Assembly (NCBI RefSeq): GCF_020176715.1
Contig: NZ_JAIVMF010000019.1
Coordinates: forward strand, 1 to 64,000
Direction of reading: 5' to 3'
DNA: 64,000 nucleotides
Origin: Stappia stellulata
Lineage (GTDB): Bacteria; Pseudomonadota; Alphaproteobacteria; Rhizobiales; Stappiaceae
The position numbers and the translations under genes are program-made. Under the pieces are notes generated by a model. It worked only from the letters and a program-made list of their open reading frames with translations. It was not told where the DNA came from and made no database searches. Numbering within the stretch: the first letter of the stretch is position 1; every line of letters starts with the position of its first letter. This document shows positions 1 through 64,000 of this stretch, piece after piece.

Positions 1-83
1 GGCCAACCTCAAACCACGACATCCTAGGCATCTACTTCGGCGCAAATCGTGTCGCAAACATCGATCTCTCTGCGCTATAAACT

Positions 84-129
84 TGTCACCTATGTCTCCG
101 AACAGGTGTCAACCATCTCCCAAGTCTGA
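84..129. repeat. Two imperfect 23-bp tandem units, possible IS-element terminus
   Basis: Two adjacent units both begin TGTCA and share roughly two thirds of their first 15 bases (84-106 and 107-129). Phased TGTCA.C.AT.TC repeats of this type are often seen at the ends of IS481/IS3/IS21-like elements in alphaproteobacteria. No transposase is visible because the window starts here, so this may be the right end of an element lying to the left. That interpretation is inference and could be wrong. Confidence 0.3.
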
Positions 130-175
130 ACATCGAGCCGGGGATGACGTCGGTGGGTGGCGCGAAGGCCCGGCG

Positions 176-1441
176 TCACTCCGCCGGCGTGCCGGCAAGC
201 CGTGCGACCGGCTCTTCCTTGATCGGCCAGTGCACCAGCGCCGCGAAAATGCCGAGCGCGATGCCCATCCACCAGATCGGATCGTAGGAGCCGGTCTGGT
301 CGTAGATCCGCCCGCCGAGCCAGACGCCCAGAAACGCACCGATCTGGTGGGAAAAGAACACGAAGCCGAAGAGCGTCGCCATGTAGCGCGGGCCGAACAT
401 CACCGCGACCAGACCCGAGGTCGGCGGCACGGTGGAGAGCCACAGGAAGCCCATCGTTCCCGCGAAGGTGAGCACGGTGAAGGGGGTTGCCGGCACCATC
501 AGGAAGATGGCGATGGCAACGGCGCGCCCCAGATAGATCAGCGACAGGAAATAGGGCTTGGAGAACCGCCCGCCGATGTAGCCGGCGGCCAGCGCGCCGA
601 AGACGTTGCAGAAACCGATCAGCGCGATGGCAATCGCCCCCCAGCTCGGGTCGAGACCGAGGTCGACGATATAGGGTGGCAGATGCACGGTGATGAAGGC
701 GACGTGAAAGCCGCAGACGAAGAAGCCGAAGGTGAGAAGCAGGAAGCCGCGCGTGCCGAAGGCTTCCGCCAGCGCCTCGCCGAGCCTCTGGTCCTTCTCG
801 CCGGAACTTGCGGAAAAGGCTTTCGGCTTTCCTTTCAGCGCGATGGAGAGAAGCGGCACCAGCGCGACGATGCCGGCCAGGATCAGGAGCGCCTGATGCC
901 AGCCGAAGCCGTCGATCAGGGCCTGGCCGAGCGGGGCGAACAGGAACTGCCCGAAGGAGCCTGCGGCCGTGCCGACGCCGAAGGCGAGCGAGCGTTTCGC
1001 AGGCGTTACGGCGCGCCCGAAGGCGGCGAGCACCAGCGAGAACGAGGAAAACGCGACGCCGAGCCCGACCATCACGCCGGCGGAGACATGCAGCAGCATC
1101 GGCGATTCGACAAAGGACATCAGCACCAGGCCGGCGATGTAGAGCAGCGCGCCGAAGGTGACCGTGCGCGCCGTGCCGTAGCGGTCGGCGATCATGCCGG
1201 CGATCGGCTGGCCCGCGCCCCACATCAGGTTCTGGATGGCAAGCGCCAGCGAGAACACCTCGCGCGACCAGTCGCGCGCATCGGTCATCGGCGCGAGAAA
1301 CAGGCCCATCGAGGACCGCGGTCCGAAGCCGATCAGCGCGATCAGGCAGCCGCAAATGATGATGAGCGGGATGTTGGGCCCGTCCTTGATGGCGGCGTCA
1401 CGGGGGGAAGCGGAGGTCATGCGTGTGTCCGTGCTGATCAT
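176..1441 (-). CDS. MFS transporter, 12 TM segments
   Basis: A 421-residue major facilitator superfamily permease of normal length. Hydrophobic segments run through most of the protein, and a loop between early helices reads GMIADRYG, the usual MFS loop 2-3 signature (G-x3-D-R-x-G). The region around SREVFSLALAIQNLMWG resembles the oxalate/formate antiporter-like MFS subgroup, so an organic-acid substrate is possible but not shown. The ATG at 1441 was chosen because it precedes a short polar leader before the first helix; an ATG at 1420 is an alternative and neither has a strong Shine-Dalgarno. It is transcribed away from nadA across a long shared upstream region. Confidence 0.8.
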   Translation of the reverse strand: MISTDTRMTSASPRDAAIKDGPNIPLIIICGCLIALIGFGPRSSMGLFLAPMTDARDWSREVFSLALAIQNLMWGAGQPIAGMIADRYGTARTVTFGALLYIAGLVLMSFVESPMLLHVSAGVMVGLGVAFSSFSLVLAAFGRAVTPAKRSLAFGVGTAAGSFGQFLFAPLGQALIDGFGWHQALLILAGIVALVPLLSIALKGKPKAFSASSGEKDQRLGEALAEAFGTRGFLLLTFGFFVCGFHVAFITVHLPPYIVDLGLDPSWGAIAIALIGFCNVFGALAAGYIGGRFSKPYFLSLIYLGRAVAIAIFLMVPATPFTVLTFAGTMGFLWLSTVPPTSGLVAVMFGPRYMATLFGFVFFSHQIGAFLGVWLGGRIYDQTGSYDPIWWMGIALGIFAALVHWPIKEEPVARLAGTPAE

Positions 1442-1758
1442 CGGCCGGGGAGGGCGGGTTTTCCGAGACGGTCTGTCCTGCGGCGGCGGGGTCTGGCGAT
1501 CCCGCGCCTCATGCAGGAGGGCGTCGTGTTTCGATGAACTTATGCGCTGCGCGAACGCGCGAAAAGCAAAACATCCTGATGGGTGGCATTCACGAAGCGG
1601 ATAGGTGGCGCCTTCCGGCATGGCGATGCACGGTCCCGGCGCGAACCGGCTTCGGTGCCGTCGGGCGGGGCGCCCGCGGAGGTTGATGACGCAGCGCGTT
1701 CAGGAGGTTCGCCCGGGTGGCAAGAAAGCGTTTGGCAATCTGGTATCGCATCCCTATA

Positions 1759-1777
1759 TATACCCTCGAAGAGCATA
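1759..1777. promoter_or_regulatory. Palindromic operator 1 upstream of nadA
   Basis: TATACCCTCGAAGAGCATA reads as half-sites TATACCCT and (reverse complement) TATGCTCT around a 3-base centre, matching at 6 of 8 positions. It shares the TAT(A/G)C.C half-site pattern and the 19-bp length with the palindrome at 1814-1832. Its likely ligand is the NadQ-like protein encoded at 14207-15175, known in alphaproteobacteria as regulator of NAD synthesis genes; the binding itself is inference. Confidence 0.55.
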
Positions 1778-1813
1778 ACCGACGGCCATGGCCGCGTTTT
1801 TTAAACGTAAGGT

Positions 1814-1832
1814 TATGCTCAAAATGAGTATA
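1814..1832. promoter_or_regulatory. Palindromic operator 2 upstream of nadA
   Basis: TATGCTCAAAATGAGTATA is an inverted repeat with half-sites TATGCTCA and TATACTCA (7 of 8 identical) and a 3-base centre. It lies 55 bp centre-to-centre from operator 1, about five helical turns, and 77 bp before the nadA start. Overlap with a TATGCT -10-like hexamer would let a bound repressor block RNA polymerase directly. Confidence 0.6.
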
Positions 1833-1908
1833 AGCGCCGAGAGAGACGCCAAGCTCAGGGTCGAGTGGATCGCGACATGCGGTCCAGGATCAGTCAAGGG
1901 AGGTCGTC

Positions 1909-2994
1909 ATGACCACCACTGTAATCTCCACTGGCGCCCGCGCCGAAGCCCGCCGTCCCGCATCCGCAAAGGCCACGGGCTTTCCGGCGGTGGCCCGCCC
2001 GCCCCTTGCCTATACCCCTGAGATCGCCGCGGAGACCGCCCCGATCTACGAGAAGGTGAAGGATTTCATCCCGGAGATCGAGTGGCCGGTGCTGGCACCG
2101 GTGATCCATGCGATCAACGTGCTCAAGAAGGAGCGCAACGCGGTCATCCTGGCGCATAACTATATGACGCCGGAGATCTTCCACGGCGTGGCCGACATCG
2201 TCGGCGACAGCCTGCAGCTTGCCAAGGAGGCGGCCAAGACCGACGCGGACGTGATCGTCCAGTGCGGCGTGCACTTTATGGCCGAGACCGCCAAGATCCT
2301 CAGCCCGGACAAGACGGTCCTGATCCCCGACATGAACGCCGGCTGCTCGCTGGCGGAATCGATCACTGCCGCCGATGTGCGGGGCTTGCGCGAAAAGCAC
2401 CCGGGCGTGCCGATCGTCACCTATGTGAACACCTCCGCCGACGTGAAGGCGGAATGCGACATCTGCTGCACCTCGGCCAATGCGGTGCAGGTGGTGGAAA
2501 GCCTGGGCGCGCCCAAGGTGCTGCTTATTCCCGACCAGTATCTGGCGGCAAATGTCGCGCGCCAGACCGATGTCGAGATCCTGACCTGGGCCGGCGCCTG
2601 CGAGGTACACGAGCGCTTCACCGCAGCCGAACTGCGCGAGTACCGCGAGATCGAGCCGTCGGTGAAGATCATTGCGCACCCCGAGTGCCCGCCCGAGGTG
2701 GTCGACGAGGCCGATTTCACCGGCTCGACCGCCGGCATGATCAACTGGGTGAAGACCAACCGCCCGGAGAAGGTGATGCTGGTCACCGAATGCTCGATGG
2801 CCGACAACATCGCCTCCGAGACGCCGGGCGTGAATTATGTGCGGCCGTGCAACCTGTGCCCGCACATGAAACGCATCACCCTGTCGAAGATCCTCGACGC
2901 GCTGGTGGAAATGCGCGATGAAGTCACGGTCGATCCGCAGGTGGCGGCCCGCGCCCGCCAGGCGGTCGAGCGGATGATCCACCTGAAGAGCTGA
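1909..2994 (+). CDS. nadA: Quinolinate synthase NadA
   Basis: A cytoplasmic [4Fe-4S] enzyme that condenses iminoaspartate with dihydroxyacetone phosphate to quinolinate, the second step of de novo NAD synthesis. At 361 residues it has the normal length. Signature segments are [13 protein letters not shown] near residue 80, [33 protein letters not shown] and [12 protein letters not shown] near the C terminus; these carry the conserved cluster cysteines and substrate-binding His and Ser residues. The ATG at 1909 sits seven bases after GGGAGG. It is the first gene of nadABC, behind two palindromes. Confidence 0.97.
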
Positions 2995-3056
2995 CGACTC
3001 GGTTCGCGCGCTTCTGCCTCACGGTCGCCAGGCGCGCGGCCCGGCCCTTCCTTGTC

Positions 3057-3087
3057 GCCGTCCGTGCATCCCGCGGACGGCGGTTTT
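3057..3087 (+). terminator. Hairpin with short T run between nadA and nadB
   Basis: GCCGTCCG (3057-3064) pairs perfectly with CGGACGGC (3074-3081) across a 9-base loop, followed by GG and TTTT (3084-3087). This is a weak intrinsic-terminator shape inside the nadA-nadB spacer. It could reduce nadBC expression relative to nadA or protect the nadA 3' end. Confidence 0.4.
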
Positions 3088-3117
3088 CCGTAATGCATCG
3101 TGCCGGATACTCGCGCC

Positions 3118-4761
3118 ATGACGTCTGCCCGCAATGTGACCACGCATATCGACGATGTCGTCATTCTCGGCGGCGGGCTGACCGGCCTGTTCTGCGCACT
3201 CAAGCTCGCGCCGCGCCCGGTCACGATCCTCTCCGCATCGCCGATCGGCGAGGGCGCGTCCTCTGCCTGGGCGCAAGGAGGCATCGCCGCCGCCGTTTCC
3301 GATGAAGACAGCGCCGCCTCCCATGCCGCCGACACGATCGCCGTGGGCGGAGGGCTCTGCGAGGAGAAAATCGTCCGCCTGATGACGGAAGAGGCAGGCG
3401 AGCGCATCCGCGACCTGCTCGGCTACGGCGTGCCCTTCGATACCGATCTGGAAGGCCGTCTCCAGCTGTCGCGGGAAGCGGCGCATTCGGTCAATCGCAT
3501 CGTGCGCGTGCGCGGCGACATGGCCGGCCGCGCGATCATGGATGCGCTGGTCGCCGCCGTGCGCGAGACGCCGTCGATCCGCGTGGTGGAAGGCTACCTC
3601 GGCGAGGAGCTGCTGCACGAGGGACGGCTCGTCACCGGCGTGCTGGCCCGGCGCCGGGGCGACCGCGAGCGTCTTGCCTTCCCGGCGCATGCCGTCGTGC
3701 TGGCCTCAGGCGGCATCGGTCACCTCTTCGCCGTCACCACCAATCCGCCCGAGGCCAACGGCCAGGGCCTGGCGATGGCAGCGCGTGCCGGCGCTGTGAT
3801 CGCCGATGCGGAGTTCGTGCAGTTTCACCCGACCGCGCTCAACGTCGGGCACGATCCGGCGCCGCTCGCCTCCGAAGCCTTGCGCGGGGAGGGGGCCACC
3901 CTGATCAACGGTGACGGGACACGCTTCATGGAGGCGATCGATCCGCTGAAGGAGCTGGCCGCGCGCGATGTGGTCGCACGGGCGGTCTTTCGCGAGAATG
4001 CGGCCGGGCGCGGTGCGTTCCTCGATTGCCGCGAGGCCATCGGCGCAGCCTTTGCCGAAAAATTTCCGACCGTCTATGCCGCCTGTCAGGCGGCGGGGCT
4101 GGATCCGGTCACCCAGCCGATCCCGGTCGCGCCCGCGGAGCATTATCACATGGGCGGTGTGCTGACGGACGCCAACGGCCGCACCTCGCTCGACAATCTC
4201 TGGGCCGCCGGCGAGGTCGCCTCGACCGGGGCCCATGGCGCCAACCGGCTGGCCTCCAACTCGCTGCTGGAGACGGTGGTCTTCGCCGCCCGCATTGCCG
4301 AGGACATCCAGAACCAGATGCCCAATCCGCGCAGCGCGCATTGGCCGGGCATCGACGACCGCATCCAGGAGCCGACCCGGCGCAACGAGGTCGAGCGCGC
4401 CGCGATCACCGTGCTGCGCGAGGTGATGTCGGCGGGCGTCGGCGTGGAGCGCACCGGCGAGGGACTGACGGCAACGCTCGCCGTGCTCGATGCGCTGGAG
4501 GCGCGCTGCGCGCGGCGCTCGATCCTCAACATGATGACCGCCGGCAAGGTGGTGGCCGCCGCCGCGCTGCTGCGCACCGAAAGCCGGGGCGGGCACTGGC
4601 GCTCCGATCATCCCGAATTGGATCCCGACCAAGCGCACCGCTCCTTCCTGACCATGAGCCAGGTCGACGAGGTCGTGCGGGCGGCGGTGGAGAGCGACAT
4701 CGGGCGCGCGGCGGTGGCCGCACGCGGGCTCGATCAGCCGATTTCCGGAGACGAGGCATGA
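3118..4761 (+). CDS. nadB: L-aspartate oxidase NadB
   Basis: A flavoenzyme that oxidises L-aspartate to iminoaspartate, the substrate NadA uses. About 547 residues, typical of the family. The N terminus has the dinucleotide-binding motif [15 protein letters not shown]. Further signatures are [16 protein letters not shown], the [10 protein letters not shown] segment, and the C-terminal [13 protein letters not shown] motif shared with succinate dehydrogenase / fumarate reductase flavoproteins. The ATG at 3118 fits the flavin fold best; an in-frame GTG at 3100 would add six residues. The stop overlaps the nadC start by four bases (ATGA), implying translational coupling. Confidence 0.96.
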
Positions 4762-5624
4762 GTTCCGCAGCCCATCGCCCCGTCCTTCCCGCGCTGATGG
4801 TCGAGGATGCCGTTCGTGCCGCCCTGCTGGAAGACTGGGGCCGCGCCGGCGACATCACCGCCCAGGCAACGCTTGGACCCGACACCCGCGCCCGTGCCGT
4901 CATCGCCGCGCGGCAGCCCGGCGTTCTCGCCGGCCTCGACCTTGCCGCAACCGCGTTCCGGCTGGCGGATCCGTCGATCTCGGTGGAGACGCTCCTGGAA
5001 GACGGTGCGCGGCTGACGCCGGGCGATGTCGCGATGCGCATCATTGGGCCGGCCCGCGGCGTCTTGTCGGCGGAGCGCGTGGCGCTGAATTTCCTGGGCC
5101 ACCTCTCGGGCGTGGCGAGCGCCACGGCCCGCTTCGCCGATCTGGTCGCGCACACGAAAGCGCGCATCGTCTGCACCCGCAAGACCACGCCGGGCCTCAG
5201 GGCGTTCGAAAAATACGCCGTGCGCTGCGGCGGAGGATCGAACCACCGCTTCGGGCTCGACGACGCCATCCTGATCAAGGACAACCACATCGCGGTTGCT
5301 GGCGGCGTGCGCGCGGCCATCGAGGCGGCGCGCGCCTTCGCCGGTCATCTGGTCAAGGTCGAGGTCGAGGTCGACACGCTGGCCCAGCTGGAAGAGGCAC
5401 TTGCCGCGCGGCCCGACGTGGTGATGCTCGACAACATGACGCCCGACACCCTGCGCAAGGCGGTCGCGATGGCCGATGGCGCTGTGACGCTCGAGGCCTC
5501 CGGCGGCGTCAACCTCGACAGTGTCACGGCCATTGCCGAGACCGGCGTCGACCTGATTTCCGTCGGCTGGATCACCCACTCCGCGCCGGTGCTCGACCTC
5601 GGCCTCGATATCGAGATCGGCTGA
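4758..5624 (+). CDS. nadC: Nicotinate-nucleotide pyrophosphorylase (carboxylating) NadC
   Basis: Converts quinolinate and PRPP to nicotinate mononucleotide, CO2 and pyrophosphate, completing the three-gene de novo route. At 288 residues it has the family length. Hallmarks are [12 protein letters not shown] near the N terminus, [17 protein letters not shown], the [12 protein letters not shown] substrate loop, ILIKDNHI, and EASGGVNL near the C terminus. The start overlaps the nadB stop (ATGA). It ends 11 bases from the convergent LysR gene, with no clear terminator between them. Confidence 0.96.
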
Positions 5625-5635
5625 GGCCCCACCGG

Positions 5636-6544
5636 CTATTGCAGCCGCGCGAAGACCTCGCCGGCGACCTCTTCGAAGGCGCGCGCGACCCAGGTTCCCG
5701 GCAGGCGCGCGGGACGGGCAAGCGCCACCCGGTGGGCCGGAACCGGATCCTCCAGCGTCAGATGCGCCACCTCGCCGCCGTCATAGGTGGTGCGATAGGG
5801 CAGGCGCGTCGCCAGTAGGCCGACGCCGAGGCCGCTTGCCACCATGGAACGCAGCATTTCCGTCGAGCCGGTTTCCAGCGCGATCTCCGCCGTCAGTCCG
5901 CGCGACTGGATGACGGAGAGAAAATAGTCCCGGCTCTGCGGCAGGTTCACCAGGATCAGCGGGTCGCGAAGGAGTGTCGCGAGATCCACGCTCTGGCGGG
6001 TGGCAAGCGGATGGTCGCCGGCGACCAGGGCATAGGGCGGCACGTCGATCAGCGGCACCATCTCCACGTCGGCCGCCGCACCGAAGTCATAGACCAGCGC
6101 CAGATCGATCCGCCCGCTTTCCAGCCAGGCATGCAGGGTTTTCAGATCCGCCTCGTGCAGGCGCAGCCTTGCGCCCGGCAGCTTTGTGCGAAAGGCGCGG
6201 ATCAGCGCCGGCACATAGCGCGGCCCGAGGGTGGAAAAGACCCCGAGCTCCAGCACCGGGGGCAGGGCACCGCTGCCGTCGTCGGTTGCAAGCAGCGCGC
6301 GCATCTGGGCGCGCAGGCTGCGAAACTCGACGAGCTTGCGCCGCCCGAAGGCCGTCGGCGTCATGCCCTGACCGGCGGCGCGGCGAAACAGCGGCTGACC
6401 CAGGGTTTCCTCCAGCCGGGAGACGGCGAGCGAGACCGAGGGCTGGGACACGTTGACGAGCCGTGCGGCGGCTGCGGTGCTGCCGGTCTCGGCGACGGCG
6501 ATGACATAGTCGATCTGGCGAAAGCCGAAGGGTATAGGTTCCAT
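5636..6544 (-). CDS. LysR-family transcriptional regulator
   Basis: A 302-residue LysR-type regulator. The N-terminal winged HTH (residues about 7-65) contains the family pattern GSTAAAARLVNVSQPSVSLAVSRLEETLGQ. The rest is the periplasmic-binding-protein-like effector domain, with segments such as FRTKLPGARLRLHEADL and LLATRLPY. It is transcribed divergently from the CoA-transferase / acyl-CoA dehydrogenase pair, the standard arrangement for a LysR regulator of its neighbour, with a palindrome in the 91-bp gap. The effector is probably a metabolite of that pathway, but nothing in the sequence identifies it. Confidence 0.88.
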   Translation of the reverse strand: MEPIPFGFRQIDYVIAVAETGSTAAAARLVNVSQPSVSLAVSRLEETLGQPLFRRAAGQGMTPTAFGRRKLVEFRSLRAQMRALLATDDGSGALPPVLELGVFSTLGPRYVPALIRAFRTKLPGARLRLHEADLKTLHAWLESGRIDLALVYDFGAAADVEMVPLIDVPPYALVAGDHPLATRQSVDLATLLRDPLILVNLPQSRDYFLSVIQSRGLTAEIALETGSTEMLRSMVASGLGVGLLATRLPYRTTYDGGEVAHLTLEDPVPAHRVALARPARLPGTWVARAFEEVAGEVFARLQ

Positions 6545-6558
6545 TTATTCATTTTATG

Positions 6559-6574
6559 AGAAATCAATATTTCT
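6559..6574. promoter_or_regulatory. Palindrome in the LysR/CoA-transferase divergent promoter
   Basis: AGAAATCAATATTTCT has perfect 6-base arms (AGAAAT / ATTTCT) around CAAT and lies within an AT-rich patch. Size and position fit a LysR-type recognition site shared by both promoters. CTATAG at 6578-6583 just downstream could be a poor -10 for the rightward gene. Confidence 0.5.
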
Positions 6575-6635
6575 GCCTATAGCAAATCGGTCCCTATCCT
6601 GACCCCTTCTGCGACAGCCGGGAAAGGACCGCACG

Positions 6636-7802
6636 ATGGACGCCGACAGGTCGACCCGCCCGCTCGACGGGCTTCGGGTCATCGATTTTAGCCGGGTTCT
6701 CGCCGGCCCCTATTGCACGGCGATGTTCGCCGACCTCGGCGCCGACGTGATCAAGATCGAAAGTCCGCAGGGCGACGACTACCGCCATATCGGCCCGTTC
6801 AGGGACGGCGAGAGCCTGTTGTTCCAGGCGGTCAACCGCGGCAAGCGCTCGATCGCGCTCGATCTGAAGGATCCCGAGGCGATCAGGGCGGTGCGCGCCC
6901 TGTGCCGGACGGCGGATCTGGTGGTGGAGAACTTCCGCCCCGGCGTGATGGAGCGGCTGGGGCTTGGCCCCGACGCGCTTCGGGCCGACAATCCGCGTCT
7001 CGTCTATCTCAGCGTCTCGGGCTTCGGCCAGAGCGGACCCAATGTCGCCCGCCCGGCCTATGACATCATCGTGCAGGCGATGTCGGGACTGATGCATGTG
7101 ACCGGCGAGCCCGACGGTCCTCCGACCATGATCGGCGAGGCGCTTGGCGATGTCGCCGGCGGGCTGTTCGCCGCATGGGGCGCGATGGTCGCGCTGTTCG
7201 AGCGCGAGCGCACCGGCAAGGGGCGTCATGTCGATGTCGCCCTGTTCGACAGCCTTGTCTCGATGATGCCGGTGACATCCGCCCGCGTCCTGCTCGCCGG
7301 CGACGATCCCGCACGCACCGGCAACCGCCATGCGCTCTCCGCGCCCTTCGGGACCTATCGCGCGGCGGACGGGCATTTTGCCGTCGCTGTTCTCAACGAC
7401 AAGCTGTTCCAGGCCTTCTGCACGGCCATTGGCGCGCCCTCGCTTGCAGCCAATCCGCAGTTCGCGACGGACACGCTGCGGCGCGAGAACGAGCCGGCGC
7501 TGGCCGCGATTATCGAGGCCTGGGCGGCGTCGCGGACCGCGGCCGAGGTGGTCGACGCGCTGGCGGCGGCCGGTATTCCCGCCGCGCCGATCGAGACGGC
7601 CGCTCAGGCCTGGCGCTCGCCGCAGTCCGAAAGTCGCGCGCTGTCCGTGGAGGTCGAGCATCCCGGCCTCGGCCCGGTGCGCGTGCCGCAACAGCCGGTG
7701 CATTTCAGCGGGGCGGCGCGCAGCGGCGGCCGGCCGGCGCCGGCCCTTGACGAACACCGCGAGGACATCCTCGCAAGCTTGCGCGAAGGAGAAACCCGAT
7801 GA
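6636..7802 (+). CDS. CaiB/BaiF family (class III) CoA-transferase
   Basis: A 388-residue family III CoA-transferase that moves CoA between acyl groups as an interlocked dimer. Diagnostic segments are GLRVIDFSRVLAGPYCTAMFADLGADVIKIE at the N terminus (split here for description: the VLAGP and DVIKIE blocks), NRGKRSIALDLK, and GEALGDVAGGLFAAWGAMVALFER, which lies in the region of the family catalytic aspartate. The substrate is unknown. The stop overlaps the start of the acyl-CoA dehydrogenase gene (ATGA), so the two probably act in sequence: activation of a carboxylic acid, then alpha,beta-dehydrogenation. Confidence 0.9.
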   Translation: MDADRSTRPLDGLRVIDFSRVLAGPYCTAMFADLGADVIKIESPQGDDYRHIGPFRDGESLLFQAVNRGKRSIALDLKDPEAIRAVRALCRTADLVVENFRPGVMERLGLGPDALRADNPRLVYLSVSGFGQSGPNVARPAYDIIVQAMSGLMHVTGEPDGPPTMIGEALGDVAGGLFAAWGAMVALFERERTGKGRHVDVALFDSLVSMMPVTSARVLLAGDDPARTGNRHALSAPFGTYRAADGHFAVAVLNDKLFQAFCTAIGAPSLAANPQFATDTLRRENEPALAAIIEAWAASRTAAEVVDALAAAGIPAAPIETAAQAWRSPQSESRALSVEVEHPGLGPVRVPQQPVHFSGAARSGGRPAPALDEHREDILASLREGETR

Positions 7803-8935
7803 CACCGGACCTGGCCGAACACGAGACGGCGATCGTCAACGAAATCGAACGCTTTGCCGACAATGTCCTGCGTCCGCAGGCGGCGGCGATCGACGAGGAG
7901 GCCCGTTTCGCCATCGAGCACCTGCCGGCGCTGGGCGACATGGGGATCATGGGCATGAACCTGCCGGAGGCCTATGGCGGCGTCGAACTGTCCGGGCCTG
8001 CGCTCTACCGCGCGGTGGAGCTGATTGCCGGCGCCTGCGGGTCGACCGCCTCCATGCTGACCGCGCATTTCCTGGCCACCGATTCCCTGCTGCTTGGCGA
8101 CGACGGGGATCTGCGCGAGCGGTTCCTGCCGGCGGCCGCGGAGGGCCGCGCGCTGGGTGCCTTCGCCCTGACCGAGCCGGAAGCCGGCTCCAATCCGGCC
8201 GACATGCGCAGCTTCGCGGTGCCCGAAGAGGGCGGATACCGGCTGAAGGGGTCGAAGTGCTTCATCTCCAACGCCGGCGCGGCGGATTTCATCGTCGTCT
8301 ATGCCAAGACCGACAAGGCGGCCGGAGCACGCGGCGTGAGCGCCTTCGTTATCGAGCCGAAGACGATGGACGGCATCGAGATCGGCCCGCACGAAAAGAC
8401 CATGGGCCTGCGCGGCGGGCACGTGTTCTCGCTGACCCTCGATTGCCATGTTCCGGCGGAAAACCGTCTCGGCGCCGAAGGGACGGGCTTCCGCACCGCG
8501 ATGAAGGTGCTGGACAACGGCCGGATCGAGGTCGCGGCGCAGGCGACCGGCATTGCCGCCGCCGCCCTCACCGACGCGATTGCCTATGCCAGGGAGCGCA
8601 GGGTCGGCGGTCATCCGATCGCCGATTTCCAGGGCCTGCAGTGGATGTTGGCCGACATGGCGACCGATCTCGCTGCCGCCCGCGCGCTCGGCTATGAGGC
8701 GGCGCGCAAGCGAGGGGGCGCCGGGCGGTATTCGACCGAGTCCGCCTTCGCCAAACTCTATGCCTCCGAAGCGGCCTGGCGGATCGCCGACAAGGCGCTG
8801 CAGATCCACGGCGGCTATGGCTATACCCGCGACATGCCGCTGGAGCGCTACCTGCGCGATCTTCGGATTTTCCGCATCTACGAGGGCTCCTCGGAGATCC
8901 AGCGCACCATCATCGCGCGCGGCCTGCTCGCCTGA
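7799..8935 (+). CDS. Acyl-CoA dehydrogenase
   Basis: A 378-residue FAD-dependent acyl-CoA dehydrogenase of standard size. Visible signatures are the flavin-binding block FALTEPEAGSNPADMRS, the KCFISNAG strand, the mid-domain MGLRGGHVFSL, and C-terminal QIHGGYGYTRDMPLERYLRDLRIFRIYEGSSEIQR (in pieces: QIHGGYGY and IYEGSSEIQR), which contains the catalytic-glutamate region of short/branched-chain enzymes. It is translationally coupled to the CoA-transferase upstream. Chain-length preference cannot be read by eye. Confidence 0.92.
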   Translation: MTPDLAEHETAIVNEIERFADNVLRPQAAAIDEEARFAIEHLPALGDMGIMGMNLPEAYGGVELSGPALYRAVELIAGACGSTASMLTAHFLATDSLLLGDDGDLRERFLPAAAEGRALGAFALTEPEAGSNPADMRSFAVPEEGGYRLKGSKCFISNAGAADFIVVYAKTDKAAGARGVSAFVIEPKTMDGIEIGPHEKTMGLRGGHVFSLTLDCHVPAENRLGAEGTGFRTAMKVLDNGRIEVAAQATGIAAAALTDAIAYARERRVGGHPIADFQGLQWMLADMATDLAAARALGYEAARKRGGAGRYSTESAFAKLYASEAAWRIADKALQIHGGYGYTRDMPLERYLRDLRIFRIYEGSSEIQRTIIARGLLA

Positions 8936-8941
8936 CCAGGC

Positions 8942-8981
8942 ACCGCGTTCGCACCGGTTACTATGCGGGTGCGAACGCGGT
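8942..8981 (+). terminator. Long GC-rich hairpin after the acyl-CoA dehydrogenase gene
   Basis: CCGCGTTCGCACC (8943-8955) pairs perfectly with GGTGCGAACGCGG (8968-8980) around a 12-base loop, and one more A-T pair extends it. Only short T stretches follow (TTCCGGTTTGG), so termination may be partial. It lies six bases after the stop codon and well before the next gene, suggesting the isomerase gene is partly uncoupled from the pair upstream. Confidence 0.55.
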
Positions 8982-9045
8982 TCCGGTTTGGCCGCCGCCG
9001 GTCTATGCTTTGTGAAAAGACGTCTCTTGCCGGACGGAGACCGTG

Positions 9046-9834
9046 ATGCCGAAATTCGCTGCCAACCTCAGCATGCTCTTCACGGAGGTCGATTTCCTCG
9101 ACCGGTTCGATGCGGCGGCGGATGCCGGATTTTCCGGCGTGGAATTCCTGTTTCCCTATGCCTATGAGATGGGCGCCCTGCAGGAGCGGCTGGCCCGGCG
9201 CGGATTGACGCAGGTGCTGCATAACCTGCCGCCTGGCGACTGGGACGCCGGCGAGCGCGGCATCGCGGCGCTTCCGGACCGGGTGGAGGAGTTTCGAGAC
9301 GGCGTGGAGACGGCGCTGCGCTTTGCAAGCGTTCTGGGCTGCCGGCAGCTCAACTGCCTGGCCGGCATCGCGCCGGAGGGTGCCGATCCGGCGGAGTTGC
9401 GCGATACGCTGGTGAGAAATCTCCGCTATGCCGCGACGCGTCTGGGAGAGGTGGGGATCCGCCTGCTCGTCGAGCCGATCAACACCCGCGACATCCCGGG
9501 CTTCCTTCTCAACACCTCGGCGCAGGCCCTGGACATTCTGGACGAGGTCGGCTCGCCCAATCTGGCGCTGCAATACGACATCTACCACATGCAGGTGATG
9601 GAGGGCGACATCGCCCATCGGCTGGCGGAACTCCTGCCGCGCATCGCCCATATCCAGATCGCCGACACGCCGGGCCGCCACGAGCCGGGCACGGGCGAGC
9701 TGAATTATCCCTTCCTCTTCGCTCATCTCGACCGCATCGGCTACGACGGCTGGGTCAGCGCGGAATACCGGCCCGCGACCACCACCGGGGCGGGGCTTGG
9801 CTGGTTTTCCGAGGCGAGCCGCGCCCGCGCCTGA
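9046..9834 (+). CDS. Hydroxypyruvate isomerase family protein (TIM barrel)
   Basis: A 262-residue AP-endonuclease-2-like TIM barrel of the Hyi/OtnI group, which isomerises hydroxypyruvate and tartronate semialdehyde or related ketoacid sugars. Typical features are the start PKFAANLSMLFTE, GVEFLFPYAYE, the metal ligand region LLVEPIN, LQYDIYHMQ, HIQIADTPGRHEPGTGE, and the terminal GWVSAEYRP. The ATG at 9046 follows GGAG by six bases; a GTG one codon earlier is possible. No glyoxylate carboligase or tartronate semialdehyde reductase gene is adjacent, so the pathway is open. Confidence 0.85.
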   Translation: MPKFAANLSMLFTEVDFLDRFDAAADAGFSGVEFLFPYAYEMGALQERLARRGLTQVLHNLPPGDWDAGERGIAALPDRVEEFRDGVETALRFASVLGCRQLNCLAGIAPEGADPAELRDTLVRNLRYAATRLGEVGIRLLVEPINTRDIPGFLLNTSAQALDILDEVGSPNLALQYDIYHMQVMEGDIAHRLAELLPRIAHIQIADTPGRHEPGTGELNYPFLFAHLDRIGYDGWVSAEYRPATTTGAGLGWFSEASRARA

Positions 9835-9861
9835 CGCGCCGACGCCGTCCGCCCACGCCGC

Positions 9862-11724
9862 TCAGACGATGCTGAGATAGGGGCGGACCGACGCGCTTTC
9901 GCCGGTCCGCTCCGGGGCATCGAGCGCTTCCGCCTCGCCGAAACTCGAAACGGCGACCCCGCCGGCTTCGCTCTTCGCCTGAAGCTTGAGACGGGCGATA
10001 TGATTGCTCAGCAGATCGAGGTTTTCGATCGACAGTCCCTTGGGGATGTGGAGCACCGCAATCGAGCAGGTCAGCAGCGGATAGGTCTGCGCCCGCCCGC
10101 GCCGGTCGTTCGCCACGATATAGCCCTGGCCGCGGTGCTCGGCGTTGTAGAGGCTTTCCACCTGATGGGCGAAGTCGGTGCGCAACTCCCGCATCAGTCC
10201 CGCCAGCCGTTCCGGCGGCCATTCGTCGAGGCCGACGAAATAGTCGTCGCCGCCGATGTGGCCGACGAATGCGCCCGGGGTATCGAGCTGGCGCTTCAGC
10301 AGGTCCGAGAACAGGATCAGGGCCCGGTCGCCGATGCGGAACCCGTAGGTGTCGTTGAACGGCTTGAAGTTGTCGAAGTCGATATAGATGAAGGCGCGGT
10401 CGATGTCGGCGTTTGCGCAGGTGCGCACCACATGGTCGGAAATCGCCGAATTGCCCGGAAGTTTCGTCAGCGGGTTCTGTTCCTGCGCGATCCGCAGCCG
10501 GGCCTCGTTGGACAGTTTCAGCAGCGCGTTCGGCAACAGGCAGCCGACATATCGGCCCGCGCGGGTCATCACGATGCCGTCGCTCGGCTCGCTGCCGCCG
10601 ACATCCACCAGCCGGTCGAGCGGCGCATGCACGTCGGCGATGGCACAGGGACGGATGAACTGCCCCAGGTGGTTGTCGATCGTCGGGTTGAGAAGAAGAT
10701 CGCGACCGAAGGACATGTAGAGAAAAGACTTGAGGTCGGATTCCCGGATGATCCCTTTCGGCTCGTCGCGCTCGTCCACCACCGGCAGGATGGTCTGTGT
10801 CGGGTTCGCGCGGAAGATCTCCAGCGCCTCGGCAACGCTGGCGGTCCGGCACACCGGCGCCAGCCGTTCCATTTCCCGGTCGAGAACGTCGAGATCGGCC
10901 GACTTGCGCGCGCTCTTGCGTTCGTTGAGCTCTCCGATCTCGGTGTAGACGGATTTCGCCTCCGAGGGATCCGCGAAGGGGCGGGCGACGAGAAATCCCT
11001 GCACGAGGTCGCAACCGACATCCCGGCAGGCGCGCAGCTCCGACGGCGTTTCGACGCCTTCCGCGACCACCCGGATGCCGAGCACATGGGCGAGGTCGAC
11101 CACGCTTGAGACGAACAGCCGCTTGCGGGCGTCGTTTTGCAGAGCGGTGATGAAGAAGCGGTCGATCTTCAGGATGCCGGGTTCGTACTGGTAGAGCAGC
11201 CGAAGCTGCGAATGTCCCTGGCCGAAGTCGTCGATGGCGAAGCTGAAGCCTTCCTCCCGGGCCGCCTGCACGAAGCGGTGGAGGTCGCCCTCGTCGAAGC
11301 GCGAGGCGATTTCGGGGATTTCCAGGCACAGGTTGGACGGGGTGAGGCCGTTGCGCGCCATGGCCTCGACCATGGCGGCGAGCGGTGCGGCATCGGGGGC
11401 AAGGCCGCGGCCGTCGACATTGAGAAAGAGCTTTGCCTTGCGCGCATCCGCGAATTTCGCGAAACGGGCAATCGCCTTGCGTTGCAGCACGGCTTCCGTC
11501 GGGCCGAGGCATCCGTTTTCCGCGGCGAAGTCGAAGACGGCGCAAGGGGTGTGAAAGCCGAGCGACTCACTGCCGCGCAACAAGGCCTCGAACCCGTAGA
11601 CCGCGCCGGACTGAATGTCGACGATCGGCTGGAATGCATGTTCCAGCGTGGCCTCGACCTGCGCGAGGAACAGCTCCGGCGTGCGGTGCGCATGCCAGTC
11701 GTGCATCGGCGCGTCGTCGCTCAT
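9862..11724 (-). CDS. EAL - CBS pair - GGDEF signalling protein
   Basis: A 620-residue cytoplasmic cyclic-di-GMP protein in the unusual order EAL (about 20-245), two CBS motifs (about 260-395), GGDEF (about 420-590). The EAL domain keeps GFEALLRG, LEIPE, AIDDFGQG, KIDRFF, AEGVET and QGFLVARPF, so phosphodiesterase activity is likely. The GGDEF signature is GGDDY, with DFDNFKPFNDTYG intact nearby; the changed fourth and fifth residues suggest a regulatory (GTP-sensing) or weak cyclase domain. CBS pairs usually bind adenine nucleotides, so energy status could gate activity. The start at 11724 has AAGGA upstream. No membrane segments. Confidence 0.9.
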   Translation of the reverse strand: MSDDAPMHDWHAHRTPELFLAQVEATLEHAFQPIVDIQSGAVYGFEALLRGSESLGFHTPCAVFDFAAENGCLGPTEAVLQRKAIARFAKFADARKAKLFLNVDGRGLAPDAAPLAAMVEAMARNGLTPSNLCLEIPEIASRFDEGDLHRFVQAAREEGFSFAIDDFGQGHSQLRLLYQYEPGILKIDRFFITALQNDARKRLFVSSVVDLAHVLGIRVVAEGVETPSELRACRDVGCDLVQGFLVARPFADPSEAKSVYTEIGELNERKSARKSADLDVLDREMERLAPVCRTASVAEALEIFRANPTQTILPVVDERDEPKGIIRESDLKSFLYMSFGRDLLLNPTIDNHLGQFIRPCAIADVHAPLDRLVDVGGSEPSDGIVMTRAGRYVGCLLPNALLKLSNEARLRIAQEQNPLTKLPGNSAISDHVVRTCANADIDRAFIYIDFDNFKPFNDTYGFRIGDRALILFSDLLKRQLDTPGAFVGHIGGDDYFVGLDEWPPERLAGLMRELRTDFAHQVESLYNAEHRGQGYIVANDRRGRAQTYPLLTCSIAVLHIPKGLSIENLDLLSNHIARLKLQAKSEAGGVAVSSFGEAEALDAPERTGESASVRPYLSIV

Positions 11725-12045
11725 CCTCGGTTCCTTGTCGCAACGGGGTGGCCTGACCGGAGGCAATCCGTTGCCGGTTGCCGTGATCAAGCCGGGTGCG
11801 GTGCAACATCCTTTGTCAGCGTTTTCTGCCGAGCAGGTCGCGCAGGGCTTCGCCGCGACCGTCAAATGACCTTGCTTGCGCAATGATGCCCGCCGCTGTC
11901 GGCGCCGGACGGGCGGACACTCGCCGAAAGGTGTAAACGATCTCTTTGCGGGATATTACATAAGTATTTTTGCTTATATTATTCACAGGTGGCGCAATGC
12001 CGCGGCCAATCCCCCGGGAACCGCGAGGTCTGGCGCGGTGCCGCC
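11725..12045. other. 321-bp intergenic region with an AT-rich promoter-like island
   Basis: No coding sequence is supported. The left part is the leader of the EAL-CBS-GGDEF gene. Around 11950-11985 the sequence becomes strongly AT-rich, unlike the rest of the window, and holds a 5-bp-arm inverted repeat ATAAG...CTTAT (11960-11977). This patch is the best candidate for the promoter or operator of the EAL gene, read on the minus strand. Confidence 0.4.
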
Positions 12046-13260
12046 TTAGCTCCAGCCGCCGCCGTAGGTCTTGTAGAAAATATGCTGCCCGATTTTCTCC
12101 AGGCGCTTCATGTGGCGCGCCCAGCGCGGGTTCACATAGGTCGCATGATAGTGCGTCGAGGCGCCGACGCCTTCCAGGTAGCGCTGGCCGGAGACCGTTT
12201 CGCGGGCGATCTTCTGCGCCTGTGCCCACTGTCTCGTCTCTGCGGTGCGGTCGCGAATGCCGTCGCAGGCAAAGGAGAACTGGCAGCGGTTGCGCAGGTG
12301 GCGGTTCTGGTAGACGACCTTGCAGATCGTGTCCGGATAGGCCGGATTGCGCACCCGGTTCAGCACGACCTGGGCCACGGCGACCTGGCCGTTGAGCGGC
12401 TCGCCGCGGGCCTCGAAATAGACGGCCTCGGCGAGGCAGCGCTGCTCCTTGGCGGTGACGACGCTTTTCGGCAGCGGGCTGGTGGCCCACCAGTAGGGGT
12501 CGCCGTCGCGTTTCGCTTCCTGGGCGACCTCTTCGGACAGGCCCGGCGCCCCGAGAAGCGCCTCGAACGGCGCGCGCACGTCGGCCATGTTTTCCGGCGC
12601 ATAGGCGGAGGCCAGTGACACGCTGGTGGCGGCGACGTTGCGGGCCATGGCCAGCCGGGTCAGGTCGAGCGGGCTGGCCGAGCCGTTTTCTTCCGCCTTG
12701 GCAAGCATGGCGGCGGTGCCTTCCGGCATGGTGGAGCGGACGAAGGCGACTCGCGGCATGTCGGACGGCTTGCCCGTCTCGAGGATGCTGCCAAGCGCAT
12801 AGACGGAGCCCGCGGCGACGCCGACCATCTGCCGGTCCGGCGCCATGGAGACGAAACGGTCGCCCTTGGCGGCGCGGTTCACCGGGGTGCGCGCCGGCGG
12901 CTGCGTCGGACGGCTGTCCTTGACGAAGGTTTCCAGACCGCGGACCACGGCCGGATCGCTGCCCGGCGCGGCGTTGGTGACGGCATAGTCCGGCGTGTCG
13001 CCCTTGCGCGACTTGGATGCGTCGGCGAGCACGAGGCTGGGGGCCTGGCTGCTGCTGTGGGGGGCCGCCTCGATGGCGGACATCCAGCGTGGCGCGTCGC
13101 CTCGCGTTGCCTCGATGAGGGCGGAGATATCCTGCTGGGCGATGGTCCCGCTCCAGGCCAGGAACAGCGCCGGCGTCAGGACCGCAAGCCGTGCCGCCGT
13201 GCCGAAGCGGCCTCTCGCCTTGCGGCGTCCTGCGGATACAGTTCTTCCCGTGCCAGTCAT
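12046..13260 (-). CDS. Cell-wall hydrolase, SleB/Hydrolase_2 family
   Basis: A 404-residue envelope protein with a short basic N terminus followed by one hydrophobic segment (LAVLTPALFLAWSGTIA), either a signal anchor or an uncleaved signal, so it acts outside the cytoplasmic membrane. The C-terminal ~140 residues are a SleB-type peptidoglycan hydrolase: EAVYFEARGEPLNGQ supplies the catalytic glutamate, followed by VAVAQVVLNRV, QFSFACDG and GASTHYHATYVNP. The middle (about 100-270) is a low-complexity linker of unknown role. Rhizobiales homologues are linked to cell-wall remodelling. It starts at ATG 13260; a TTG three codons upstream is possible. Confidence 0.85.
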   Translation of the reverse strand: MTGTGRTVSAGRRKARGRFGTAARLAVLTPALFLAWSGTIAQQDISALIEATRGDAPRWMSAIEAAPHSSSQAPSLVLADASKSRKGDTPDYAVTNAAPGSDPAVVRGLETFVKDSRPTQPPARTPVNRAAKGDRFVSMAPDRQMVGVAAGSVYALGSILETGKPSDMPRVAFVRSTMPEGTAAMLAKAEENGSASPLDLTRLAMARNVAATSVSLASAYAPENMADVRAPFEALLGAPGLSEEVAQEAKRDGDPYWWATSPLPKSVVTAKEQRCLAEAVYFEARGEPLNGQVAVAQVVLNRVRNPAYPDTICKVVYQNRHLRNRCQFSFACDGIRDRTAETRQWAQAQKIARETVSGQRYLEGVGASTHYHATYVNPRWARHMKRLEKIGQHIFYKTYGGGWS

Positions 13261-13478
13261 GCGCGGCAACTCCGGTCCTTACGAAATACACTAGGGGCCG
13301 GCACGAAAGACTTTGCGATCGCGCTGCCATGACCGTTATCGTCGCCGCTTAACCTTGAAAGAGAGTTAATGCGCCAAGAATTCCGCGAAATCCTTTGCGT
13401 TCGCCGCGAGGCTGCACCCGATCTTGGTTAACGCGGTCGGTGACATTTTACCGAAGGTCTTGGCGTCACGGTGTTTTT

Positions 13479-14150
13479 TTAAAACGGGCAGGGGGAGGTG
13501 AAATGGCAGGGCCGGCCACCGGTCGGGTGGCGGATCGTGAGGCTTGCGGCATGAAGCTGCAACCACTCCGCCGCCTCGAGCGCGTCGCGATGGGCATAAA
13601 GCGGATCGCCCAGGATCGGATGGCCGAGCGTCAGCAGGTGCACCCTGAGCTGATGCGAGCGCCCGGTGAGCGGCTCGAGGCGCAGGCGGGTGGTCTCGCC
13701 GTCGCGCGCCATCACCCGCCAGTCGGTGCGGGCATGGCGCCCGCCGGCCGGATCGATGTGCTGGCGCGGACGGTTGGGCCAGTCGCAGGCCAGCGGCAGG
13801 TTGATCGTGCCGCAGTCCGAAGCCACGCGTCCCCAGACCCGCGCCTCATAGTGTTTGGACACGTGCCGCCGCTCGAACTGCAGGCCGAGGTGACGGTGGG
13901 CGTGGGGATTGCGGGCAAGCACGATCACCCCGGAGGTGTCCATGTCGAGCCGGTGGACGATGCGCGCGCCGGGAAAGCGTGCCTCGGCACGGGCGATCAG
14001 GCAGTCCGCCAGGTCCGCGCTCTTGCCGGGGACCGTGAGCAGGCCGCTCGGCTTGTCGAGCACGAGAAGGTCGTCGTCGGCATGCAGCACGACGAGGTCG
14101 GGCGAGAGCGGCGGCGCATAGGCGCGCGGGACGGGCGGGGTGGTGAGCAT
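13479..14150 (-). CDS. RNA pseudouridine synthase, RluA family
   Basis: A 223-residue RluA-type pseudouridine synthase without an S4 domain, like RluA/TruC that modify 23S rRNA or tRNA uridines. The catalytic motif RIVHRLDMDTSGVIVLA contains the active-site aspartate, preceded by VLDKPSGLLTVPG. Downstream blocks EPLTGRSHQLRVHL and GHPILGDPLY complete the family pattern. It is the last gene of a minus-strand run (ygfZ, HD, phosphatase, nadQ, this gene), 56 bases after nadQ. The exact target uridine cannot be told from sequence. Confidence 0.9.
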   Translation of the reverse strand: MLTTPPVPRAYAPPLSPDLVVLHADDDLLVLDKPSGLLTVPGKSADLADCLIARAEARFPGARIVHRLDMDTSGVIVLARNPHAHRHLGLQFERRHVSKHYEARVWGRVASDCGTINLPLACDWPNRPRQHIDPAGGRHARTDWRVMARDGETTRLRLEPLTGRSHQLRVHLLTLGHPILGDPLYAHRDALEAAEWLQLHAASLTIRHPTGGRPCHFTSPCPF

Positions 14151-14206
14151 GGTTCATCTATCGCGCAGGCCGCGCCGGCGCAAAGCCTTTGGCAGCGCGG
14201 ATGCGC

Positions 14207-15175
14207 TCAGCGGCCGCCGACCCTGAGGCCGAGTGCGGGGCGTTCCTTCAGGACCTCGTGGCGGAAGCGGAAGAGGGCTGCCGGACGCCCGCCGGTCTGG
14301 GTCGAGGTTTCACCGGTCGGTTCCACCAGATCGCCTTTTTCCACCAGCCGGCGGAAGTTCTGCTTGTGGATGTGGCGGCCCGAGATCGCCTCGACGCAGC
14401 GCTGCAGGTCGGTGAGGGTGAAGGCGTGCGGCATCAGCTCGAACACGACGGGGCGGTATTTTAGCTTCGCGCGCAGCCGCGAAATCGCCGTCGCCAGTAT
14501 GCGGCGGTGATCGTAGAGCATCGGCTGACCGAGCGCGGGCGTCGCCTTGCGTTCCAGCGCGGCCGGGCGACCGTCGCGGCGCGCCTCCTCCAGAAGGCCG
14601 GCCTCGTAGAGCAGCTCGCAGCGGTCGAGCACCTTTTCCTCGTCCCAGCTCCCGTCCTGAATGTCGAAGGCTTGATGCACCCGGTCCTCGCGCGACTGCG
14701 CGCGCGGCGGGCTTCCCGCCGGCACGGGGGCGGCCATCCACTGTTCCAGAGCAGGCAGGATTTCGCGCGTCACCATGGCCGGGCGGCCCGATCGCCAGTC
14801 CTCCCAGGGGAAAAAATCGTACCAGGAGCGCCACTGGGCATGCTGCTGGGCCAGCGCCTCGTCGGAGCGGCTCGTCTGGCGGGCGAGCGCCAGATAGCCG
14901 ACCGAGACCACATGCGGTCCCTCGTCGGAGTGGATGTGGTGCCGGCCCCGGTCGCCGAAGGTGTAGAGCTGCTCCACATAACCGAGTTTCAGCGCCGTCT
15001 GTTCCTCCACCCACTCGCGCAGGCCGATCTCGAAGGTGCGGTGGCGGGTCGGGTCGAACGGGCCGAACGGCAGCGCATAGGGTGGCCCTGCCTGCCCGCC
15101 GGGCGCGATGGTCAGCACCTGCGGATGCGGGTCGGCGACGGCGACGATGACCGCGTTCAGTCCGATCTCGATCAT
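14207..15175 (-). CDS. nadQ: NadQ-like Nudix-related transcriptional regulator of NAD synthesis
   Basis: A 322-residue protein with an N-terminal Nudix-like domain (residues about 5-150) and a C-terminal winged helix (about 225-310: FTLTDLQRCVEAI, IHKQNFRRLVEKG, GGRPAALFRF). That layout and the tail resemble NrtR-type regulators. The Nudix box is partial: LREWVEEQTAL keeps the RE..EE core, but the leading Gly/Glu pattern is changed, favouring ligand sensing over catalysis. COG4111/NadQ proteins are known in alphaproteobacteria as regulators of nadABC, and nadABC lies 9 kb away behind two palindromes. Its start overlaps the phosphatase stop (ATGA). Confidence 0.72.
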   Translation of the reverse strand: MIEIGLNAVIVAVADPHPQVLTIAPGGQAGPPYALPFGPFDPTRHRTFEIGLREWVEEQTALKLGYVEQLYTFGDRGRHHIHSDEGPHVVSVGYLALARQTSRSDEALAQQHAQWRSWYDFFPWEDWRSGRPAMVTREILPALEQWMAAPVPAGSPPRAQSREDRVHQAFDIQDGSWDEEKVLDRCELLYEAGLLEEARRDGRPAALERKATPALGQPMLYDHRRILATAISRLRAKLKYRPVVFELMPHAFTLTDLQRCVEAISGRHIHKQNFRRLVEKGDLVEPTGETSTQTGGRPAALFRFRHEVLKERPALGLRVGGR

Positions 15176-15714
15176 CGCGGGGCCGACGCGGCCGGGGGAG
15201 CGGAGGTGCCGCCGACCGCGAAGGTGAAGGGCGTTCCCTCATAGGCGTCGGCGCCGCGCCCGATCTCCTTGATCGCCGCACTCATGCGTCCGTTGCGGCC
15301 CAGAAGACTGTCGGCAAGTGCGACAAGTCGCGGATTTGGCGTGGCGGAGGGGGACGCCGCCCGCAACGCCTGCGCCAGCGCCTTTTCGTCGGCGTCCGCC
15401 TGCAAGGCGCAGGCCGTGATATAGGCGGCCGCGGTGGAGCGGCTGATCCCGGCGAAACAATGGATCACCATCGGGCCGGACAGGTTCCAGCGCCGCACGA
15501 AGCCGATCAGTTCCCGGACATGGTCCTCTCCCGGCGGCGTCAGACCCTCCGCCGGGGCGGTGATGTCGTTGAAGGTCAGGAACAGATGATCGTTGGCGTG
15601 GATGGACGCGGGACGGGCGACCTGCGTTCCGCCGCTGATCAGGGTGACGAGGTGGCGCGCACGCGTGCGCTCCACGGTTTCTCCCAAACGCGCCAGCGAG
15701 CAAACGGTGATCAT
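15172..15714 (-). CDS. Tyrosine/dual-specificity phosphatase-like protein
   Basis: A 180-residue protein with the cysteine-phosphatase P-loop VIHCFAGISRST (HCx5R) near residue 90 and a preceding DHLFLTFNDI strand whose aspartate could act as general acid. Bacterial proteins of this kind are annotated as protein tyrosine phosphatases, but substrates vary and include small phosphate esters. It is locked by a 4-base overlap to nadQ and lies 38 bases after the HD hydrolase gene, so a role in the same nucleotide-related pathway is plausible, though unproven. Confidence 0.78.
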   Translation of the reverse strand: MITVCSLARLGETVERTRARHLVTLISGGTQVARPASIHANDHLFLTFNDITAPAEGLTPPGEDHVRELIGFVRRWNLSGPMVIHCFAGISRSTAAAYITACALQADADEKALAQALRAASPSATPNPRLVALADSLLGRNGRMSAAIKEIGRGADAYEGTPFTFAVGGTSAPPAASAPR

Positions 15715-15752
15715 CGCGTATCCTTGTTGTTGGAGCCTGTCGACACAATGCC

Positions 15753-16427
15753 TTATCTAGGGCGCTGTGGCGCAGCGGTCATCGAAGATTGCGCCCGCAG
15801 GGATTCGATCTCGGCGAAACGCTTCAGAAAGCGCTCCTGGGCGCGGGCCGAAGGCTCTGCCGACAAGCCGAGACGGGGGCCGCCGTCAACGGATCTGGGA
15901 TAGCCGCGCGGCCTGCCGAAGATCTTCGCCGCCTCCGCATGGGAGAAACCGGCCAGTTCCACCGCCTCGAAATAGGCCGCGATCATGTCGGCGCGCTTGG
16001 TCAGCGTCTTCAGCCGCGTTGGAGTGACGGCGGGCAGTCCGAAGCGCAGATGGATCGCGGCCTGCAACCGTGCCTCGATCTCCTTGTAGTTGCCGCCCAT
16101 CACCGCCTTGAACGGCGAGATCATGTCGCCGATCACATATTCCGGCGCGTCGTGCAGCAGGATGATCTGGCGCGCGTCCGGCGACAGGTCCGGGGTCAGC
16201 TCGCGGGCAAGATCCTCCACCAGCAGGGAGTGCTCTGCGACGGAAAAGGCGTGGTCGCCGACCGTTTGCCCGTTCCAGCGCGCCACTCGGGCAAGACCGT
16301 GGGCAATGTCCTCGATCTCGACGTCGAGCGGCGAGGGGTCGAGCAGGTCGAGCCTGCGCCCCGAGAGCATGCGCTGCCACGCCCGCGGCGTCGCGGCCCT
16401 GGCCGGTTTCGACATTTTATCGCTCAC
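15753..16427 (-). CDS. HD-superfamily metal-dependent phosphohydrolase (YfbR-like)
   Basis: A 224-residue HD-domain protein. Conserved blocks are VARWNGQT, HAFSVAEHSLLV (first His), LLHDAPEYVIGDM (the HD pair), and a later MIAAYFEAVEL helix. COG1896/YfbR relatives are 5'-nucleotidases acting on deoxynucleoside monophosphates, so a nucleotidase role is the best guess. It starts with GTG inside a GTGA overlap with ygfZ, showing translational coupling; an ATG four codons later is the alternative. Confidence 0.8.
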   Translation of the reverse strand: MSDKMSKPARAATPRAWQRMLSGRRLDLLDPSPLDVEIEDIAHGLARVARWNGQTVGDHAFSVAEHSLLVEDLARELTPDLSPDARQIILLHDAPEYVIGDMISPFKAVMGGNYKEIEARLQAAIHLRFGLPAVTPTRLKTLTKRADMIAAYFEAVELAGFSHAEAAKIFGRPRGYPRSVDGGPRLGLSAEPSARAQERFLKRFAEIESLRAQSSMTAAPQRPR

Positions 16428-17332
16428 GCGTCGTCGCCCGCCGTCTTCGGCCAGGTAAAGCGCGCCCAGTCGGGGAGCTGCGCGTCGATGGCGACCTCGC
16501 CGGCAAGGACGGGCTCGCCGCGTTGACGCGCACCATGCACCCGGTCGAGGCGCACCAGCGCAAGCCCGCTCGCGCCATCCGTGGTGCCGAGCGTTCCGGC
16601 GGCCTTGCCGCCGGCGGTGACGGGACTGCCGGGCGCGGGAAGCGGGGCATGGGCCTCAACACGCACGATCCGGCGCCGGGCGGTGCCGCGATGCTGCATC
16701 CGGCTCACCACCTCCTGACCGACGAAGCAGCCCTTGTCGAAGGCGACGCCGTGGAGATCGTCCATGTCCGCGTCGTGGGGAAAGGCATCTCCGGGCTGAA
16801 AGTCATGCGGGGCCTCCGGCAGGGCAAGGGCGACCCGGCGCGCATGATAGGCGCCGTCGTCGCCCCGCTCGAAGCCGGCCGGCAGATCGGCGCCTGCTTT
16901 TGCCAGGATGCGCGTTCCGAAGGCGGCAAGCCGCGGATCGGGCACCGCGATGCCGGGGACATCCGAGGGCCAGTCGCGGCCCCAGGCCGCAAGCACCTGA
17001 TAGTCGTCGCTGACATCCGCGATCTCGACCTTGGCGCGCAGCTTGTAGAAGCCGAGCCGCTTGGCGAGATCCGCCGCACCGGAGACATGGGTATCGAGCA
17101 GATAGGCATCGCCCTCGGCGAAGATCAGGAAATCGAACAGGATCTTTCCCTGCGGCGTCAGCAGGGCGCCATAGCCCGCGCGCTGCGCATCGACATCGTC
17201 CAGATCGCAGGTCAGCAGGTTTTGCAGGAACCCGCGCGCGTCTGCCCCGGCGACGCGAAGGACCCGCCGGTCGGTCAGCGGAACGCAAACCCCGGCCGTA
17301 TCGGTGTCGCTGTTGGGTTCCGTCTGGGTCAT
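16424..17332 (-). CDS. ygfZ: Folate-binding YgfZ/IBA57-type protein
   Basis: A 302-residue member of the YgfZ/GcvT-like family that uses tetrahydrofolate and helps assemble or repair [4Fe-4S] clusters. The diagnostic motif KGCFVGQEVVSRMQHRG (K-G-C-x-x-G-Q-E) is intact near residue 195, and the N-terminal LTDRRVLRVAGADARGFLQNLLTCD block is typical (read as VLRVAG and FLQNLLTCD). The start at 17332 has GGAGGA five bases upstream. It heads the five-gene minus-strand run that includes nadQ; NadA is a [4Fe-4S] enzyme, which may be why the functions travel together. Confidence 0.92.
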   Translation of the reverse strand: MTQTEPNSDTDTAGVCVPLTDRRVLRVAGADARGFLQNLLTCDLDDVDAQRAGYGALLTPQGKILFDFLIFAEGDAYLLDTHVSGAADLAKRLGFYKLRAKVEIADVSDDYQVLAAWGRDWPSDVPGIAVPDPRLAAFGTRILAKAGADLPAGFERGDDGAYHARRVALALPEAPHDFQPGDAFPHDADMDDLHGVAFDKGCFVGQEVVSRMQHRGTARRRIVRVEAHAPLPAPGSPVTAGGKAAGTLGTTDGASGLALVRLDRVHGARQRGEPVLAGEVAIDAQLPDWARFTWPKTAGDDA

Positions 17333-17599
17333 GAGAATCCTCCGCCGCTCGTCCTCAACGCGAGATAGGCCGGATCGCGGCGGGCAACAAGAGGGGCCGT
17401 GTCGACAGCGATGAACGCGGCACCGGTGGCCCCGGCGAGACTGATCGAGGATCCGGCCCTGCGACGGTGCGTGCGGTCGAAAAACCGACCCTACGGTGGG
17501 GCGATTTCGATGCTTTGCGCTGGCGCGACGCAGTAGGATCCGGATAGATATCGTCGTTCGCCGGCATCGTGCCGGCCGCAAAGAAGGTCCTTGTCCTCC

Positions 17600-18382
17600 A
17601 TGTGCCGCCTGGCCGCCTACCTCGGGACGGAGATCCCGCTCGAGAACATCATCGCAAGACCGCGCCATTCGTTGCTGGTGCAAAGCCAGGATGCGCGCGA
17701 AGCCAAGCTGAGGGTCAATGGCGACGGCTTCGGCATCGCCTGGTACGGCCATCTGCCGGAACCGGGGCTGTTCAAGGATGTTCTTCCGGCCTGGGCCGAC
17801 ACCAACCTGCCGAGCGTGTGCCGGCTGGTGCGCTCAAGGCCGTTCCTGGCCCATGTCCGCGCGGCGACGACGGGGGCCTCGTCGCGCGACAACTGCCACC
17901 CTTTCGCCTACGGGCGCTGGGCCTTCATGCACAATGGCGGGCTGGGGGACTTTCCGCGGCTGCGTCGCGACATGGAGGCCTGTATCGCCGACGAGTATTA
18001 CGCCACCCGGCGCGGCACGACCGATTCGGAACTGTTCTTCCTGATGATGCTGACCAACGGTCTCGACCACGATCCGCAGGCGGCGCTGGAGCGCACGCTT
18101 TCGCAGGTCACCGGCATTGCCCGCAAGCGGAGCGACGGAACGCAGCCCCTGCGGCTGACCTGCGCGTTTTCCGACGGAGCGCGCATCTTCGCCTTTCGTC
18201 ATGCGGATGATGCGAAGGCGCCGAGCTTCTATCTGTCGGAGTGTCTGGATCACGGCGGGCGCGCCTTCGCCTCCGAGCCGCTGGAGGGGCCTTGCGCGCG
18301 CTGGCGCGCGGTGGAGCCCGATGTCCTTTATGAGCTTACGGAGACGGACGAACGCAGAAATCCGCTCGGCGTGCAGGCCTGA
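17600..18382 (+). CDS. Class II glutamine amidotransferase (YafJ/EgtC-like)
   Basis: A 260-residue N-terminal-nucleophile amidohydrolase. The start was set at 17600 because it places the catalytic cysteine at position 2 (MCRLAAYLG), as the family requires; a TTG at 17591 would bury it. Other signatures are VNGDGFGIAWYG, FLAHVRAATTGASSRDNCHPF, WAFMHNGGLGDF and ELFFLMML (read in parts). It probably releases ammonia from glutamine or a gamma-glutamyl compound. No acceptor-domain partner or egt gene is nearby. Divergent from ygfZ across a 267-bp gap. Confidence 0.88.
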   Translation: MCRLAAYLGTEIPLENIIARPRHSLLVQSQDAREAKLRVNGDGFGIAWYGHLPEPGLFKDVLPAWADTNLPSVCRLVRSRPFLAHVRAATTGASSRDNCHPFAYGRWAFMHNGGLGDFPRLRRDMEACIADEYYATRRGTTDSELFFLMMLTNGLDHDPQAALERTLSQVTGIARKRSDGTQPLRLTCAFSDGARIFAFRHADDAKAPSFYLSECLDHGGRAFASEPLEGPCARWRAVEPDVLYELTETDERRNPLGVQA

Positions 18383-18399
18383 GGCCGGCATGCGCCGGG

Positions 18400-19167
18400 T
18401 CAGGCGGGGCTTGGCAGCGACCCGCGTCCGCCGAAATTGGCCGACAGGTTGGCGATGCGCGCGCGGGCCGGGATCGGGCGGATGGTGAACAGCCGCGGGA
18501 TACGATGGTCGGCAATATCGGAGGCCAGCGCCATTAGCGCCTCGATGTTCTCGCCGACCCGGCGGTGGGTTTCTGTCTCGATGCGGATGCGCCGCCACAC
18601 ATGGCGCTGCACGACGAGATCCATGCAGGCCTTGAGGTCGGGGATCAGGAATTCCAGGTCGAGCGTCGGCAGGCCGAGATAGGCGCGCAACTCGTCGAAA
18701 ATCGTCCTGAGCACCGCCGCATAGGCGGCTTCCTCGGAATTCGGCCGCAGTTCGTTGATGTCGAGGCACTGGATTTGCGCTTCCTCGCGGGCGGTCTCCA
18801 CGAAGGCGGTGATCTGCGCGCTGGTGAGCTTGCAGGTGCCGTCCTCCAGCGCCAGCTGCTTCATCAGCAGCGACGCCTCGAAGATATCGAGGATGCGGCG
18901 CGACAGGACGTGAACCAGCTCGCGCAGTGCCCGCTCCTGCACGGGATTGCATTCCACGAAGTTCATTTCCACGATGTCGAACAGGCCGGCCTCGAAGGCT
19001 TCGCTGACGTTTCTGAAACAGGGGTTTTGCTCCAGGAGCCGATTGACGACCGGAAGGGCATCCACTTCGACCGGGCAGTCGGACATGCGAATGTCGTTGA
19101 TGTCGGTGAACATGGGCTGGGCTATGCGTTCCAGGGCGGTTGGTGTTTTAGACACAGCGGTCTCCAT
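18400..19167 (-). CDS. Conserved hypothetical protein, mostly helical
   Basis: A 255-residue soluble protein that I do not recognise. It is rich in predicted amphipathic helices, without signal peptide or membrane segment. Two cysteines occur in CFRNVSEAF and NFVECNPVQER, and a Glu/Leu-rich helix follows. C-terminal segment RRIRIETETHRRVGENIEALM is basic-acidic alternating. Codon use matches the neighbours, so it looks like a real gene. It is convergent with the glutamine amidotransferase gene (17 bases apart). An ATG at 19113 would shorten it by 18 residues. Confidence 0.6.
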   Translation of the reverse strand: METAVSKTPTALERIAQPMFTDINDIRMSDCPVEVDALPVVNRLLEQNPCFRNVSEAFEAGLFDIVEMNFVECNPVQERALRELVHVLSRRILDIFEASLLMKQLALEDGTCKLTSAQITAFVETAREEAQIQCLDINELRPNSEEAAYAAVLRTIFDELRAYLGLPTLDLEFLIPDLKACMDLVVQRHVWRRIRIETETHRRVGENIEALMALASDIADHRIPRLFTIRPIPARARIANLSANFGGRGSLPSPA

Positions 19168-19502
19168 CGCGGACTCACGTCTTCCGCGCTTCCTGTTATG
19201 TTTTTTTGATTGGCCGACCGGCTTTCGGTCGTCTTGGTTAAACGATTCCGAATCGCGCCCTGAGTCGCAACGAAGAAATGCGCCTGGAACGCAAGGAAAT
19301 TTGCGGAAACTCTGCGGTTTTTATGTGGACAAGGGCGAATCGGCTGTCATCTCCTCGCCTGCTTTGGCCCTGCGCCCACCGATCCGCCGAGGTGTGATTG
19401 CGGTCACGGAAGCGGCCCCGCAACCGCCATAGCCTGCGACAACTAACCAGGGATTCACGGATCCGCGCTATCGATGATGACGGTCCGGGGACAAAAAGGG
19501 CG
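19168..19502. other. 335-bp divergent intergenic region
   Basis: No gene is supported. It separates the hypothetical gene from the L,D-transpeptidase gene. Two small symmetric elements are visible: GACCG...CGGTC (19215-19229) and the odd-centred palindrome CGATTCCGAATCG (19243-19255). Either could be an operator, but neither has a recognisable owner. Confidence 0.35.
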
Positions 19503-20789
19503 ATGGGTGTGCGTATGAGCAAGATGACAGTCAAGACTTCGGAAAACGACTGCCGACGGCGGTCGGTCGCGGTGCGCGGAGCGATGCTGGGACTGGCGAT
19601 AGCCCTTGCGGCAACGCCGGCAATGGCGCGTGACACCAAGCCGCTGGAACCGGTCGCCGGCGACAGCATGAAGGCCGGCGCGGCCCTTCTGGCCGACGCG
19701 CCGCTCCAGATCCTGGTGTCGCTGAAGGACCAGACGCTCGACGTCTATCGCGGCACGCAGCTCATCGAGAGCACGCGGATCTCCTCCGGCAAGACCGGCT
19801 ACGGCACGCCGACCGGGATCTTTAGCATCCTGGAAAAACGGCGCCGCCATTTTTCCAATCTCTACGACAATGCGCCGATGCCCTACATGCAGCGCCTGAC
19901 CTGGTCGGGCATCGCCCTGCACGAGGGCCGGGTGCCGAACTATCCGGCCTCGCATGGCTGCATCCGGCTGCCGCGTGGCTTCGCCAAGGATCTCTTCGGC
20001 AAGACCGAGCGCGGCGGGCATGTGATCATCACGCGGGAACGCACGCGCCCCGAAGGCATCCTCCATGCGGCGCTGCCGCGCTCCGGCGCGGGCGAGACCG
20101 AGGTCGCGAGCCTCGATCCTGATGCGGTCATGCTGCGTCCGGCCCTTCCGGGTGCCGCCGGCGACGCGCCGGAGACGGTCGGCTCGATCGATCGGACGGC
20201 GGACACCGCGAAGGCCGAGCCGCGCGATCCGCTGCGCATCCTGATCACACGCACCTCGGCGCGCGAGCGGCTGCGCGACATGCAGCGCGTTCTCGACGAA
20301 CTGGGATATGCGCCCGGGCCGGTCGACGGGGTGATGGGCCGCAAGACCCGCGCCGCGATCGAGCTCTTCCAGGAAGGCGCCGAGCTGCCCGTGACCGGCG
20401 AGCCGAGCGATCTGGTGCTGCGGGCGCTCTATGCCGCGGCCGGCGAGACCGGCCCCGCGACCGGACGCCTCTACGTGCGCCGCAAGTTCAAGGAGATCTA
20501 TTCCGCCAATGTGGTGCTGAAGGATCCGGATGCGCCGATCGGCACGCACATCTACACGGTGATCGACGAGGGCGGCACGGCAAGCGCCCCGCGCTGGATG
20601 AGCGTGACCGCTGCGGCCACGCAAGGCACGGATGCCCACAGCGTGCTCTCGCGGATCGAATGGACGCCCGAGGCCCGCGCCTTTGTGGAGGACCGCCTCG
20701 CGCTCGGATCGTCGCTGATCGTGACCGACCGCCCGTTCCGCCTGCATTCCGGCCTCGGCACCGACTTCGTGGTGACAACCCGCCAGTAG
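19503..20789 (+). CDS. L,D-transpeptidase (YkuD) with peptidoglycan-binding domain
   Basis: A 428-residue envelope enzyme that forms 3-3 peptidoglycan crosslinks or attaches proteins to the wall. The N terminus has a basic stretch and a hydrophobic signal (GAMLGLAIALAATPAMA). The YkuD domain (about 60-180) ends with the catalytic motif SHGCIRLPRGFA, where the Cys is the nucleophile and the His precedes it. A PG_binding_1 domain follows near 260-310 (DMQRVLDELGYAPGPVDGVMG, read as DELGY and GVMGRKTRAAI). A third region, similar to a repeat seen in related proteins, closes the protein. Start chosen at ATG 19503 after AAAAAGGG; ATG 19515 is possible. Confidence 0.88.
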   Translation: MGVRMSKMTVKTSENDCRRRSVAVRGAMLGLAIALAATPAMARDTKPLEPVAGDSMKAGAALLADAPLQILVSLKDQTLDVYRGTQLIESTRISSGKTGYGTPTGIFSILEKRRRHFSNLYDNAPMPYMQRLTWSGIALHEGRVPNYPASHGCIRLPRGFAKDLFGKTERGGHVIITRERTRPEGILHAALPRSGAGETEVASLDPDAVMLRPALPGAAGDAPETVGSIDRTADTAKAEPRDPLRILITRTSARERLRDMQRVLDELGYAPGPVDGVMGRKTRAAIELFQEGAELPVTGEPSDLVLRALYAAAGETGPATGRLYVRRKFKEIYSANVVLKDPDAPIGTHIYTVIDEGGTASAPRWMSVTAAATQGTDAHSVLSRIEWTPEARAFVEDRLALGSSLIVTDRPFRLHSGLGTDFVVTTRQ

Positions 20790-20827
20790 GCGCAAGCGAT
20801 AGCGCACAAGAGCAAGCGTCCTGAATC

Positions 20828-20858
20828 AAAAACAGCGCCGGCGATCCTTGCCGGCGCT
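20828..20858 (-). terminator. Intrinsic terminator for the DUF427 gene
   Basis: Read on the minus strand, AGCGCCGGC pairs with GCCGGCGCT around a 7-base loop and is followed by GTTTTTG. It lies about 260 bases beyond the stop of the leftward DUF427 gene. Confidence 0.6.
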
Positions 20859-20896
20859 CAGTCTGAAGGCGAAGGGTGCGAACGCTCACCTGCGTC

Positions 20897-21025
20897 ATAC
20901 CGGGCAAGCGCAAGCGCGACCCGGTATCGGAGAGCCCAACGGCCACGCTTTACAGCGAATTGCCCAACGCGAGGCCGTGCCTCCCCGATCCCGGATCGCA
21001 GCTCACGCTGCGTCCGGGACGACGC
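20897..21025. repeat. REP-like palindromic elements
   Basis: Unit 1 has arms ATACCGGG and CCCGGTAT around a GC-rich centre (20897-20927), flanked by GCGTC and GGAGAG. Unit 2 near 20988-21021 has arms TCCCGGA and TCCGGGA in the opposite orientation and ends in ACGACG. The CCCGG arms with GTCAT/GTCGT flanks match the dispersed intergenic palindromes common in Rhizobiales. Only these two were noticed in the window. Confidence 0.5.
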
Positions 21026-21054
21026 CCCTTCCAAAGCTTTGTCGTCATCCTCCG

Positions 21055-21079
21055 CGCCGGCGATTCTCGCCGGCGTTTT
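21055..21079 (+). terminator. Intrinsic terminator for the L,D-transpeptidase gene
   Basis: CGCCGGCGA (21055-21063) pairs with TCGCCGGCG (21067-21075) around TTC and is followed by TTTT. It lies about 265 bases after the transpeptidase stop, beyond the REP-like units. Confidence 0.55.
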
Positions 21080-21120
21080 ATCGGTTCCGCGCCTGTCCGT
21101 CGACAAGACGGCCGCACGTG

Positions 21121-21504
21121 TCAGCCTTCCTCGACGATGTCCACATTGGCGCGGTCGGCGTAAAAGGCGATATATCCCTTCAAAGCCGCCACTTCATCGA
21201 AGGGCGCCTCGTAGCTCCAGGCAGCCTTTTCCGCCGCGCCGTCCGAAACGTGGATGTCCCAATAGCTGGCCTCGCCCTTGAAGGGGCAGTAGGTGGCGTG
21301 ATCGGAGGCGGTGAGCCGCTCCATGTCGACGTCGTCCCTTGGCAGGTAGTGCACGTCCGGGTAGCCGGATTCGCGCAGGATCACGGTCCGGCGGCTTTCG
21401 GCGACGGGCTGATCGTAGAGGCTGACACGAACAAGGGCAGTGCTTGGGTGAAGGCTGATGGCATGGTCCGGGTGCGCGGCAAATCCGGGCGCGGGATTGC
21501 TCAT
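21121..21504 (-). CDS. DUF427 domain protein
   Basis: A 127-residue cytoplasmic protein of the DUF427 family. Diagnostic segments are VAESRRTVILRESGYPDVHYLPRDDV (read as SRRTVILRE and YPDVHYLPR), TYCPFKGEASYW and YEAPFDEVAALKGYIAFY. The family is a small beta fold with no assigned reaction. The start at 21504 has AAGAGGA upstream. It is 47 bases downstream of the secreted protein gene on the same strand and may be cotranscribed with it. Confidence 0.85.
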   Translation of the reverse strand: MSNPAPGFAAHPDHAISLHPSTALVRVSLYDQPVAESRRTVILRESGYPDVHYLPRDDVDMERLTASDHATYCPFKGEASYWDIHVSDGAAEKAAWSYEAPFDEVAALKGYIAFYADRANVDIVEEG

Positions 21505-21551
21505 CGTCGGGATCCTCTTGTCGTCGGTGCGTCCAAAATCAAGCTCGCGCG

Positions 21552-22238
21552 TCAGTCGCCGGCCACGAAGTAATGCATCGTTCCGTCCGGGCCGATGCCG
21601 AGCCGGTAGAACGTCCAGGTGCCGGTCAGGTTCATGTCCGCCATGTCGCCCGCGGTGACGAGCTGGAACAGCTCGACCCTTTGTTCCGGCGTCAGCCGGT
21701 CGAAGGGGGTGCGCGCGAAATAGGGCCAGATATACATTTCCTGCGAGCTTCCGACATCGGCATGGACGTAGCCGGCCTCCAGAACCTCGGCCAGGATGGC
21801 AAGGATCTCGTAGCCGTCCTCGTCGCCGGAGGCCGACTTCAGATAGTCGATCGGGTCGTCCATCTCGCCGAAGGTGAGGGTCGGCAGCAATTCGTTGCCT
21901 TCCAGCACCATGCGCAGCCGCTCCATGTCGCCCGAATGGGCCGCCTCCAGCAATTGCGCGCGCATGCGCGCCACCGGCTTGGGCAGCTCCGCATCGCCGT
22001 AATAGACCTTGGGCAGCATGACCTGCGGCGCGTCGGTCGCACCGGCGGCGGCCGTGCCCGGCTCGGCGAGCGGCGTTGCTTCGTTCAACTCGGCGTCGGG
22101 AATGAGGGGCGAGGACGGAGCGACGTCGCGCGGCTCGACCTGGATCCGCTCCGTCTGGACGCTCGTCGCCATCGCGGGGCCCGCAAGGGGGAAAATCGAA
22201 GCGCACAGTCCGATCGCCAATCTTCGCAGGCCAGTCAT
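21552..22238 (-). CDS. Conserved secreted hypothetical protein
   Basis: A 228-residue protein with a signal peptide (MTGLRRLAIGLCASIFPLAGPAMA). After a Pro/Ala-rich linker, residues about 80-228 form a compact domain. The helical segment RMRAQLLEAAHSGDMERLRMVLEGNELLP resembles one ankyrin-like helical pair, followed by PYFARTPFDRLTPEQRVELFQLVT and a terminal strand pair WTFYRLGIGPDGTMHYFVAG (segments shortened here). I do not recognise a named family; similar proteins occur across Rhizobiales. GAGGTG precedes the start closely. Function unknown, envelope location likely. Confidence 0.65.
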   Translation of the reverse strand: MTGLRRLAIGLCASIFPLAGPAMATSVQTERIQVEPRDVAPSSPLIPDAELNEATPLAEPGTAAAGATDAPQVMLPKVYYGDAELPKPVARMRAQLLEAAHSGDMERLRMVLEGNELLPTLTFGEMDDPIDYLKSASGDEDGYEILAILAEVLEAGYVHADVGSSQEMYIWPYFARTPFDRLTPEQRVELFQLVTAGDMADMNLTGTWTFYRLGIGPDGTMHYFVAGD

Positions 22239-22454
22239 TGTCACCTCGGGTTTCAATCGCGTTGCGGTTTCGCGCGACCCTATAGCAAGCCGGCCCCGCA
22301 AGAAAACACAGCTTTGTGAATGTCCGGTCCGTGTGTCCATCCCTATCGCACCGGGGGCGTTGAGTGGGGTACCGACAATGAGATAAGCCTTGTTCGTCGG
22401 GCGGGAAGGGCCAAGGGGCGTGCCTGCTGTCGAACACGCGAAAAGTGGGCATTT

Positions 22455-23084
22455 GTGTCGGTAACCGTCTTTTTCCTGATCGGGATCGCGATCGGCGTCG
22501 CAACCAGCGCGCCCGTCGGGCCGGTCAATATCGCGGCGATCCAGCGGGCGTTGCGCTATGGCTTCCTGCCGGGGCTGCTTGCCGGCGCGGGCGCCGTGGC
22601 GGCGGACGGGATCTATGCCGGCTTTGCCGCCTTCGGGATCACGGCCGTGTCCGATTTCGTCGAGCGCCACAGCGGTCTGATCCAGATCGCCGGAGGCATG
22701 CTGGTGATCCTCTTCGGCGCGCGCATCCTAGCCGCCCATCCGCATTTCAGCGAGGAGGACGGCCCGCCGACCAGCCTCTGGGCGGGCATGGGGACAGGCT
22801 TTGCCCTCACCATCACCAATCCCGGCGTGGTGCTCGGCTTTCTCGCGATCTTCGGCAGTCTGGGAAAATGGGCGCCCGACCCGGGCGACTATGCCGGCGC
22901 GACCGCCATGGTGGCGGGCGTCGTTTCGGGGGCAACCGGCTGGTGGGTGTTCATCTCCGCCATGGTGTCGCGGTTGCGCAGCCGCATGACCGATGCCTGG
23001 CTGGTGTGGATCAACCGCGCGTCCGGCAGCCTGCTGATCGCTTTCGGCGTCGCGATCTTCCTCCACCTTTTCCTGGAGGGCTGA
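22455..23084 (+). CDS. LysE-family amino-acid/metabolite exporter
   Basis: A 209-residue inner-membrane protein of the LysE/RhtB superfamily with about six hydrophobic segments. The N-terminal motif FFLIGIAIGVATSAPVGPVN is the family hallmark (P-x-G-P). The start is GTG 22455, which gives the usual N terminus directly before helix one; no ATG fits. The substrate could be an amino acid, but cannot be inferred. It is divergent from the secreted hypothetical gene across 216 bp. Confidence 0.85.
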   Translation: MSVTVFFLIGIAIGVATSAPVGPVNIAAIQRALRYGFLPGLLAGAGAVAADGIYAGFAAFGITAVSDFVERHSGLIQIAGGMLVILFGARILAAHPHFSEEDGPPTSLWAGMGTGFALTITNPGVVLGFLAIFGSLGKWAPDPGDYAGATAMVAGVVSGATGWWVFISAMVSRLRSRMTDAWLVWINRASGSLLIAFGVAIFLHLFLEG

Positions 23085-23112
23085 ACGGGCCTCGCAGCAA
23101 CAGGTGCTGGCG

Positions 23113-23385
23113 TCAGTGCAGGGGCTTGAACAGCGTGTAGTCGCCGCGGCGCACGCGCGAGGGCAGGTCTTCCGCCATCTGCGCGACCGCTTCTTCGCCG
23201 AAGGTCGTCACAAGGTCGGCGAAGGCGGTGAACAGCGCCGCATGCGACACGGCGGCGGAATCGATCCCGCAGGCGACGGCTTCGGCAAAGGCCTCGTCGA
23301 TGTAGCCAAGGGCCATCCGACGGATGTCCTGATCCGTGACCGCGACCTCCTCGATCTCGTATTCGCTCTGGTCGGTGTCCCGCAT
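23113..23385 (-). CDS. Small acidic hypothetical protein
   Basis: A 90-residue acidic, mostly helical protein (MRDTDQSEYEIEEVAVTDQ at the N terminus, PSRVRRGDYTLFKPLH at the C terminus) with no signal peptide or membrane segment. I do not recognise it. AGGG lies upstream of the ATG at 23385; a longer form starting at 23430 is possible. It is convergent with the LysE-type gene, 28 bases apart. Codon bias at third positions is coding-like. Confidence 0.55.
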   Translation of the reverse strand: MRDTDQSEYEIEEVAVTDQDIRRMALGYIDEAFAEAVACGIDSAAVSHAALFTAFADLVTTFGEEAVAQMAEDLPSRVRRGDYTLFKPLH

Positions 23386-23541
23386 GTCTGTCCGCCCTGG
23401 TCCGTGCTCGATGTGTGCGATGAGGACCATCTTTGCGTGAGTCGGGGGCTGAGCGTAAACAATTCCTTAATTAAACCGCTAAAATCCGCCATTTATGGTT
23501 AACGCAATGCGGTGACAGGGCGGGAAATCAACGGCCAAACG

Positions 23542-23997
23542 TTAACGATTGTAGCGGGTGGTTACGTTGCGGATCAGCGCGCCGCCTTCCTCGATGTAGC
23601 GCGCCAGGGCCGTCTTCGCTGCAGGCGTACACTGTCGGTAGACCGAGGAAAACCCCCTGTATCCCTGATTGAAGCGTTCGATGAAGCGGCGCGAGCGTGC
23701 ATCGTCGCTGACTTCCGCATCCAGCAGCGCGCGCATCTGGTCGCGCCACAGCGTTCCGTCGGCCGCGCCGCACAGCGGCCTCAGGTAATGCAGTGCGCCC
23801 ATGATCTCCGAAAGCCGCATCAGGTCGGCCTCATAGGGCGGGTCTTCCGGCCGCACCTGCGCTGCGGCCGGATCGCGCAGTCCGCTGCCAAGCATCAGCA
23901 GTGCGAGCGCGCAGGCAAGCGACGCAGCACGAAGGCCGCGCGTGCGGACGCCGTCACGGGCGGGGGAGCGGGCGCGAAGAGGGATCATGTCGAACAT
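23542..23997 (-). CDS. TIGR02301 family secreted protein
   Basis: A 151-residue exported protein. The N terminus carries a signal sequence (LRAASLACALALLMLGSGL followed by AAAQ). The mature part has the family pattern Y-E-A-D-L-x-R-L-S-E-I-M-G-A-L-H-Y-L-R-P-L-C, then a helical region and a final VYRQCTPAAKTALARYI segment; two conserved cysteines may pair in the periplasm. The family is a Rhizobiales-type uncharacterised group. ATG 23997 was preferred; ATG 23988 also fits. It follows the Nudix gene after 73 bases. Confidence 0.75.
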   Translation of the reverse strand: MFDMIPLRARSPARDGVRTRGLRAASLACALALLMLGSGLRDPAAAQVRPEDPPYEADLMRLSEIMGALHYLRPLCGAADGTLWRDQMRALLDAEVSDDARSRRFIERFNQGYRGFSSVYRQCTPAAKTALARYIEEGGALIRNVTTRYNR

Positions 23998-24070
23998 CGC
24001 AGGAAAGATGCGCCGGGCGCGTCCGGCGTGCAAGGGGCGCATCCGGAAATTCCGGCAGGGGTAGCGCCGC

Positions 24071-24526
24071 CTAACCGCCGGTCAGGCGGCGAATGCGCGC
24101 CGCCGTTCCGGGCGTCATCGGCCGCCCGTCGAGATCGGCGATCCGCACCCAGGCGGCGTCTTGCGCATCGTCTCCGGCCGTGAGCGTGCCCTGCGGCCGG
24201 GTTGCCAGATAAACGGCGATGCGAAATCGAAAGGCGGGCACGGCATCACGCGCCGGGCTGTCCACCTCGACCCATTCGACCGGGTCCGGATCGAGGTCGG
24301 CCTCAAGGCCGGTCTCTTCACGGAGTTCGCGCCGGGCGGCATCGCGCGGGCGTTCTCCCGCCTCGACCCGGCCGCCTGGAAGGCTCCAGTATCCAAGATA
24401 AGGATCCTTGCCGCGCTGAACCAGCAGCACGGTATCTGTTGCGCGGCACAGGACGCTGACGCCAAGCGGCAGGTCGGATGCCGGCTTTCGGCCGGCGCCT
24501 TGCGGATCGCGGGGTGTGTCGCTCAC
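24071..24526 (-). CDS. Nudix hydrolase
   Basis: A 151-residue Nudix enzyme with a complete box: GGRVEAGERPRDAARRELRE then ETGL, matching G-x5-E-x7-R-E-U-x-E-E-x-G-U. The LGYWSLPGGR lead-in is typical of ADP-ribose or NTP pyrophosphohydrolases of the MutT group. The start is GTG 24526 within a GTGA overlap with the upstream gene, so translation is coupled. The substrate is not identifiable by eye. Confidence 0.88.
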   Translation of the reverse strand: MSDTPRDPQGAGRKPASDLPLGVSVLCRATDTVLLVQRGKDPYLGYWSLPGGRVEAGERPRDAARRELREETGLEADLDPDPVEWVEVDSPARDAVPAFRFRIAVYLATRPQGTLTAGDDAQDAAWVRIADLDGRPMTPGTAARIRRLTGG

Positions 24527-25041
24527 GCGAAGAGGGCGTCGATGGAGGCCTGCGAATCGGCCTCGCCATCGTCGGCCGGATCAAGGTGTCCGTGGATGAT
24601 GGCGCTGGCATTGGCGATCAGCGGCTTGATTTCCTCCACCGTCTCCATGGCAAGCGTGGCGGCAAGGTCTTCGATCCCCGTCGCCATTTCGCTTGCGGCG
24701 CGCAGGCGGCCCTGTTTTTCGCAAACGGCCGTGTCGAGCGTGGCGACCACATCGCGCAACGCCCGGCGGACCGGTGGCGGGGCGGCGTGAAACGCCTCGA
24801 TCGCCAGGCCCTTTTCCTTGAAGCAGGAGGCCTCGAAATGGTCTTCGTAGCTCAGGGGCTGCCAGGCGAGCACGTCTTCCGCGCAATCGGGCATCGCCGG
24901 CAGCATCTCGAGCATCATCACCACTTCATTGAAATGGTTGAGATAGTCGGTCGCCAGGCCGGTATGCGGATTGATATTCGCGGCGGCAAGCCGATCGGTT
25001 GCCAAATGGCCTGCCCCAAGAACTGGTTGCGTCTCGCTCAT
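24523..25041 (-). CDS. Conserved hypothetical protein, helical
   Basis: A 172-residue soluble protein, unknown to me. It contains NPHTGLATDYLNHFNEVVMMLEMLPAMPDCAEDV (read as GLATDYLNHFNE and PAMPDCAEDV) and a WQPLSYEDHFEAS segment followed by long helices. The pattern resembles an uncharacterised Rhizobiales family often found beside the Nudix gene. The 4-base overlap with the Nudix hydrolase argues for joint expression. It is divergent from the SRAP gene across 140 bp. Confidence 0.65.
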   Translation of the reverse strand: MSETQPVLGAGHLATDRLAAANINPHTGLATDYLNHFNEVVMMLEMLPAMPDCAEDVLAWQPLSYEDHFEASCFKEKGLAIEAFHAAPPPVRRALRDVVATLDTAVCEKQGRLRAASEMATGIEDLAATLAMETVEEIKPLIANASAIIHGHLDPADDGEADSQASIDALFA

Positions 25042-25181
25042 CTGTCCGTCTCTTCGGAACTTTCACCTTGCAGTCTTACCGCCATCGGGTTTCAAATTGC
25101 CTAATTGGGAGAATGCGATACCAAGGCAAGCCAGCGGTCGGTCCGACCCCCGAGAGAAACCCGAGGCGAGGTTGCGACGCG

Positions 25182-25961
25182 ATGTGCGGACGATTTGCCC
25201 TTTCCGCGACCCCTGAGGAGGTCCGGGCGCTGTTCGGCTATGCCGACACGCCGAATTTCCCGCCGCGCTACAATATCGCACCGACCCAGCCGATCGCGAC
25301 GGTCCGCGAGGCTTTCGGTGCGCGTCGCTTCGTGCTGGTGCGATGGGGGCTTGTGCCGGGCTGGGTCAAGGACCCGGCAAGCTTCAGCCTGCTGATCAAT
25401 GCCCGGGCGGAAACGGCGGCGGAAAAGCCCTCGTTTCGCGCCGCGATGCGCCACCGCCGCTGCCTCATCCCCGCCAGCGGCTTTTATGAATGGCACCGGC
25501 CGGACGCCGGACCCAAGCAGCCCTACTGGATCCGCCCGCGCGACGGCGGCATCGTCGCCTTCGCCGGACTGTGGGAGGAATGGTGCGATCCCGACGGCGG
25601 CGAGATCGAGACCGGCGCGATCCTGACCGTGGCGGCGAATGCAACGGTTGCGCCGGTCCACAACCGCATGCCGGCGGTGATCGCGCCGGAGGATTTCGAC
25701 TGCTGGCTCGACGTCCAGAACACGCCTTTGAAGGAAGCGCGGGCGCTGTTGCGCCCGGCGCCGGAAAGCCTGTTCGAGACGGTCCCGGTGTCCGCGCGGG
25801 TGAACAGTGCAATTGAAGATGCGCCCGACCTCGTGGAGCCCGTGGCCGCGTCGCAGGGCGCGATCCGCGACGAGGCCGCCGCGGAGCCGGCTCCGCCCAA
25901 GGCGAAACGGCAGACAGCCAAGGGGCGCAAGCCGTCCGACGATCAGTTCGACCTCTTCTAG
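25182..25961 (+). CDS. SOS response-associated peptidase (SRAP, YedK/HMCES)
   Basis: A 259-residue SRAP protein, which crosslinks to abasic sites in single-stranded DNA and shields them. The catalytic Cys is residue 2 (MCGRFALSA), which fixes the start at 25182. Other conserved parts are RYNIAPTQPI, WGLVPGW, NARAETAAEKPSF, RRCLIPASGFYEWH with the active-site Glu, and VHNRMPAVI with the conserved His. The C-terminal ~35 residues are a basic low-complexity tail (PPKAKRQTAKGRKPS). No LexA box was recognised upstream. Confidence 0.94.
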   Translation: MCGRFALSATPEEVRALFGYADTPNFPPRYNIAPTQPIATVREAFGARRFVLVRWGLVPGWVKDPASFSLLINARAETAAEKPSFRAAMRHRRCLIPASGFYEWHRPDAGPKQPYWIRPRDGGIVAFAGLWEEWCDPDGGEIETGAILTVAANATVAPVHNRMPAVIAPEDFDCWLDVQNTPLKEARALLRPAPESLFETVPVSARVNSAIEDAPDLVEPVAASQGAIRDEAAAEPAPPKAKRQTAKGRKPSDDQFDLF

Positions 25962-25973
25962 CTGCCGGCCGCC

Positions 25974-26053
25974 AGCCTTTGTGCGGGCGCCTAGCAGGCG
26001 TCTGCGGACGCTAGAGAGCCTTTGTGCGGGCGCCTAGCAGGCGTCTGCGGACG

Positions 26054-26059
<6 letters not shown>
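25974..26059. repeat. Perfect tandem duplication of a 43-bp unit between convergent genes
   Basis: The 43 bases at 25974-26016 are repeated without change at 26017-26059. Each unit holds an inner stem GCGTC-TGCG-GACGC and a partial GCGCCT/AGGCGT stem, so it may be a bidirectional terminator. Copy 2 includes the stop codon and part of the last codon of the leftward FAD-enzyme gene, whereas copy 1 is wholly intergenic. Identity between copies suggests a recent slippage event or selection for both. Confidence 0.9.
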
Positions 26060-27478
<1,419 letters not shown>

Positions 27479-27697
27479 GGGGGCGTGGGCCTGATCGTTT
27501 TGGAACCGGAAATTCGGCAAGACGAATATCACATTTCGCCATCACGTCGACCGTGCTGGCACGGCGGCGGGTGGCTTGAAGGCGGCTGGGGGCTGTGCCA
27601 TACGAACGCGTCCCTGGTGCAGGTGGTTGTGCAGGGGTGGGCTGGTCGTGCCGAATGCGGTGTCCGGCCCTTTACGTGGGCGTGCAGGAGAGATGGC

Positions 27698-28516
27698 ATG
27701 GCGGGTACACAAGGACTGATGGCTGGCAAGCGCGGGCTGATCATGGGCGTCGCGAACAATCGGTCCATCGCCTGGGGAATCGCCAAGGCCCTCGCCGATT
27801 CGGGCGCGGAACTGGCTCTGACGTATCAGGGCGACGCCCTGCGCAAGCGGGTCGAGCCGCTGGCCAAGGAACTGGGCGCCATCGTCGCCGGCAATTGCGA
27901 CGTGACCGACGAGGCCTCCATCGATGCCGTCTTCGACCATGTGGCGGAGACCTGGGGCAAGATCGACTTCATCGTCCATGCCATTGCCTTTTCCGACAAG
28001 GACGAACTGACCGGCCGTTACGTCGACACGACCGCCGGCAATTTCGCCCGCACGATGCAGATCTCCTGCTACTCCTTCACGGCGGTCGCCCAGCGGGCGG
28101 AGAAGCTGATGACCGACGGCGGCTCGATGCTGACGCTGACCTATTACGGCGCGGAAAAGGTCATGCCGCATTACAACGTCATGGGCGTTGCCAAGGCCGC
28201 CCTGGAAGCGAGCGTGCGCTATCTCGCCGCCGATCTCGGCAAGGACGGCATTCGCGTCAACGCGATCTCGGCCGGACCGATCAAGACGCTCGCCGCCTCA
28301 GGCATCGGCGATTTCCGCTACATCCTGAAGTGGAACGAATACAACGCGCCGCTGCGCCGCACGGTCACCATCGAGGAAGTGGGGGATGCCGCCCTGTTCC
28401 TGCTGTCGGATCTGGGACGCGGCATCACCGGCGAGATCCAGCATGTCGACAGCGGCTATCACATCGTCGGTATGAAGGCGGTCGACGCGCCGGATATTTC
28501 GGTCGTCAAGGACTGA
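27698..28516 (+). CDS. fabI: Enoyl-[acyl-carrier-protein] reductase FabI
   Basis: A 272-residue NADH-dependent SDR that makes the last reduction in each fatty-acid elongation cycle. Signatures are [20 protein letters not shown] (cofactor loop), [11 protein letters not shown], the catalytic Tyr/Lys pair in [20 protein letters not shown], and [13 protein letters not shown]. The start at 27698 has AGGAGAG upstream. It begins a plus-strand set of housekeeping genes (fabI, phosphatase, aroC, ribB) that is commonly conserved in Rhizobiales. Confidence 0.97.
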
Positions 28517-28602
28517 GCCCATCCGCAGCGGCGTGAAAAGCGCGTCCGGGCGATCTCGGCGATGCGCCGCAGCCGCGCCTGAATTTACCGAAGGACGACG
28601 TC

Positions 28603-29229
28603 ATGTCGGAGACGAGCGGCGGCACGAGCAGTGTCGCACCGCCCTACCTGATTTTCATACGCCATGGCCAGACCGACTGGAACGCCGAAGGGCGGATGCA
28701 GGGCCATAAGGACATCGAGCTCAACGAGACCGGCCGGACACAGGCGCGGCGCAACGGCAAGGCGCTGAAGGCGCATGTCGAGCAGGCGGGATTGTCGCTG
28801 GACGATTTGCATTTCACCGTCTCTCCGATGCTGCGCGCCCTGGAGACGATGCGGATCGTGTGCGCGGAGCTGGAGCGCGGGGACAGCGCCTTCACCGTCG
28901 ACGAGCGCTTGCGCGAGATCACATTCGGCGTTTGGGAAGGGTTCACGATCCCGGAACTGAAGGCACAGTCGCCCGAGCTTGTCGCCCGGCGCAAGGCCGA
29001 CAAATGGGGCTTCGTGCCTCCGGAAGGGGAAAGCTACAAGATGCTTTCCGGCCGGATCGGGGCCTGGCTCGCGACCGTCACGCGGCCGACCGTGGTGGTC
29101 TCCCATGGTGGCGTGATGCGCGTGGTTCAGGGTCTTTTGCTCGGGATCCCGACGGACGAGGTCCCGAAGCTTGATGTGCCGCAGGACCAGTTCTTCGTCT
29201 GGGACGGGTCCAACCTCGACTGGGTCTGA
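28603..29229 (+). CDS. Histidine phosphatase family protein (phosphoglycerate mutase-like)
   Basis: A 208-residue branch of the histidine phosphatase superfamily. LIFIRHGQTDWNAEGRMQGH has the RHG motif with the catalytic His, TVSPMLRALETM matches the second active-site region, and VVVSHGGVMRVVQG supplies the second catalytic His. Length and lack of the long insertion favour a broad phosphatase over a true cofactor-dependent mutase. Located 86 bases after fabI in the same direction; EAGD-like Shine-Dalgarno GAAGGA precedes it. Confidence 0.88.
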   Translation: MSETSGGTSSVAPPYLIFIRHGQTDWNAEGRMQGHKDIELNETGRTQARRNGKALKAHVEQAGLSLDDLHFTVSPMLRALETMRIVCAELERGDSAFTVDERLREITFGVWEGFTIPELKAQSPELVARRKADKWGFVPPEGESYKMLSGRIGAWLATVTRPTVVVSHGGVMRVVQGLLLGIPTDEVPKLDVPQDQFFVWDGSNLDWV

Positions 29230-29248
29230 CCCCGGGAAGACCCATCTG

Positions 29249-29285
29249 ACCGGCGCCGCATCCGGTACGGGAGCGGCGCGCCGGT
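29249..29285. terminator. GC-rich hairpin between convergent genes
   Basis: ACCGGCGCCGC pairs with a right arm GCGGCG-CG-CCGGT containing a two-base bulge, with a 13-base loop. It lies between the histidine phosphatase gene and the convergent DUF1344 gene. No T run follows on either strand, so this is a weak candidate. Confidence 0.3.
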
Positions 29286-29312
29286 CGCGCGATGGGCCGG
29301 ATCGAGGGGCTT

Positions 29313-29573
29313 TTAGTCGAGGACCTGAAGATCCGTGAGCGTCTTCTGCTCGCCGTTTTCGTCGAAGAAGGCGAGGACCTTCAGGCCGGGCTTGAGGTCG
29401 TCGACGAAGAAGTCGACCGGGATCTCATAGCGGTTTCCGTCCGAAAGCTGCATTTCGGCATTGGTCGGATCGATCTCGACTATCGTGGCCTCGACCTCGC
29501 CCGCAAGCGCGGCTCCAACCGTCATGGCAACCGCCAGTCCGGCCGCAATGCCTTGTAGAATAAGACGTGTCAT
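29313..29573 (-). CDS. DUF1344 small secreted protein
   Basis: An 86-residue exported protein: signal peptide MTRLILQGIAAGLAVAMTVG ending at ALAGE, then a ~60-residue beta-rich domain (EVEATIVEIDPTNAEMQLSDG, read as IVEIDP, then YEIPVDFFVDDLKPGLKVL). This is the DUF1344 pattern found in Rhizobiales; the function is unknown. GAGAAGGAA directly precedes the ATG. Divergent from the DUF3095 gene. Confidence 0.8.
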   Translation of the reverse strand: MTRLILQGIAAGLAVAMTVGAALAGEVEATIVEIDPTNAEMQLSDGNRYEIPVDFFVDDLKPGLKVLAFFDENGEQKTLTDLQVLD

Positions 29574-29828
29574 TTCCTTCTCCGTCGGATCGCGCCAAAC
29601 GCGCGCAGCTCCCCATCTCACATCTTCCTTAAACCGGAAATCTGTGGCGGCGAAGCGGCAAATGCGCAGCCGGCCGATGATCTTTACGCGGTTTCTTCGC
29701 GGTCTTCACACATCTGTGTGTTCGCTTGCCCGATTTGCAACCATCTGGCCAATTTCCGCGTATCTAGGGGTAGGCAGGGCTTGGTGAGGCAGACCGCACG
29801 TGTGGGGGCGGAGCGAAAGGATAGGCGA

Positions 29829-31097
29829 ATGATGGCGGATCATTCGAGCGCCCAAACTCGATTTTACGCTGACCTGCCGGTGTTCACGGAGTTTTCCGGT
29901 GTGGCCGACCGGCGCTCCTATGCGCCCCTCCCGGATGGCTGGGTCCTGCTTGCCGCCGATATCGTGCGCTCGCGCGACGCGCTGGCGGCCGGCAATTACA
30001 AGACGGTCAACATGATCGCGGCGGCGGCCGTGGCGGCGGTGCTGAACGCGTCGCAGAACATCGAGCTCCCTTTCGTCTTCGGCGGGGACGGCGCCATGGC
30101 GGCCGTGCCGCCGCATCTGGCCGAAGAGGCCGGACAGGCGCTGGCCGGGGTTCGGGTGATCGCCCGTGAAACGGCCGGTCTGGATCTTCGTGTCGCCGCG
30201 ATCCCGGTCGCGGATCTCAGACGCGCCGGCGCCGATCTCAGGGTGGCGAAGCTTCAACTCAGTCTTGGAAACAATCTCGCCATGTTCTCGGGCGGGGGAA
30301 TCGCGATGGCGGAAACGATCCTCAAGGACCCGGACCGGGTCGCGCCCTACCGGTTGCGCGAGAAAGACGGCGACGTCGCAACGGTACTCGACGGTCTGTC
30401 CTGCCGATGGGAGCCGGTTCCCGCCGAGCACGGGCATATCGTCACCTTGATGCTTCGGCCCCAGGACAGCAGCCCCGAAGCCCTCGCGGGGCTGATCACC
30501 GATCTCGACCGGCTGCTGGAGAACGACTTTTCCGGCGCTGTTCCAGGCAGTGCGCCCGTGCGCCGGACGTCGTTGCGGTTTCGCTTCCCGCCCTCGGGCC
30601 TGTTGCGCGAGGCGCGAACCCTTGGCTTGGCGCGTGGTTTCTGGCGCGTGCTGTCGCGGGCGACCTTCGAGGCGATGGTCTTCCTCGTCGCGGTGACGCT
30701 CCGTCGCCGGGTCGGCCCGCTGGAGCCGGAGCGCTATCTCGACGAGGTTGTCCGAAATACCGACTTTCGCAAGTTCGACGACACGCTGCGTCTCGTGCTC
30801 GACCTGAACGACTTGCAGCGCGGCGCGCTCGAGAATTATCTGCGCAAGGGAGAGGCGGACGACCGTCTCGTCTACGGCATGCATGTGTCGCGATCCGCCC
30901 TGATGACCTGTCTGGTGTTCTCCATCGAGGAGAGCCGGCACGTGCATTTCGTCGATGGCGCAGGGGGCGGGTTTTCCCGCGCGGCCCGTGATTTCGATGT
31001 GCGCGCCACCGCAGCCCTCGCCCGCCGCAGCGCACTGCCCGAGACCGGCAAGGGCGAGCCGGGCGACAGCGGAAAAGCCGCCGGGCGGAGCGGCTGA
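29829..31097 (+). CDS. DUF3095 protein, possibly nucleotidyl-cyclase-like
   Basis: A 422-residue soluble protein of the DUF3095 family. Residues about 30-160 contain WVLLAADIVRSRDALA and, after two helices, PFVFGGDGAMAAVPP. The spacing of the D-I-x-x-S and G-G-D segments recalls the class III nucleotidyl cyclase fold, although the usual catalytic Arg/Asn pattern is not apparent. The C-terminal half ends with VDGAGGGFSRAARDF. The ATG at 29829 follows AAAGGA; a second ATG is adjacent. The biochemical role is unknown. Located between DUF1344 and aroC. Confidence 0.7.
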   Translation: MMADHSSAQTRFYADLPVFTEFSGVADRRSYAPLPDGWVLLAADIVRSRDALAAGNYKTVNMIAAAAVAAVLNASQNIELPFVFGGDGAMAAVPPHLAEEAGQALAGVRVIARETAGLDLRVAAIPVADLRRAGADLRVAKLQLSLGNNLAMFSGGGIAMAETILKDPDRVAPYRLREKDGDVATVLDGLSCRWEPVPAEHGHIVTLMLRPQDSSPEALAGLITDLDRLLENDFSGAVPGSAPVRRTSLRFRFPPSGLLREARTLGLARGFWRVLSRATFEAMVFLVAVTLRRRVGPLEPERYLDEVVRNTDFRKFDDTLRLVLDLNDLQRGALENYLRKGEADDRLVYGMHVSRSALMTCLVFSIEESRHVHFVDGAGGGFSRAARDFDVRATAALARRSALPETGKGEPGDSGKAAGRSG

Positions 31098-31257
31098 ACG
31101 GCGGCGCAAACCGCGTGGGGAACAGGCCCGGCTTTTGCCCAGGGTGATCCGCACGGGCGAGTTTCCGGTTTCCCTCCTCGCATTCCCCCACTAGAAGGGA
31201 GGACTCGCGGGGACGGTCCCCGCGCATCGTGTCATCGCCCGCCCGGATCGAGTTTCC

Positions 31258-32343
31258 ATGTCGCACAACACCTTCGGCCATCTTTTCCGCGTCACGACCT
31301 GGGGAGAAAGCCACGGGCCGGCGCTCGGCTGCGTCATCGACGGATGCCCGCCGCGCCTTGCCATCAGCGAAGCGGAGATCCAGGCGTTTCTCGACCGCCG
31401 CAAGCCGGGCCAGTCGCGCTTCACCACCCAGCGCAAGGAAGCGGACGCGGTGAAGATCCTCTCCGGCGTGATGGTCGACGAGGATGGCGAGACCCGCACC
31501 ACCGGCACCCCGATCTCGCTGATGATCGAGAACACCGACCAGCGCTCCAAGGACTACGGCGAGATCAAGGAGAGCTACCGCCCCGGACATGCCGACTACA
31601 CCTATGATGCCAAATATGGCATTCGCGACTATCGCGGCGGCGGCCGGTCCTCCGCGCGCGAGACCGCCGCACGGGTCGCCGCAGGCGCCATTGCGCGCAA
31701 GGTGATTGCCGGCATGCGGGTGCGCGGCGCGCTGGTGCAGATCGGGCCGCACAAGGTCGACCGCTCGCGCTGGGACTGGGACGAGATCGGCAACAATCCG
31801 TTCTTCTGCCCGGACGCAACGACGGCGGCCCGCTGGTCCGACTATCTCGACGCGATTCGCAAGGACGGCTCCTCCGTCGGTGCGGTGATCGAGGTGGTCG
31901 CCGACGGCGTTCCCGCCGGTCTCGGCGCGCCGCTCTACGGCAAGCTCGATCAGGATATCGCCAGCGCGCTGATGTCGATCAATGCGGTCAAGGGCGTGGA
32001 GATCGGCAACGGCTTCGAGGCGGCGGAACTCACCGGCGAGGCCAATGCCGACGAGATGCGCATCGGCGCGGATGGCCGGCCGCAGTTTCTGTCCAACAAT
32101 GCCGGCGGTGTGCTCGGCGGGATTTCCTCCGGCGAGCCGGTGGTCGCGCGTTTCGCGGTTAAGCCGACCTCGTCGATCCTGACGCCGCGCCGGTCCGTCA
32201 CACGGGGCGGAGAGGAGGTCGATGTGCGTACCAAGGGCCGTCACGACCCTTGCGTTGGCATTCGCGCCGTGCCGGTCGGCGAGGCGATGCTTGCCTGCGT
32301 GTTGGCCGACCACCTGCTGCGCCACCGCGGCCAGGTCGGCTAG
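31258..32343 (+). CDS. aroC: Chorismate synthase AroC
   Basis: A 361-residue enzyme that converts 5-enolpyruvylshikimate-3-phosphate to chorismate with reduced FMN as cofactor, the branch point of aromatic synthesis. Signatures are [63 protein letters not shown] (read as [12 protein letters not shown]), [19 protein letters not shown] (read as [11 protein letters not shown]) and [14 protein letters not shown]. Full length and intact. Directly followed by the flavin gene ribB after 79 bases, a functional pairing because AroC needs FMN. Confidence 0.97.
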
Positions 32344-32352
32344 GCTTCTTGA

Positions 32353-32371
32353 TTTTCAGTATTGCTGAAAA
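32353..32371. promoter_or_regulatory. Palindromic operator 1 before the HTH-RibB gene
   Basis: TTTTCAGTATTGCTGAAAA is a perfect inverted repeat with 7-base arms and a 5-base centre. It shares the core TTTCA-N7-TGAAA with the next palindrome. It starts 10 bases after the aroC stop codon. The neighbouring gene encodes an N-terminal HTH, making autoregulation the simplest reading. Confidence 0.6.
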
Positions 32372-32378
32372 AGTACCG

Positions 32379-32403
32379 CACCTTTCATTGCTACTGAAAG
32401 GTG
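32379..32403. promoter_or_regulatory. Palindromic operator 2 / leader hairpin before the HTH-RibB gene
   Basis: CACCTTTCA (32379-32387) and TGAAAGGTG (32395-32403) are perfect 9-base arms separated by 7 bases. The core TTTCA-N7-TGAAA repeats that of operator 1, 29 bp away centre to centre. In RNA the same sequence would form a 9-bp hairpin that ends about 20 bases before the ATG, close to the GGGGTAGGG ribosome-binding region. Confidence 0.6.
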
Positions 32404-32422
32404 TTTGGGGTAGGGTGTCGGC

Positions 32423-33742
32423 ATGCGTCTCGATGAATGGCTTGCCCAGTCCAAGGAAACCCGATCCGCCTTTGCGCGCCGTGCCGGCCTGTCGCCGGCG
32501 GCGGTGACGGCATTGTGCAACGATCCGGGCGTCTGGGTCTCGCGCGACAGTGCAGAGCGCATCGCCGCCGCCACGGGCGGCGCGGTAACCCCGAACGATC
32601 TTCTCGGCCTGAAAGGACCTGTGGCTTTGGATCTGTCCCAGCAACGTGTCGCGGAGGCCATCCGCGCATTCGAGCGCGGCGAGATGCTTGTCGTGACCGA
32701 CGATGACGACCGCGAGAACGAAGGCGACCTGATCGTCGCCGCCTCGCTTGTGAAGCCCGAGCAGATGGCCTTCATGGTGCGCCACACCTCCGGCATCGTC
32801 TGCGCGCCGATGACGCGCGAAACCGCCCGCCGGCTGCGTCTCGACCCGATGGTGGCCGACAATGACGCGCCGCTGTCGACCGCCTTCACGATTTCCGTCG
32901 ACTATCGCCACGGCCTGACCACCGGCATCTCGGCGGAGGAGCGCTGCTCCACCGTGCGCGCGCTGGCAAACTCCAATGCCGGTGCGGCGGATTTCGCCCG
33001 GCCGGGACACGTCTTCCCGCTGGTCGCCCGCGAGGGCGGGGTGCTGATGCGCTCCGGCCATACGGAAGCCGCCGTCGACCTGTGCCGGCTTGCCGGCCAG
33101 CCGGAAGTCGGCGTGATCTCCGAGCTCGTCAATGACGACGGTACGGTCAAGCGCGGCGCCGAGGTGGCGAATTTCGCCGCCGAGCACGGCCTCAAGATGG
33201 TTTCCGTCGCCGATCTCATCGCCTGGCGCCAGCGCATGGAGCGGCTGGTCGAGCGTGTCAGCGAGCAGCCGGTCGAAACCGTCGCCGGTCCGGCCTACGC
33301 GGTGACCTATTCCACGCCCTATGACCCGATGCATCACGTCGCCGTCGTCTATGGCGACATTCTCGACGGGCGCAATGTGCCGGTGCGGTTGCAGCTGGAA
33401 TCCGTGCTCGACGACGTCTTCGGCGAAACGCGGGTGCTCGACGACGTGCTGCGCGATTTCGCGGGCCGCGGTCGCGGCGTGGTCGTCTATCTGCGTGAGG
33501 GCTCGGTGGGCGTCGCGCGTCAGGCGCGGCGGGCGCGCAGCGATCTTGCGGCAGCCGAGCTCGAGGAGCACCAGTCGGCCCAGGCGCGCGAGGAACAGTG
33601 GCGCGAAATCGGACTGGGCGCGCAGATCCTCAAGGATCTCGGCGTCAACTCGATCACCCTTCTGGCCTCGCGCCAGCGCCACTATGTCGGACTGGAAGGC
33701 TTCGGCATCGCGATCGAGGGCACGGAAATCCGCGAAATTTGA
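32423..33742 (+). CDS. ribB: HTH - 3,4-dihydroxy-2-butanone-4-phosphate synthase (RibB) - degenerate GTP cyclohydrolase II fusion
   Basis: A 439-residue fusion. Residues 1-68 are an XRE/Cro-like HTH: FARRAGLSPAAVTALCNDPG, then SAERIAAATGGAVTPNDLLG. Residues about 72-275 are a complete RibB: DDDDRENEGDLIVAA (acidic metal site), GIVCAPM, TTGISAEERCSTVRAL, GHVFPLVAREGGVLMRSGHT and GVISELVNDDG. Residues about 280-439 align with GTP cyclohydrolase II but lack the zinc cysteines (the CDCG-like segment reads FGETRVLDDVL), so that activity is probably lost, as reported for some rhizobial RibBA proteins. RibB makes the four-carbon unit of riboflavin. Two palindromes lie just upstream. Confidence 0.9.
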   Translation: MRLDEWLAQSKETRSAFARRAGLSPAAVTALCNDPGVWVSRDSAERIAAATGGAVTPNDLLGLKGPVALDLSQQRVAEAIRAFERGEMLVVTDDDDRENEGDLIVAASLVKPEQMAFMVRHTSGIVCAPMTRETARRLRLDPMVADNDAPLSTAFTISVDYRHGLTTGISAEERCSTVRALANSNAGAADFARPGHVFPLVAREGGVLMRSGHTEAAVDLCRLAGQPEVGVISELVNDDGTVKRGAEVANFAAEHGLKMVSVADLIAWRQRMERLVERVSEQPVETVAGPAYAVTYSTPYDPMHHVAVVYGDILDGRNVPVRLQLESVLDDVFGETRVLDDVLRDFAGRGRGVVVYLREGSVGVARQARRARSDLAAAELEEHQSAQAREEQWREIGLGAQILKDLGVNSITLLASRQRHYVGLEGFGIAIEGTEIREI

Positions 33743-33751
33743 ACATCCGTT

Positions 33752-33880
33752 CAAAAAAAAGGCCGAGCGAAAGCTCGGCCTCAAGTCGATCACTGTGCAC
33801 GTGGCCCCATCGACCACAACCTCTGTTTAGTAGTTTTTGGCCTTCTGTGCATCACCTAAATGGGTGAGGTGGTCGAATTT
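33752..33880 (-). ncRNA. Candidate structured small RNA on the minus strand
   Basis: Evidence is structural only. On the minus strand GTGGTCGA's complement, TCGACCAC (33869-33876), can pair with GTGGTCGA (33810-33817), closing a domain that contains a CACC/GGTG hairpin (33861-33867 region). A second, competing stem joins ATCGA and TCGAT (33786-33790 with 33809-33813). The RNA would end at a perfect intrinsic terminator (33753-33781). No minus-strand protein gene lies upstream to explain that terminator. A TATAAA at 33883-33878 is promoter-like but too close to the stem, so the 5' end is uncertain. Confidence 0.35.
33753..33781 (-). terminator. Strong intrinsic terminator, minus-strand orientation
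   Basis: AGGCCGAGC and GCTCGGCCT form a perfect 9-bp stem with a 4-base loop (33760-33781). On the minus strand it is followed by eight T residues (33760-33753). On the plus strand there is no T run after the stem, so it would be poor as a ribB terminator. Confidence 0.75.
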
Positions 33881-34065
33881 ATATGCCGAGTGCCCCGTTT
33901 TTATCGGCTTTTTGACGCTGCGGCACTGTGCATTGCGGATCGCCAGCGCAACCGGCCTGCTGACAGAAGCTCTGTTGCGGGCGGATTTGCGCCCTATGTG
34001 CCGTTGGTGGTATGCACCGCGCCAGCCGGATCCTCCGGCGCGCAACAACACTTGGGATCACATTC

Positions 34066-35985
34066 GTGTACCAGCGCCCCGATACGCCGCTTCTCGACAC
34101 CGTTTCCACGCCGGCCGACCTGCGTCGTCTGCCGGAAAAGGATCTGCGCCAGCTCGCCGACGAGCTGCGGGCGGAGATGATCGACGCCGTGTCCGTGACC
34201 GGCGGCCATCTTGGCGCCGGCCTTGGCGTCGTGGAGCTGACGCTGGCGCTGCACTATGTCTTCGATACGCCGAAGGACCGGCTGATCTGGGACGTCGGCC
34301 ACCAGTGCTATCCGCACAAGATCCTCACCGGCCGGCGCGACCGGATCCGCACCCTGCGCCAGGGCGATGGCCTTTCTGGCTTCACCAAGCGCACGGAGAG
34401 CGAATACGACCCGTTTGGCGCGGCGCATTCCTCCACGTCGATTTCCGCCGGCCTCGGCATGGCGGTTGCGCGCGATCTCGACGGCGGCAGCAACAACATC
34501 ATCTCCGTGATCGGCGACGGCGCGATGTCGGCGGGCATGGCCTATGAGGCGATGAACAACGCCGGCGGACAGCATTCGCGCATGATCGTCATCCTCAACG
34601 ACAACGACATGTCGATTGCCCCGCCGGTTGGCGCGATGAGCGCCTATCTGGCGCGCCTGGTGTCGGGCCGCGCCTATTTGTCGCTGCGCGACGCCGCCAA
34701 GCAGCTCGCCAAGGTGCTGCCGCGCCAGCTCCAGCAAAAGGCCGCCCGCGCCGAGGAATATGCCCGTGGCTTCTGGACCGGCGGAACGCTGTTCGAGGAA
34801 CTGGGCTTCTATTACGTCGGCCCGGTGGACGGCCACAACCTCGACCACCTGTTGCCGGTTCTCAAGAACGTGCGCGACACCCATCAGGGACCGGTGCTGA
34901 TCCACGCCGTGACCCGCAAGGGCAAGGGCTACGAGCCGGCGGAAAACTCCGCTGACAAATATCACGGCGTCGCCAAGTTCGATGTGGTGACCGGCAAGCA
35001 GGCAAAGCCCAAGGCCAATGCCCCGTCCTACACCCGCGTCTTCGCGCAAAGCCTGATCCAGGAAGCGGAACGCGACGAGAAGATCGTCGGCATCACGGCG
35101 GCCATGCCGGATGGAACCGGTCTGGATCTCTTTGGCGAGGCCTTTCCCAAGAGGATCTTCGATGTCGGCATCGCCGAACAGCATGCGGTGACCTTCTCCG
35201 CCGGTCTGGCGACCGAGGGTTACAAGCCGTTCTGCGCGATCTATTCCACCTTCCTGCAGCGCGGCTACGACCAGGTCGTCCACGACGTCGCGATCCAGTC
35301 GCTGCCGGTGCGGTTTCCGATCGACCGGGCGGGTCTCGTCGGCGCCGACGGACCGACCCATGCCGGCAGTTTCGACACGGCCTATCTTGCCTGCCTGCCG
35401 GGCTTCGTCGTCATGGCGGCGGGTGACGAGGCGGAGCTGCGCCACATGGTGGCGACCGCAGCCGCCTATGACGAGGGCCCGCTATCCTTCCGCTATCCGC
35501 GCGGCGAGGGCATCGGCATCGAGCTTCCGCAGCGCGGCGAGGTGCTGGAGATCGGACGCGGGCGCATCCTGCGCGAGGGTACCAAGGTGGCGCTGCTGTC
35601 GTTTGGCGGGCGTTTGCGCGAATGTCTGGCGGCGGCGGATGAACTCGATGCGGCCGGTCTGTCGACCACGGTCGCGGATGCGCGCTTCGCCAAGCCGCTC
35701 GACGAGGCGCTGATCCTGCGTCTGGCGCGCGAACACGAGGTGCTGGTGCTGGTGGAGGAGGGCTCCGTCGGCGGCTTCGCCAGCCATGTGCTGCAGCTTC
35801 TCGCCACGCGCGGGGTGCTCGATGCCGGGCTGAAGGTGCGCCCGCTGTGCCTGCCGGATACCTTCATCGAGCACGACAAACCGGAGCGCATGTACGCCCA
35901 GGCGGGGCTCGATGCCGAAGGCATCATGAAGACCGTCTTTCAGGCGCTCGGACAGGACGCGGCGGCAGGCATTCGCCGCGCCTGA
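34066..35985 (+). CDS. dxs: 1-deoxy-D-xylulose-5-phosphate synthase
   Basis: A thiamine-diphosphate enzyme joining pyruvate and glyceraldehyde-3-phosphate, the entry step of the non-mevalonate isoprenoid route. About 639 residues from GTG 34066, whose N terminus ([13 protein letters not shown]) matches relatives; ATG 34012 would add 18 residues that look unlike the family. Hallmarks are [33 protein letters not shown], the ThDP motif [40 protein letters not shown] and [13 protein letters not shown]. Plus-strand and apparently transcribed on its own. DXS products feed quinones and carotenoids, and also thiamine and pyridoxal in many bacteria. Confidence 0.96.
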
Positions 35986-36009
35986 GGGGGCGTGGTTCCC
36001 GGCAAAACC

Positions 36010-36026
36010 TGACCGTAGGTCGGTCA
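36010..36026. promoter_or_regulatory. Palindrome TGACCG-N5-CGGTCA between dxs and the MFS gene
   Basis: Perfect 6-base arms with a 5-base centre, 24 bases after the dxs stop. Its size resembles TetR/MarR-type operators. No adjacent regulator gene is present, so the owner is unknown. Confidence 0.4.
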
Positions 36027-36061
36027 AGCCATGTGGTGACCCACACCCATGTGCGGCCGCT

Positions 36062-36075
36062 ATGCGTTTACGCAT
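36062..36075. promoter_or_regulatory. Palindrome ATGCGT-TT-ACGCAT next to a TTGACA hexamer
   Basis: Perfect 6-base arms around TT. It is followed two bases later by TTGACA (36078-36083), a consensus -35 for the downstream MFS gene. A -10 at the right distance is poor (GATCTG/TGAGGG). The arrangement suggests a regulator that acts at this -35. Confidence 0.4.
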
Positions 36076-36218
36076 TGTTGACAGGGTGACCGGAGATCTG
36101 TGAGGGTCGCCAGACAGTTGCGAGCGTCGGCACACGTCGGCGTTCGTTTTTGGTTGGCGAAGAATGTTTCTTCTTTCTCTCGCAGGTTTCCGAAATTCTG
36201 TCCGGTTGGAGTGTGTCC

Positions 36219-37586
36219 ATGGCGCAAGCACTGGCCCCCGTAACGGCGCTGTTGTTGTCGATTGCCCTGCTGATCGCGGGACATGGCCTGCAGAGCACGC
36301 TGCTCCCGCTTGCCGGGTCTCAGGCCGCGTTCTCCGACATCGCCATCGGTGTGATTTCCTCCAGCTATTTCGTCGGGCTTGTCCTTGGCTGCATCGGCGC
36401 GCCCTATGTGATCATGCGCGCCGGCCACATCCGCGCCTTCGCCGCGCTTGTGTCGCTGATGTCGGCGGCCGCGATCCTGCATCCGATCCTGGTCGAGCCG
36501 ATTGCCTGGAGCCTGATCCGCGTCGTCTCCGGCTTCTGCCTCGCCGGCTTCTACATGATCGTGGAAAGCTGGCTGAACGAGCAGGCGAGCAACGAAAATC
36601 GCGGCACGATCATGTCGATCTACATTGTGCTGGTCTACACCGCGATGACGCTTGGCCAGGTGTCGATCACGGCGATGGATATTTCCACCTTCGTGCCCTT
36701 CGCGGTTGCCTCGGTGGCGGTGAGCCTCGCGGTCATTCCGGTCTCGCTGACCACGGCGAACCAACCCGCGCCGATCACCGTGGTTCGGTTCCGCCCGGCA
36801 AAGCTCTATCGCACCTCGCCGACGGCGCTGGTCGCGGTGCTGCTGATCGGCGTGACCCAGGGCGGCCTGTGGATGATGGCGCCGCTCTATGCCATCCAGA
36901 TCGGCCTTTCGACCGACAATGCGGCCTTCTTCGCGGCGACCCTCGTCGGCGCCGGCGCCCTGTCGCAATGGCCGATCGGCCGCCTGTCGGACCGGATGGA
37001 TCGCCGCTACGTGCTGCTTGGACTGGCGGTGACGGCGGTGATCGTCAGCCTGATCTTCTCGACGCTGACGATTTCGGGCCTTGGCATGGCGCTGATGCTT
37101 GCGCTCATGATCGGCGTGGCGACCCAGCCGGCCTATGCCATCGCCGCCTCGCATGCCTATGACTATGCAGATGCCGACGACTACGTCGAGACCTCCTCGG
37201 GGCTGACGCTCGCCTTCGGCATCGGCTCGGCGGTCGGCCCGATCTGCGCCTCGCTGGTGATGGCGCGTGTCGGACCCTCTGGCCTGTTCCTCCAGGTCGC
37301 GCTGGTCCAGCTGGTGATGGGCGGCTACATCGTCTCGCGCCTGTTCCAGCGCTCGTCGCTCTCCACCGAGGAGAAGACCGATTACGACTACGCCTCCACC
37401 GCGCAGGTCGGTTCGGTGATCACGCCCGAGCCGCTCGACCTTGACGATTCGCTCGTGATTCCGCCGGAAGAGTTTCCGGCCTATGAGAACGAGCTGGATG
37501 GCGCAGAGGTGCACATCATGGACGAGGTCGTGGCGGCCGCGTCGAACGAGGACGAGCCGGAGGCCAGCCCGCTGAAGACCGCGTGA
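36219..37586 (+). CDS. MFS transporter with acidic C-terminal extension
   Basis: A 455-residue permease with about 12 hydrophobic segments. It resembles the YcaD/UMF2-like MFS group: LLIAGHGLQSTLLPLAGSQAAF, LGCIGAPYVIMRAGHIRAFA, WLNEQASNENRGTIMSIYI and QWPIGRLSDRMDRRYVL (segments shortened). The last ~75 residues are hydrophilic and strongly acidic (EEFPAYENELDGAEVHIMDE), an extension beyond the usual transporter core that may be cytoplasmic and regulatory. The ATG at 36219 follows GGAG by eight bases. Two palindromes and a TTGACA lie upstream. The substrate is unknown. Confidence 0.82.
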   Translation: MAQALAPVTALLLSIALLIAGHGLQSTLLPLAGSQAAFSDIAIGVISSSYFVGLVLGCIGAPYVIMRAGHIRAFAALVSLMSAAAILHPILVEPIAWSLIRVVSGFCLAGFYMIVESWLNEQASNENRGTIMSIYIVLVYTAMTLGQVSITAMDISTFVPFAVASVAVSLAVIPVSLTTANQPAPITVVRFRPAKLYRTSPTALVAVLLIGVTQGGLWMMAPLYAIQIGLSTDNAAFFAATLVGAGALSQWPIGRLSDRMDRRYVLLGLAVTAVIVSLIFSTLTISGLGMALMLALMIGVATQPAYAIAASHAYDYADADDYVETSSGLTLAFGIGSAVGPICASLVMARVGPSGLFLQVALVQLVMGGYIVSRLFQRSSLSTEEKTDYDYASTAQVGSVITPEPLDLDDSLVIPPEEFPAYENELDGAEVHIMDEVVAAASNEDEPEASPLKTA

Positions 37587-37655
37587 CGCGGCCCGGCATC
37601 GGCTGCGGCAATTGAGCGCTCGACGCGCAGATGGCTTTACTGCATTGTCGCGCCG

Positions 37656-38072
37656 ATGATCGGGATGAGCACCTTTTTCAAGAGCCTGCGACGCGAGGCG
37701 CTGCCTTTGGCGGTGCTTGCGATCCTTGCGCTCGTGCTCCAGGGCATCGCCGGGCCGGTCGTTTCGGCGGCCCGCGCGCAAGCCGAGCCCGGTCTTCAGA
37801 TCCTTTGCCTGAACGATGTCGCCGCGCCCGGCAGTTCGCAGTCCGCGCCGTCCGGACATGACGCCGGGTTCTGCACCTGCGGCCCGGTCTGCCCTCATGG
37901 CGCCGCCTGTCAGCTGTTGCGGGGCCTGGGTCCCGTTGGCTGGACCCCGCAGAGGCCGGAGGCGCCGTCCTTTGCCGCGCGCCGCGCATCCGCGCAAACG
38001 CGTCCTTCCGAACGCTTCGGCGCGCTTGGCGCTATTCGAGGCCCGCCCCGCGGTCAGATCGCGGCCGGCTGA
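37656..38072 (+). CDS. DUF2946-like small Cys-rich secreted protein
   Basis: A 138-residue protein with a hydrophobic leader (LPLAVLAILALVLQGIAGPVVSA) and a following Cys-containing stretch: ILCLNDV then HDAGFCTCGPVCPHGAAC. The CxC...C...C cluster with nearby His resembles the DUF2946 group, often found beside copper-handling genes. The C-terminal ~45 residues are basic and low complexity. Start ATG 37656 or 37665; neither has a strong ribosome-binding site. It precedes the PCu(A)C and SCO genes, so a copper-related role is likely but unproven. Confidence 0.6.
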   Translation: MIGMSTFFKSLRREALPLAVLAILALVLQGIAGPVVSAARAQAEPGLQILCLNDVAAPGSSQSAPSGHDAGFCTCGPVCPHGAACQLLRGLGPVGWTPQRPEAPSFAARRASAQTRPSERFGALGAIRGPPRGQIAAG

Positions 38073-38200
38073 CGCGCTATCCGCGTCGCTCTGCCGGTTT
38101 GATGCGCGGGCCGGATGTCTTCCGGCCGTCCCTGATTGATTTCGGCCGTGCCGCGGCGAGACCGCCGACCGTAGGCCGACATTTCCGGAATGGACTGAAC

Positions 38201-38752
38201 ATGACGTTTTTCAAGACCCTTCTCGTTGCGGCCGCCCTTGCGTCCGCGTCGCTGGCGACCGTTTCCCTGCCGGCCGTGGCCGGGGACATCGCTCTCGGCG
38301 ATCTGACGCTGTCCGGTGCCTGGACGCGCGCCACCCCGCCGCGCGCCGTTGCCGGCGGCGGTTTCATCACCATCGTCAACGCCGGGGAAGAGGACCGGCT
38401 GGTCTCCGCGCAGGCTGGCGTCTCCGACAAGACGGAACTGCATGAAATGGCGGTCGTCGACGGCGTGATGAAGATGCGCGAAATGGCCGACGGCATTGCC
38501 GTTCCCGCCAAGGGCACGCTGGAACTCAAGCCCGGCAGCTACCATGTGATGTTTCTGGGCCTGAATGCACCGCTCAAGCAGGGCGATGTCGTGCCGGTCA
38601 CGCTCACCTTCGAAAAGGCCGGTTCGGTCGAGGTGCCCTTTGCCGTGGAGAAGATCGGTGCCAAGGGAATGGGCATGCAGCAGGGCCACGGTCAGATGAA
38701 CGGTGGCATGAAGGCCGGCGGCGGCATGAAACACGGCCAGCCCAAGAACTGA
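38201..38752 (+). CDS. PCu(A)C periplasmic copper chaperone
   Basis: A 183-residue exported protein with signal peptide (KTLLVAAALASASLATVSLPAVAG). It carries the Cu(I) motif HEM...M...HVM: TELHEMAVVDGVMKMREM then GSYHVMFLGL, where His and Met ligands match the family H-(M)-x10-M-x21-H-x-M pattern. The Met/His-rich tail (GMGMQQGHGQMNGGMKAGG) may bind extra copper. It delivers copper to cytochrome c oxidase CuA or CuB sites with SCO, whose gene starts seven bases downstream. Confidence 0.92.
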   Translation: MTFFKTLLVAAALASASLATVSLPAVAGDIALGDLTLSGAWTRATPPRAVAGGGFITIVNAGEEDRLVSAQAGVSDKTELHEMAVVDGVMKMREMADGIAVPAKGTLELKPGSYHVMFLGLNAPLKQGDVVPVTLTFEKAGSVEVPFAVEKIGAKGMGMQQGHGQMNGGMKAGGGMKHGQPKN

Positions 38753-38759
38753 GGACGGT

Positions 38760-39377
38760 ATGTCTGGATTGAAAATGCTTCGCTACGGTGCCTGGGCGGC
38801 TGTCGTCCTGGTCATCGCCGCCGTCGCGTTCGTGACGGTCAACCACTACCGCGAAGCGGGAGGCGGGGGATCCTTTTCCCCCGTCGCCAGCATCGGCGGT
38901 CCCTTCACCCTGACCGACGCGGCCGCCGGCAAGACGGTGACGGAAGCGGATTTCAAGGGAACGCCGAATGCGTTCTTCTTCGGCTTCACCTTCTGTCCGG
39001 ACGTCTGCCCGACGACGCTCGCCGAAGCGCAAGGCTGGATCGAGGAACTGGGCGCGGATGCCGACAAGATCGACTTCGCCTTCATCTCCGTCGATCCCGA
39101 ACGCGACACGCCCGAGGTGATGCGCGACTATGTGGCGGCCTTCGACCAGCGCATCCGCCCGCTGACCGGCACGCGCGAACAGGTTGATGAAATCGTCAAG
39201 GCCTACCGCGTCTATGCCAAACGGGTGGAGCTCGACGATGGCGACTACACCATGGACCATTCGGCCTCCGTCTTTTTGATGGATGCCGACAACCGCTTCG
39301 TGGGAACCATCGCCTATGGCGAGGCGCATGAAAACGCGATGGCCAAGCTGCGCCGCTTGATCGATGCCGGCTCCTGA
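38760..39377 (+). CDS. SCO1/SenC family copper protein
   Basis: A 205-residue membrane-anchored thioredoxin-fold protein: one N-terminal transmembrane helix (WAAVVLVIAAVAFVTV), then the periplasmic domain with the copper/redox motif FTFCPDVCPTTL (CxxxC), the FISVDPERDTPEVM block, and the third ligand region TMDHSASVFLMD (His). It metallates or reduces the CuA centre of cytochrome oxidase. It is in tight tandem with PCu(A)C, so the two are likely an operon. Confidence 0.94.
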   Translation: MSGLKMLRYGAWAAVVLVIAAVAFVTVNHYREAGGGGSFSPVASIGGPFTLTDAAAGKTVTEADFKGTPNAFFFGFTFCPDVCPTTLAEAQGWIEELGADADKIDFAFISVDPERDTPEVMRDYVAAFDQRIRPLTGTREQVDEIVKAYRVYAKRVELDDGDYTMDHSASVFLMDADNRFVGTIAYGEAHENAMAKLRRLIDAGS

Positions 39378-39392
39378 CGGACACTGGAAGTC

Positions 39393-39548
39393 ATGAGCAC
39401 GTCGTCCGCCTCCCTGCGCACGCCCCTGATGGTGCTTGGCGCCCTTCTTGTCGCGATCCTCTTCGCGGCAACGGGCGCCCTGTGGTGGCGCTATGGCGAG
39501 AGCGTCTTCGTCGACCGGCTGCTGACGGGGCTGGCCAATTGCTTCTGA
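39393..39548 (+). CDS. 51-residue single-span membrane protein
   Basis: A short gene of 51 codons plus stop. The protein starts MSTSSASLRTPLMVLGALL, has one hydrophobic helix (about 12-30), then WWRYGESVFVDRLLTGLANCF. The ATG has GGAAG five bases upstream and follows the SCO stop by 15 bases, so it is probably translated with the copper genes. The end WWRYGE...D-R-L...C-F looks like conserved sequence. Function unknown; an oxidase-assembly accessory is possible. Confidence 0.65.
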   Translation: MSTSSASLRTPLMVLGALLVAILFAATGALWWRYGESVFVDRLLTGLANCF

Positions 39549-39569
39549 GCAGCGGGCGGGGCCCCGGCA

Positions 39570-40313
39570 ATGGCTGAGCGCGAGCGGCTGGACACGGTGA
39601 TGGTCGCGCGCGGCCTGGCCGAGACCCGCGCCCGTGCCCGCGACGCGATCCTGCGCGGCACCGTGCGTGTTGACGGTCAGGTGGTTGAAAAGCCGGGTCA
39701 GAAGGTGCCGGTGGACGCGGCACTGGAGACCGGCGATCCGGCGGCGGCCTATGTGTCGCGCGCCGCGCTCAAGCTCAAGGCCGCGCTGGAAGTCTTTGCG
39801 ATCGATGTCGCGGGTAGGATCGCGCTCGATCTCGGCGCCTCTACCGGCGGTTTCACGCAGGTTCTTCTGGAGGCGGGCGCCGCCCGCGTCCATGCGATCG
39901 ACGTCGGCCATGGCCAGCTGCATCCGCGCATTGCCGCCGATCCGCGCGTCAATCGGCGCGACGGGGTCAATGCCCGCGCGCTGACACGTGACGATCTCGA
40001 CGGGGACACGCCAGCGATCGTCGTGTCCGACATGAGCTTCATCTCGCTGCGTCTTGCCTTGCCGCCCGCGCTGGAGCTGGCGGCACCGGGCGCGCGCGGG
40101 GTCTTTCTGGTCAAGCCGCAGTTCGAGATCGGCCGCGAAGGCGTCGGCAAGAAGGGGCTGGTCGAACCGAAGGCTGCCGAACGCACCGCGCGGGCGCTGG
40201 CCGAGTGGTTCGATGCCCAACCCGGGTGGTCCTCGATCGGGTTCGAGCCCTCGCCGATCACCGGCGGCGACGGCAATCGCGAGTGGCTGCTGGCCGGCCG
40301 AAAGGACGGCTGA
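39570..40313 (+). CDS. tlyA: TlyA family RNA methyltransferase
   Basis: A 247-residue protein with an N-terminal S4 RNA-binding domain (RLDTVMVARGLAETRARARDA, then GTVRVDGQVVEKPGQKV) and a C-terminal FtsJ-like methyltransferase. The SAM-binding motif ALDLGASTGGFTQVLLEAGA is complete, with VVSDMSFISLRLALP as the catalytic DxSF-like block and FLVKPQFEIGR following. It 2'-O-methylates rRNA in characterised relatives. In many genomes it is named hemolysin A, a misnomer. Part of a plus-strand run with two other methyltransferases. Confidence 0.92.
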   Translation: MAERERLDTVMVARGLAETRARARDAILRGTVRVDGQVVEKPGQKVPVDAALETGDPAAAYVSRAALKLKAALEVFAIDVAGRIALDLGASTGGFTQVLLEAGAARVHAIDVGHGQLHPRIAADPRVNRRDGVNARALTRDDLDGDTPAIVVSDMSFISLRLALPPALELAAPGARGVFLVKPQFEIGREGVGKKGLVEPKAAERTARALAEWFDAQPGWSSIGFEPSPITGGDGNREWLLAGRKDG

Positions 40314-40371
40314 CGATCGCCCGATACGCGATTGTCTTGCCTTTCCGCCTGCATCCCTGTAACCGGCGCGG

Positions 40372-41631
40372 ATGACAAGCGAGATCACCTGCACCATCGA
40401 GACCCTGGCCCACAAGGGCGAGGGGCGCGCCGAGACGGCCGACGGCCCCGTCCATGTTCCCTTCACGCTGCCCGGTGAGACCGTGCGCATTGCCCGCGAC
40501 GACGGTCGTGCGCGGCTCCTGGAGGTGCTGACGCCGGCGCCGGAGCGCGTCGAGCCGCTGTGTCCGCATTTCGGCACCTGTGGCGGCTGCGCCCTTCAGC
40601 ACATGGACCAGCGGGCGATCCTCGACTGGAAACGCGATCAGGTGATCGCGGCTCTCGCCGCGCGCGGGTTTGCCGATGTCGACGGTCTTGTCGAGCCGAC
40701 GGTGGATGCCACCGGAGAGGGACGCCGCCGCGCGGTCTTTGCCGCCGCGCGCGCCGGATCGCGGGTGATGCTCGGCTTTCACGAACGCGCCAGCCACCGT
40801 CTGGTGGACCTGCGGGTCTGTCCGGTGGTCTTGCCGGAAATTGTCGCGGCGATGGACGATCTGCGCGAGCTGGCATCGCTGGTCATGCCGCGCAAGGGGG
40901 AGGTGACCCTCACCGTTCTTGCGACCGGGACCGGCCTCGATGTGGCGCTGGCGACACCGGCAAAGATTTCTCCGCGCAGCGTGCCGCAGATCGTCGAGCG
41001 GGCGATGGGAGCGGGGTTCGCGCGCCTGTCGCTCAACGGCGAGACCCTTGTGGAGGCGCGTGCGCCGATCCTCTCCGTCGACGGGCTGCCGCTTGTTCCG
41101 CCACCCGGCGGCTTCGTGCAGGCAACGCTGGCCGGCGAGCAGGCCCTTGCCAAGCGCGTGCTGGAATGTGTGGGCAAGGCGCGCAATGTCGCGGATCTCT
41201 TCGCCGGCTCCGGCACTTTCGCGCTCAGGCTTGCCCGCCGTGCCCGGGTGCATGCGCTGGAAGGCGACCGGGCCGCGCTGAAAGCCCTCGATGGGGCGAT
41301 GCGCGCCGGTGCGGGCGCCTTGCGCGAGGTGCGGGGCGAGCGCCGCGACCTGTTCCGCAATCCGCTGACCGCAACGGATCTCGACGATTTCGGCGATGGC
41401 TACGACGCGGTCGTCTTCGATCCGCCGCGCGCCGGTGCCGAGGCGCAGGCGCGCGAACTTGCGCTTTCCAAGGTGAAGACGGTGGTGGCCGTCTCGTGCA
41501 ACCCGGCGACCCTTGCGCGCGATTTGCGCCACCTCGTTGACGGTGGCTACCGGCTTCGCTCGGTGCTGCCCGTGGATCAGTTCCGCTTTTCGCCCCATAT
41601 TGAGGTGGTGGCAGGCCTGACGCGCGACTGA
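40372..41631 (+). CDS. 23S rRNA (uracil-C5)-methyltransferase, RlmD/TrmA-like
   Basis: A 419-residue RNA m5U methyltransferase. A TRAM-like N terminus (ETLAHKGEGRAE...VPFTLPGE) is followed by a [4Fe-4S] site CPHFGTCGGCALQHM with a further Cys in VCPVV. The C-terminal domain has FAGSGTFALRLA (SAM), VVFDPPRAGAEAQ, and the catalytic nucleophile SCNPATLARDL. RlmD and TrmA-type targets cannot be separated by eye, but the Fe-S cluster favours RlmD/RumA. Lies 58 bases after tlyA. Confidence 0.9.
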   Translation: MTSEITCTIETLAHKGEGRAETADGPVHVPFTLPGETVRIARDDGRARLLEVLTPAPERVEPLCPHFGTCGGCALQHMDQRAILDWKRDQVIAALAARGFADVDGLVEPTVDATGEGRRRAVFAAARAGSRVMLGFHERASHRLVDLRVCPVVLPEIVAAMDDLRELASLVMPRKGEVTLTVLATGTGLDVALATPAKISPRSVPQIVERAMGAGFARLSLNGETLVEARAPILSVDGLPLVPPPGGFVQATLAGEQALAKRVLECVGKARNVADLFAGSGTFALRLARRARVHALEGDRAALKALDGAMRAGAGALREVRGERRDLFRNPLTATDLDDFGDGYDAVVFDPPRAGAEAQARELALSKVKTVVAVSCNPATLARDLRHLVDGGYRLRSVLPVDQFRFSPHIEVVAGLTRD

Positions 41632-41666
41632 TCGCACGCCTCCTGCCTGAGGGACAGGAGGCCGAG

Positions 41667-42770
41667 ATGTCGGAAACCGCGCTTTCAACCTGGACACGGC
41701 GGGCACGTTATGCGGCCCGTCAGGGCGCGCGCGTGACGTGGTTCGCCGCTCATGGCGAACTGGCGCAGGCGATCACCCGCCGCGTGTCCCGTCGGCACCG
41801 GACGGAAGAGGCGGAGGCTCCGTCCCCCGCCGCGCCGCGAAAGCCGCGCCGCAACACGCCGGATCAGCGGCGCCTGTTCGCGCAGATCGCGGATCTGTTT
41901 CGCCGCGACCTCGCCAATATCGAGGCGGGGCACTATCCGGTGCCGGACGGCGAGTTCGGCTCGCCGCTCAGGTTTCTCGATCTCAGCCGGCGCTTCCTGC
42001 GGGACGTCCCGGAGGTTGCCCGGCGGCGCGTGACGGGCGCGCATCAGGAGGTCTTCGAGGCAACGCGCGAGGCGCCGAAGGGCCTGCCGCGCTACTATCG
42101 CCAGAACTTTCACTATCAGACCGACGGCTGGCTCTCGCGCGACAGCGCCCGGATCTACGACTTTCAGGTCGAGGTGTTGTTCAAGGGAGCGACGGCGGCG
42201 ATGCGGCGCCAGGCGCTGGTGCCCTTGTCGCAGCTGTTGCGCCAGCGCGATCAGCGCCATGTCGCCTATGCCGACATCGCCTGCGGCACGGGCGGACTGC
42301 TCGCGCCGGCGCTTGGTGCCTTTCCGCGCATGCGGGGGCTCGGTGTGGACCTGTCGCACCCCTATCTCCAGCATGCCCGCGCGGCCTTGCCGAAGCGTGC
42401 CCGCGGCCGGGCTTCCTTCGTCACCGCGCCGGCGGAGGCCTTGCCCTTCGCCGACGACAGTCTCGACGTTGCAAGCTGCGTCTATCTGTTTCACGAATTG
42501 CCGCCGAAGATCCGCCGCGCGGTGGCGGGCGAATTCGCCCGCGTGCTGAAGCCCGGCGGCCGGCTGATCTTCGCCGACAGCTTGCAGGCGGGCGACCTGC
42601 CGGAAAACGACGGTCTGCTCGAGCTGTTTCCAGCACTTTTTCACGAGCCCTATTACGCGGGCTATCTGACGGACGATCTCGACGGGGCGTTCGCGGCGGC
42701 GGGCCTGCGGCGCCGGGACCTGACCTGCGCCTTTCTGACGCGCATCGCCGTCTACGAGAAACAGGCCTGA
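41667..42770 (+). CDS. Class I SAM-dependent methyltransferase (UbiE-like)
   Basis: A 367-residue protein with an unusually long N-terminal region (about 190 residues, basic) before a methyltransferase domain: YADIACGTGGLLAPALG (SAM motif I), GVDLSHPYLQHAR, and the VASCVYLFHELPPKIRR block typical of UbiE/COQ5-like enzymes. The substrate is unknown. AGGAGG precedes the ATG. It is the last of three consecutive methyltransferase genes. Confidence 0.82.
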   Translation: MSETALSTWTRRARYAARQGARVTWFAAHGELAQAITRRVSRRHRTEEAEAPSPAAPRKPRRNTPDQRRLFAQIADLFRRDLANIEAGHYPVPDGEFGSPLRFLDLSRRFLRDVPEVARRRVTGAHQEVFEATREAPKGLPRYYRQNFHYQTDGWLSRDSARIYDFQVEVLFKGATAAMRRQALVPLSQLLRQRDQRHVAYADIACGTGGLLAPALGAFPRMRGLGVDLSHPYLQHARAALPKRARGRASFVTAPAEALPFADDSLDVASCVYLFHELPPKIRRAVAGEFARVLKPGGRLIFADSLQAGDLPENDGLLELFPALFHEPYYAGYLTDDLDGAFAAAGLRRRDLTCAFLTRIAVYEKQA

Positions 42771-42782
42771 GGAGGGAGCGGG

Positions 42783-43064
42783 TCAGTCGACGTCGAGCGG
42801 TTCCGTGCCGGCTGCGCTGCCGTCCTCGGCAAGCTGGATCTTTTCCACCTTGGCCTCGGCCGACTTGAGCAGCCGGTCGCACTGGCGCCGCAGCGCGTCG
42901 CCGCGCGAATAGAGCTTGATGCTTTCCTCGAGCGGCACGTCGCCGCGTTCCAGCCGGCCGACGATGTCCTCGAGTTCCTTCAGCGCCGCCTCGAAGGACA
43001 GCGCCTCAATTCCCGGGTCTGTGCTCTCGCTGGTCAAGACGGGCTCCTGCGGGTCATTGTGCAT
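42783..43064 (-). CDS. xseB: Exodeoxyribonuclease VII small subunit
   Basis: A 93-residue helical protein. The core [33 protein letters not shown] (read as [20 protein letters not shown]) is the XseB signature; it forms the coiled-coil subunit that binds XseA, the ExoVII catalytic partner, for single-strand DNA degradation. The ATG at 43064 excludes an upstream reading frame overlap. It lies 77 bases downstream of the deacetylase-like gene, a common Rhizobiales order. xseA is not in the window. Confidence 0.92.
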
Positions 43065-43141
43065 GGGCTCAACCGTAAAGACCGGCAGCCGGCGGGGCAA
43101 GCGGCCCGCCGGCGTCGTGAACAGCTTAAGGGGGCGGTCGC

Positions 43142-44071
43142 TCAGGCGTTCATCAAGGTCATGACATGGGCCGCGACGGAGCGCGCCAGACCCTCCAGAT
43201 CGTAGCCGCCTTCCAGAAGCGACACGACGCGTCCCTCGCACTGCCGGTCGGCAAGCTCCATCAGCTTGACGGTCGCCCAGGCGAAGTCGGCCTCGACCAG
43301 CCGCAAGCCGCCGAGCGGATCGCGCACATGCGCGTCGAAACCGGCCGAAATGATCAGAAGATCGGGCGAAAAGGCTTCCAGACGCGGCAGGATGGCGATC
43401 TCCATCGCCTCGCGGAACTCCGCGCCGCCGTCGCCGGCGGCAAGCGGAGCATTGACGATGGTGTCCGCCTCGCCGCGCTCGTTGGCGGCCCCCGAGCCGG
43501 GGTAGAGCGGCATCTGGTGGGTGGAGCAATACATCACCGTCGGATCGTTCCAGAAGATATCCTGGGTGCCGTTGCCGTGATGCACGTCGAAGTCGACGAT
43601 GGCGACCCGCTCGGCGCCATAGGCGGACTGGGCGTAGCGCGCGGCCACCGCCGCATTGTTGAAGAAGCAAAAGCCCATGGCACGGGCGCGCTCGGCATGG
43701 TGGCCCGGCGGCCGGCTGGCGGAAAAGGCGTTGGTCACCTTCTTCTGCATGACCTCGTCGACCGCGCGGCAGGCACCGCCGACGCCACGCATCACCGCTT
43801 CCCAGCTCCCCGGCGACAAGGTCGTGTCGGCATCGATGCGCACCAGCCCGTCCGTCGGTGCGGAGGTGTGCACCATGTCGATATAGTCCGACGGATGCGC
43901 GCGGGCGATGTCGACGATGCGTCCCATCGGGGCGACGTCACGCTCCAGCGACTGAAAGCGCTCGTGCTCAAGGATCCGGTCGATGGCGCGGATCCGGTCC
44001 GGGCGTTCGGGATGGCCGACGGGCGTCAGGTGGTCGAGGTAGGATGTATGGTGCAGGAAGAGAGTGGCCAA
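43142..44071 (-). CDS. Histone deacetylase-like (acetylpolyamine amidohydrolase) family protein
   Basis: A 309-residue zinc-dependent deacetylase-like protein. Signatures are [34 protein letters not shown] (His pair and the active-site His), [15 protein letters not shown] (zinc ligands), and [19 protein letters not shown]. Bacterial relatives act on acetylpolyamines or acetylated small amines. The start is TTG 44071 (GAGG upstream), which gives the family N terminus ATLFLHH; ATG 44116 is the alternative. Expressed with xseB, probably. Confidence 0.88.
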
Positions 44072-44443
44072 GCGCGTTTCCTCAAAGTGCTTTTTTGACA
44101 AAGCTGTTGCCGGCATCAGACCGGCCGCGCGCGAGGCTGTCAATGCGAGAGGTCAAACCGGCATGGGGATAGGCAGCGGTCTCGACGCAAAAAACCGGGA
44201 CCGCATTTCCATGACGGTCCCGGGGCGCAAGGTGCGGGCGTGAGACGGCCCGTTGGGGAGGTTCGCTGCAAGCTGCATTCCATTTGTAATACTAAATGAT
44301 TCGCCGGGGCGTTAGAAGGCGCTGGCGGCGAATTGTGAAATAAAATTTCCCTCACGCGGTGTCGAGGTGTAAAAGATGACAATCTGCCGGAGAATTTATT
44401 GTGATAATTTCAGTGACGCGTTGCTGGCAGGAGCGCAGACGCC
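44072..44443. other. 372-bp intergenic region with minus-strand terminator
   Basis: No gene supported. It contains the terminator at 44189-44223 and an AT-rich stretch around 44280-44420 with TAATACTAAATG. The terminator could end the leftward tsaC-like transcript (its 3' end would be 220 bases beyond the stop) or a short RNA begun within the AT-rich part. Bases 44434-44444 carry CGCAGACGCCT, repeated at 45496. Confidence 0.45.
44189..44223 (-). terminator. Intrinsic terminator, minus strand
   Basis: On the minus strand CCGGGACCG pairs with CGGTCCCGG (9 bp) around an 11-base loop and is followed by six T residues. It serves a leftward transcript entering from the threonylcarbamoyl-AMP synthase gene or from the region just beyond it. 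Confidence 0.7.
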
Positions 44444-45448
44444 TCAGGACGCCGGGCGCGGGGCCGCGGCGCGGCGCAGCCGGTCGTTAATCGCCTCGCC
44501 GAGACCCTCTTCCGGGATCGGCATGACGGCGATGCTGCGCGCTCCCGAGGCGTCGAGACGGCGCAGGGCCTGAAACAGTCGTGCCGCGGCCTGCGTGAGA
44601 TCGCCGGCAGGGCTCAGGTTTTCCACGGCAACGGCCGTGTCGGCGTCTTCGGGAAGGTCGGCGCCGAAGGCGAGCAGCGCCTCGCCGGGCAGGACGTGGG
44701 TTGCGTCCAGACGCACGCTTGCGCCGGGGGCGTAGTGAGAGCTCAGCATGCCCGGCGCAACCGGTGCCTCGGAAGTGTCAGCGGAGGGGCGCGGCGCGGC
44801 AAGGCGTGCGCCGAGCACCTGCTCGATGCGCTCCCGGGCAATGCCGCCCGGCCGCAGCAGGACCGGGTCCGGCCCGGTCAGGCCGATGATGGTCGATTCC
44901 ACGCCCACCGGCGTCGGTCCGGCGTCGATCAGCACCGCAAGCGCGGGACCGAGGTCGTCGGCAACCGCATCCGCCGTTGTTCCGGAAATGCGCCCGGAGC
45001 GGTTGGCGCTCGGCGCGGCCAGCGGCGCGCCGACGGAGCGTGCGAGCGCCCGCATCACCGGCGCTGCCGGGACCCTGAGTGCGATGCTGCCGAGACCGGC
45101 CGTGGCCAGGTCGCAGACCGGGCTGTCGGCGCGCTTCGGCAGCACCAGCGTCAGTGCACCCGGCCAGAAGGCGCTGGCGAGCGCCAGCGCGCGCGTATCG
45201 AACACCGCGTGGCGTTGCGCGGCCTCAAGGTTTTCCACATGCGCGATCAGCGGGTTGAAATGAGGCCGGCCCTTGGCGGCGAAGATCGCGGCACAGGCGG
45301 CAGGGTTGCTGGCGTCGGCCGCAAGCCCGTAGACCGTTTCCGTCGGTACGCCGACAAGCCGCCCGGCCTTGAGTGCCGCAACGGTTTGCGCGAATTCCGG
45401 CAGATCGCCGGGATCGGACACGTCGGGAGATAAGGTCCAGCGGAGCAT
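44444..45448 (-). CDS. L-threonylcarbamoyladenylate synthase (Sua5/YwlC type)
   Basis: A 334-residue enzyme that makes threonylcarbamoyl-AMP for tRNA t6A modification at position 37. The TsaC domain is present: GRLVGVPTETVYGLAADASN, KGRPHFNPLIAHV, LVLPKRADSPV, RVPAAPVMRALA, APSANRSGRISGT (segments shortened). The C-terminal ~110 residues are the Sua5 extension (PGMLSSHYAPGA). Length fits Sua5 rather than the short TsaC. The gene is bracketed by near-identical 16-mers (44433-44448 and 45495-45510). Confidence 0.93.
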   Translation of the reverse strand: MLRWTLSPDVSDPGDLPEFAQTVAALKAGRLVGVPTETVYGLAADASNPAACAAIFAAKGRPHFNPLIAHVENLEAAQRHAVFDTRALALASAFWPGALTLVLPKRADSPVCDLATAGLGSIALRVPAAPVMRALARSVGAPLAAPSANRSGRISGTTADAVADDLGPALAVLIDAGPTPVGVESTIIGLTGPDPVLLRPGGIARERIEQVLGARLAAPRPSADTSEAPVAPGMLSSHYAPGASVRLDATHVLPGEALLAFGADLPEDADTAVAVENLSPAGDLTQAAARLFQALRRLDASGARSIAVMPIPEEGLGEAINDRLRRAAAPRPAS

Positions 45449-45521
45449 GCGGATGTGCCTGTCGGGTCGAATAGGGGTGGCTGAAACGCGAAGGGCGCAG
45501 ACGCCTCGGGTAAGTCTCGAG

Positions 45522-45541
45522 TGTTGACGTTTACGTCAACA
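45522..45541. promoter_or_regulatory. Perfect palindrome upstream of an acyl-CoA dehydrogenase, LiuR-like
   Basis: TGTTGACGTTTACGTCAACA has perfect 9-base arms with a TT centre. The TTGACGT..ACGTCAA core is the type reported for the MerR-family regulator LiuR in proteobacterial branched-chain amino-acid and fatty-acid catabolism. The site also contains TTGACG, which could be the -35. It starts 119 bases before the dehydrogenase ATG. Assignment to LiuR is inference; the regulator gene is not in the window. Confidence 0.6.
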
Positions 45542-45640
45542 GGGACCATCCTCCGCCCTGCCAACTGCCGGGCCGGTTCTGCGGTCTCTGCTGCGATCCG
45601 TCAAGCGGCCCGCGAAAACAAAGAAGAAGGATTTCGCCGG

Positions 45641-47410
45641 ATGTTTCGTCCTCCTGTTTCGGAAATCGCATTCACCCTGAAGGAAGTCGCCGGCCTTGCC
45701 GATGTCGTCGCGCAAGAGGGGGCAGGAGATCTGTCGGGCGATCTGGTGGATGCCATTCTGGAAGAGGCGGGCCGTTTCGCGGCGGAGGAAATCGTCCCGC
45801 TGAATGCCGTAGGCGACCGGGTCGGCGCCAGGCTGGCCGATGGCGTGGTCACCATGCCGCCGGGCTGGAAGGAGGCCTATCGCGCCTGGAGCGAAGGCGG
45901 CTGGAACGCGCTCACCGGTGCGCCGGAATACGGCGGGCAGGGCCTGCCGATGATGCTTCACGCCGCCGCGCTCGAAATGTGGAACTTCGGCTCCATGGCC
46001 TTTGCCATCGGTCCGACCCTGACGATGGGCGCGGTCGAGGCGCTTGAAAAACACGCGACGGCCGAGCTGCGCGAGACCTATCTGCCCAAGCTGATCTCGG
46101 GCGAATGGATGGGAACGATGAACCTGACCGAACCGCAGGCCGGGTCCGATCTCAACGCCCTGCGCGCGCGCGCCGAACGGGCTGACGACGGCACCTACCG
46201 GATTTTCGGACAGAAGATCTACATCACCTACGGCGAGCATGATTTCACCGACAACATCGTCCATCTGGTCCTGGCGCGCCTGCCGGACGCGCCGGCCGGC
46301 ACGCGCGGGCTTTCGCTGTTCCTGGTGCCGAAGTTCTTCGTCGAGGACGATGGCTCGCTGGGCGCGCGCAACGATGTGCGCTGCGCCGGCATGGAGCACA
46401 AGCTGGGCATTCATGCCTCGCCCACCTGCACCATGGTCTATGGCGACGAGGGGGGCGCCGTCGGCTGGCTGATCGGCGAGGAAAACCGGGGCCTTGCCTG
46501 CATGTTCACGATGATGAACAACGCCCGCCTCTCGGTCGGCATCCAGGGGCTTGGTGTGGCCGAACGGGCGACGCAGCAGGCGCTCGCCTATGCGCTGGAG
46601 CGCCGTCAGGGGCGCGCACCGGGCGAGACGGGCAAGGGCATGAGTCCGATCGCCAACCATCCCGACATTCAGCGCAGCCTTCTGGACATGCAGTCCTGGA
46701 CACAGGTGGCGCGCGCGACCTGCTTTTGCACCGCGCATGCGCTCGACATGGCGCGTCTCGACGGCGACGCCGCCGTGCGCGGCCGCTGGAGCGACCGGGC
46801 CGCGCTGCTCACCCCCATCGCCAAGGCGCTTTCGACCGACATCGGTGTGGAAGTGGCCTCGATCGGCGTGCAGATCCACGGCGGCATGGGCTACGTCGAG
46901 GAGACCGGCGCCGCTCAGCACCTGCGGGACGCGCGCATCGCGCCGATCTATGAGGGCACCAACGGCATTCAGGCCATCGACCTTGTCGCGCGCAAGCTGC
47001 CGCTGTCCGGCGGCGAGGCAATCCGCGGGCTGATGGCGGAGCTGGATGCGATCGCTGTATCGGCGCGCGCGGCGGAGGCCGGCCTTTCCGGAACCGGACG
47101 GCAGCTTGAGACGGCCATCGCGCATCTGCGCGAAACGGTCGACTGGCTGCTGGACGCGCTCGGCCAGGGACGCCAGCAGGAAGCGCTCGCCGGCGCGACC
47201 CCGTTCCTGCGCCTGCTGGGCACGGTCTTCGGCGGCGCGATGCTTGCCAAGGGCGCGCTTGCAAGCCTTGGCGACAACACGCCGGCCGGCGCCCGTCGCG
47301 TTCATCTTGCGCGCTATTTCGCCGCCGCCCATCTGGGCGAGGCGGCATCCCTCAAGGCGCAGGTCCTGCAAGCGTCCGCCGCCGTGCTTGCCTATGATCC
47401 GGCGGCCTGA
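45641..47410 (+). CDS. Acyl-CoA dehydrogenase (large, ~589 aa type)
   Basis: A 589-residue acyl-CoA dehydrogenase of the long form with a C-terminal extension (fatty-acid catabolism FadE5/AcdA-like). Signatures are GTMNLTEPQAGSDLNALRAR (flavin contact), HKLGIHASPTCTMVYG, GVQIHGGMGYVEETGAAQ and IAPIYEGTNGIQAIDLVARK (with the catalytic Glu region). The extra ~130 C-terminal residues are helical. Probably acts on long-chain or methyl-branched acyl-CoA. AAGAAGG precedes the ATG. A perfect palindrome lies in the promoter region. Confidence 0.9.
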   Translation: MFRPPVSEIAFTLKEVAGLADVVAQEGAGDLSGDLVDAILEEAGRFAAEEIVPLNAVGDRVGARLADGVVTMPPGWKEAYRAWSEGGWNALTGAPEYGGQGLPMMLHAAALEMWNFGSMAFAIGPTLTMGAVEALEKHATAELRETYLPKLISGEWMGTMNLTEPQAGSDLNALRARAERADDGTYRIFGQKIYITYGEHDFTDNIVHLVLARLPDAPAGTRGLSLFLVPKFFVEDDGSLGARNDVRCAGMEHKLGIHASPTCTMVYGDEGGAVGWLIGEENRGLACMFTMMNNARLSVGIQGLGVAERATQQALAYALERRQGRAPGETGKGMSPIANHPDIQRSLLDMQSWTQVARATCFCTAHALDMARLDGDAAVRGRWSDRAALLTPIAKALSTDIGVEVASIGVQIHGGMGYVEETGAAQHLRDARIAPIYEGTNGIQAIDLVARKLPLSGGEAIRGLMAELDAIAVSARAAEAGLSGTGRQLETAIAHLRETVDWLLDALGQGRQQEALAGATPFLRLLGTVFGGAMLAKGALASLGDNTPAGARRVHLARYFAAAHLGEAASLKAQVLQASAAVLAYDPAA

Positions 47411-47466
47411 GGCGGGGGCCGCCCTTCGGCATTTCTGACGGTCAACCGCAGCTGACGAGGACCACG

Positions 47467-48219
47467 ATGATCGAGATCCACAGGGAGGCGGGCGTGGAGA
47501 CGCTGCGCCTCAACCGCCCGGCGAAAAAGAACGCGCTGACGGGCGAGATGTACACCGCACTGGCCGAGGCGCTGGAACGCGGCAACGCCGACCCGGAGGT
47601 GCGCGTGCATCTCGTGTGCGGCGTTCCGGGAGCCTTCACCTCGGGCAATGATATCGCCGACTTTCTGGCGTTCGCCGCCGACGGCAACATGGCCGACGCG
47701 CCGGTGGTGCGCTTTCTGCGCGCGCTCGCCGCCTGCGAGACGCCGATCGTCGCCGCCGTCGACGGCCTCGCCATCGGCGTCGGCACGACCATGCTGTTTC
47801 ACTGCGACATGGTGTTCGCAAGCCCCAGGGCGCTCTTCAAGACGCCCTTCATCGACCTGGGGCTGGTGCCGGAGGCGGGAGCCAGCCTGCTGGCGCCGGC
47901 GCGCATGGGCCACAGCCGCGCCTTCGAACTGCTGTGTCTCGGCGAAAGCTTCGATCCGGTGATGGCCAAGGCAGCCGGCTTCGTCAATCACATCGCGCCG
48001 GAAGAGGATCTGGAGGCGCGCGCGCTTGCCTGCGCCCGCGCGATTGCCGCCAAACCGGCGGAGGCGATGCGGCTGTCGCGGTCGCTCCTCATCGGCGACC
48101 GGTCCGCGCTTCGCGAGCGCATGGAAGAGGAAATCAGGCTGTTTGCCGAGTGCCTGCGGTCGGACACCGCCCGCAGGGCCTTTGCCGCCTTCCTCGACAA
48201 GGCGGGAAAGACCGGCTGA
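47467..48219 (+). CDS. Enoyl-CoA hydratase/isomerase family protein
   Basis: A 250-residue crotonase-fold protein. It has the oxyanion loop blocks RPAKKNALTGEMY and SGNDIADFL, then ACETPIVAAVDGLAIGVGTTML, DLGLVPEAGASLLAP and LCLGESFDP. The family hydrates or isomerises enoyl-CoA. The residue at the usual catalytic Glu position in the first block is not obvious, so an isomerase-type role is possible. It follows the acyl-CoA dehydrogenase by 56 bases, so beta-oxidation of the same acyl chain is the simplest view. Confidence 0.86.
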   Translation: MIEIHREAGVETLRLNRPAKKNALTGEMYTALAEALERGNADPEVRVHLVCGVPGAFTSGNDIADFLAFAADGNMADAPVVRFLRALAACETPIVAAVDGLAIGVGTTMLFHCDMVFASPRALFKTPFIDLGLVPEAGASLLAPARMGHSRAFELLCLGESFDPVMAKAAGFVNHIAPEEDLEARALACARAIAAKPAEAMRLSRSLLIGDRSALRERMEEEIRLFAECLRSDTARRAFAAFLDKAGKTG

Positions 48220-48285
48220 GGATCCTGGAAGCGCATACGTCTCATCAGCAAAGCGGGCGCGGGTGGCGCCTGCCGGGAGGACAAA

Positions 48286-49149
48286 ATGTCACTTGAGGGA
48301 AAGACCCTTTTCATCACGGGCGCATCGCGCGGCATCGGCAAGGCGATTGCCCTGCGGGCGGCACGCGACGGCGCCAATGTCGCCATCGCCGCCAAGACGG
48401 CGGAGCCGCACCCCAAGCTCGAAGGCACGATCTTTACCGCCGCCGAGGAGATCGAGGCGGCGGGCGGGCAGGCGCTGCCGCTTCTGGTCGACGTGCGCGA
48501 CGACGAGCGCGTGAAACAGGCGATGGCGGAGACGGCCGAGCGGTTCGGCGGGATCGACATCCTGGTGAACAACGCCAGCGCGATCCAACTCACCCCGCTC
48601 GCCGACACCGACATGAAGCGCTTCGACCTGATGCATCAGATCAACACGCGCGGAACGCTTGCCTGTTCCAAACATGCGATCCCCTATCTGGAGCAGGCGG
48701 CCAATCCGCACATCCTGATGCTGTCGCCGCCGCTCGACATGAGCGAAAAGTGGTTCGCCCCCTTCACGCCCTATGCGATCGCGAAATACGGCATGAGCCT
48801 TGCCGTGCTGGGTCTGTCGGGAGAGCTCAAGAGCAAGGGCATCGCGGTCAATGCGCTGTGGCCGCGCACGACGATCGCGACCGCCGCGGTGCGCAACATC
48901 ATCGGCGGCGACGACATGGTGTCCAAGAGCCGGACGCCGGAGATCCTCTCCGATGCCGCCTATGCGATCTTCACCAGCCCGGCCTGGGAGTTCACCGGCA
49001 ATTTCCTGATCGACGACACGTTCCTGGCGTCGCGCGGCGTCACGGATTTCGATCAGTACCGGGTGGATCCGTCGCAACCGCTGATGCCGGATTTCTTCGT
49101 GCCCGACGACAGCGTACCGCCGGCGAACCTCGGCAAGGCCAAGGGCTGA
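48286..49149 (+). CDS. SDR-family oxidoreductase (HSDL2-like)
   Basis: A 287-residue short-chain dehydrogenase. Cofactor motif GKTLFITGASRGIGKAIALRAA (TGxxxGIG), NNASAIQ, the active-site YAIAKYGMS (YxxxK), and PRTTIATAAVRN follow. The tail DFDQYRVDPSQPLMPDFFVPD is typical of the HSDL2/hydroxysteroid-dehydrogenase-like subgroup, which acts on fatty-acid-derived ketones or alcohols. GGGAGG precedes the start. Third gene in the run with the dehydrogenase and hydratase. Confidence 0.86.
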   Translation: MSLEGKTLFITGASRGIGKAIALRAARDGANVAIAAKTAEPHPKLEGTIFTAAEEIEAAGGQALPLLVDVRDDERVKQAMAETAERFGGIDILVNNASAIQLTPLADTDMKRFDLMHQINTRGTLACSKHAIPYLEQAANPHILMLSPPLDMSEKWFAPFTPYAIAKYGMSLAVLGLSGELKSKGIAVNALWPRTTIATAAVRNIIGGDDMVSKSRTPEILSDAAYAIFTSPAWEFTGNFLIDDTFLASRGVTDFDQYRVDPSQPLMPDFFVPDDSVPPANLGKAKG

Positions 49150-49168
49150 GCGGGCAGGAAGGCTGGGC

Positions 49169-49303
49169 CTACCAGCCCATCGCCTTCCAGAACAGCGCGC
49201 CGAGAAAGGCCGCGACGCAAACGAAAAGCGCCAGCCCGTGCAGCACGGGATGGCGGTTTTCGTCATGGGCCGGACGGCGGGGTTTCTTCGGCGGTGTGGC
49301 CAT
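49169..49303 (-). CDS. 44-residue membrane protein downstream of the DnaJ-like gene
   Basis: A short gene (44 codons plus stop). The protein is basic at the N terminus (MATPPKKPRRPAHDENRHPV) and then forms one hydrophobic helix (LHGLALFVCVAAFLGALFW), ending KAMGW. It lies 15 bases after the DnaJ-like stop on the same strand. GGAG is 10 bases upstream of the ATG. The composition is coding-like and the layout suggests an operon with the DnaJ gene. I do not recognise a family. Confidence 0.5.
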   Translation of the reverse strand: MATPPKKPRRPAHDENRHPVLHGLALFVCVAAFLGALFWKAMGW

Positions 49304-49318
49304 GGTGGAGGCGCTCCG

Positions 49319-50299
49319 TCAGCCGAACTCGGGACCGCGCGGACGATAGGGCCGCAATTCCTTCCAGGCCCGCATCAAAGTCGCCAGTTCCTGGTCGTCT
49401 TCCTCGGGAAGCACGATGCGCGGGGTGACCAGCAGGTCGCCGCGCCCGCCGTTCTTGTTCGGCAGGCCCTTGCCCTTCAGCCGCATCGTCTTGCCGCCTG
49501 CGGCCTTCGGCGTGATCGTGAGGTTGACCGCCCCGTCGAGTGTGGGAACGCGGACCTTCTCGCCAAGCACGGCTTCATAGAGGGTGATCGGCAGCTCGAG
49601 CTTGAGGTCGTCGTCGGACGGCGTGAACAGCGCATGGCGCGCCAGCCGCACCTCGACGATGGCATCGCCGGTGCCGCCGCCGTGCTCGCCCGGGTGCCCC
49701 TGGCCGCGCAGGCGGATCTTCTCGCCGTCGACGGTCCCGTCGGGCAGCTTGACGTCGACCGCCTTGCCGTTCGGCAGCGTCACTCTCGCCTTGCGCTCGT
49801 GCACGAGTTGCTCGAGCGTGACGCGGGCGGTGATCTGGGCGTCCTGTCCGCGCTTGGGCTGAGGCCCGCGGCCGCCGCCCATTCCCGCGCCCATGCCGGG
49901 GCCTGCGCCGCCGCCGAAACCGCCGCCCCGGGCCCGTCCGCCGAAGCCGCCGAGAATGTCGTTCAGGATATCGTCGAAGCCGCCGCCCTGGCCCTGCTGG
50001 AAGCCGCGCTGGCCGCGCGCCTGGCGAAAGATGTCGCTGTCGCTGAAGCCGTCGAAGCCGTGGGCCTGAAAGCGCGGCTTTCCGTCCGCGTCGATCTCGC
50101 CACGGTCGAACTGGGCACGCTTCTCCTTGTCGCCGAGGATCTCATAGGCCTGGCTCGCCTCGGAAAAACGGTCCTTGGCCGACGGATTGTCGGCATTCTG
50201 GTCCGGATGATAGGTCTTGGCGAGCTTCCGGTAAGCTCGCTTGATGTCCGCCTCGCTCGCCGACTTGCTGACGCCGAGGACGCTGTAAGGGTCACGCAT
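49319..50299 (-). CDS. DnaJ C-terminal domain protein (CbpA-like)
   Basis: A 326-residue J-domain co-chaperone lacking the Cys-rich zinc domain. Residues 1-70 are the J domain, DPYSVLGVSKSASEADIKRAYRKLA with the HPD motif in YHPDQNA. A Gly/Phe-rich linker with GGFGG repeats (about 90-145) follows, then two C-terminal beta domains (TLEQLVHERKARVTLPNGKAV). It stimulates DnaK ATPase; lack of the zinc domain makes it like CbpA. It is followed by a 44-residue membrane gene. Confidence 0.92.
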   Translation of the reverse strand: MRDPYSVLGVSKSASEADIKRAYRKLAKTYHPDQNADNPSAKDRFSEASQAYEILGDKEKRAQFDRGEIDADGKPRFQAHGFDGFSDSDIFRQARGQRGFQQGQGGGFDDILNDILGGFGGRARGGGFGGGAGPGMGAGMGGGRGPQPKRGQDAQITARVTLEQLVHERKARVTLPNGKAVDVKLPDGTVDGEKIRLRGQGHPGEHGGGTGDAIVEVRLARHALFTPSDDDLKLELPITLYEAVLGEKVRVPTLDGAVNLTITPKAAGGKTMRLKGKGLPNKNGGRGDLLVTPRIVLPEEDDQELATLMRAWKELRPYRPRGPEFG

Positions 50300-50416
50300 G
50301 GCTCCGACCGCGGTTAGGAAGTGTCATGACGGGTATATACCCGTGTTGTGCTCAAGAGCCATATGGGAATTGATAGGAATAAAATCCAGATGTCGATTTG
50401 CCTGTCCGCGTTCGGC

Positions 50417-50914
50417 TCAGCCGTTCGGGAAAGCGGCGCCGTCGCTGTCGGCCGCGGTGCCGTCCTTTGCCATCAATTGTATCACGGCCCAGTCCTGCAT
50501 GGCATCCTGACAGGCAATGCCCTGATAGGCGCGCACGCCGCCGATGGTGTTGGCGGTGGTCTCGAAGCGCGCGCAGCCGGTGCCCGTGGCGACTGTCTCG
50601 TCGGCGAGGGCGACGATCGTGCCGGAATTGCCGCTCAGCGGGTTGTTCCACGCAAACGGCGGCGCGCCGACGGCGCCGTCGCGGGCGGTGGCGATGGCCT
50701 TGGCGATCACGGCCCGGTCCTGCCGGCTGATGTCGACGTCGGCGTCGTTTTGCTGGCCAGAAATCGAGCCGGTGAGATCCAGCGGCGTGGTGATGTCGGC
50801 ACTGCCCACGGGCATGGACACGCCGCCGCAAGCCCCGGCGAGCAACGCAAGCGCAACGCATGCCCCGCTGCGCGGGGCGATCTTGGCAAGAAGAGCAAAG
50901 CGTGTGTGTGTCAT
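50417..50914 (-). CDS. RT0821/Lpp0805-family surface lipoprotein
   Basis: A 165-residue predicted lipoprotein: signal with a lipobox-like LALLAGACGG near residue 25. The mature part contains PFAWNNPLSGNSGTIVALADE and CARFETTANTIGGVRAYQGIACQD, then DWAVIQLM, as seen in RT0821/Lpp0805 outer-membrane lipoproteins of Rickettsia and Rhizobiales. Role in the envelope is unknown. ATG 50914 was chosen because the lipobox distance is then normal. It lies 117 bases downstream of the start of the DnaJ gene on the same strand. Confidence 0.82.
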   Translation of the reverse strand: MTHTRFALLAKIAPRSGACVALALLAGACGGVSMPVGSADITTPLDLTGSISGQQNDADVDISRQDRAVIAKAIATARDGAVGAPPFAWNNPLSGNSGTIVALADETVATGTGCARFETTANTIGGVRAYQGIACQDAMQDWAVIQLMAKDGTAADSDGAAFPNG

Positions 50915-51134
50915 GGGGCGAAGTCCCGCAGCCGGCGCGGGGCAAGGGACCCCGCAGCGCATCGTTCAACCGTCGGTCGATGTGACGCCTTTGCAACAGG
51001 GTGAAGGAGAAGCCTTAACAAAATGTGAGTCCGTTCAATTTGCGATTTCGTTTCCGATTTTCCCGCAGCGGGTTATCAGGAGGCAGCGGCCGCGCCGGCC
51101 CGCCATCCCGCCGTTTCAGCCGACAGGTTTCTTC

Positions 51135-51710
51135 ATGACGCGCCCCGGTTTTTCCTCTCCGCCCGAGATCCTGACAGCGCGCCTGCGCCTGCGCGCCCAC
51201 CGGCCGGACGACCTTGCCGCCTGCCATGCCCTGTGGGGCGACATCGATGTCGTGCGCCATATCACCGGAAAGCCGGCCACGCGCGAGGAGACCTGGGGGC
51301 GACTGCTGCGCTACGCCGGACACTGGCACATGCTCGGCTTCGGCTACTGGGCTCTTGAGGACCGGGCCACCGGTGCCTTTGTCGGCGAGGCCGGGCTTGC
51401 CGATTATCAGCGCGACATTGTGCCGTCCCTGTCCGACCATGCGGAAATCGGCTGGCTGGTCTCGCCGCAGTGGCACGGTCGCGGTCTTGCGAGCGAGGCC
51501 GTCCGGGCGATTCTTGCCTGGGGCGACGCGAATCTCGCGCGGCCCTGTGTGGCATGTCTGATTTCCCCGGACAACCGTCCCTCGCTGCGGCTGGCGGAGC
51601 GGGTGGGCTTTCGGATGTGGACGCACACGAGCTATCGCGGCGATCCGGTGGTGCTCTACCGCCGCAACCGCGATGCCCCTGCCGGGGCTACAGAAGCTTC
51701 TTCCACCTGA
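51135..51710 (+). CDS. GNAT-family acetyltransferase (RimJ/RimL-like)
   Basis: A 191-residue GNAT protein of the ribosomal-protein-acetyltransferase type (Acetyltransf_3). Segments PEILTARLRLRAHRPDDL, GYWALEDRATGAFVGEAGLADY, AEIGWLVSPQWHGRGLASEAV (acetyl-CoA P-loop Q-x-x-G-x-G/A), and LISPDNRPSLRLAERVGFR are typical. The substrate amine is unknown. It overlaps the convergent corA gene by 23 bases at its 3' end. Confidence 0.88.
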   Translation: MTRPGFSSPPEILTARLRLRAHRPDDLAACHALWGDIDVVRHITGKPATREETWGRLLRYAGHWHMLGFGYWALEDRATGAFVGEAGLADYQRDIVPSLSDHAEIGWLVSPQWHGRGLASEAVRAILAWGDANLARPCVACLISPDNRPSLRLAERVGFRMWTHTSYRGDPVVLYRRNRDAPAGATEASST

Positions 51711-52665
51711 AATACAGGAAGGTCACAAGCACCGAGGCGATCATGATGAGGATCGAGAACGGATAACCGTAGGTCCAGGACAATTCCGGCATGCCCTCGA
51801 AATTCATGCCGTAGATCGAGGCGATCAGCGTCGGCGGCAGGAACACCACCGCGAGCACCGAGAAGATCTTGATGATCTGGTTCTGCTCCAGATTGACCAG
51901 GCCGACCGTCGCATCGAGCAGGAAGTTGAGCTTGGCGTCGAGCGCATTGGCATGCTCGCGGATCGAGCGGATGTCCCGGCCGAGCGCCTTGCATTGACTG
52001 CGCTGGGCGCCGGTGAGCCGCAGCGTCTTGGCGTGGAGCGTCAGATAGACGAACAGCCGCTCGAGGCTTGCGCAGGATTCGTGCATGCGCGCGACCTTGA
52101 GGCCGATTTCTCCGATCCGGCGGATCGTCGCCTTGTAGGAGGCGGCCTTGCGGCTGTCGATGCCCTGGCCGAACACGGCGCTCGAGATCGCGTCGAATTC
52201 GGCAGAGGCCTCCTCGATCACATCCGCGGCGCGGTCGGCGATGGCGTCGAGCAGGGCGAAGAGAATGTCGATGCCGCTCGCGGCCTGTACCATGCCGGCC
52301 GCGAGACGGCGCGCGGCAAGATCGACGGAAAGCGTCTCGCTCTGGCGGATCGTCACGATCCGCTCGGGCGTTGCGACGATCTTGAGGGTGGACACCATCG
52401 GATTGGGATCGCGGGCGATCAGCGGCAGCACCGCCGTCATCACCAGCGCGCCGCCGGCCTCGTAGAGCCGCTCGGAGGTCTCGATCGCGCCGATGTCCTC
52501 GCCGCTGGGCACGGGCGCGCCGACCCAGTCGCTGGCGGCGCGGCGTTCGGCGGCGGCGGGTGAGGAAAGGTCGAGCCAGACGGCTTCCGCCGGGATCGGC
52601 GTTTTCCCGGACTGGCTCGTGGCGGGGCGCAGTCCGGCCCCGTCACGCACATAGGCGATCATCAT
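51688..52665 (-). CDS. CorA-family magnesium/divalent cation transporter
   Basis: A 325-residue CorA-type channel: a long cytoplasmic N-terminal domain with alpha-helical stalk (VARMHESCASLERLFVYLTL), then two C-terminal transmembrane helices. The selectivity motif YGMN occurs in SIYGMNFEGMP right after TM1 (VLAVVFLPPTLIA), and the protein ends basic (YFRWKKLL). Pentameric influx of Mg2+ (or Ni2+/Co2+) is expected. A second ATG lies one codon downstream. Its 3' end overlaps the GNAT gene. Confidence 0.9.
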   Translation of the reverse strand: MMIAYVRDGAGLRPATSQSGKTPIPAEAVWLDLSSPAAAERRAASDWVGAPVPSGEDIGAIETSERLYEAGGALVMTAVLPLIARDPNPMVSTLKIVATPERIVTIRQSETLSVDLAARRLAAGMVQAASGIDILFALLDAIADRAADVIEEASAEFDAISSAVFGQGIDSRKAASYKATIRRIGEIGLKVARMHESCASLERLFVYLTLHAKTLRLTGAQRSQCKALGRDIRSIREHANALDAKLNFLLDATVGLVNLEQNQIIKIFSVLAVVFLPPTLIASIYGMNFEGMPELSWTYGYPFSILIMIASVLVTFLYFRWKKLL

Positions 52666-52934
52666 CGCGTTTGCACTCCCGCTGCGCTCCCTGGTCGGTG
52701 GCGTTCCGGCCCGTGTCGCAGCATGATGGAGGAAGATGACCGTTGCGTCTCGCGTGGATGCGCGCCAAGCCCGCGTTCCGGAAAACGCCAGGACGCGCGG
52801 TTCGCGCGTCCTGAATAGTCTGACCGGTTCGCCCGGTCCCCCGACGTTGGTCCTCCAACACTGGTCTCCCGCCGGTTGCGATCAACGGCGGACGGCCAGA
52901 GGTCTGAGGCGGTCGCTGGCGTTCTCGAGCAAGG
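52666..52934. other. Intergenic region upstream of corA with paired hairpins
   Basis: About 269 bases without a supported gene. The main feature is a perfect 10-bp hairpin (52790-52812). A smaller GACCGG/CCGGTC stem follows near 52819-52836. The region may hold the corA promoter on the minus strand and the end of the small gene to its right. Confidence 0.45.
52790..52812 (-). terminator. Perfect hairpin, probable terminator of the 48-residue gene
   Basis: AGGACGCGCG pairs with CGCGCGTCCT across a 3-base loop. On the minus strand it is followed by GGCGTTTTCC, a short T run, so termination of the leftward small gene at 52935-53081 is likely. Confidence 0.5.
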
Positions 52935-53081
52935 TTACTTGCCCGAACCGCTCGCCGTCTTCATCGCACCCTTGTTGCAAAGCGCCGCCGCGTTGATCGA
53001 CTTGATGCCGACCGGCTTGTAAAGCGCGTCGAGGTTCGGGCGCGGCGTGGCAGGGGCGGTTTGATGTGACTTCGAGGTCAT
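52935..53081 (-). CDS. 48-residue small hypothetical protein
   Basis: A short gene of 48 codons plus stop. The protein starts MTSKSHQTAPATPRPNLDA and continues LYKPVGIKSINAAALCNKGA to a basic end KTASGSGK. It has no membrane segment. The central LDALYKPVGIKSINAAA stretch looks like a structured helix and may be conserved, although I cannot name a family. A terminator-like hairpin follows 120 bases later. No strong Shine-Dalgarno precedes the ATG, so confidence is moderate. Confidence 0.45.
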   Translation of the reverse strand: MTSKSHQTAPATPRPNLDALYKPVGIKSINAAALCNKGAMKTASGSGK

Positions 53082-53299
53082 TTTTGACAGTCCAGCGTCG
53101 GTTTGTTCGGCCCGGGGGTATTCCCGTCAGCTCGTGAGCACAGTGGGGCTCGGAATTGGACGAAACTAAGGATGCGGGCACAAAACCTTGTGAATCCAGT
53201 CACTTTCCTTTTCGCCCTGTAAGAATTCGCGAGTTGGAGCAGGGAACGGCCTGTGGCTGTTTGCCGGGAAAGGCTCAAATTGCACAAAAAATCAGCAAG
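53082..53299. other. Intergenic region between the small gene and the aminotransferase gene
   Basis: 218 bases with no gene recognised. It is somewhat less GC-rich near 53270-53295 (CACAAAAAATCAG). The minus-strand side could hold the 48-residue gene's promoter, but no clear -35/-10 pair was found. Confidence 0.3.
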
Positions 53300-54679
53300 T
53301 TAGTCTTTCAGCAGTCCCGCCGGCAGCTCCGCGAGCGTGTCCTTGAGGGCGGCCTCCAGGCAATCGAACAGCCGGTCAAGGTCGTCCTCGGAGATGATCA
53401 TCGGCGGGCAGAGCGCCACCGTGTCGCCGACCGCCCGCAGGATCGCGCCGTGTTTCTGGGCGTGGGCGACGCAGCGCGCGCCGATGGCGAGCGCGGGATC
53501 GAAGGGCGCGCGCGTGGTCTTGCTGGAGACCAGTTCCACGCCGCCGATCAGCCCCTTGCCGCGCACTTCGCCGACGAGCGGGTGGTCCGCGATGCGCTGC
53601 ATCCTTGCCTCGAATTGCGGCGTCAGGCCGCGCACCCGCTCGAGGATCCCGCGCTTCTGGTAGATCTCGATCGCCTTCACCCCGAGCGCGCAGCCGAGCG
53701 GGTGACCGCCATAGGTGAAGCCGTGACCGAAGACGCCGATCTTGCGCGATTCCTCGACGAAGGCGTCATACAGCTCCTCGCCCACCATCACCGCGCCGAG
53801 CGGCGCATAGGCGGACGTCAGCTGCTTGGCGCAGGAGATCGTGTCGGGAACGAAGCCCATGGTCTCGCAGCCCCACCAGTTGCCGGTGCGCCCGAAGCCG
53901 TTGATCACCTCGTCGTCGATGAACAGGATGTCGTGTTCGGCCAGAAGCGCCTGCACCGCCTGGTAATAGCCATCGGGCGGCACGATGACGCCGCCGGCGC
54001 CCAGGATCGGTTCGGCGATGAAGGCGGCAATGGTCTCCGGGCCTTCGCGTTCGATCATGGCGCGCAGATTGGCGACGATCCGCGCGGTAAAGGCGGCGTC
54101 GTCCTCGTCCGGTTCCGCGAAGCGATAGGCATGCGGGCAATCGGTGTGCAGGATCCGGTCCACCGGCAGGTCGAAGTCGCGGTGGTTGTTGGGCAGTCCC
54201 GTGAGCGAGGCGGCGACGATGGTGACGCCGTGATAGGCCTTGACCCGCGAGATGATCTTCTTCTTCTCCGGCCGTCCGCGGGCATTGTTGTAGTACCAGG
54301 CAAGCTTCACCTGGGTGTCGTTCGCCTCCGAGCCGGAGGAGGTGAAGAACACCTTGGAGGCCTCGAAAGGCGCGAGCTCCTTGAGCTTTTCCGCCAGTTC
54401 GATCGCCGGCTCCATGCTCTTGCCGCCGAACAGGTGATAATAGGGCAGGCGGTCGAGCTGCTCCTTGGCGGCTGCGATCAGTTCCTCGTCGCCGAAGCCG
54501 AGGCCCGCGCACCACAGGCCCGACATGCCCTCGATATAGGCCTTGCCATGGGTGTCATAGACATGGACGCCCTTGCCGTGGTCGAGCACCAGCGGGCCGG
54601 TGTCGCGCAGCGTGTGGAGCGCGGTATAGGGATGCAGGAGCGCTTCCACATCGCGGGTCTGGACGTTGGTCAAGGGCAT
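53300..54679 (-). CDS. Class III aminotransferase, omega-amino acid:pyruvate type
   Basis: A 459-residue PLP-dependent class III aminotransferase. Signatures are [41 protein letters not shown] (PLP phosphate binding), [35 protein letters not shown] (Asp for the pyridine N) and [17 protein letters not shown] (the PLP Lys). This pattern fits omega-amino-acid--pyruvate or putrescine/taurine-type enzymes; exact amine donor is unknown. CAGGAG precedes the start at 54679. It is transcribed with DUF1499 upstream of it, perhaps by chance. Confidence 0.9.
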
Positions 54680-54738
54680 GGTCGCGGTCTCCTGAATATG
54701 CCGGGCTGCCGGGGGCAATTCCCCGTTCCTTGCAGCGG

Positions 54739-55776
54739 CTATTGTTGCGCGGCGCCGGGCGCCGGATCGTCCTGATAGATTTCCGAAATGTCGTCCGGCA
54801 GCGGGGCGATGCCGCCGGCTTCGCCGCCCGTCGCAGGGCCATCCGTTGCGGAGAGGGCGGGGTCGCCGCCGTCTTCCGGTTTGGTGGAGGGGAGCGGCGG
54901 AGGGCCGTCGTCTTCCTCGCGCGGCGCATTTGGATCGAGCGGTGGCAGCTCGGGCACGTCCTCGTCGTCGTCGATCGCCTCCACGGCGCCGAAGGCCGCC
55001 AGCAGAACCGCGTCGAGATCTTCCAGGAAGCCGCGAATGCGGCGGGCATTGGCGCCCAGATCATGCTCCGCGAACCGCGAGGCGGAGCGGATATCGAGGC
55101 GCGACCCGACCGGATCGGGAAGGATGCGCACCGACACGTCATCGCGAAAGGCAAAGAGGAGCGAGACCGCTTCCGCCTGAAAGCGGGTCGGCTCGTCGGG
55201 CATGCCGGGCGGCAGTTCCGCGGTGATGATCCAGCCCGATTGTTCCGCGACCCGGCGTGCGGCCGCATGCAGGTCGGCCGGCGCCACGCGAAAGCGGCGC
55301 GAGACGATGTCGGGATAGGCCGCCTGCTGCAATTCGCCCGTATCGAAGCTGCGCTCGGGAATGCCGGGTCCGGCCGGCGGCAGGACCGGCGGCGCCTCGA
55401 TGTCCGTGCTGACATCGGCCAGCAGCGGATAGCGCCAGAAGCCGTAAAGCCCGGCGAAAACGGGCAAGAGGGCGATCAGGCCGTAGAGGAGACCGCGCAG
55501 GGCCCGGGCCCAGCCGGTTCCCCCGCGGGTCCACAGGCTGACAAGCGCAAGCACCGCGGCCGCGGCCGCAAGGGCGCCGAGCAGGAAGCCGAGCGTCAGA
55601 ACGACGAGAAACTGGGGCGTGGACACAAGCTCAAGCCGGTGAAGGAGCGCACCGATCACGAGCACGGGCACCGCGATGCGGCCGCTCCACAGGCTGGCAG
55701 CGGCGAGCCGCGACCGCCGGACGGGGATCTTCTTGTGCATGGTGCGGGCCGACAATCCGGGCTGATGAACCGTCAT
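54739..55776 (-). CDS. DUF1499 domain membrane protein
   Basis: A 345-residue protein with three hydrophobic segments in the N-terminal third ([43 protein letters not shown] and [22 protein letters not shown]), then a DUF1499 domain (about 140-265: [42 protein letters not shown]). The last ~80 residues are acidic and Pro-rich ([20 protein letters not shown]). Function unknown. Start choice ATG 55776 (AAGG upstream) over ATG 55740. Confidence 0.75.
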
Positions 55777-55830
55777 TGGCCTTACCATGCCCTCTTCGGG
55801 ATGCGAACCGTCTTCACCGATGCCGTCGCC

Positions 55831-57465
<1,635 letters not shown>

Positions 57466-57677
57466 GAGGTCTCCTTCCGGAAGGTTCAGCTCTTTGTTTC
57501 GGTGAGCTTTTCTTGTCCCCACATTAGCACCGGGAGGTGGCGGCCTGTCCAGCGTCGCGCGCAGGCTTGCGCAGGCGTGCAGGGCGGCGGCATTCCCGGG
57601 GGAGTTGACCCTTGAGGTTGCCGGCTGCACGATGGAAATCGGAAAGATTTGTGCGAACAGGCGAGGGAACAGACGAG

Positions 57678-58058
57678 ATGAGCGATCCCGATACCCGACC
57701 GGCCGGCGACGGGCAGACGCAACGGCTTCTGGATCCCGGCGTGCCTAACATCCAGCTGATCTACATCCTGTATCTGGTGGGACTGGTGTTCGGGCTCACC
57801 GCGCTCGTCGGCGTCATTCTGGCCTATATGAACCGGGCCAAGGCGGATGCGGTGGCGGCGAGCCATTATACCTATCTGATCCGCACCTTCTGGATGGGGC
57901 TTGCCTATGCGCTCTTGTCCATGGTGCTGATGATGGTCGGTATCGGCTTCCTCTTGATGATCGCGCTTGTCGTCTGGCTGATCGTGCGCTGCGTCAAGGG
58001 TCTGCAATGGGTCTCGCGCGGCGAGCCGGTGCCCAATCCCGAGACCTGGCTGTTCTGA
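57678..58058 (+). CDS. DUF4870-like small membrane protein
   Basis: A 126-residue protein with three transmembrane segments: IYILYLVGLVFGLTALVGVILAY, TFWMGLAYALLSMVLMMVGIGFLLMIALVVWLIV (two spans). The sequence LVVWLIVRCVKGLQWVSRGEPVPNPETWLF ends in the typical DUF4870/TM motif GxP-P. It is an inner-membrane protein of unknown role. It is convergent with the HAD gene pair. Confidence 0.75.
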   Translation: MSDPDTRPAGDGQTQRLLDPGVPNIQLIYILYLVGLVFGLTALVGVILAYMNRAKADAVAASHYTYLIRTFWMGLAYALLSMVLMMVGIGFLLMIALVVWLIVRCVKGLQWVSRGEPVPNPETWLF

Positions 58059-58079
58059 CCGGTCATCCGTTGGCAGGCA

Positions 58080-58790
58080 TCATGAGGCGCGGGCGCGGAT
58101 CCATTCGAGCGCCTGGGTAAGCGACCCTGCGACGTGATCGGCATGATCGCTCAGCGCCTCCGCCGGCACGGTTCCGGTCGTGACCGCCAGCGTCTGTGCG
58201 CCGGCGCTGCGTCCGGCGTGCATGTCGTGCAGGCTGTCGCCGACCATGACGACCTCCGCCGGCGAAAGGCCGAGCGCCTCGCAAAAGCCAAGCACCATGC
58301 CGGGCGCGGGCTTGGCCCCGTGGCCGCTGTCGAAACCGATCACCGTCTCGAAGCGGGCGTCGAGGCCGAGCGTCGCCAATTGCGTGCGCGCGGACTCCTC
58401 GCCGTCGTTGGTGGCGATGCCAAGGCGCAGGCCGAGATCGGAAAGCGCGTCGAGCACCGGCATCAGATCCGGGAACGGGGTGAGATGCGGCAGGCTCATG
58501 TCGCCGACGCGGGCATTGAGATCGGCGAAGAGCGCGTCGATGTCGCGCCCTTCCAGGAGACCCGCCCAGGCGGCCGCGATGTCGTCGTTCGAGCCGGCGA
58601 CGACAATGGAATCGGGATGGAAGCGTCGGGTCGCCAGATCGTAGCCGCAGGCCTCGCCGAGGCGCGCCATCAGCGGCGCATCGCCCGCCGACAGCTCTTC
58701 CAGGATGATGAGGAAGGTTGGCGCCCAGGTTGCCTGAAAGTCGATCAGCGTACCGTCCTTATCGAACAGCACCGCCTTGAGCGGCGTCAT
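58080..58790 (-). CDS. HAD-family hydrolase (phosphoglycolate-phosphatase-like), copy 1
   Basis: A 236-residue HAD phosphatase. Motif I is VLFDKDGTLIDF (DxD nucleophile), motif II is LGIATNDGEES, motif III Lys is in HGAKPAPGM, and motif IV VVMVGDSLHDM (GDxxxD). A helical cap domain lies between I and II. Clearly paralogous to the next gene: both share D[KR]DGT, FP.......L, GDSLHDMHA and TTG. Starts in ATG overlapping the stop of the upstream copy (58787-58790). Confidence 0.85.
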   Translation of the reverse strand: MTPLKAVLFDKDGTLIDFQATWAPTFLIILEELSAGDAPLMARLGEACGYDLATRRFHPDSIVVAGSNDDIAAAWAGLLEGRDIDALFADLNARVGDMSLPHLTPFPDLMPVLDALSDLGLRLGIATNDGEESARTQLATLGLDARFETVIGFDSGHGAKPAPGMVLGFCEALGLSPAEVVMVGDSLHDMHAGRSAGAQTLAVTTGTVPAEALSDHADHVAGSLTQALEWIRARAS

Positions 58791-59500
58791 CGCACGCTCT
58801 CCGCCGCCAGCGCGACGGCCAGAAGATCGCGCATCTCGTCGAGCACAAGATCCGCTTCCGGTTCCAGGTCGGCGCGCGTGACGGCACCGGTGGTCACCGC
58901 AATGCGGATCATGCCGGCGTCGCGGGCGGCGTGCATGTCGTGCAGGCTGTCGCCGACCATGGCGATCTCGGCCGGGTCGAGGCCCGTGTGGCGGGCGAAG
59001 GCGAGAAGCTGTCCCGGTGCGGGCTTGCGCCCGAAGCCGCTGTCGTAGCCGGCAAGGAAGCCGAAGGCATGGCCGACGCCGAGCGCCTCCATCTGCACCC
59101 GGGCCGAGGCTTCCGTGCCGTTGGTCGCAAGCCCGACGGGAAGGCCCGCCTCATGAAGACCGCGAAGCGTGTCGACGACGCCCGGAAACGGGGTGACATT
59201 CAAGGTGGCATGCTCCAGCAGCGTTGCCTCGATGCGCGCCAGCATGGCGTCCGGATCCGATTCGCCGAGAACCCGCGCCCAGTCGGCCGAATAATCGGCC
59301 GGGGCCTGCACCTTCAATGAAGACGGGCCGGTGAAGCGCGCCCCCGCGACGTCGAACATCGCCATCTCCGACAGGGTTGCGAGGGAGGCTGCGTCACCTG
59401 CGGCCAGATCGGTCAGCACGGCGGCGATCGCCGGGCCCCAGGTCCGGTCGAAATCCGTCAACGTGCCGTCGCGGTCGAAGAGAACGGCCTTGATGCGCAT
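58787..59500 (-). CDS. HAD-family hydrolase (phosphoglycolate-phosphatase-like), copy 2
   Basis: A 237-residue HAD phosphatase, the upstream copy of a tandem pair. It has VLFDRDGTLTDF, GLATNGTEASARVQ, RKPAPGQLL and IAMVGDSLHDMHAA. Its 3' end overlaps copy 1 by four bases, so the two are translationally coupled. The cap sequences differ strongly, pointing to different phosphate substrates. ATG 59500 was chosen because it starts directly before the first strand; a longer form at 59578 would add a basic stretch. Confidence 0.85.
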   Translation of the reverse strand: MRIKAVLFDRDGTLTDFDRTWGPAIAAVLTDLAAGDAASLATLSEMAMFDVAGARFTGPSSLKVQAPADYSADWARVLGESDPDAMLARIEATLLEHATLNVTPFPGVVDTLRGLHEAGLPVGLATNGTEASARVQMEALGVGHAFGFLAGYDSGFGRKPAPGQLLAFARHTGLDPAEIAMVGDSLHDMHAARDAGMIRIAVTTGAVTRADLEPEADLVLDEMRDLLAVALAAESVR

Positions 59501-59581
59501 GAGATGATCCGTCTTGAACTGATGGAGAGGGCGCCAACGTGACGATGTCCTCATGCCACGCGCCGGCGCGTGCGACAAGGC

Positions 59582-60499
59582 TCAGGCTGTCGGAGCGGGT
59601 GAATAGCGCGCGGCCAGCGATGGCGGTCCGTCCGAGACGACCAGACCGCGCTCGACCAGCCATTCGATCTGCGCGAGGACGGAGAGCGCGGCCGCGCCAT
59701 GCAGGCGCGTGTCGACGTCCCGGTAGATCGTCGCGACCATTTGGGGAATCGTGCGCTCGCCCGCCGCAAGCCTTGCAAGGATTGCCTGCTCGCGCGCCAG
59801 GCGATGCGCCTTGAGCCCGGCGAGATAGTCGGCCGGCTCTTGAACCGGCCCGCCGTGGCCCGGCAGGTAAAGCGCGTCGTCGCGCGCCATCAGCCGGTCG
59901 AGCGAGGCCATATAGGCGCTCATCGAGCCGTCCGGCGGCGCCACGATGGAGGTTGACCAGGCCATGACATGATCGGCGGAAAACAGTACGCGGCCCTCGT
60001 CCAGCGCGAAGGCGAGGTGATTGGCCGTATGGCCAGGTGTCTCGACGGCGGTGAGCGTCAGCCCGTCGACGACCAGCGTGTCGCCTTCATGAAGCTCGCG
60101 GTCCGGCCGGTGCTCAAGGTCGGCGCTGGCGTCGAGCGGATTGACCTCGCCGGCAAACAGCGGCCTCGCCGCCACATGCGGACCGCAGCCGACGATCGGG
60201 GCACCGGTCATCTTCTGGAGCAGGCGCGCACCGGGGGAGTGATCCGCATGGGTGTGGGACACGAGAATGGCCGCGACAGGGGCCGTGCCGCAGGTCTGGA
60301 GGATCAGCTCGAGATGATCGCGGTCCTCCGGGCCCGGGTCGATCACGGCGATCTCGTCGCGCCCGACCAGATAGCTGTTGGTGCCCTGCCAGGTGAAGGG
60401 GCCGGCGTTGCGCGCCGTGATCCGCCGCACCGCATCGCCGAGCGGCACGGCGCTGCCATGGGCGGGGTCGAAACGTCTGTCGTGTTCCAGTTTGGCCAT
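59582..60499 (-). CDS. MBL-fold metallo-hydrolase (LACTB2-like)
   Basis: A 305-residue metallo-beta-lactamase-fold hydrolase. The zinc motif is LVSHTHADHSPGARLL (HxHxDH); later metal ligands lie in VETPGHTANHLAF (His) and LFSADHVM (Asp/His). The N-terminal TWQGTNSYLVG and C-terminal helical tail resemble LACTB2-type endoribonuclease/MBL hydrolases. The substrate could be RNA or thioester. It lies 81 bases upstream of HAD copy 2 on the same strand. Confidence 0.9.
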   Translation of the reverse strand: MAKLEHDRRFDPAHGSAVPLGDAVRRITARNAGPFTWQGTNSYLVGRDEIAVIDPGPEDRDHLELILQTCGTAPVAAILVSHTHADHSPGARLLQKMTGAPIVGCGPHVAARPLFAGEVNPLDASADLEHRPDRELHEGDTLVVDGLTLTAVETPGHTANHLAFALDEGRVLFSADHVMAWSTSIVAPPDGSMSAYMASLDRLMARDDALYLPGHGGPVQEPADYLAGLKAHRLAREQAILARLAAGERTIPQMVATIYRDVDTRLHGAAALSVLAQIEWLVERGLVVSDGPPSLAARYSPAPTA

Positions 60500-60721
60500 G
60501 GGCGTCCGTCGCGGGGGTGGAAGGCGGCACGTACGAAGGGCTTAGCCGATCCACTCCGGGTCCGGCAAGGCGCTGCGGGCGGGTCGCCGCCGCCGGGCGA
60601 CGTCTTTGGTTTGTCATGAGCCTCGTGTTAGGCCATCCTTCCGCAATTCCGGCTTCGGCGATCCACACCTTGCACAGGTGTCGAACGCGCCGGCCGTCAC
60701 AGGTGATCCGAAAGCGCTGCC

Positions 60722-62104
60722 ATGACCGATGAACCGCTGGAGGCTGATGCCCCGCACTCCCGGGGCCGCAACCGCGCGCGGGGCATGCTGCGTGAGCGGC
60801 TGTCGATGCAGCGCTGGGTGCTGCTTGCCGCCATCACCGTGGCGGCGGCGGCCGTCTATACGGGGGCTGCACCGGCGCTGCATGTGCTTGCGGGCTTTGC
60901 GATTATTGCAGGGGCAGCCCTCCTGGCGCCGGCGCGCAAGCCGCTGATCGGCCGGCGGCTTCGGCGCAAGCGCGCCGTCTCCACCTGGCCGGAAACCGCC
61001 ATGAAGCATCTCTCCGATGCCTTTCCCAACCCGTGTTTCATCGTCGATCATCGGGGCGTGACCCGCTATGCGAATTCCGCGGCGCGTGACCGCTTCGGAC
61101 AGGTGCGCCCGGGCGATCCGATTTCCTTCCGCCTGAGATCGCCCGCGCTGCTGGAGGCGCTGGAGCGCGTGATCGGCGGCGATCCGGCGCAGCGCATCGA
61201 ATGGAGCGAGAAGACGCCGGCCGAACAATGGCTGGAGGCGGTGATCGCGCCGGTGGCGCCGACCCAGGGCACCGCCGGCGGCGAGGCCGACCCGGCCCCT
61301 TCGGCGCGGCCGCGCTTCATTCTCGTCACCATCCAGGACCAGACCGGACAACGCCGCCTGGAGCGCATGCGCGCCGATTTCGTCGCCAACGCGAGCCACG
61401 AGCTGCGCACGCCGCTCGCGTCGCTGACCGGCTTCGTCGAGACGCTGCTCGGCCCGGCCCGGGACGACCCGGTGGCGCGCGAGAAATTCCTGCAGATCAT
61501 GATGCAGCAGGGCGAACGCATGCGCCGGCTGATCGACGATCTCCTGTCGCTGTCGCGGGTGGAACTCAAGGCCCACGTCCAGCCTGAGGCGACGCTCGAT
61601 CTCGTGCCGCTCGTGCGCCACACCTGCGATGCGCTCAAGCCCGTCGCCGACGAGGCGGGCGTTGCCATCGAACTGACGCTTCCCGAGGGGCCCGCCATCG
61701 TGCGCGGAGACCGCGACGAGCTGATCGAGGTGCTGGAAAACCTGATCGAGAACAGCCTGAAATACGGCGCCTCCGGCGAGCGGGTCGAGATCGGTCTCGC
61801 CTGGGCCGAACTCGACCGGCCCCAGGCCGAGCCGCGGCCGCCGGGCCAATGGATCCTGACCATCCGCGACCACGGCCCGGGCATCGCGCCGGAGCATCTC
61901 CCGCGTCTGACGGAGCGGTTTTACCGGGTGGATGTGGCCGCCAGCCGCGAGATGAAGGGCACCGGTCTCGGGCTTGCGATCGTCAAGCATATCCTCACCC
62001 GCCACCGGGCCCGCCTCGACATCGAAAGCCGCCTGGGGGAAGGGGCGAACTTTCTTGTCAAAATCCCTGCGGCCATGTCGCGTACTGAACCGGATGTGGA
62101 TTGA
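60722..62104 (+). CDS. phoR: Phosphate regulon sensor histidine kinase PhoR
   Basis: A 460-residue sensor kinase. Two hydrophobic segments at the N terminus (LLAAITVAAAAVYTGA, LAGFAIIAGAALLAP) form the membrane anchor. A PAS-like region follows (FPNPCFIVDHRGVTRYANSAARDR), then HisKA with ANASHELRTPLASLTGF (phospho-His) and HATPase_c with LIENSLKYGASGE (N box), IRDHGPGIAPEHL and GTGLGLAIVKHI. The absence of a large periplasmic domain is typical of PhoR. Its gene is followed by pstS and pstC; phoB is not in the window. Confidence 0.92.
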   Translation: MTDEPLEADAPHSRGRNRARGMLRERLSMQRWVLLAAITVAAAAVYTGAAPALHVLAGFAIIAGAALLAPARKPLIGRRLRRKRAVSTWPETAMKHLSDAFPNPCFIVDHRGVTRYANSAARDRFGQVRPGDPISFRLRSPALLEALERVIGGDPAQRIEWSEKTPAEQWLEAVIAPVAPTQGTAGGEADPAPSARPRFILVTIQDQTGQRRLERMRADFVANASHELRTPLASLTGFVETLLGPARDDPVAREKFLQIMMQQGERMRRLIDDLLSLSRVELKAHVQPEATLDLVPLVRHTCDALKPVADEAGVAIELTLPEGPAIVRGDRDELIEVLENLIENSLKYGASGERVEIGLAWAELDRPQAEPRPPGQWILTIRDHGPGIAPEHLPRLTERFYRVDVAASREMKGTGLGLAIVKHILTRHRARLDIESRLGEGANFLVKIPAAMSRTEPDVD

Positions 62105-62130
62105 TAAATCAATGAATTCAAAGGACTGCG

Positions 62131-62159
62131 TTGTCACATAACTGAAATGAAACCGTCAT
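62131..62159 (+). promoter_or_regulatory. Pho box with three half-sites upstream of pstS
   Basis: TTGTCAC (62131-62137), CTGAAAT (62142-62148) and CCGTCAT (62153-62159) are spaced 11 bp apart by 4-base A-rich linkers (ATAA, GAAA). Each matches the PhoB half-site CTGTCAT at 5 or 6 of 7 positions. Two overlapping 18-bp Pho boxes result. The block lies just after phoR and about 97 bases before the pstS start, so phosphate-limited induction by PhoB is expected. Confidence 0.8.
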
Positions 62160-62256
62160 ACAAGCATCACGGGGTCGCTCTAGGGTCCCTCTCGACCTTG
62201 CGGGAATAAGTCCGCAGGGGGACACTTAAAATCCTGAACATCCAGGGAGACGTCAG

Positions 62257-63294
62257 GTGAAAGTCAAGGCTCTTCTCAGCGCCACCGCTCTTGCGGTCGC
62301 CACCACCGGGTTCGCAGGCGCCGCCGTTGCGCGCGACCAGGTCCAGATCGCCGGTTCCTCCACGGTTCTGCCCTATGCCTCCATCGTTGCCGAGGCCTTT
62401 GGCGAGAACACCGACTTCCCGACCCCGGTCGTGGAATCGGGCGGCTCCTCCGCCGGCCTCAAGAAGTTCTGCTCCGGCGTCGGCGAGAACACGATCGACG
62501 TCGCCAATGCCTCGCGCAAGATCCGCGAGAAGGAAATCAAGGCCTGCGCCGAAGCCGGCGTGAGCGACATCATCGAGGTCCGCATCGGCTACGACGGCAT
62601 CGTCTTTGCCTCCGACATCAACGGCAATTCCTTTGCCTTCACGCCGTCGGACTGGTTCAACGCCCTGTCTCCGAAGGTTCTGGTCGACGGCCAGCTCGTC
62701 GACAATCCCTACACATCCTGGAACCAGGTGAACGCGGATTTCGCCGATCAGCCGATCGCCGCTTTCATTCCGGGCACCAAGCATGGCACGCGTGAAGTCT
62801 TCGAAGAGAAGGTTCTTGCGGCCGGTTGCGAGGCGACGGGCGCCATGAAGGCGATGATCGACGCCGGCATGAGCGAAGACGACGCCGAGGATGCCTGCAT
62901 CTCCGTGCGCACCGACGGTGTGTCCGTCGACATCGACGGCGACTACACCGAGACGCTGGCGCGCATCGACGCCAACAAGGACGGCATCGGCGTGTTCGGT
63001 CTGGCGTTCTACGAGAACAACACCGACAAGCTGCAGGTCGCGACGATGTCCGGTGTCAACCCGACGACCGAGACGATCTCGACCGGCGAGTACCCCGTCT
63101 CCCGTCCGCTGTATTTCTACGTCAAGAAGGCCCACATCGGCGTGATCCCGGGTCTGAAGGAATACACGCAGTTCTTCGTCTCCGACGAAATCGCAGGCCC
63201 CGACGGCCCGCTGGCCCAGTACGGCCTGGTCGCCGATCCGGAACTGGCCAAGACGCAGGAAGCGGTTGCGAACGAAGTCACGATGGGTAACTAA
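62257..63294 (+). CDS. pstS: Phosphate ABC transporter substrate-binding protein PstS
   Basis: A 345-residue periplasmic phosphate-binding protein. Signal peptide MKVKALLSATALAVATTGFA is followed by a cleavage-like AGAAVARDQ. The binding block QIAGSSTVLPYASIVAE and PTPVVESGGSSAGLKKFCSG (read as ESGGSSAGLKKFC) are typical of PstS. The start is GTG 62257 with CAGGGAG upstream. Expressed from a Pho-box promoter; a terminator follows before pstC, which fits the usual excess of binding protein over the permease. Confidence 0.93.
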   Translation: MKVKALLSATALAVATTGFAGAAVARDQVQIAGSSTVLPYASIVAEAFGENTDFPTPVVESGGSSAGLKKFCSGVGENTIDVANASRKIREKEIKACAEAGVSDIIEVRIGYDGIVFASDINGNSFAFTPSDWFNALSPKVLVDGQLVDNPYTSWNQVNADFADQPIAAFIPGTKHGTREVFEEKVLAAGCEATGAMKAMIDAGMSEDDAEDACISVRTDGVSVDIDGDYTETLARIDANKDGIGVFGLAFYENNTDKLQVATMSGVNPTTETISTGEYPVSRPLYFYVKKAHIGVIPGLKEYTQFFVSDEIAGPDGPLAQYGLVADPELAKTQEAVANEVTMGN

Positions 63295-63311
63295 GCCCAC
63301 GGGTTCGATCG

Positions 63312-63348
63312 AAGGGCGGCGGTACCCCGCCGCCCTTCCTTGTTTTTT
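63312..63348 (+). terminator. Intrinsic (probably partial) terminator between pstS and pstC
   Basis: AAGGGCGGCGG (63312-63322) pairs with CCGCCGCCCTT (63327-63337) around TACC, an 11-bp stem, followed by CCTTG and six T residues (63343-63348). Inside an operon this would limit expression of pstC and downstream genes relative to pstS. Confidence 0.75.
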
Positions 63349-63368
63349 CGCAGACCGGATCGGGTGTC

Positions 63369-64000
63369 ATGTCCCTGCCAATATTGGTTTTCGTTCTTCT
63401 GGCCTTGTCCGTCGCCGGCTATGTGCTCGGTCGCGGCAGGGCGATGGCAAGTGCGGGCGGGGATGCGCGCAAGCTTCATTCGCTGCCGAATTACTACGGC
63501 TGGTTCGGGTTCCTCGTGGCGCTTCTGCCGGCGGCCCTCATGCTTCTCCTGTGGCTTCCCGCGCAAAGCGTCGTGATCGACACGCAGGTTTCGGCGATGA
63601 TCTCCGACCGCTCGGCGGCGGAAAGCTCGCGCGGCCTCGTCATGAGCGATGTGGAACGGGTGGCGGAAGGGCTCGACCTTGCGGTCGATGCCGGCGTCCT
63701 GACCGAAGAGCAGGCCGCATCGATCCGCACCGAATTCACCGACGTGCGGGAGCGCCTCGGCGAGGTCGGCGTCGCGCTCGGCTCGGATGTGACCTCGGAG
63801 ACGCTGCAGGCGGCGCAGCGCTACCGGGCACTGTCGTCGACAGGCGACCTGTTGCGCACGCTTGCGGTCGTCGCGGCGGCGCTGGCCGGACTGGCCTTCG
63901 TCTACAGGCGCGCCGCCAGCACCTTCCGGGCGCGCAACGCGGTCGAGGCGGTCGTGCGCTGGATCCTCATCCTCGCCGCCTCCATCGCCATTTTGACGAC
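63369..64000 (+). CDS. pstC: Phosphate ABC transporter permease PstC, 5' part
   Basis: Truncated by the window end; 210 codons are visible. The N terminus has a hydrophobic segment (LPILVFVLLALSVAGYVLG), then HSLPNYYGWFGFLVALLPAAL (second span), a periplasmic-type helical insert (about 70-150: SAAESSRGLVMSDVERVAEGL), and a third span LLRTLAVVAAALAGLAFVYR. This long N-terminal addition (HSLPNYYG motif) is typical of alphaproteobacterial PstC proteins. It follows pstS across a terminator. Confidence 0.85.
   Translation, partial: MSLPILVFVLLALSVAGYVLGRGRAMASAGGDARKLHSLPNYYGWFGFLVALLPAALMLLLWLPAQSVVIDTQVSAMISDRSAAESSRGLVMSDVERVAEGLDLAVDAGVLTEEQAASIRTEFTDVRERLGEVGVALGSDVTSETLQAAQRYRALSSTGDLLRTLAVVAAALAGLAFVYRRAASTFRARNAVEAVVRWILILAASIAILT

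Follow-up and report, generated by a model that had tools for sequence, protein, structure and literature searches.

HTH-RibB of Stappia stellulata, a riboflavin enzyme that is probably also the repressor of its own gene, and its predicted operators in related bacteria

The ribB gene of Stappia stellulata raises the question of whether an enzyme of riboflavin synthesis can also be the regulator of its own gene. The gene lies in a stretch of 64,000 nucleotides (contig NZ_JAIVMF010000019.1, positions 1 to 64,000; hereafter the window), where it encodes a RibB protein that begins with an HTH domain and is preceded by two similar palindromes. An earlier note, made from the DNA letters alone, had proposed that the protein binds these palindromes as its own operators. 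The proposal is examined here through the domains of the protein, the arrangement of its promoter, and the company that the HTH domain and the palindromes keep in other genomes.

The HTH-RibB protein

The HTH-ribB ORF occupies positions 32423-33742 on the plus strand and encodes 439 amino acids. It starts after a 79-base gap behind the ORF at 31258..32343 (plus strand), which we take to be aroC, the gene for chorismate synthase, an upstream neighbour outside the system described here. Three domains, all encoded on the plus strand, make up the protein. Residues 1-63 (32423..32611) form a Cro/C1-type HTH domain, assigned from Pfam HTH_26 and conservation; the RibB domain (3,4-dihydroxy-2-butanone-4-phosphate synthase) is encoded at 32654..33226; and a RibX-like, RibA-like C-terminal domain without the RibA zinc motif is encoded at 33251..33721. 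The fusion of an XRE/Cro-like HTH with a complete RibB, as described in the earlier note, was confirmed. DHBP_synthase (PF00926) matched residues 78-268 with 277.8 bits over profile positions 2-191 of 191, and HTH_26 matched residues 2-63 with 22.5 bits, barely above the cut-off of 22. A profile of the HTH family detected the Stappia protein at E 2e-39, the profile itself including that sequence. Among 23 homologues, 36 of the 62 HTH columns are invariant, and the closest solved HTH domains by sequence profile are those of the phage Cro proteins (8co2, 8c7k). Solved structures exist for relatives of RibB; the structure model of the fusion, with a mean pLDDT of 73, is too weak for positioning the HTH relative to the RibB dimer.

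The C terminus had been described as a degenerate RibA, and this was borne out by a GTP_cyclohydro2 match at residues 277-433 (102.9 bits) in which the zinc cysteines are absent. The zinc motif, C-x10-C-x-C, is present in a separate GTP cyclohydrolase II (RibA), which is encoded, as is lumazine synthase, on other contigs of the genome; it is missing from all 116 HTH-RibB rows compared and was found in 5 of 74 rows without the HTH. The further suggestion that this domain is the ligand sensor gained no specific support. Such domains also occur on HTH-less RibB relatives; being shared in this way, the RibA-like domain is not the favoured sensor. A riboflavin kinase domain was not detected in HTH-RibB by Pfam or NCBIfam. 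The fusion is the only RibB found in a search of the genome. Behind ribB, at 33753-33780 of the window, a run of A is followed by a hairpin, GGCCGAGC-GAAA-GCTCGGCC, which reads as a minus-strand intrinsic terminator rather than a plus-strand one.

Palindromes and promoter before ribB

Two palindromes, TTTTCAGTATTGCTGAAAA at 32353-32371 and CACCTTTCATTGCTACTGAAAGGTG at 32379-32403, lie in the 79-base gap at the coordinates first reported for them. Both contain TTTCA-N7-TGAAA, the motif that they had been said to share, and their mutual match is closer than that when they are brought into one orientation (TTTCAGTATTGCTGAAA versus TTTCAGTAGCAATGAAA). Each contains a predicted operator, a 17-bp palindrome in which 6/7 half-site positions match in a 7-3-7 arrangement. 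The distal operator, O1 (TTTCAGTATTGCTGAAA), lies at 32354..32370 and is centred about 61 bp before the ATG, and the proximal operator, O2 (TTTCATTGCTACTGAAA), lies at 32383..32399. The gap had been said to be filled by the two palindromes; the palindromes are there, but not alone, as promoter-like -35 and -10 elements occupy it too.

Promoter scoring placed the predicted -35, TTGCTA, at 32388..32393, inside O2, and the predicted -10, TAGGGT, at 32411..32416, both on the plus strand and separated by a 17-bp spacer. The -10 ends 6 bases before the ATG, and the layout is similar in relatives. Transcription of ribB is thus predicted to start at or next to the ATG and to give a leaderless mRNA, which would leave no room for an RNA switch. 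The best-scoring sigma-70-like promoter had its end between 12 and 3 bases upstream of the ATG in 96 of 107 distinct HTH-RibB upstream regions versus 17 of 71 HTH-less controls, and an SD-like sequence was present in 1 of 108 versus 20 of 71, both comparisons being blurred by the approximate start codons of the controls.

Within the genome of 4,547,069 bases, the pattern TTTCAGTNNNACTGAAA was found nowhere with 0 mismatches and in two places with 1 mismatch, both of them in the HTH-ribB gap. Three further places appeared at 2 mismatches; these are at chance level, since a backwards control pattern reached a similar level (4 forward matches at up to 2 mismatches in the same genome). The occurrence of two 1-mismatch sites within 30 bases is beyond chance level. 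At the genome's own ribA and ribH loci, no operator with fewer than five mismatches was found. As no further good site was found in the Stappia genome, the predicted regulon here is ribB alone.

Distribution and conservation of the operator

A scan of genome contigs for close homologues yielded 64 loci. The HTH is present in 47 of them, from Stappia, Roseibium/Labrenzia, Pannonibacter, Hongsoonwoonella, a Hyphomicrobiaceae MAG and a few others. In 44 of these 47 the operator motif is centred at -64 to -58 from the ATG, the exceptions being L017, where it is shifted to -52, L025 and L031. Sixteen of the 47 have aroC in the preceding 1600 bp (about 800 bp away in two of these), and the operator is at its usual place in all 16 with aroC upstream and in 28 of the 31 without it. 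Self-binding is supported by this result, because the operator stays although the upstream gene changes.

The same result bears on the reading that the palindromes are RNA structures, either an aroC terminator or an unrecognised riboswitch or attenuator. The inverted repeats do sit behind the aroC stop codon. However, the predicted transcript begins at the ATG, which places the repeats upstream of it, no Rfam match was found within the window, the genome search described below found no FMN riboswitch, and both half-sites switch sequence with the class of the protein. A terminator or riboswitch was accordingly rejected, given the lack of an Rfam or FMN match, the predicted start at the ATG and the persistence of the repeats without aroC, and this reading is regarded as extremely improbable.

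Beyond the close homologues, a profile search found a match to the HTH in 90 of 397 genomes of the order. Fusions of HTH and RibB were confirmed in at least 73 of the 397, in the families coded f1, f20, f23, f28, f35, f36, f42 and f50; this number is a lower bound, as two further fusions (L307 and L319) turned up later by chance. Among 80 genomes searched for RibB, the 72 with HTH-RibB yielded exactly one RibB match apiece. Two genomes of another order (f94), out of 385 drawn from across the class, also have HTH-RibB.

Association of the operator with the HTH domain

The earlier note had suggested checking whether HTH-bearing homologues carry the palindrome upstream, and the outcome was positive. 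The general motif TNAGYNNNRCTNA was found within 150 bp in 94 of 109 distinct HTH-RibB upstream regions and in 1 of 71 regions before RibB without the HTH, the latter being a chosen subset of RibB places together with loci from the close-homologue scan and a few others. Duplicates with identical upstream regions had been removed, some species having been entered twice, which reduced 116 HTH rows to 109 and 74 others to 71. A perfect 7-3-7 inverted repeat was found within 200 bp in 57 of the 109 and in 2 of the 71, those two being GC-rich stems; this test misses the Stappia window itself, where both sites are 6/7. The start of L307 was set too far downstream in the motif and repeat counts and in the Mantel test given below, and this locus was left out of the promoter count; in the description of G029 below its start is correct. 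Eight of the 15 HTH-RibB upstream regions without the general motif have, on inspection by hand, a proximal form, TTTCATTGnnACTGAA, whose left half-site is merged with the -35. Others among the 15, including L135, have no clear operator.

On a quick tree of RibB the HTH label changes nine times, and at least four of the changes are forced by well-supported branches. Four phylogenetically independent pairs lie on well-supported branches; on average the HTH is accompanied by the motif in 3.6 of them and by the perfect repeat in 2.6, with 0.0 going the other way, four pairs being too few for a significant sign test. Over whole genomes, a looser operator pattern occurred in 57 of the 397, namely 37 of 73 with HTH-RibB and 20 of 324 others. 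By hand count, the strict pattern TTTCAGTNNNACTGAAA occurred in 28 of 73 and 2 of 324 respectively; one of the latter two is G360, in which another contig encodes a class-B-like HTH-RibB.

Change of operator with the HTH sequence

The sequence of the operator differs with the HTH, as in TTTCAGTnnnACTGAAA, TATTAGCnnnGCTAATA and GTTGCCAnnnTGGCAAC. A diverged HTH in family f23 (class B) goes with TATTAGCnnnGCTAATA, whose centre falls between the -35 and the -10, about 17 bp upstream of the ATG. With 0 mismatches, TATTAGYNNNRCTAATA was found before HTH-ribB in 9 of 11 class-B genomes, as a single match in each, and in 0 of 8 other f23 genomes; one of these eight has a site with 1 mismatch. When 1 mismatch was allowed over the 19 genomes, the backwards control gave 26 forward matches versus 10 for the pattern, so that the evidence is confined to the hits without mismatch and their positions. 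G360, which was counted among the eight, has its class-B-like HTH with TATTAATCATATTAATA upstream. In f94, the family from another order, the sites are AATTTTAGTTTAACTTAAAAAT and AATTTTAAGTTTGACTTAAAATC.

Across loci with a repeat of at least 6/7 (55 of 62), HTH distance and operator distance were correlated (r 0.70), and the partial Mantel value given RibB distance was 0.69, which was reached by 0 of 999 permutations in a scheme that ignores the tree. A code of one residue, Gln versus Ala at alignment position 30, was tried and rejected; it fails at L112, where a class-A operator is kept despite a class-B-like Gln in the HTH. In G029 (locus L307), RibB carries an unrelated HTH (HTH_31, 50 bits), with a perfect palindrome, GTTGCCAAAATGGCAAC, that overlaps a TTGCCA -35; a -10-like TAGATC stands six bases before the ATG. 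This fusion is probably a second origin of the same design. With protein and site adjacent and several specificities represented, these loci form a natural set for studying the co-evolution of HTH specificity and operator.

These results also weigh on the alternative that the palindromes belong to a separate, free-standing regulator and that the HTH of RibB is vestigial or structural. In favour of this alternative, the genomes commonly encode small HTH proteins, and the pairing of HTH-RibB with its operator is a prediction from sequence. On the other hand, the motif accompanies the HTH and is absent without it in the counts above, the operator tracks the HTH sequence beyond the relatedness of RibB, an unrelated HTH in G029 is paired with an unrelated operator, and the HTH is strongly conserved in the 23 homologues. 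A separate regulator is therefore judged very unlikely. The original claim of a self-regulating enzyme with its own operators is thus supported in one part and not in the other: genome comparison, in which the motif follows the HTH and specificity changes with it, argues for self-binding, and the C-terminal sensor was not upheld.

FMN riboswitches and a second target

It had been argued that no FMN riboswitch fits the gap before ribB, and the searches agree. No FMN riboswitch (RF00050) was found in the Stappia genome by a search that was positive in 7 of 14 control genomes, nor in stretches around 20 HTH-RibB genes. The related expectation that genomes with HTH-RibB lack an FMN riboswitch held at ribB itself (0 of 20 stretches) but not genome-wide. 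An FMN riboswitch is present in 149 of the 397 genomes, comprising, by hand count, 15 of 73 with HTH-RibB and 134 of 324 others; strict exclusion at the level of the genome was rejected, as 15 of the 73 have both. Five of the genomes with both are G271, G365, G388, G087 and G366, and in these no riboswitch was found in stretches of 400 to 1500 bases upstream of HTH-ribB. The riboswitches inspected in HTH-RibB genomes lie before a transporter gene (six) or, by ORF reading, before a lumazine-synthase-like gene (G041, G335 and G294); a further one is in G198.

Other arrangements occur within family f23. In G186 and G322, an HTH-less RibB is encoded, by reading, in a ribD-ribE-ribB run behind an FMN riboswitch. 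The genome search gave no RibB match in G104, G264 and G280, which are possibly riboflavin auxotrophs beside HTH-RibB relatives. All three have an FMN riboswitch, placed in G264 and G280, again by reading, before a transporter-like ORF.

Seven operator sites away from ribB, taken from the order-wide search with the looser pattern, were inspected in family f1. Six of them, in G116, G300, G353, G328, G286 and G341, are followed after 10-55 bp by an FMN riboswitch and then by a transporter-like gene, and three of the six transporters, those run through Pfam, contain EamA. A transporter of this kind in alphaproteobacteria, likewise with an FMN riboswitch, is RibN (PMC4418817). The operator is therefore a mark of riboflavin genes other than ribB as well, and at the RibN-like gene control of transcription seems to be stacked with riboswitch control. 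The seventh site, G328:C8:567212 (L214 2213-2229), is a perfect class-A operator inside one predicted ORF, and the surrounding ORFs have no evident link to riboflavin.

Proposed mechanism

Computation shows an enzyme fused to an HTH, operators that accompany this HTH and shift in specificity, their overlap with a predicted promoter, and a second site in some relatives. On this basis HTH-RibB is probably a bifunctional protein, both an enzyme and a repressor of its own ribB promoter, and most likely an autorepressor. RibB is a dimer in known structures, and two HTH domains would therefore be available for a site of two-fold symmetry, here a palindrome of 17 bp with a 7-bp half-site on either side of a 3-bp spacer. 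In Stappia, HTH-RibB would occupy O2, over the -35, as well as O1, some 29 bp further upstream. The leaderless ribB promoter would then be shut when HTH-RibB is sufficient or when it is in one ligand state, so that either the amount of enzyme by itself or its state of ligand binding, with FMN, riboflavin and ribulose-5-phosphate as candidate ligands, may act as the switch. The role of O1, at -61, may be to aid cooperativity or to activate. At ribB, a protein switch would stand where other bacteria have an FMN riboswitch, and in some relatives HTH-RibB may also act in trans on the RibN-like transporter gene that has one.

Binding, repression in preference to activation, and dimeric or cooperative binding are what we infer from the arrangement of the sites. 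Relative to the ATG, site centres in HTH-RibB upstream regions form three clusters, at -62 to -60, -34 to -32 and -18 to -16, and the latter two fall on the predicted promoter. This overlap near -34 and -17, together with the position of O2 over the -35, makes repression the simplest reading. HTH-RibB might instead activate from O1, or activate from O1 at a low level and repress from O2 at a high level. Controller proteins of restriction-modification systems use two operators in the latter way, activators often act near -61, and the Stappia window has two sites 29 bp apart. In addition, of the two sites it is O1, with its centre at about -61, that is better conserved in Stappiaceae, and the proximal site has been lost in part of Roseibium (e.g. 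L014, L026 and L032), where O1 plus the -35 remain. In families with a single site, however, that site overlaps the predicted promoter with its centre near -34 or -17, which fits repression, and in Stappia the -35 is covered by O2. Activation, whether alone or combined with repression, is considered unlikely, and autorepression is preferred. Among the 397 genomes sampled from the order, 73 or more appear to use the enzyme itself as the ribB switch.

HTH domains on other enzymes

Related HTH domains were also found on other enzymes. Seven of the eight f32 hits are CoaBC-like proteins (L137, L138, L140, L141, L143, L144 and L148), identified by Pfam in L137 (DFP and Flavoprotein domains) and by a common GGIAAYK motif in the others; the eighth, G311, is a short ORF. 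The repeats in front of these genes, ATTACATTTCATGTAAT and ATTACATATAATGTAAT, are perfect at two loci, 6/7 at two, and weak or absent at three. Immediately before the start codon, L143 and L144 have a perfect ATTACATnnnATGTAAT palindrome, and the match is 6/7 in L140 and L141.

A class-wide search found the HTH, with Pfam confirmation, on MeaB, SucA, glutamine-synthetase-family, ATCase/OTCase-like and nitrate-reductase-delta-like proteins. These further N-terminal fusions are at L247, L248, L252, L255, L259, L261, L262 and L268. A palindrome is visible for MeaB (6/7), partial for the ATCase-like protein (5/7) and unconvincing for the other class-wide fusions. At L252, TTAACCAAAACGGTTAA stands immediately before the start. 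At L260 (1501-2043), an HTH protein of 181 amino acids has a perfect palindrome, GTACCCAAAATGGGTAC, directly upstream.

Whether these cases reflect a general design of the Alphaproteobacteria is an evenly balanced question. Under such a design, a Cro-like HTH would have been grafted repeatedly on the N termini of enzymes, each with its own palindromic operator and often a leaderless gene. The enzymes that would belong to it, with the chances for and against about equal, are RibB, CoaBC, the glutamine-synthetase family, an ATCase-like protein, SucA and MeaB. If the design exists, no separate regulator or riboswitch would be involved; the enzyme itself would signal how much of it is present, or how far it is occupied, directly to its own gene.

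Comparison with known systems

Several known systems resemble HTH-RibB in part. Its catalytic portion resembles the RibBX/RibBA family, in which a RibB domain is followed by a RibA-like domain. The relatives compared here (74 rows) lack the HTH of this family, which HTH-RibB has, and HTH-RibB differs from bifunctional RibBA in that the RibA zinc motif is missing and a separate RibA is present in the genome. The FMN riboswitch on ribB of E. coli likewise provides feedback control of ribB expression. There, the switch is an RNA in the leader, whereas for Stappia ribB no leader is predicted and no riboswitch was found.

Among archaea, RbkR is an HTH regulator fused to riboflavin kinase. It is thus joined to a different enzyme, one whose domain is absent from HTH-RibB, and the same idea was therefore reached separately. 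RbkR is linked to a riboflavin operon (PMC10746257). The archaeal ThiR is similarly a regulator fused to a vitamin enzyme, thiamine phosphate synthase (cited in PMC10746257); it differs from HTH-RibB in the vitamin, the enzyme and the domain of life.

The trigger enzymes BirA, NadR, PutA and PepA of E. coli are metabolic enzymes with a DNA-binding function that regulate genes (PMC8249747). HTH-RibB resembles them in joining a metabolic enzyme and a predicted DNA-binding regulator. None of the four is a riboflavin enzyme; in HTH-RibB the HTH is carried by RibB, and the sole predicted target in the Stappia genome is its own promoter. By the comparative evidence, three features of a trigger enzyme appear together in HTH-RibB, namely a complete catalytic domain, a DNA-binding domain in the same chain and a putative cognate operator at the target.

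No description of an HTH-RibB fusion was found in searches of the open-licence literature, in which enzyme-regulators as such are already known. Control of bacterial ribB is usually discussed in terms of the FMN riboswitch, and here the enzyme itself appears to be the switch. If so, an essential vitamin gene would be tunable through an HTH, and the case points to a class of enzyme-regulators that is overlooked when proteins are annotated from the enzyme name alone.
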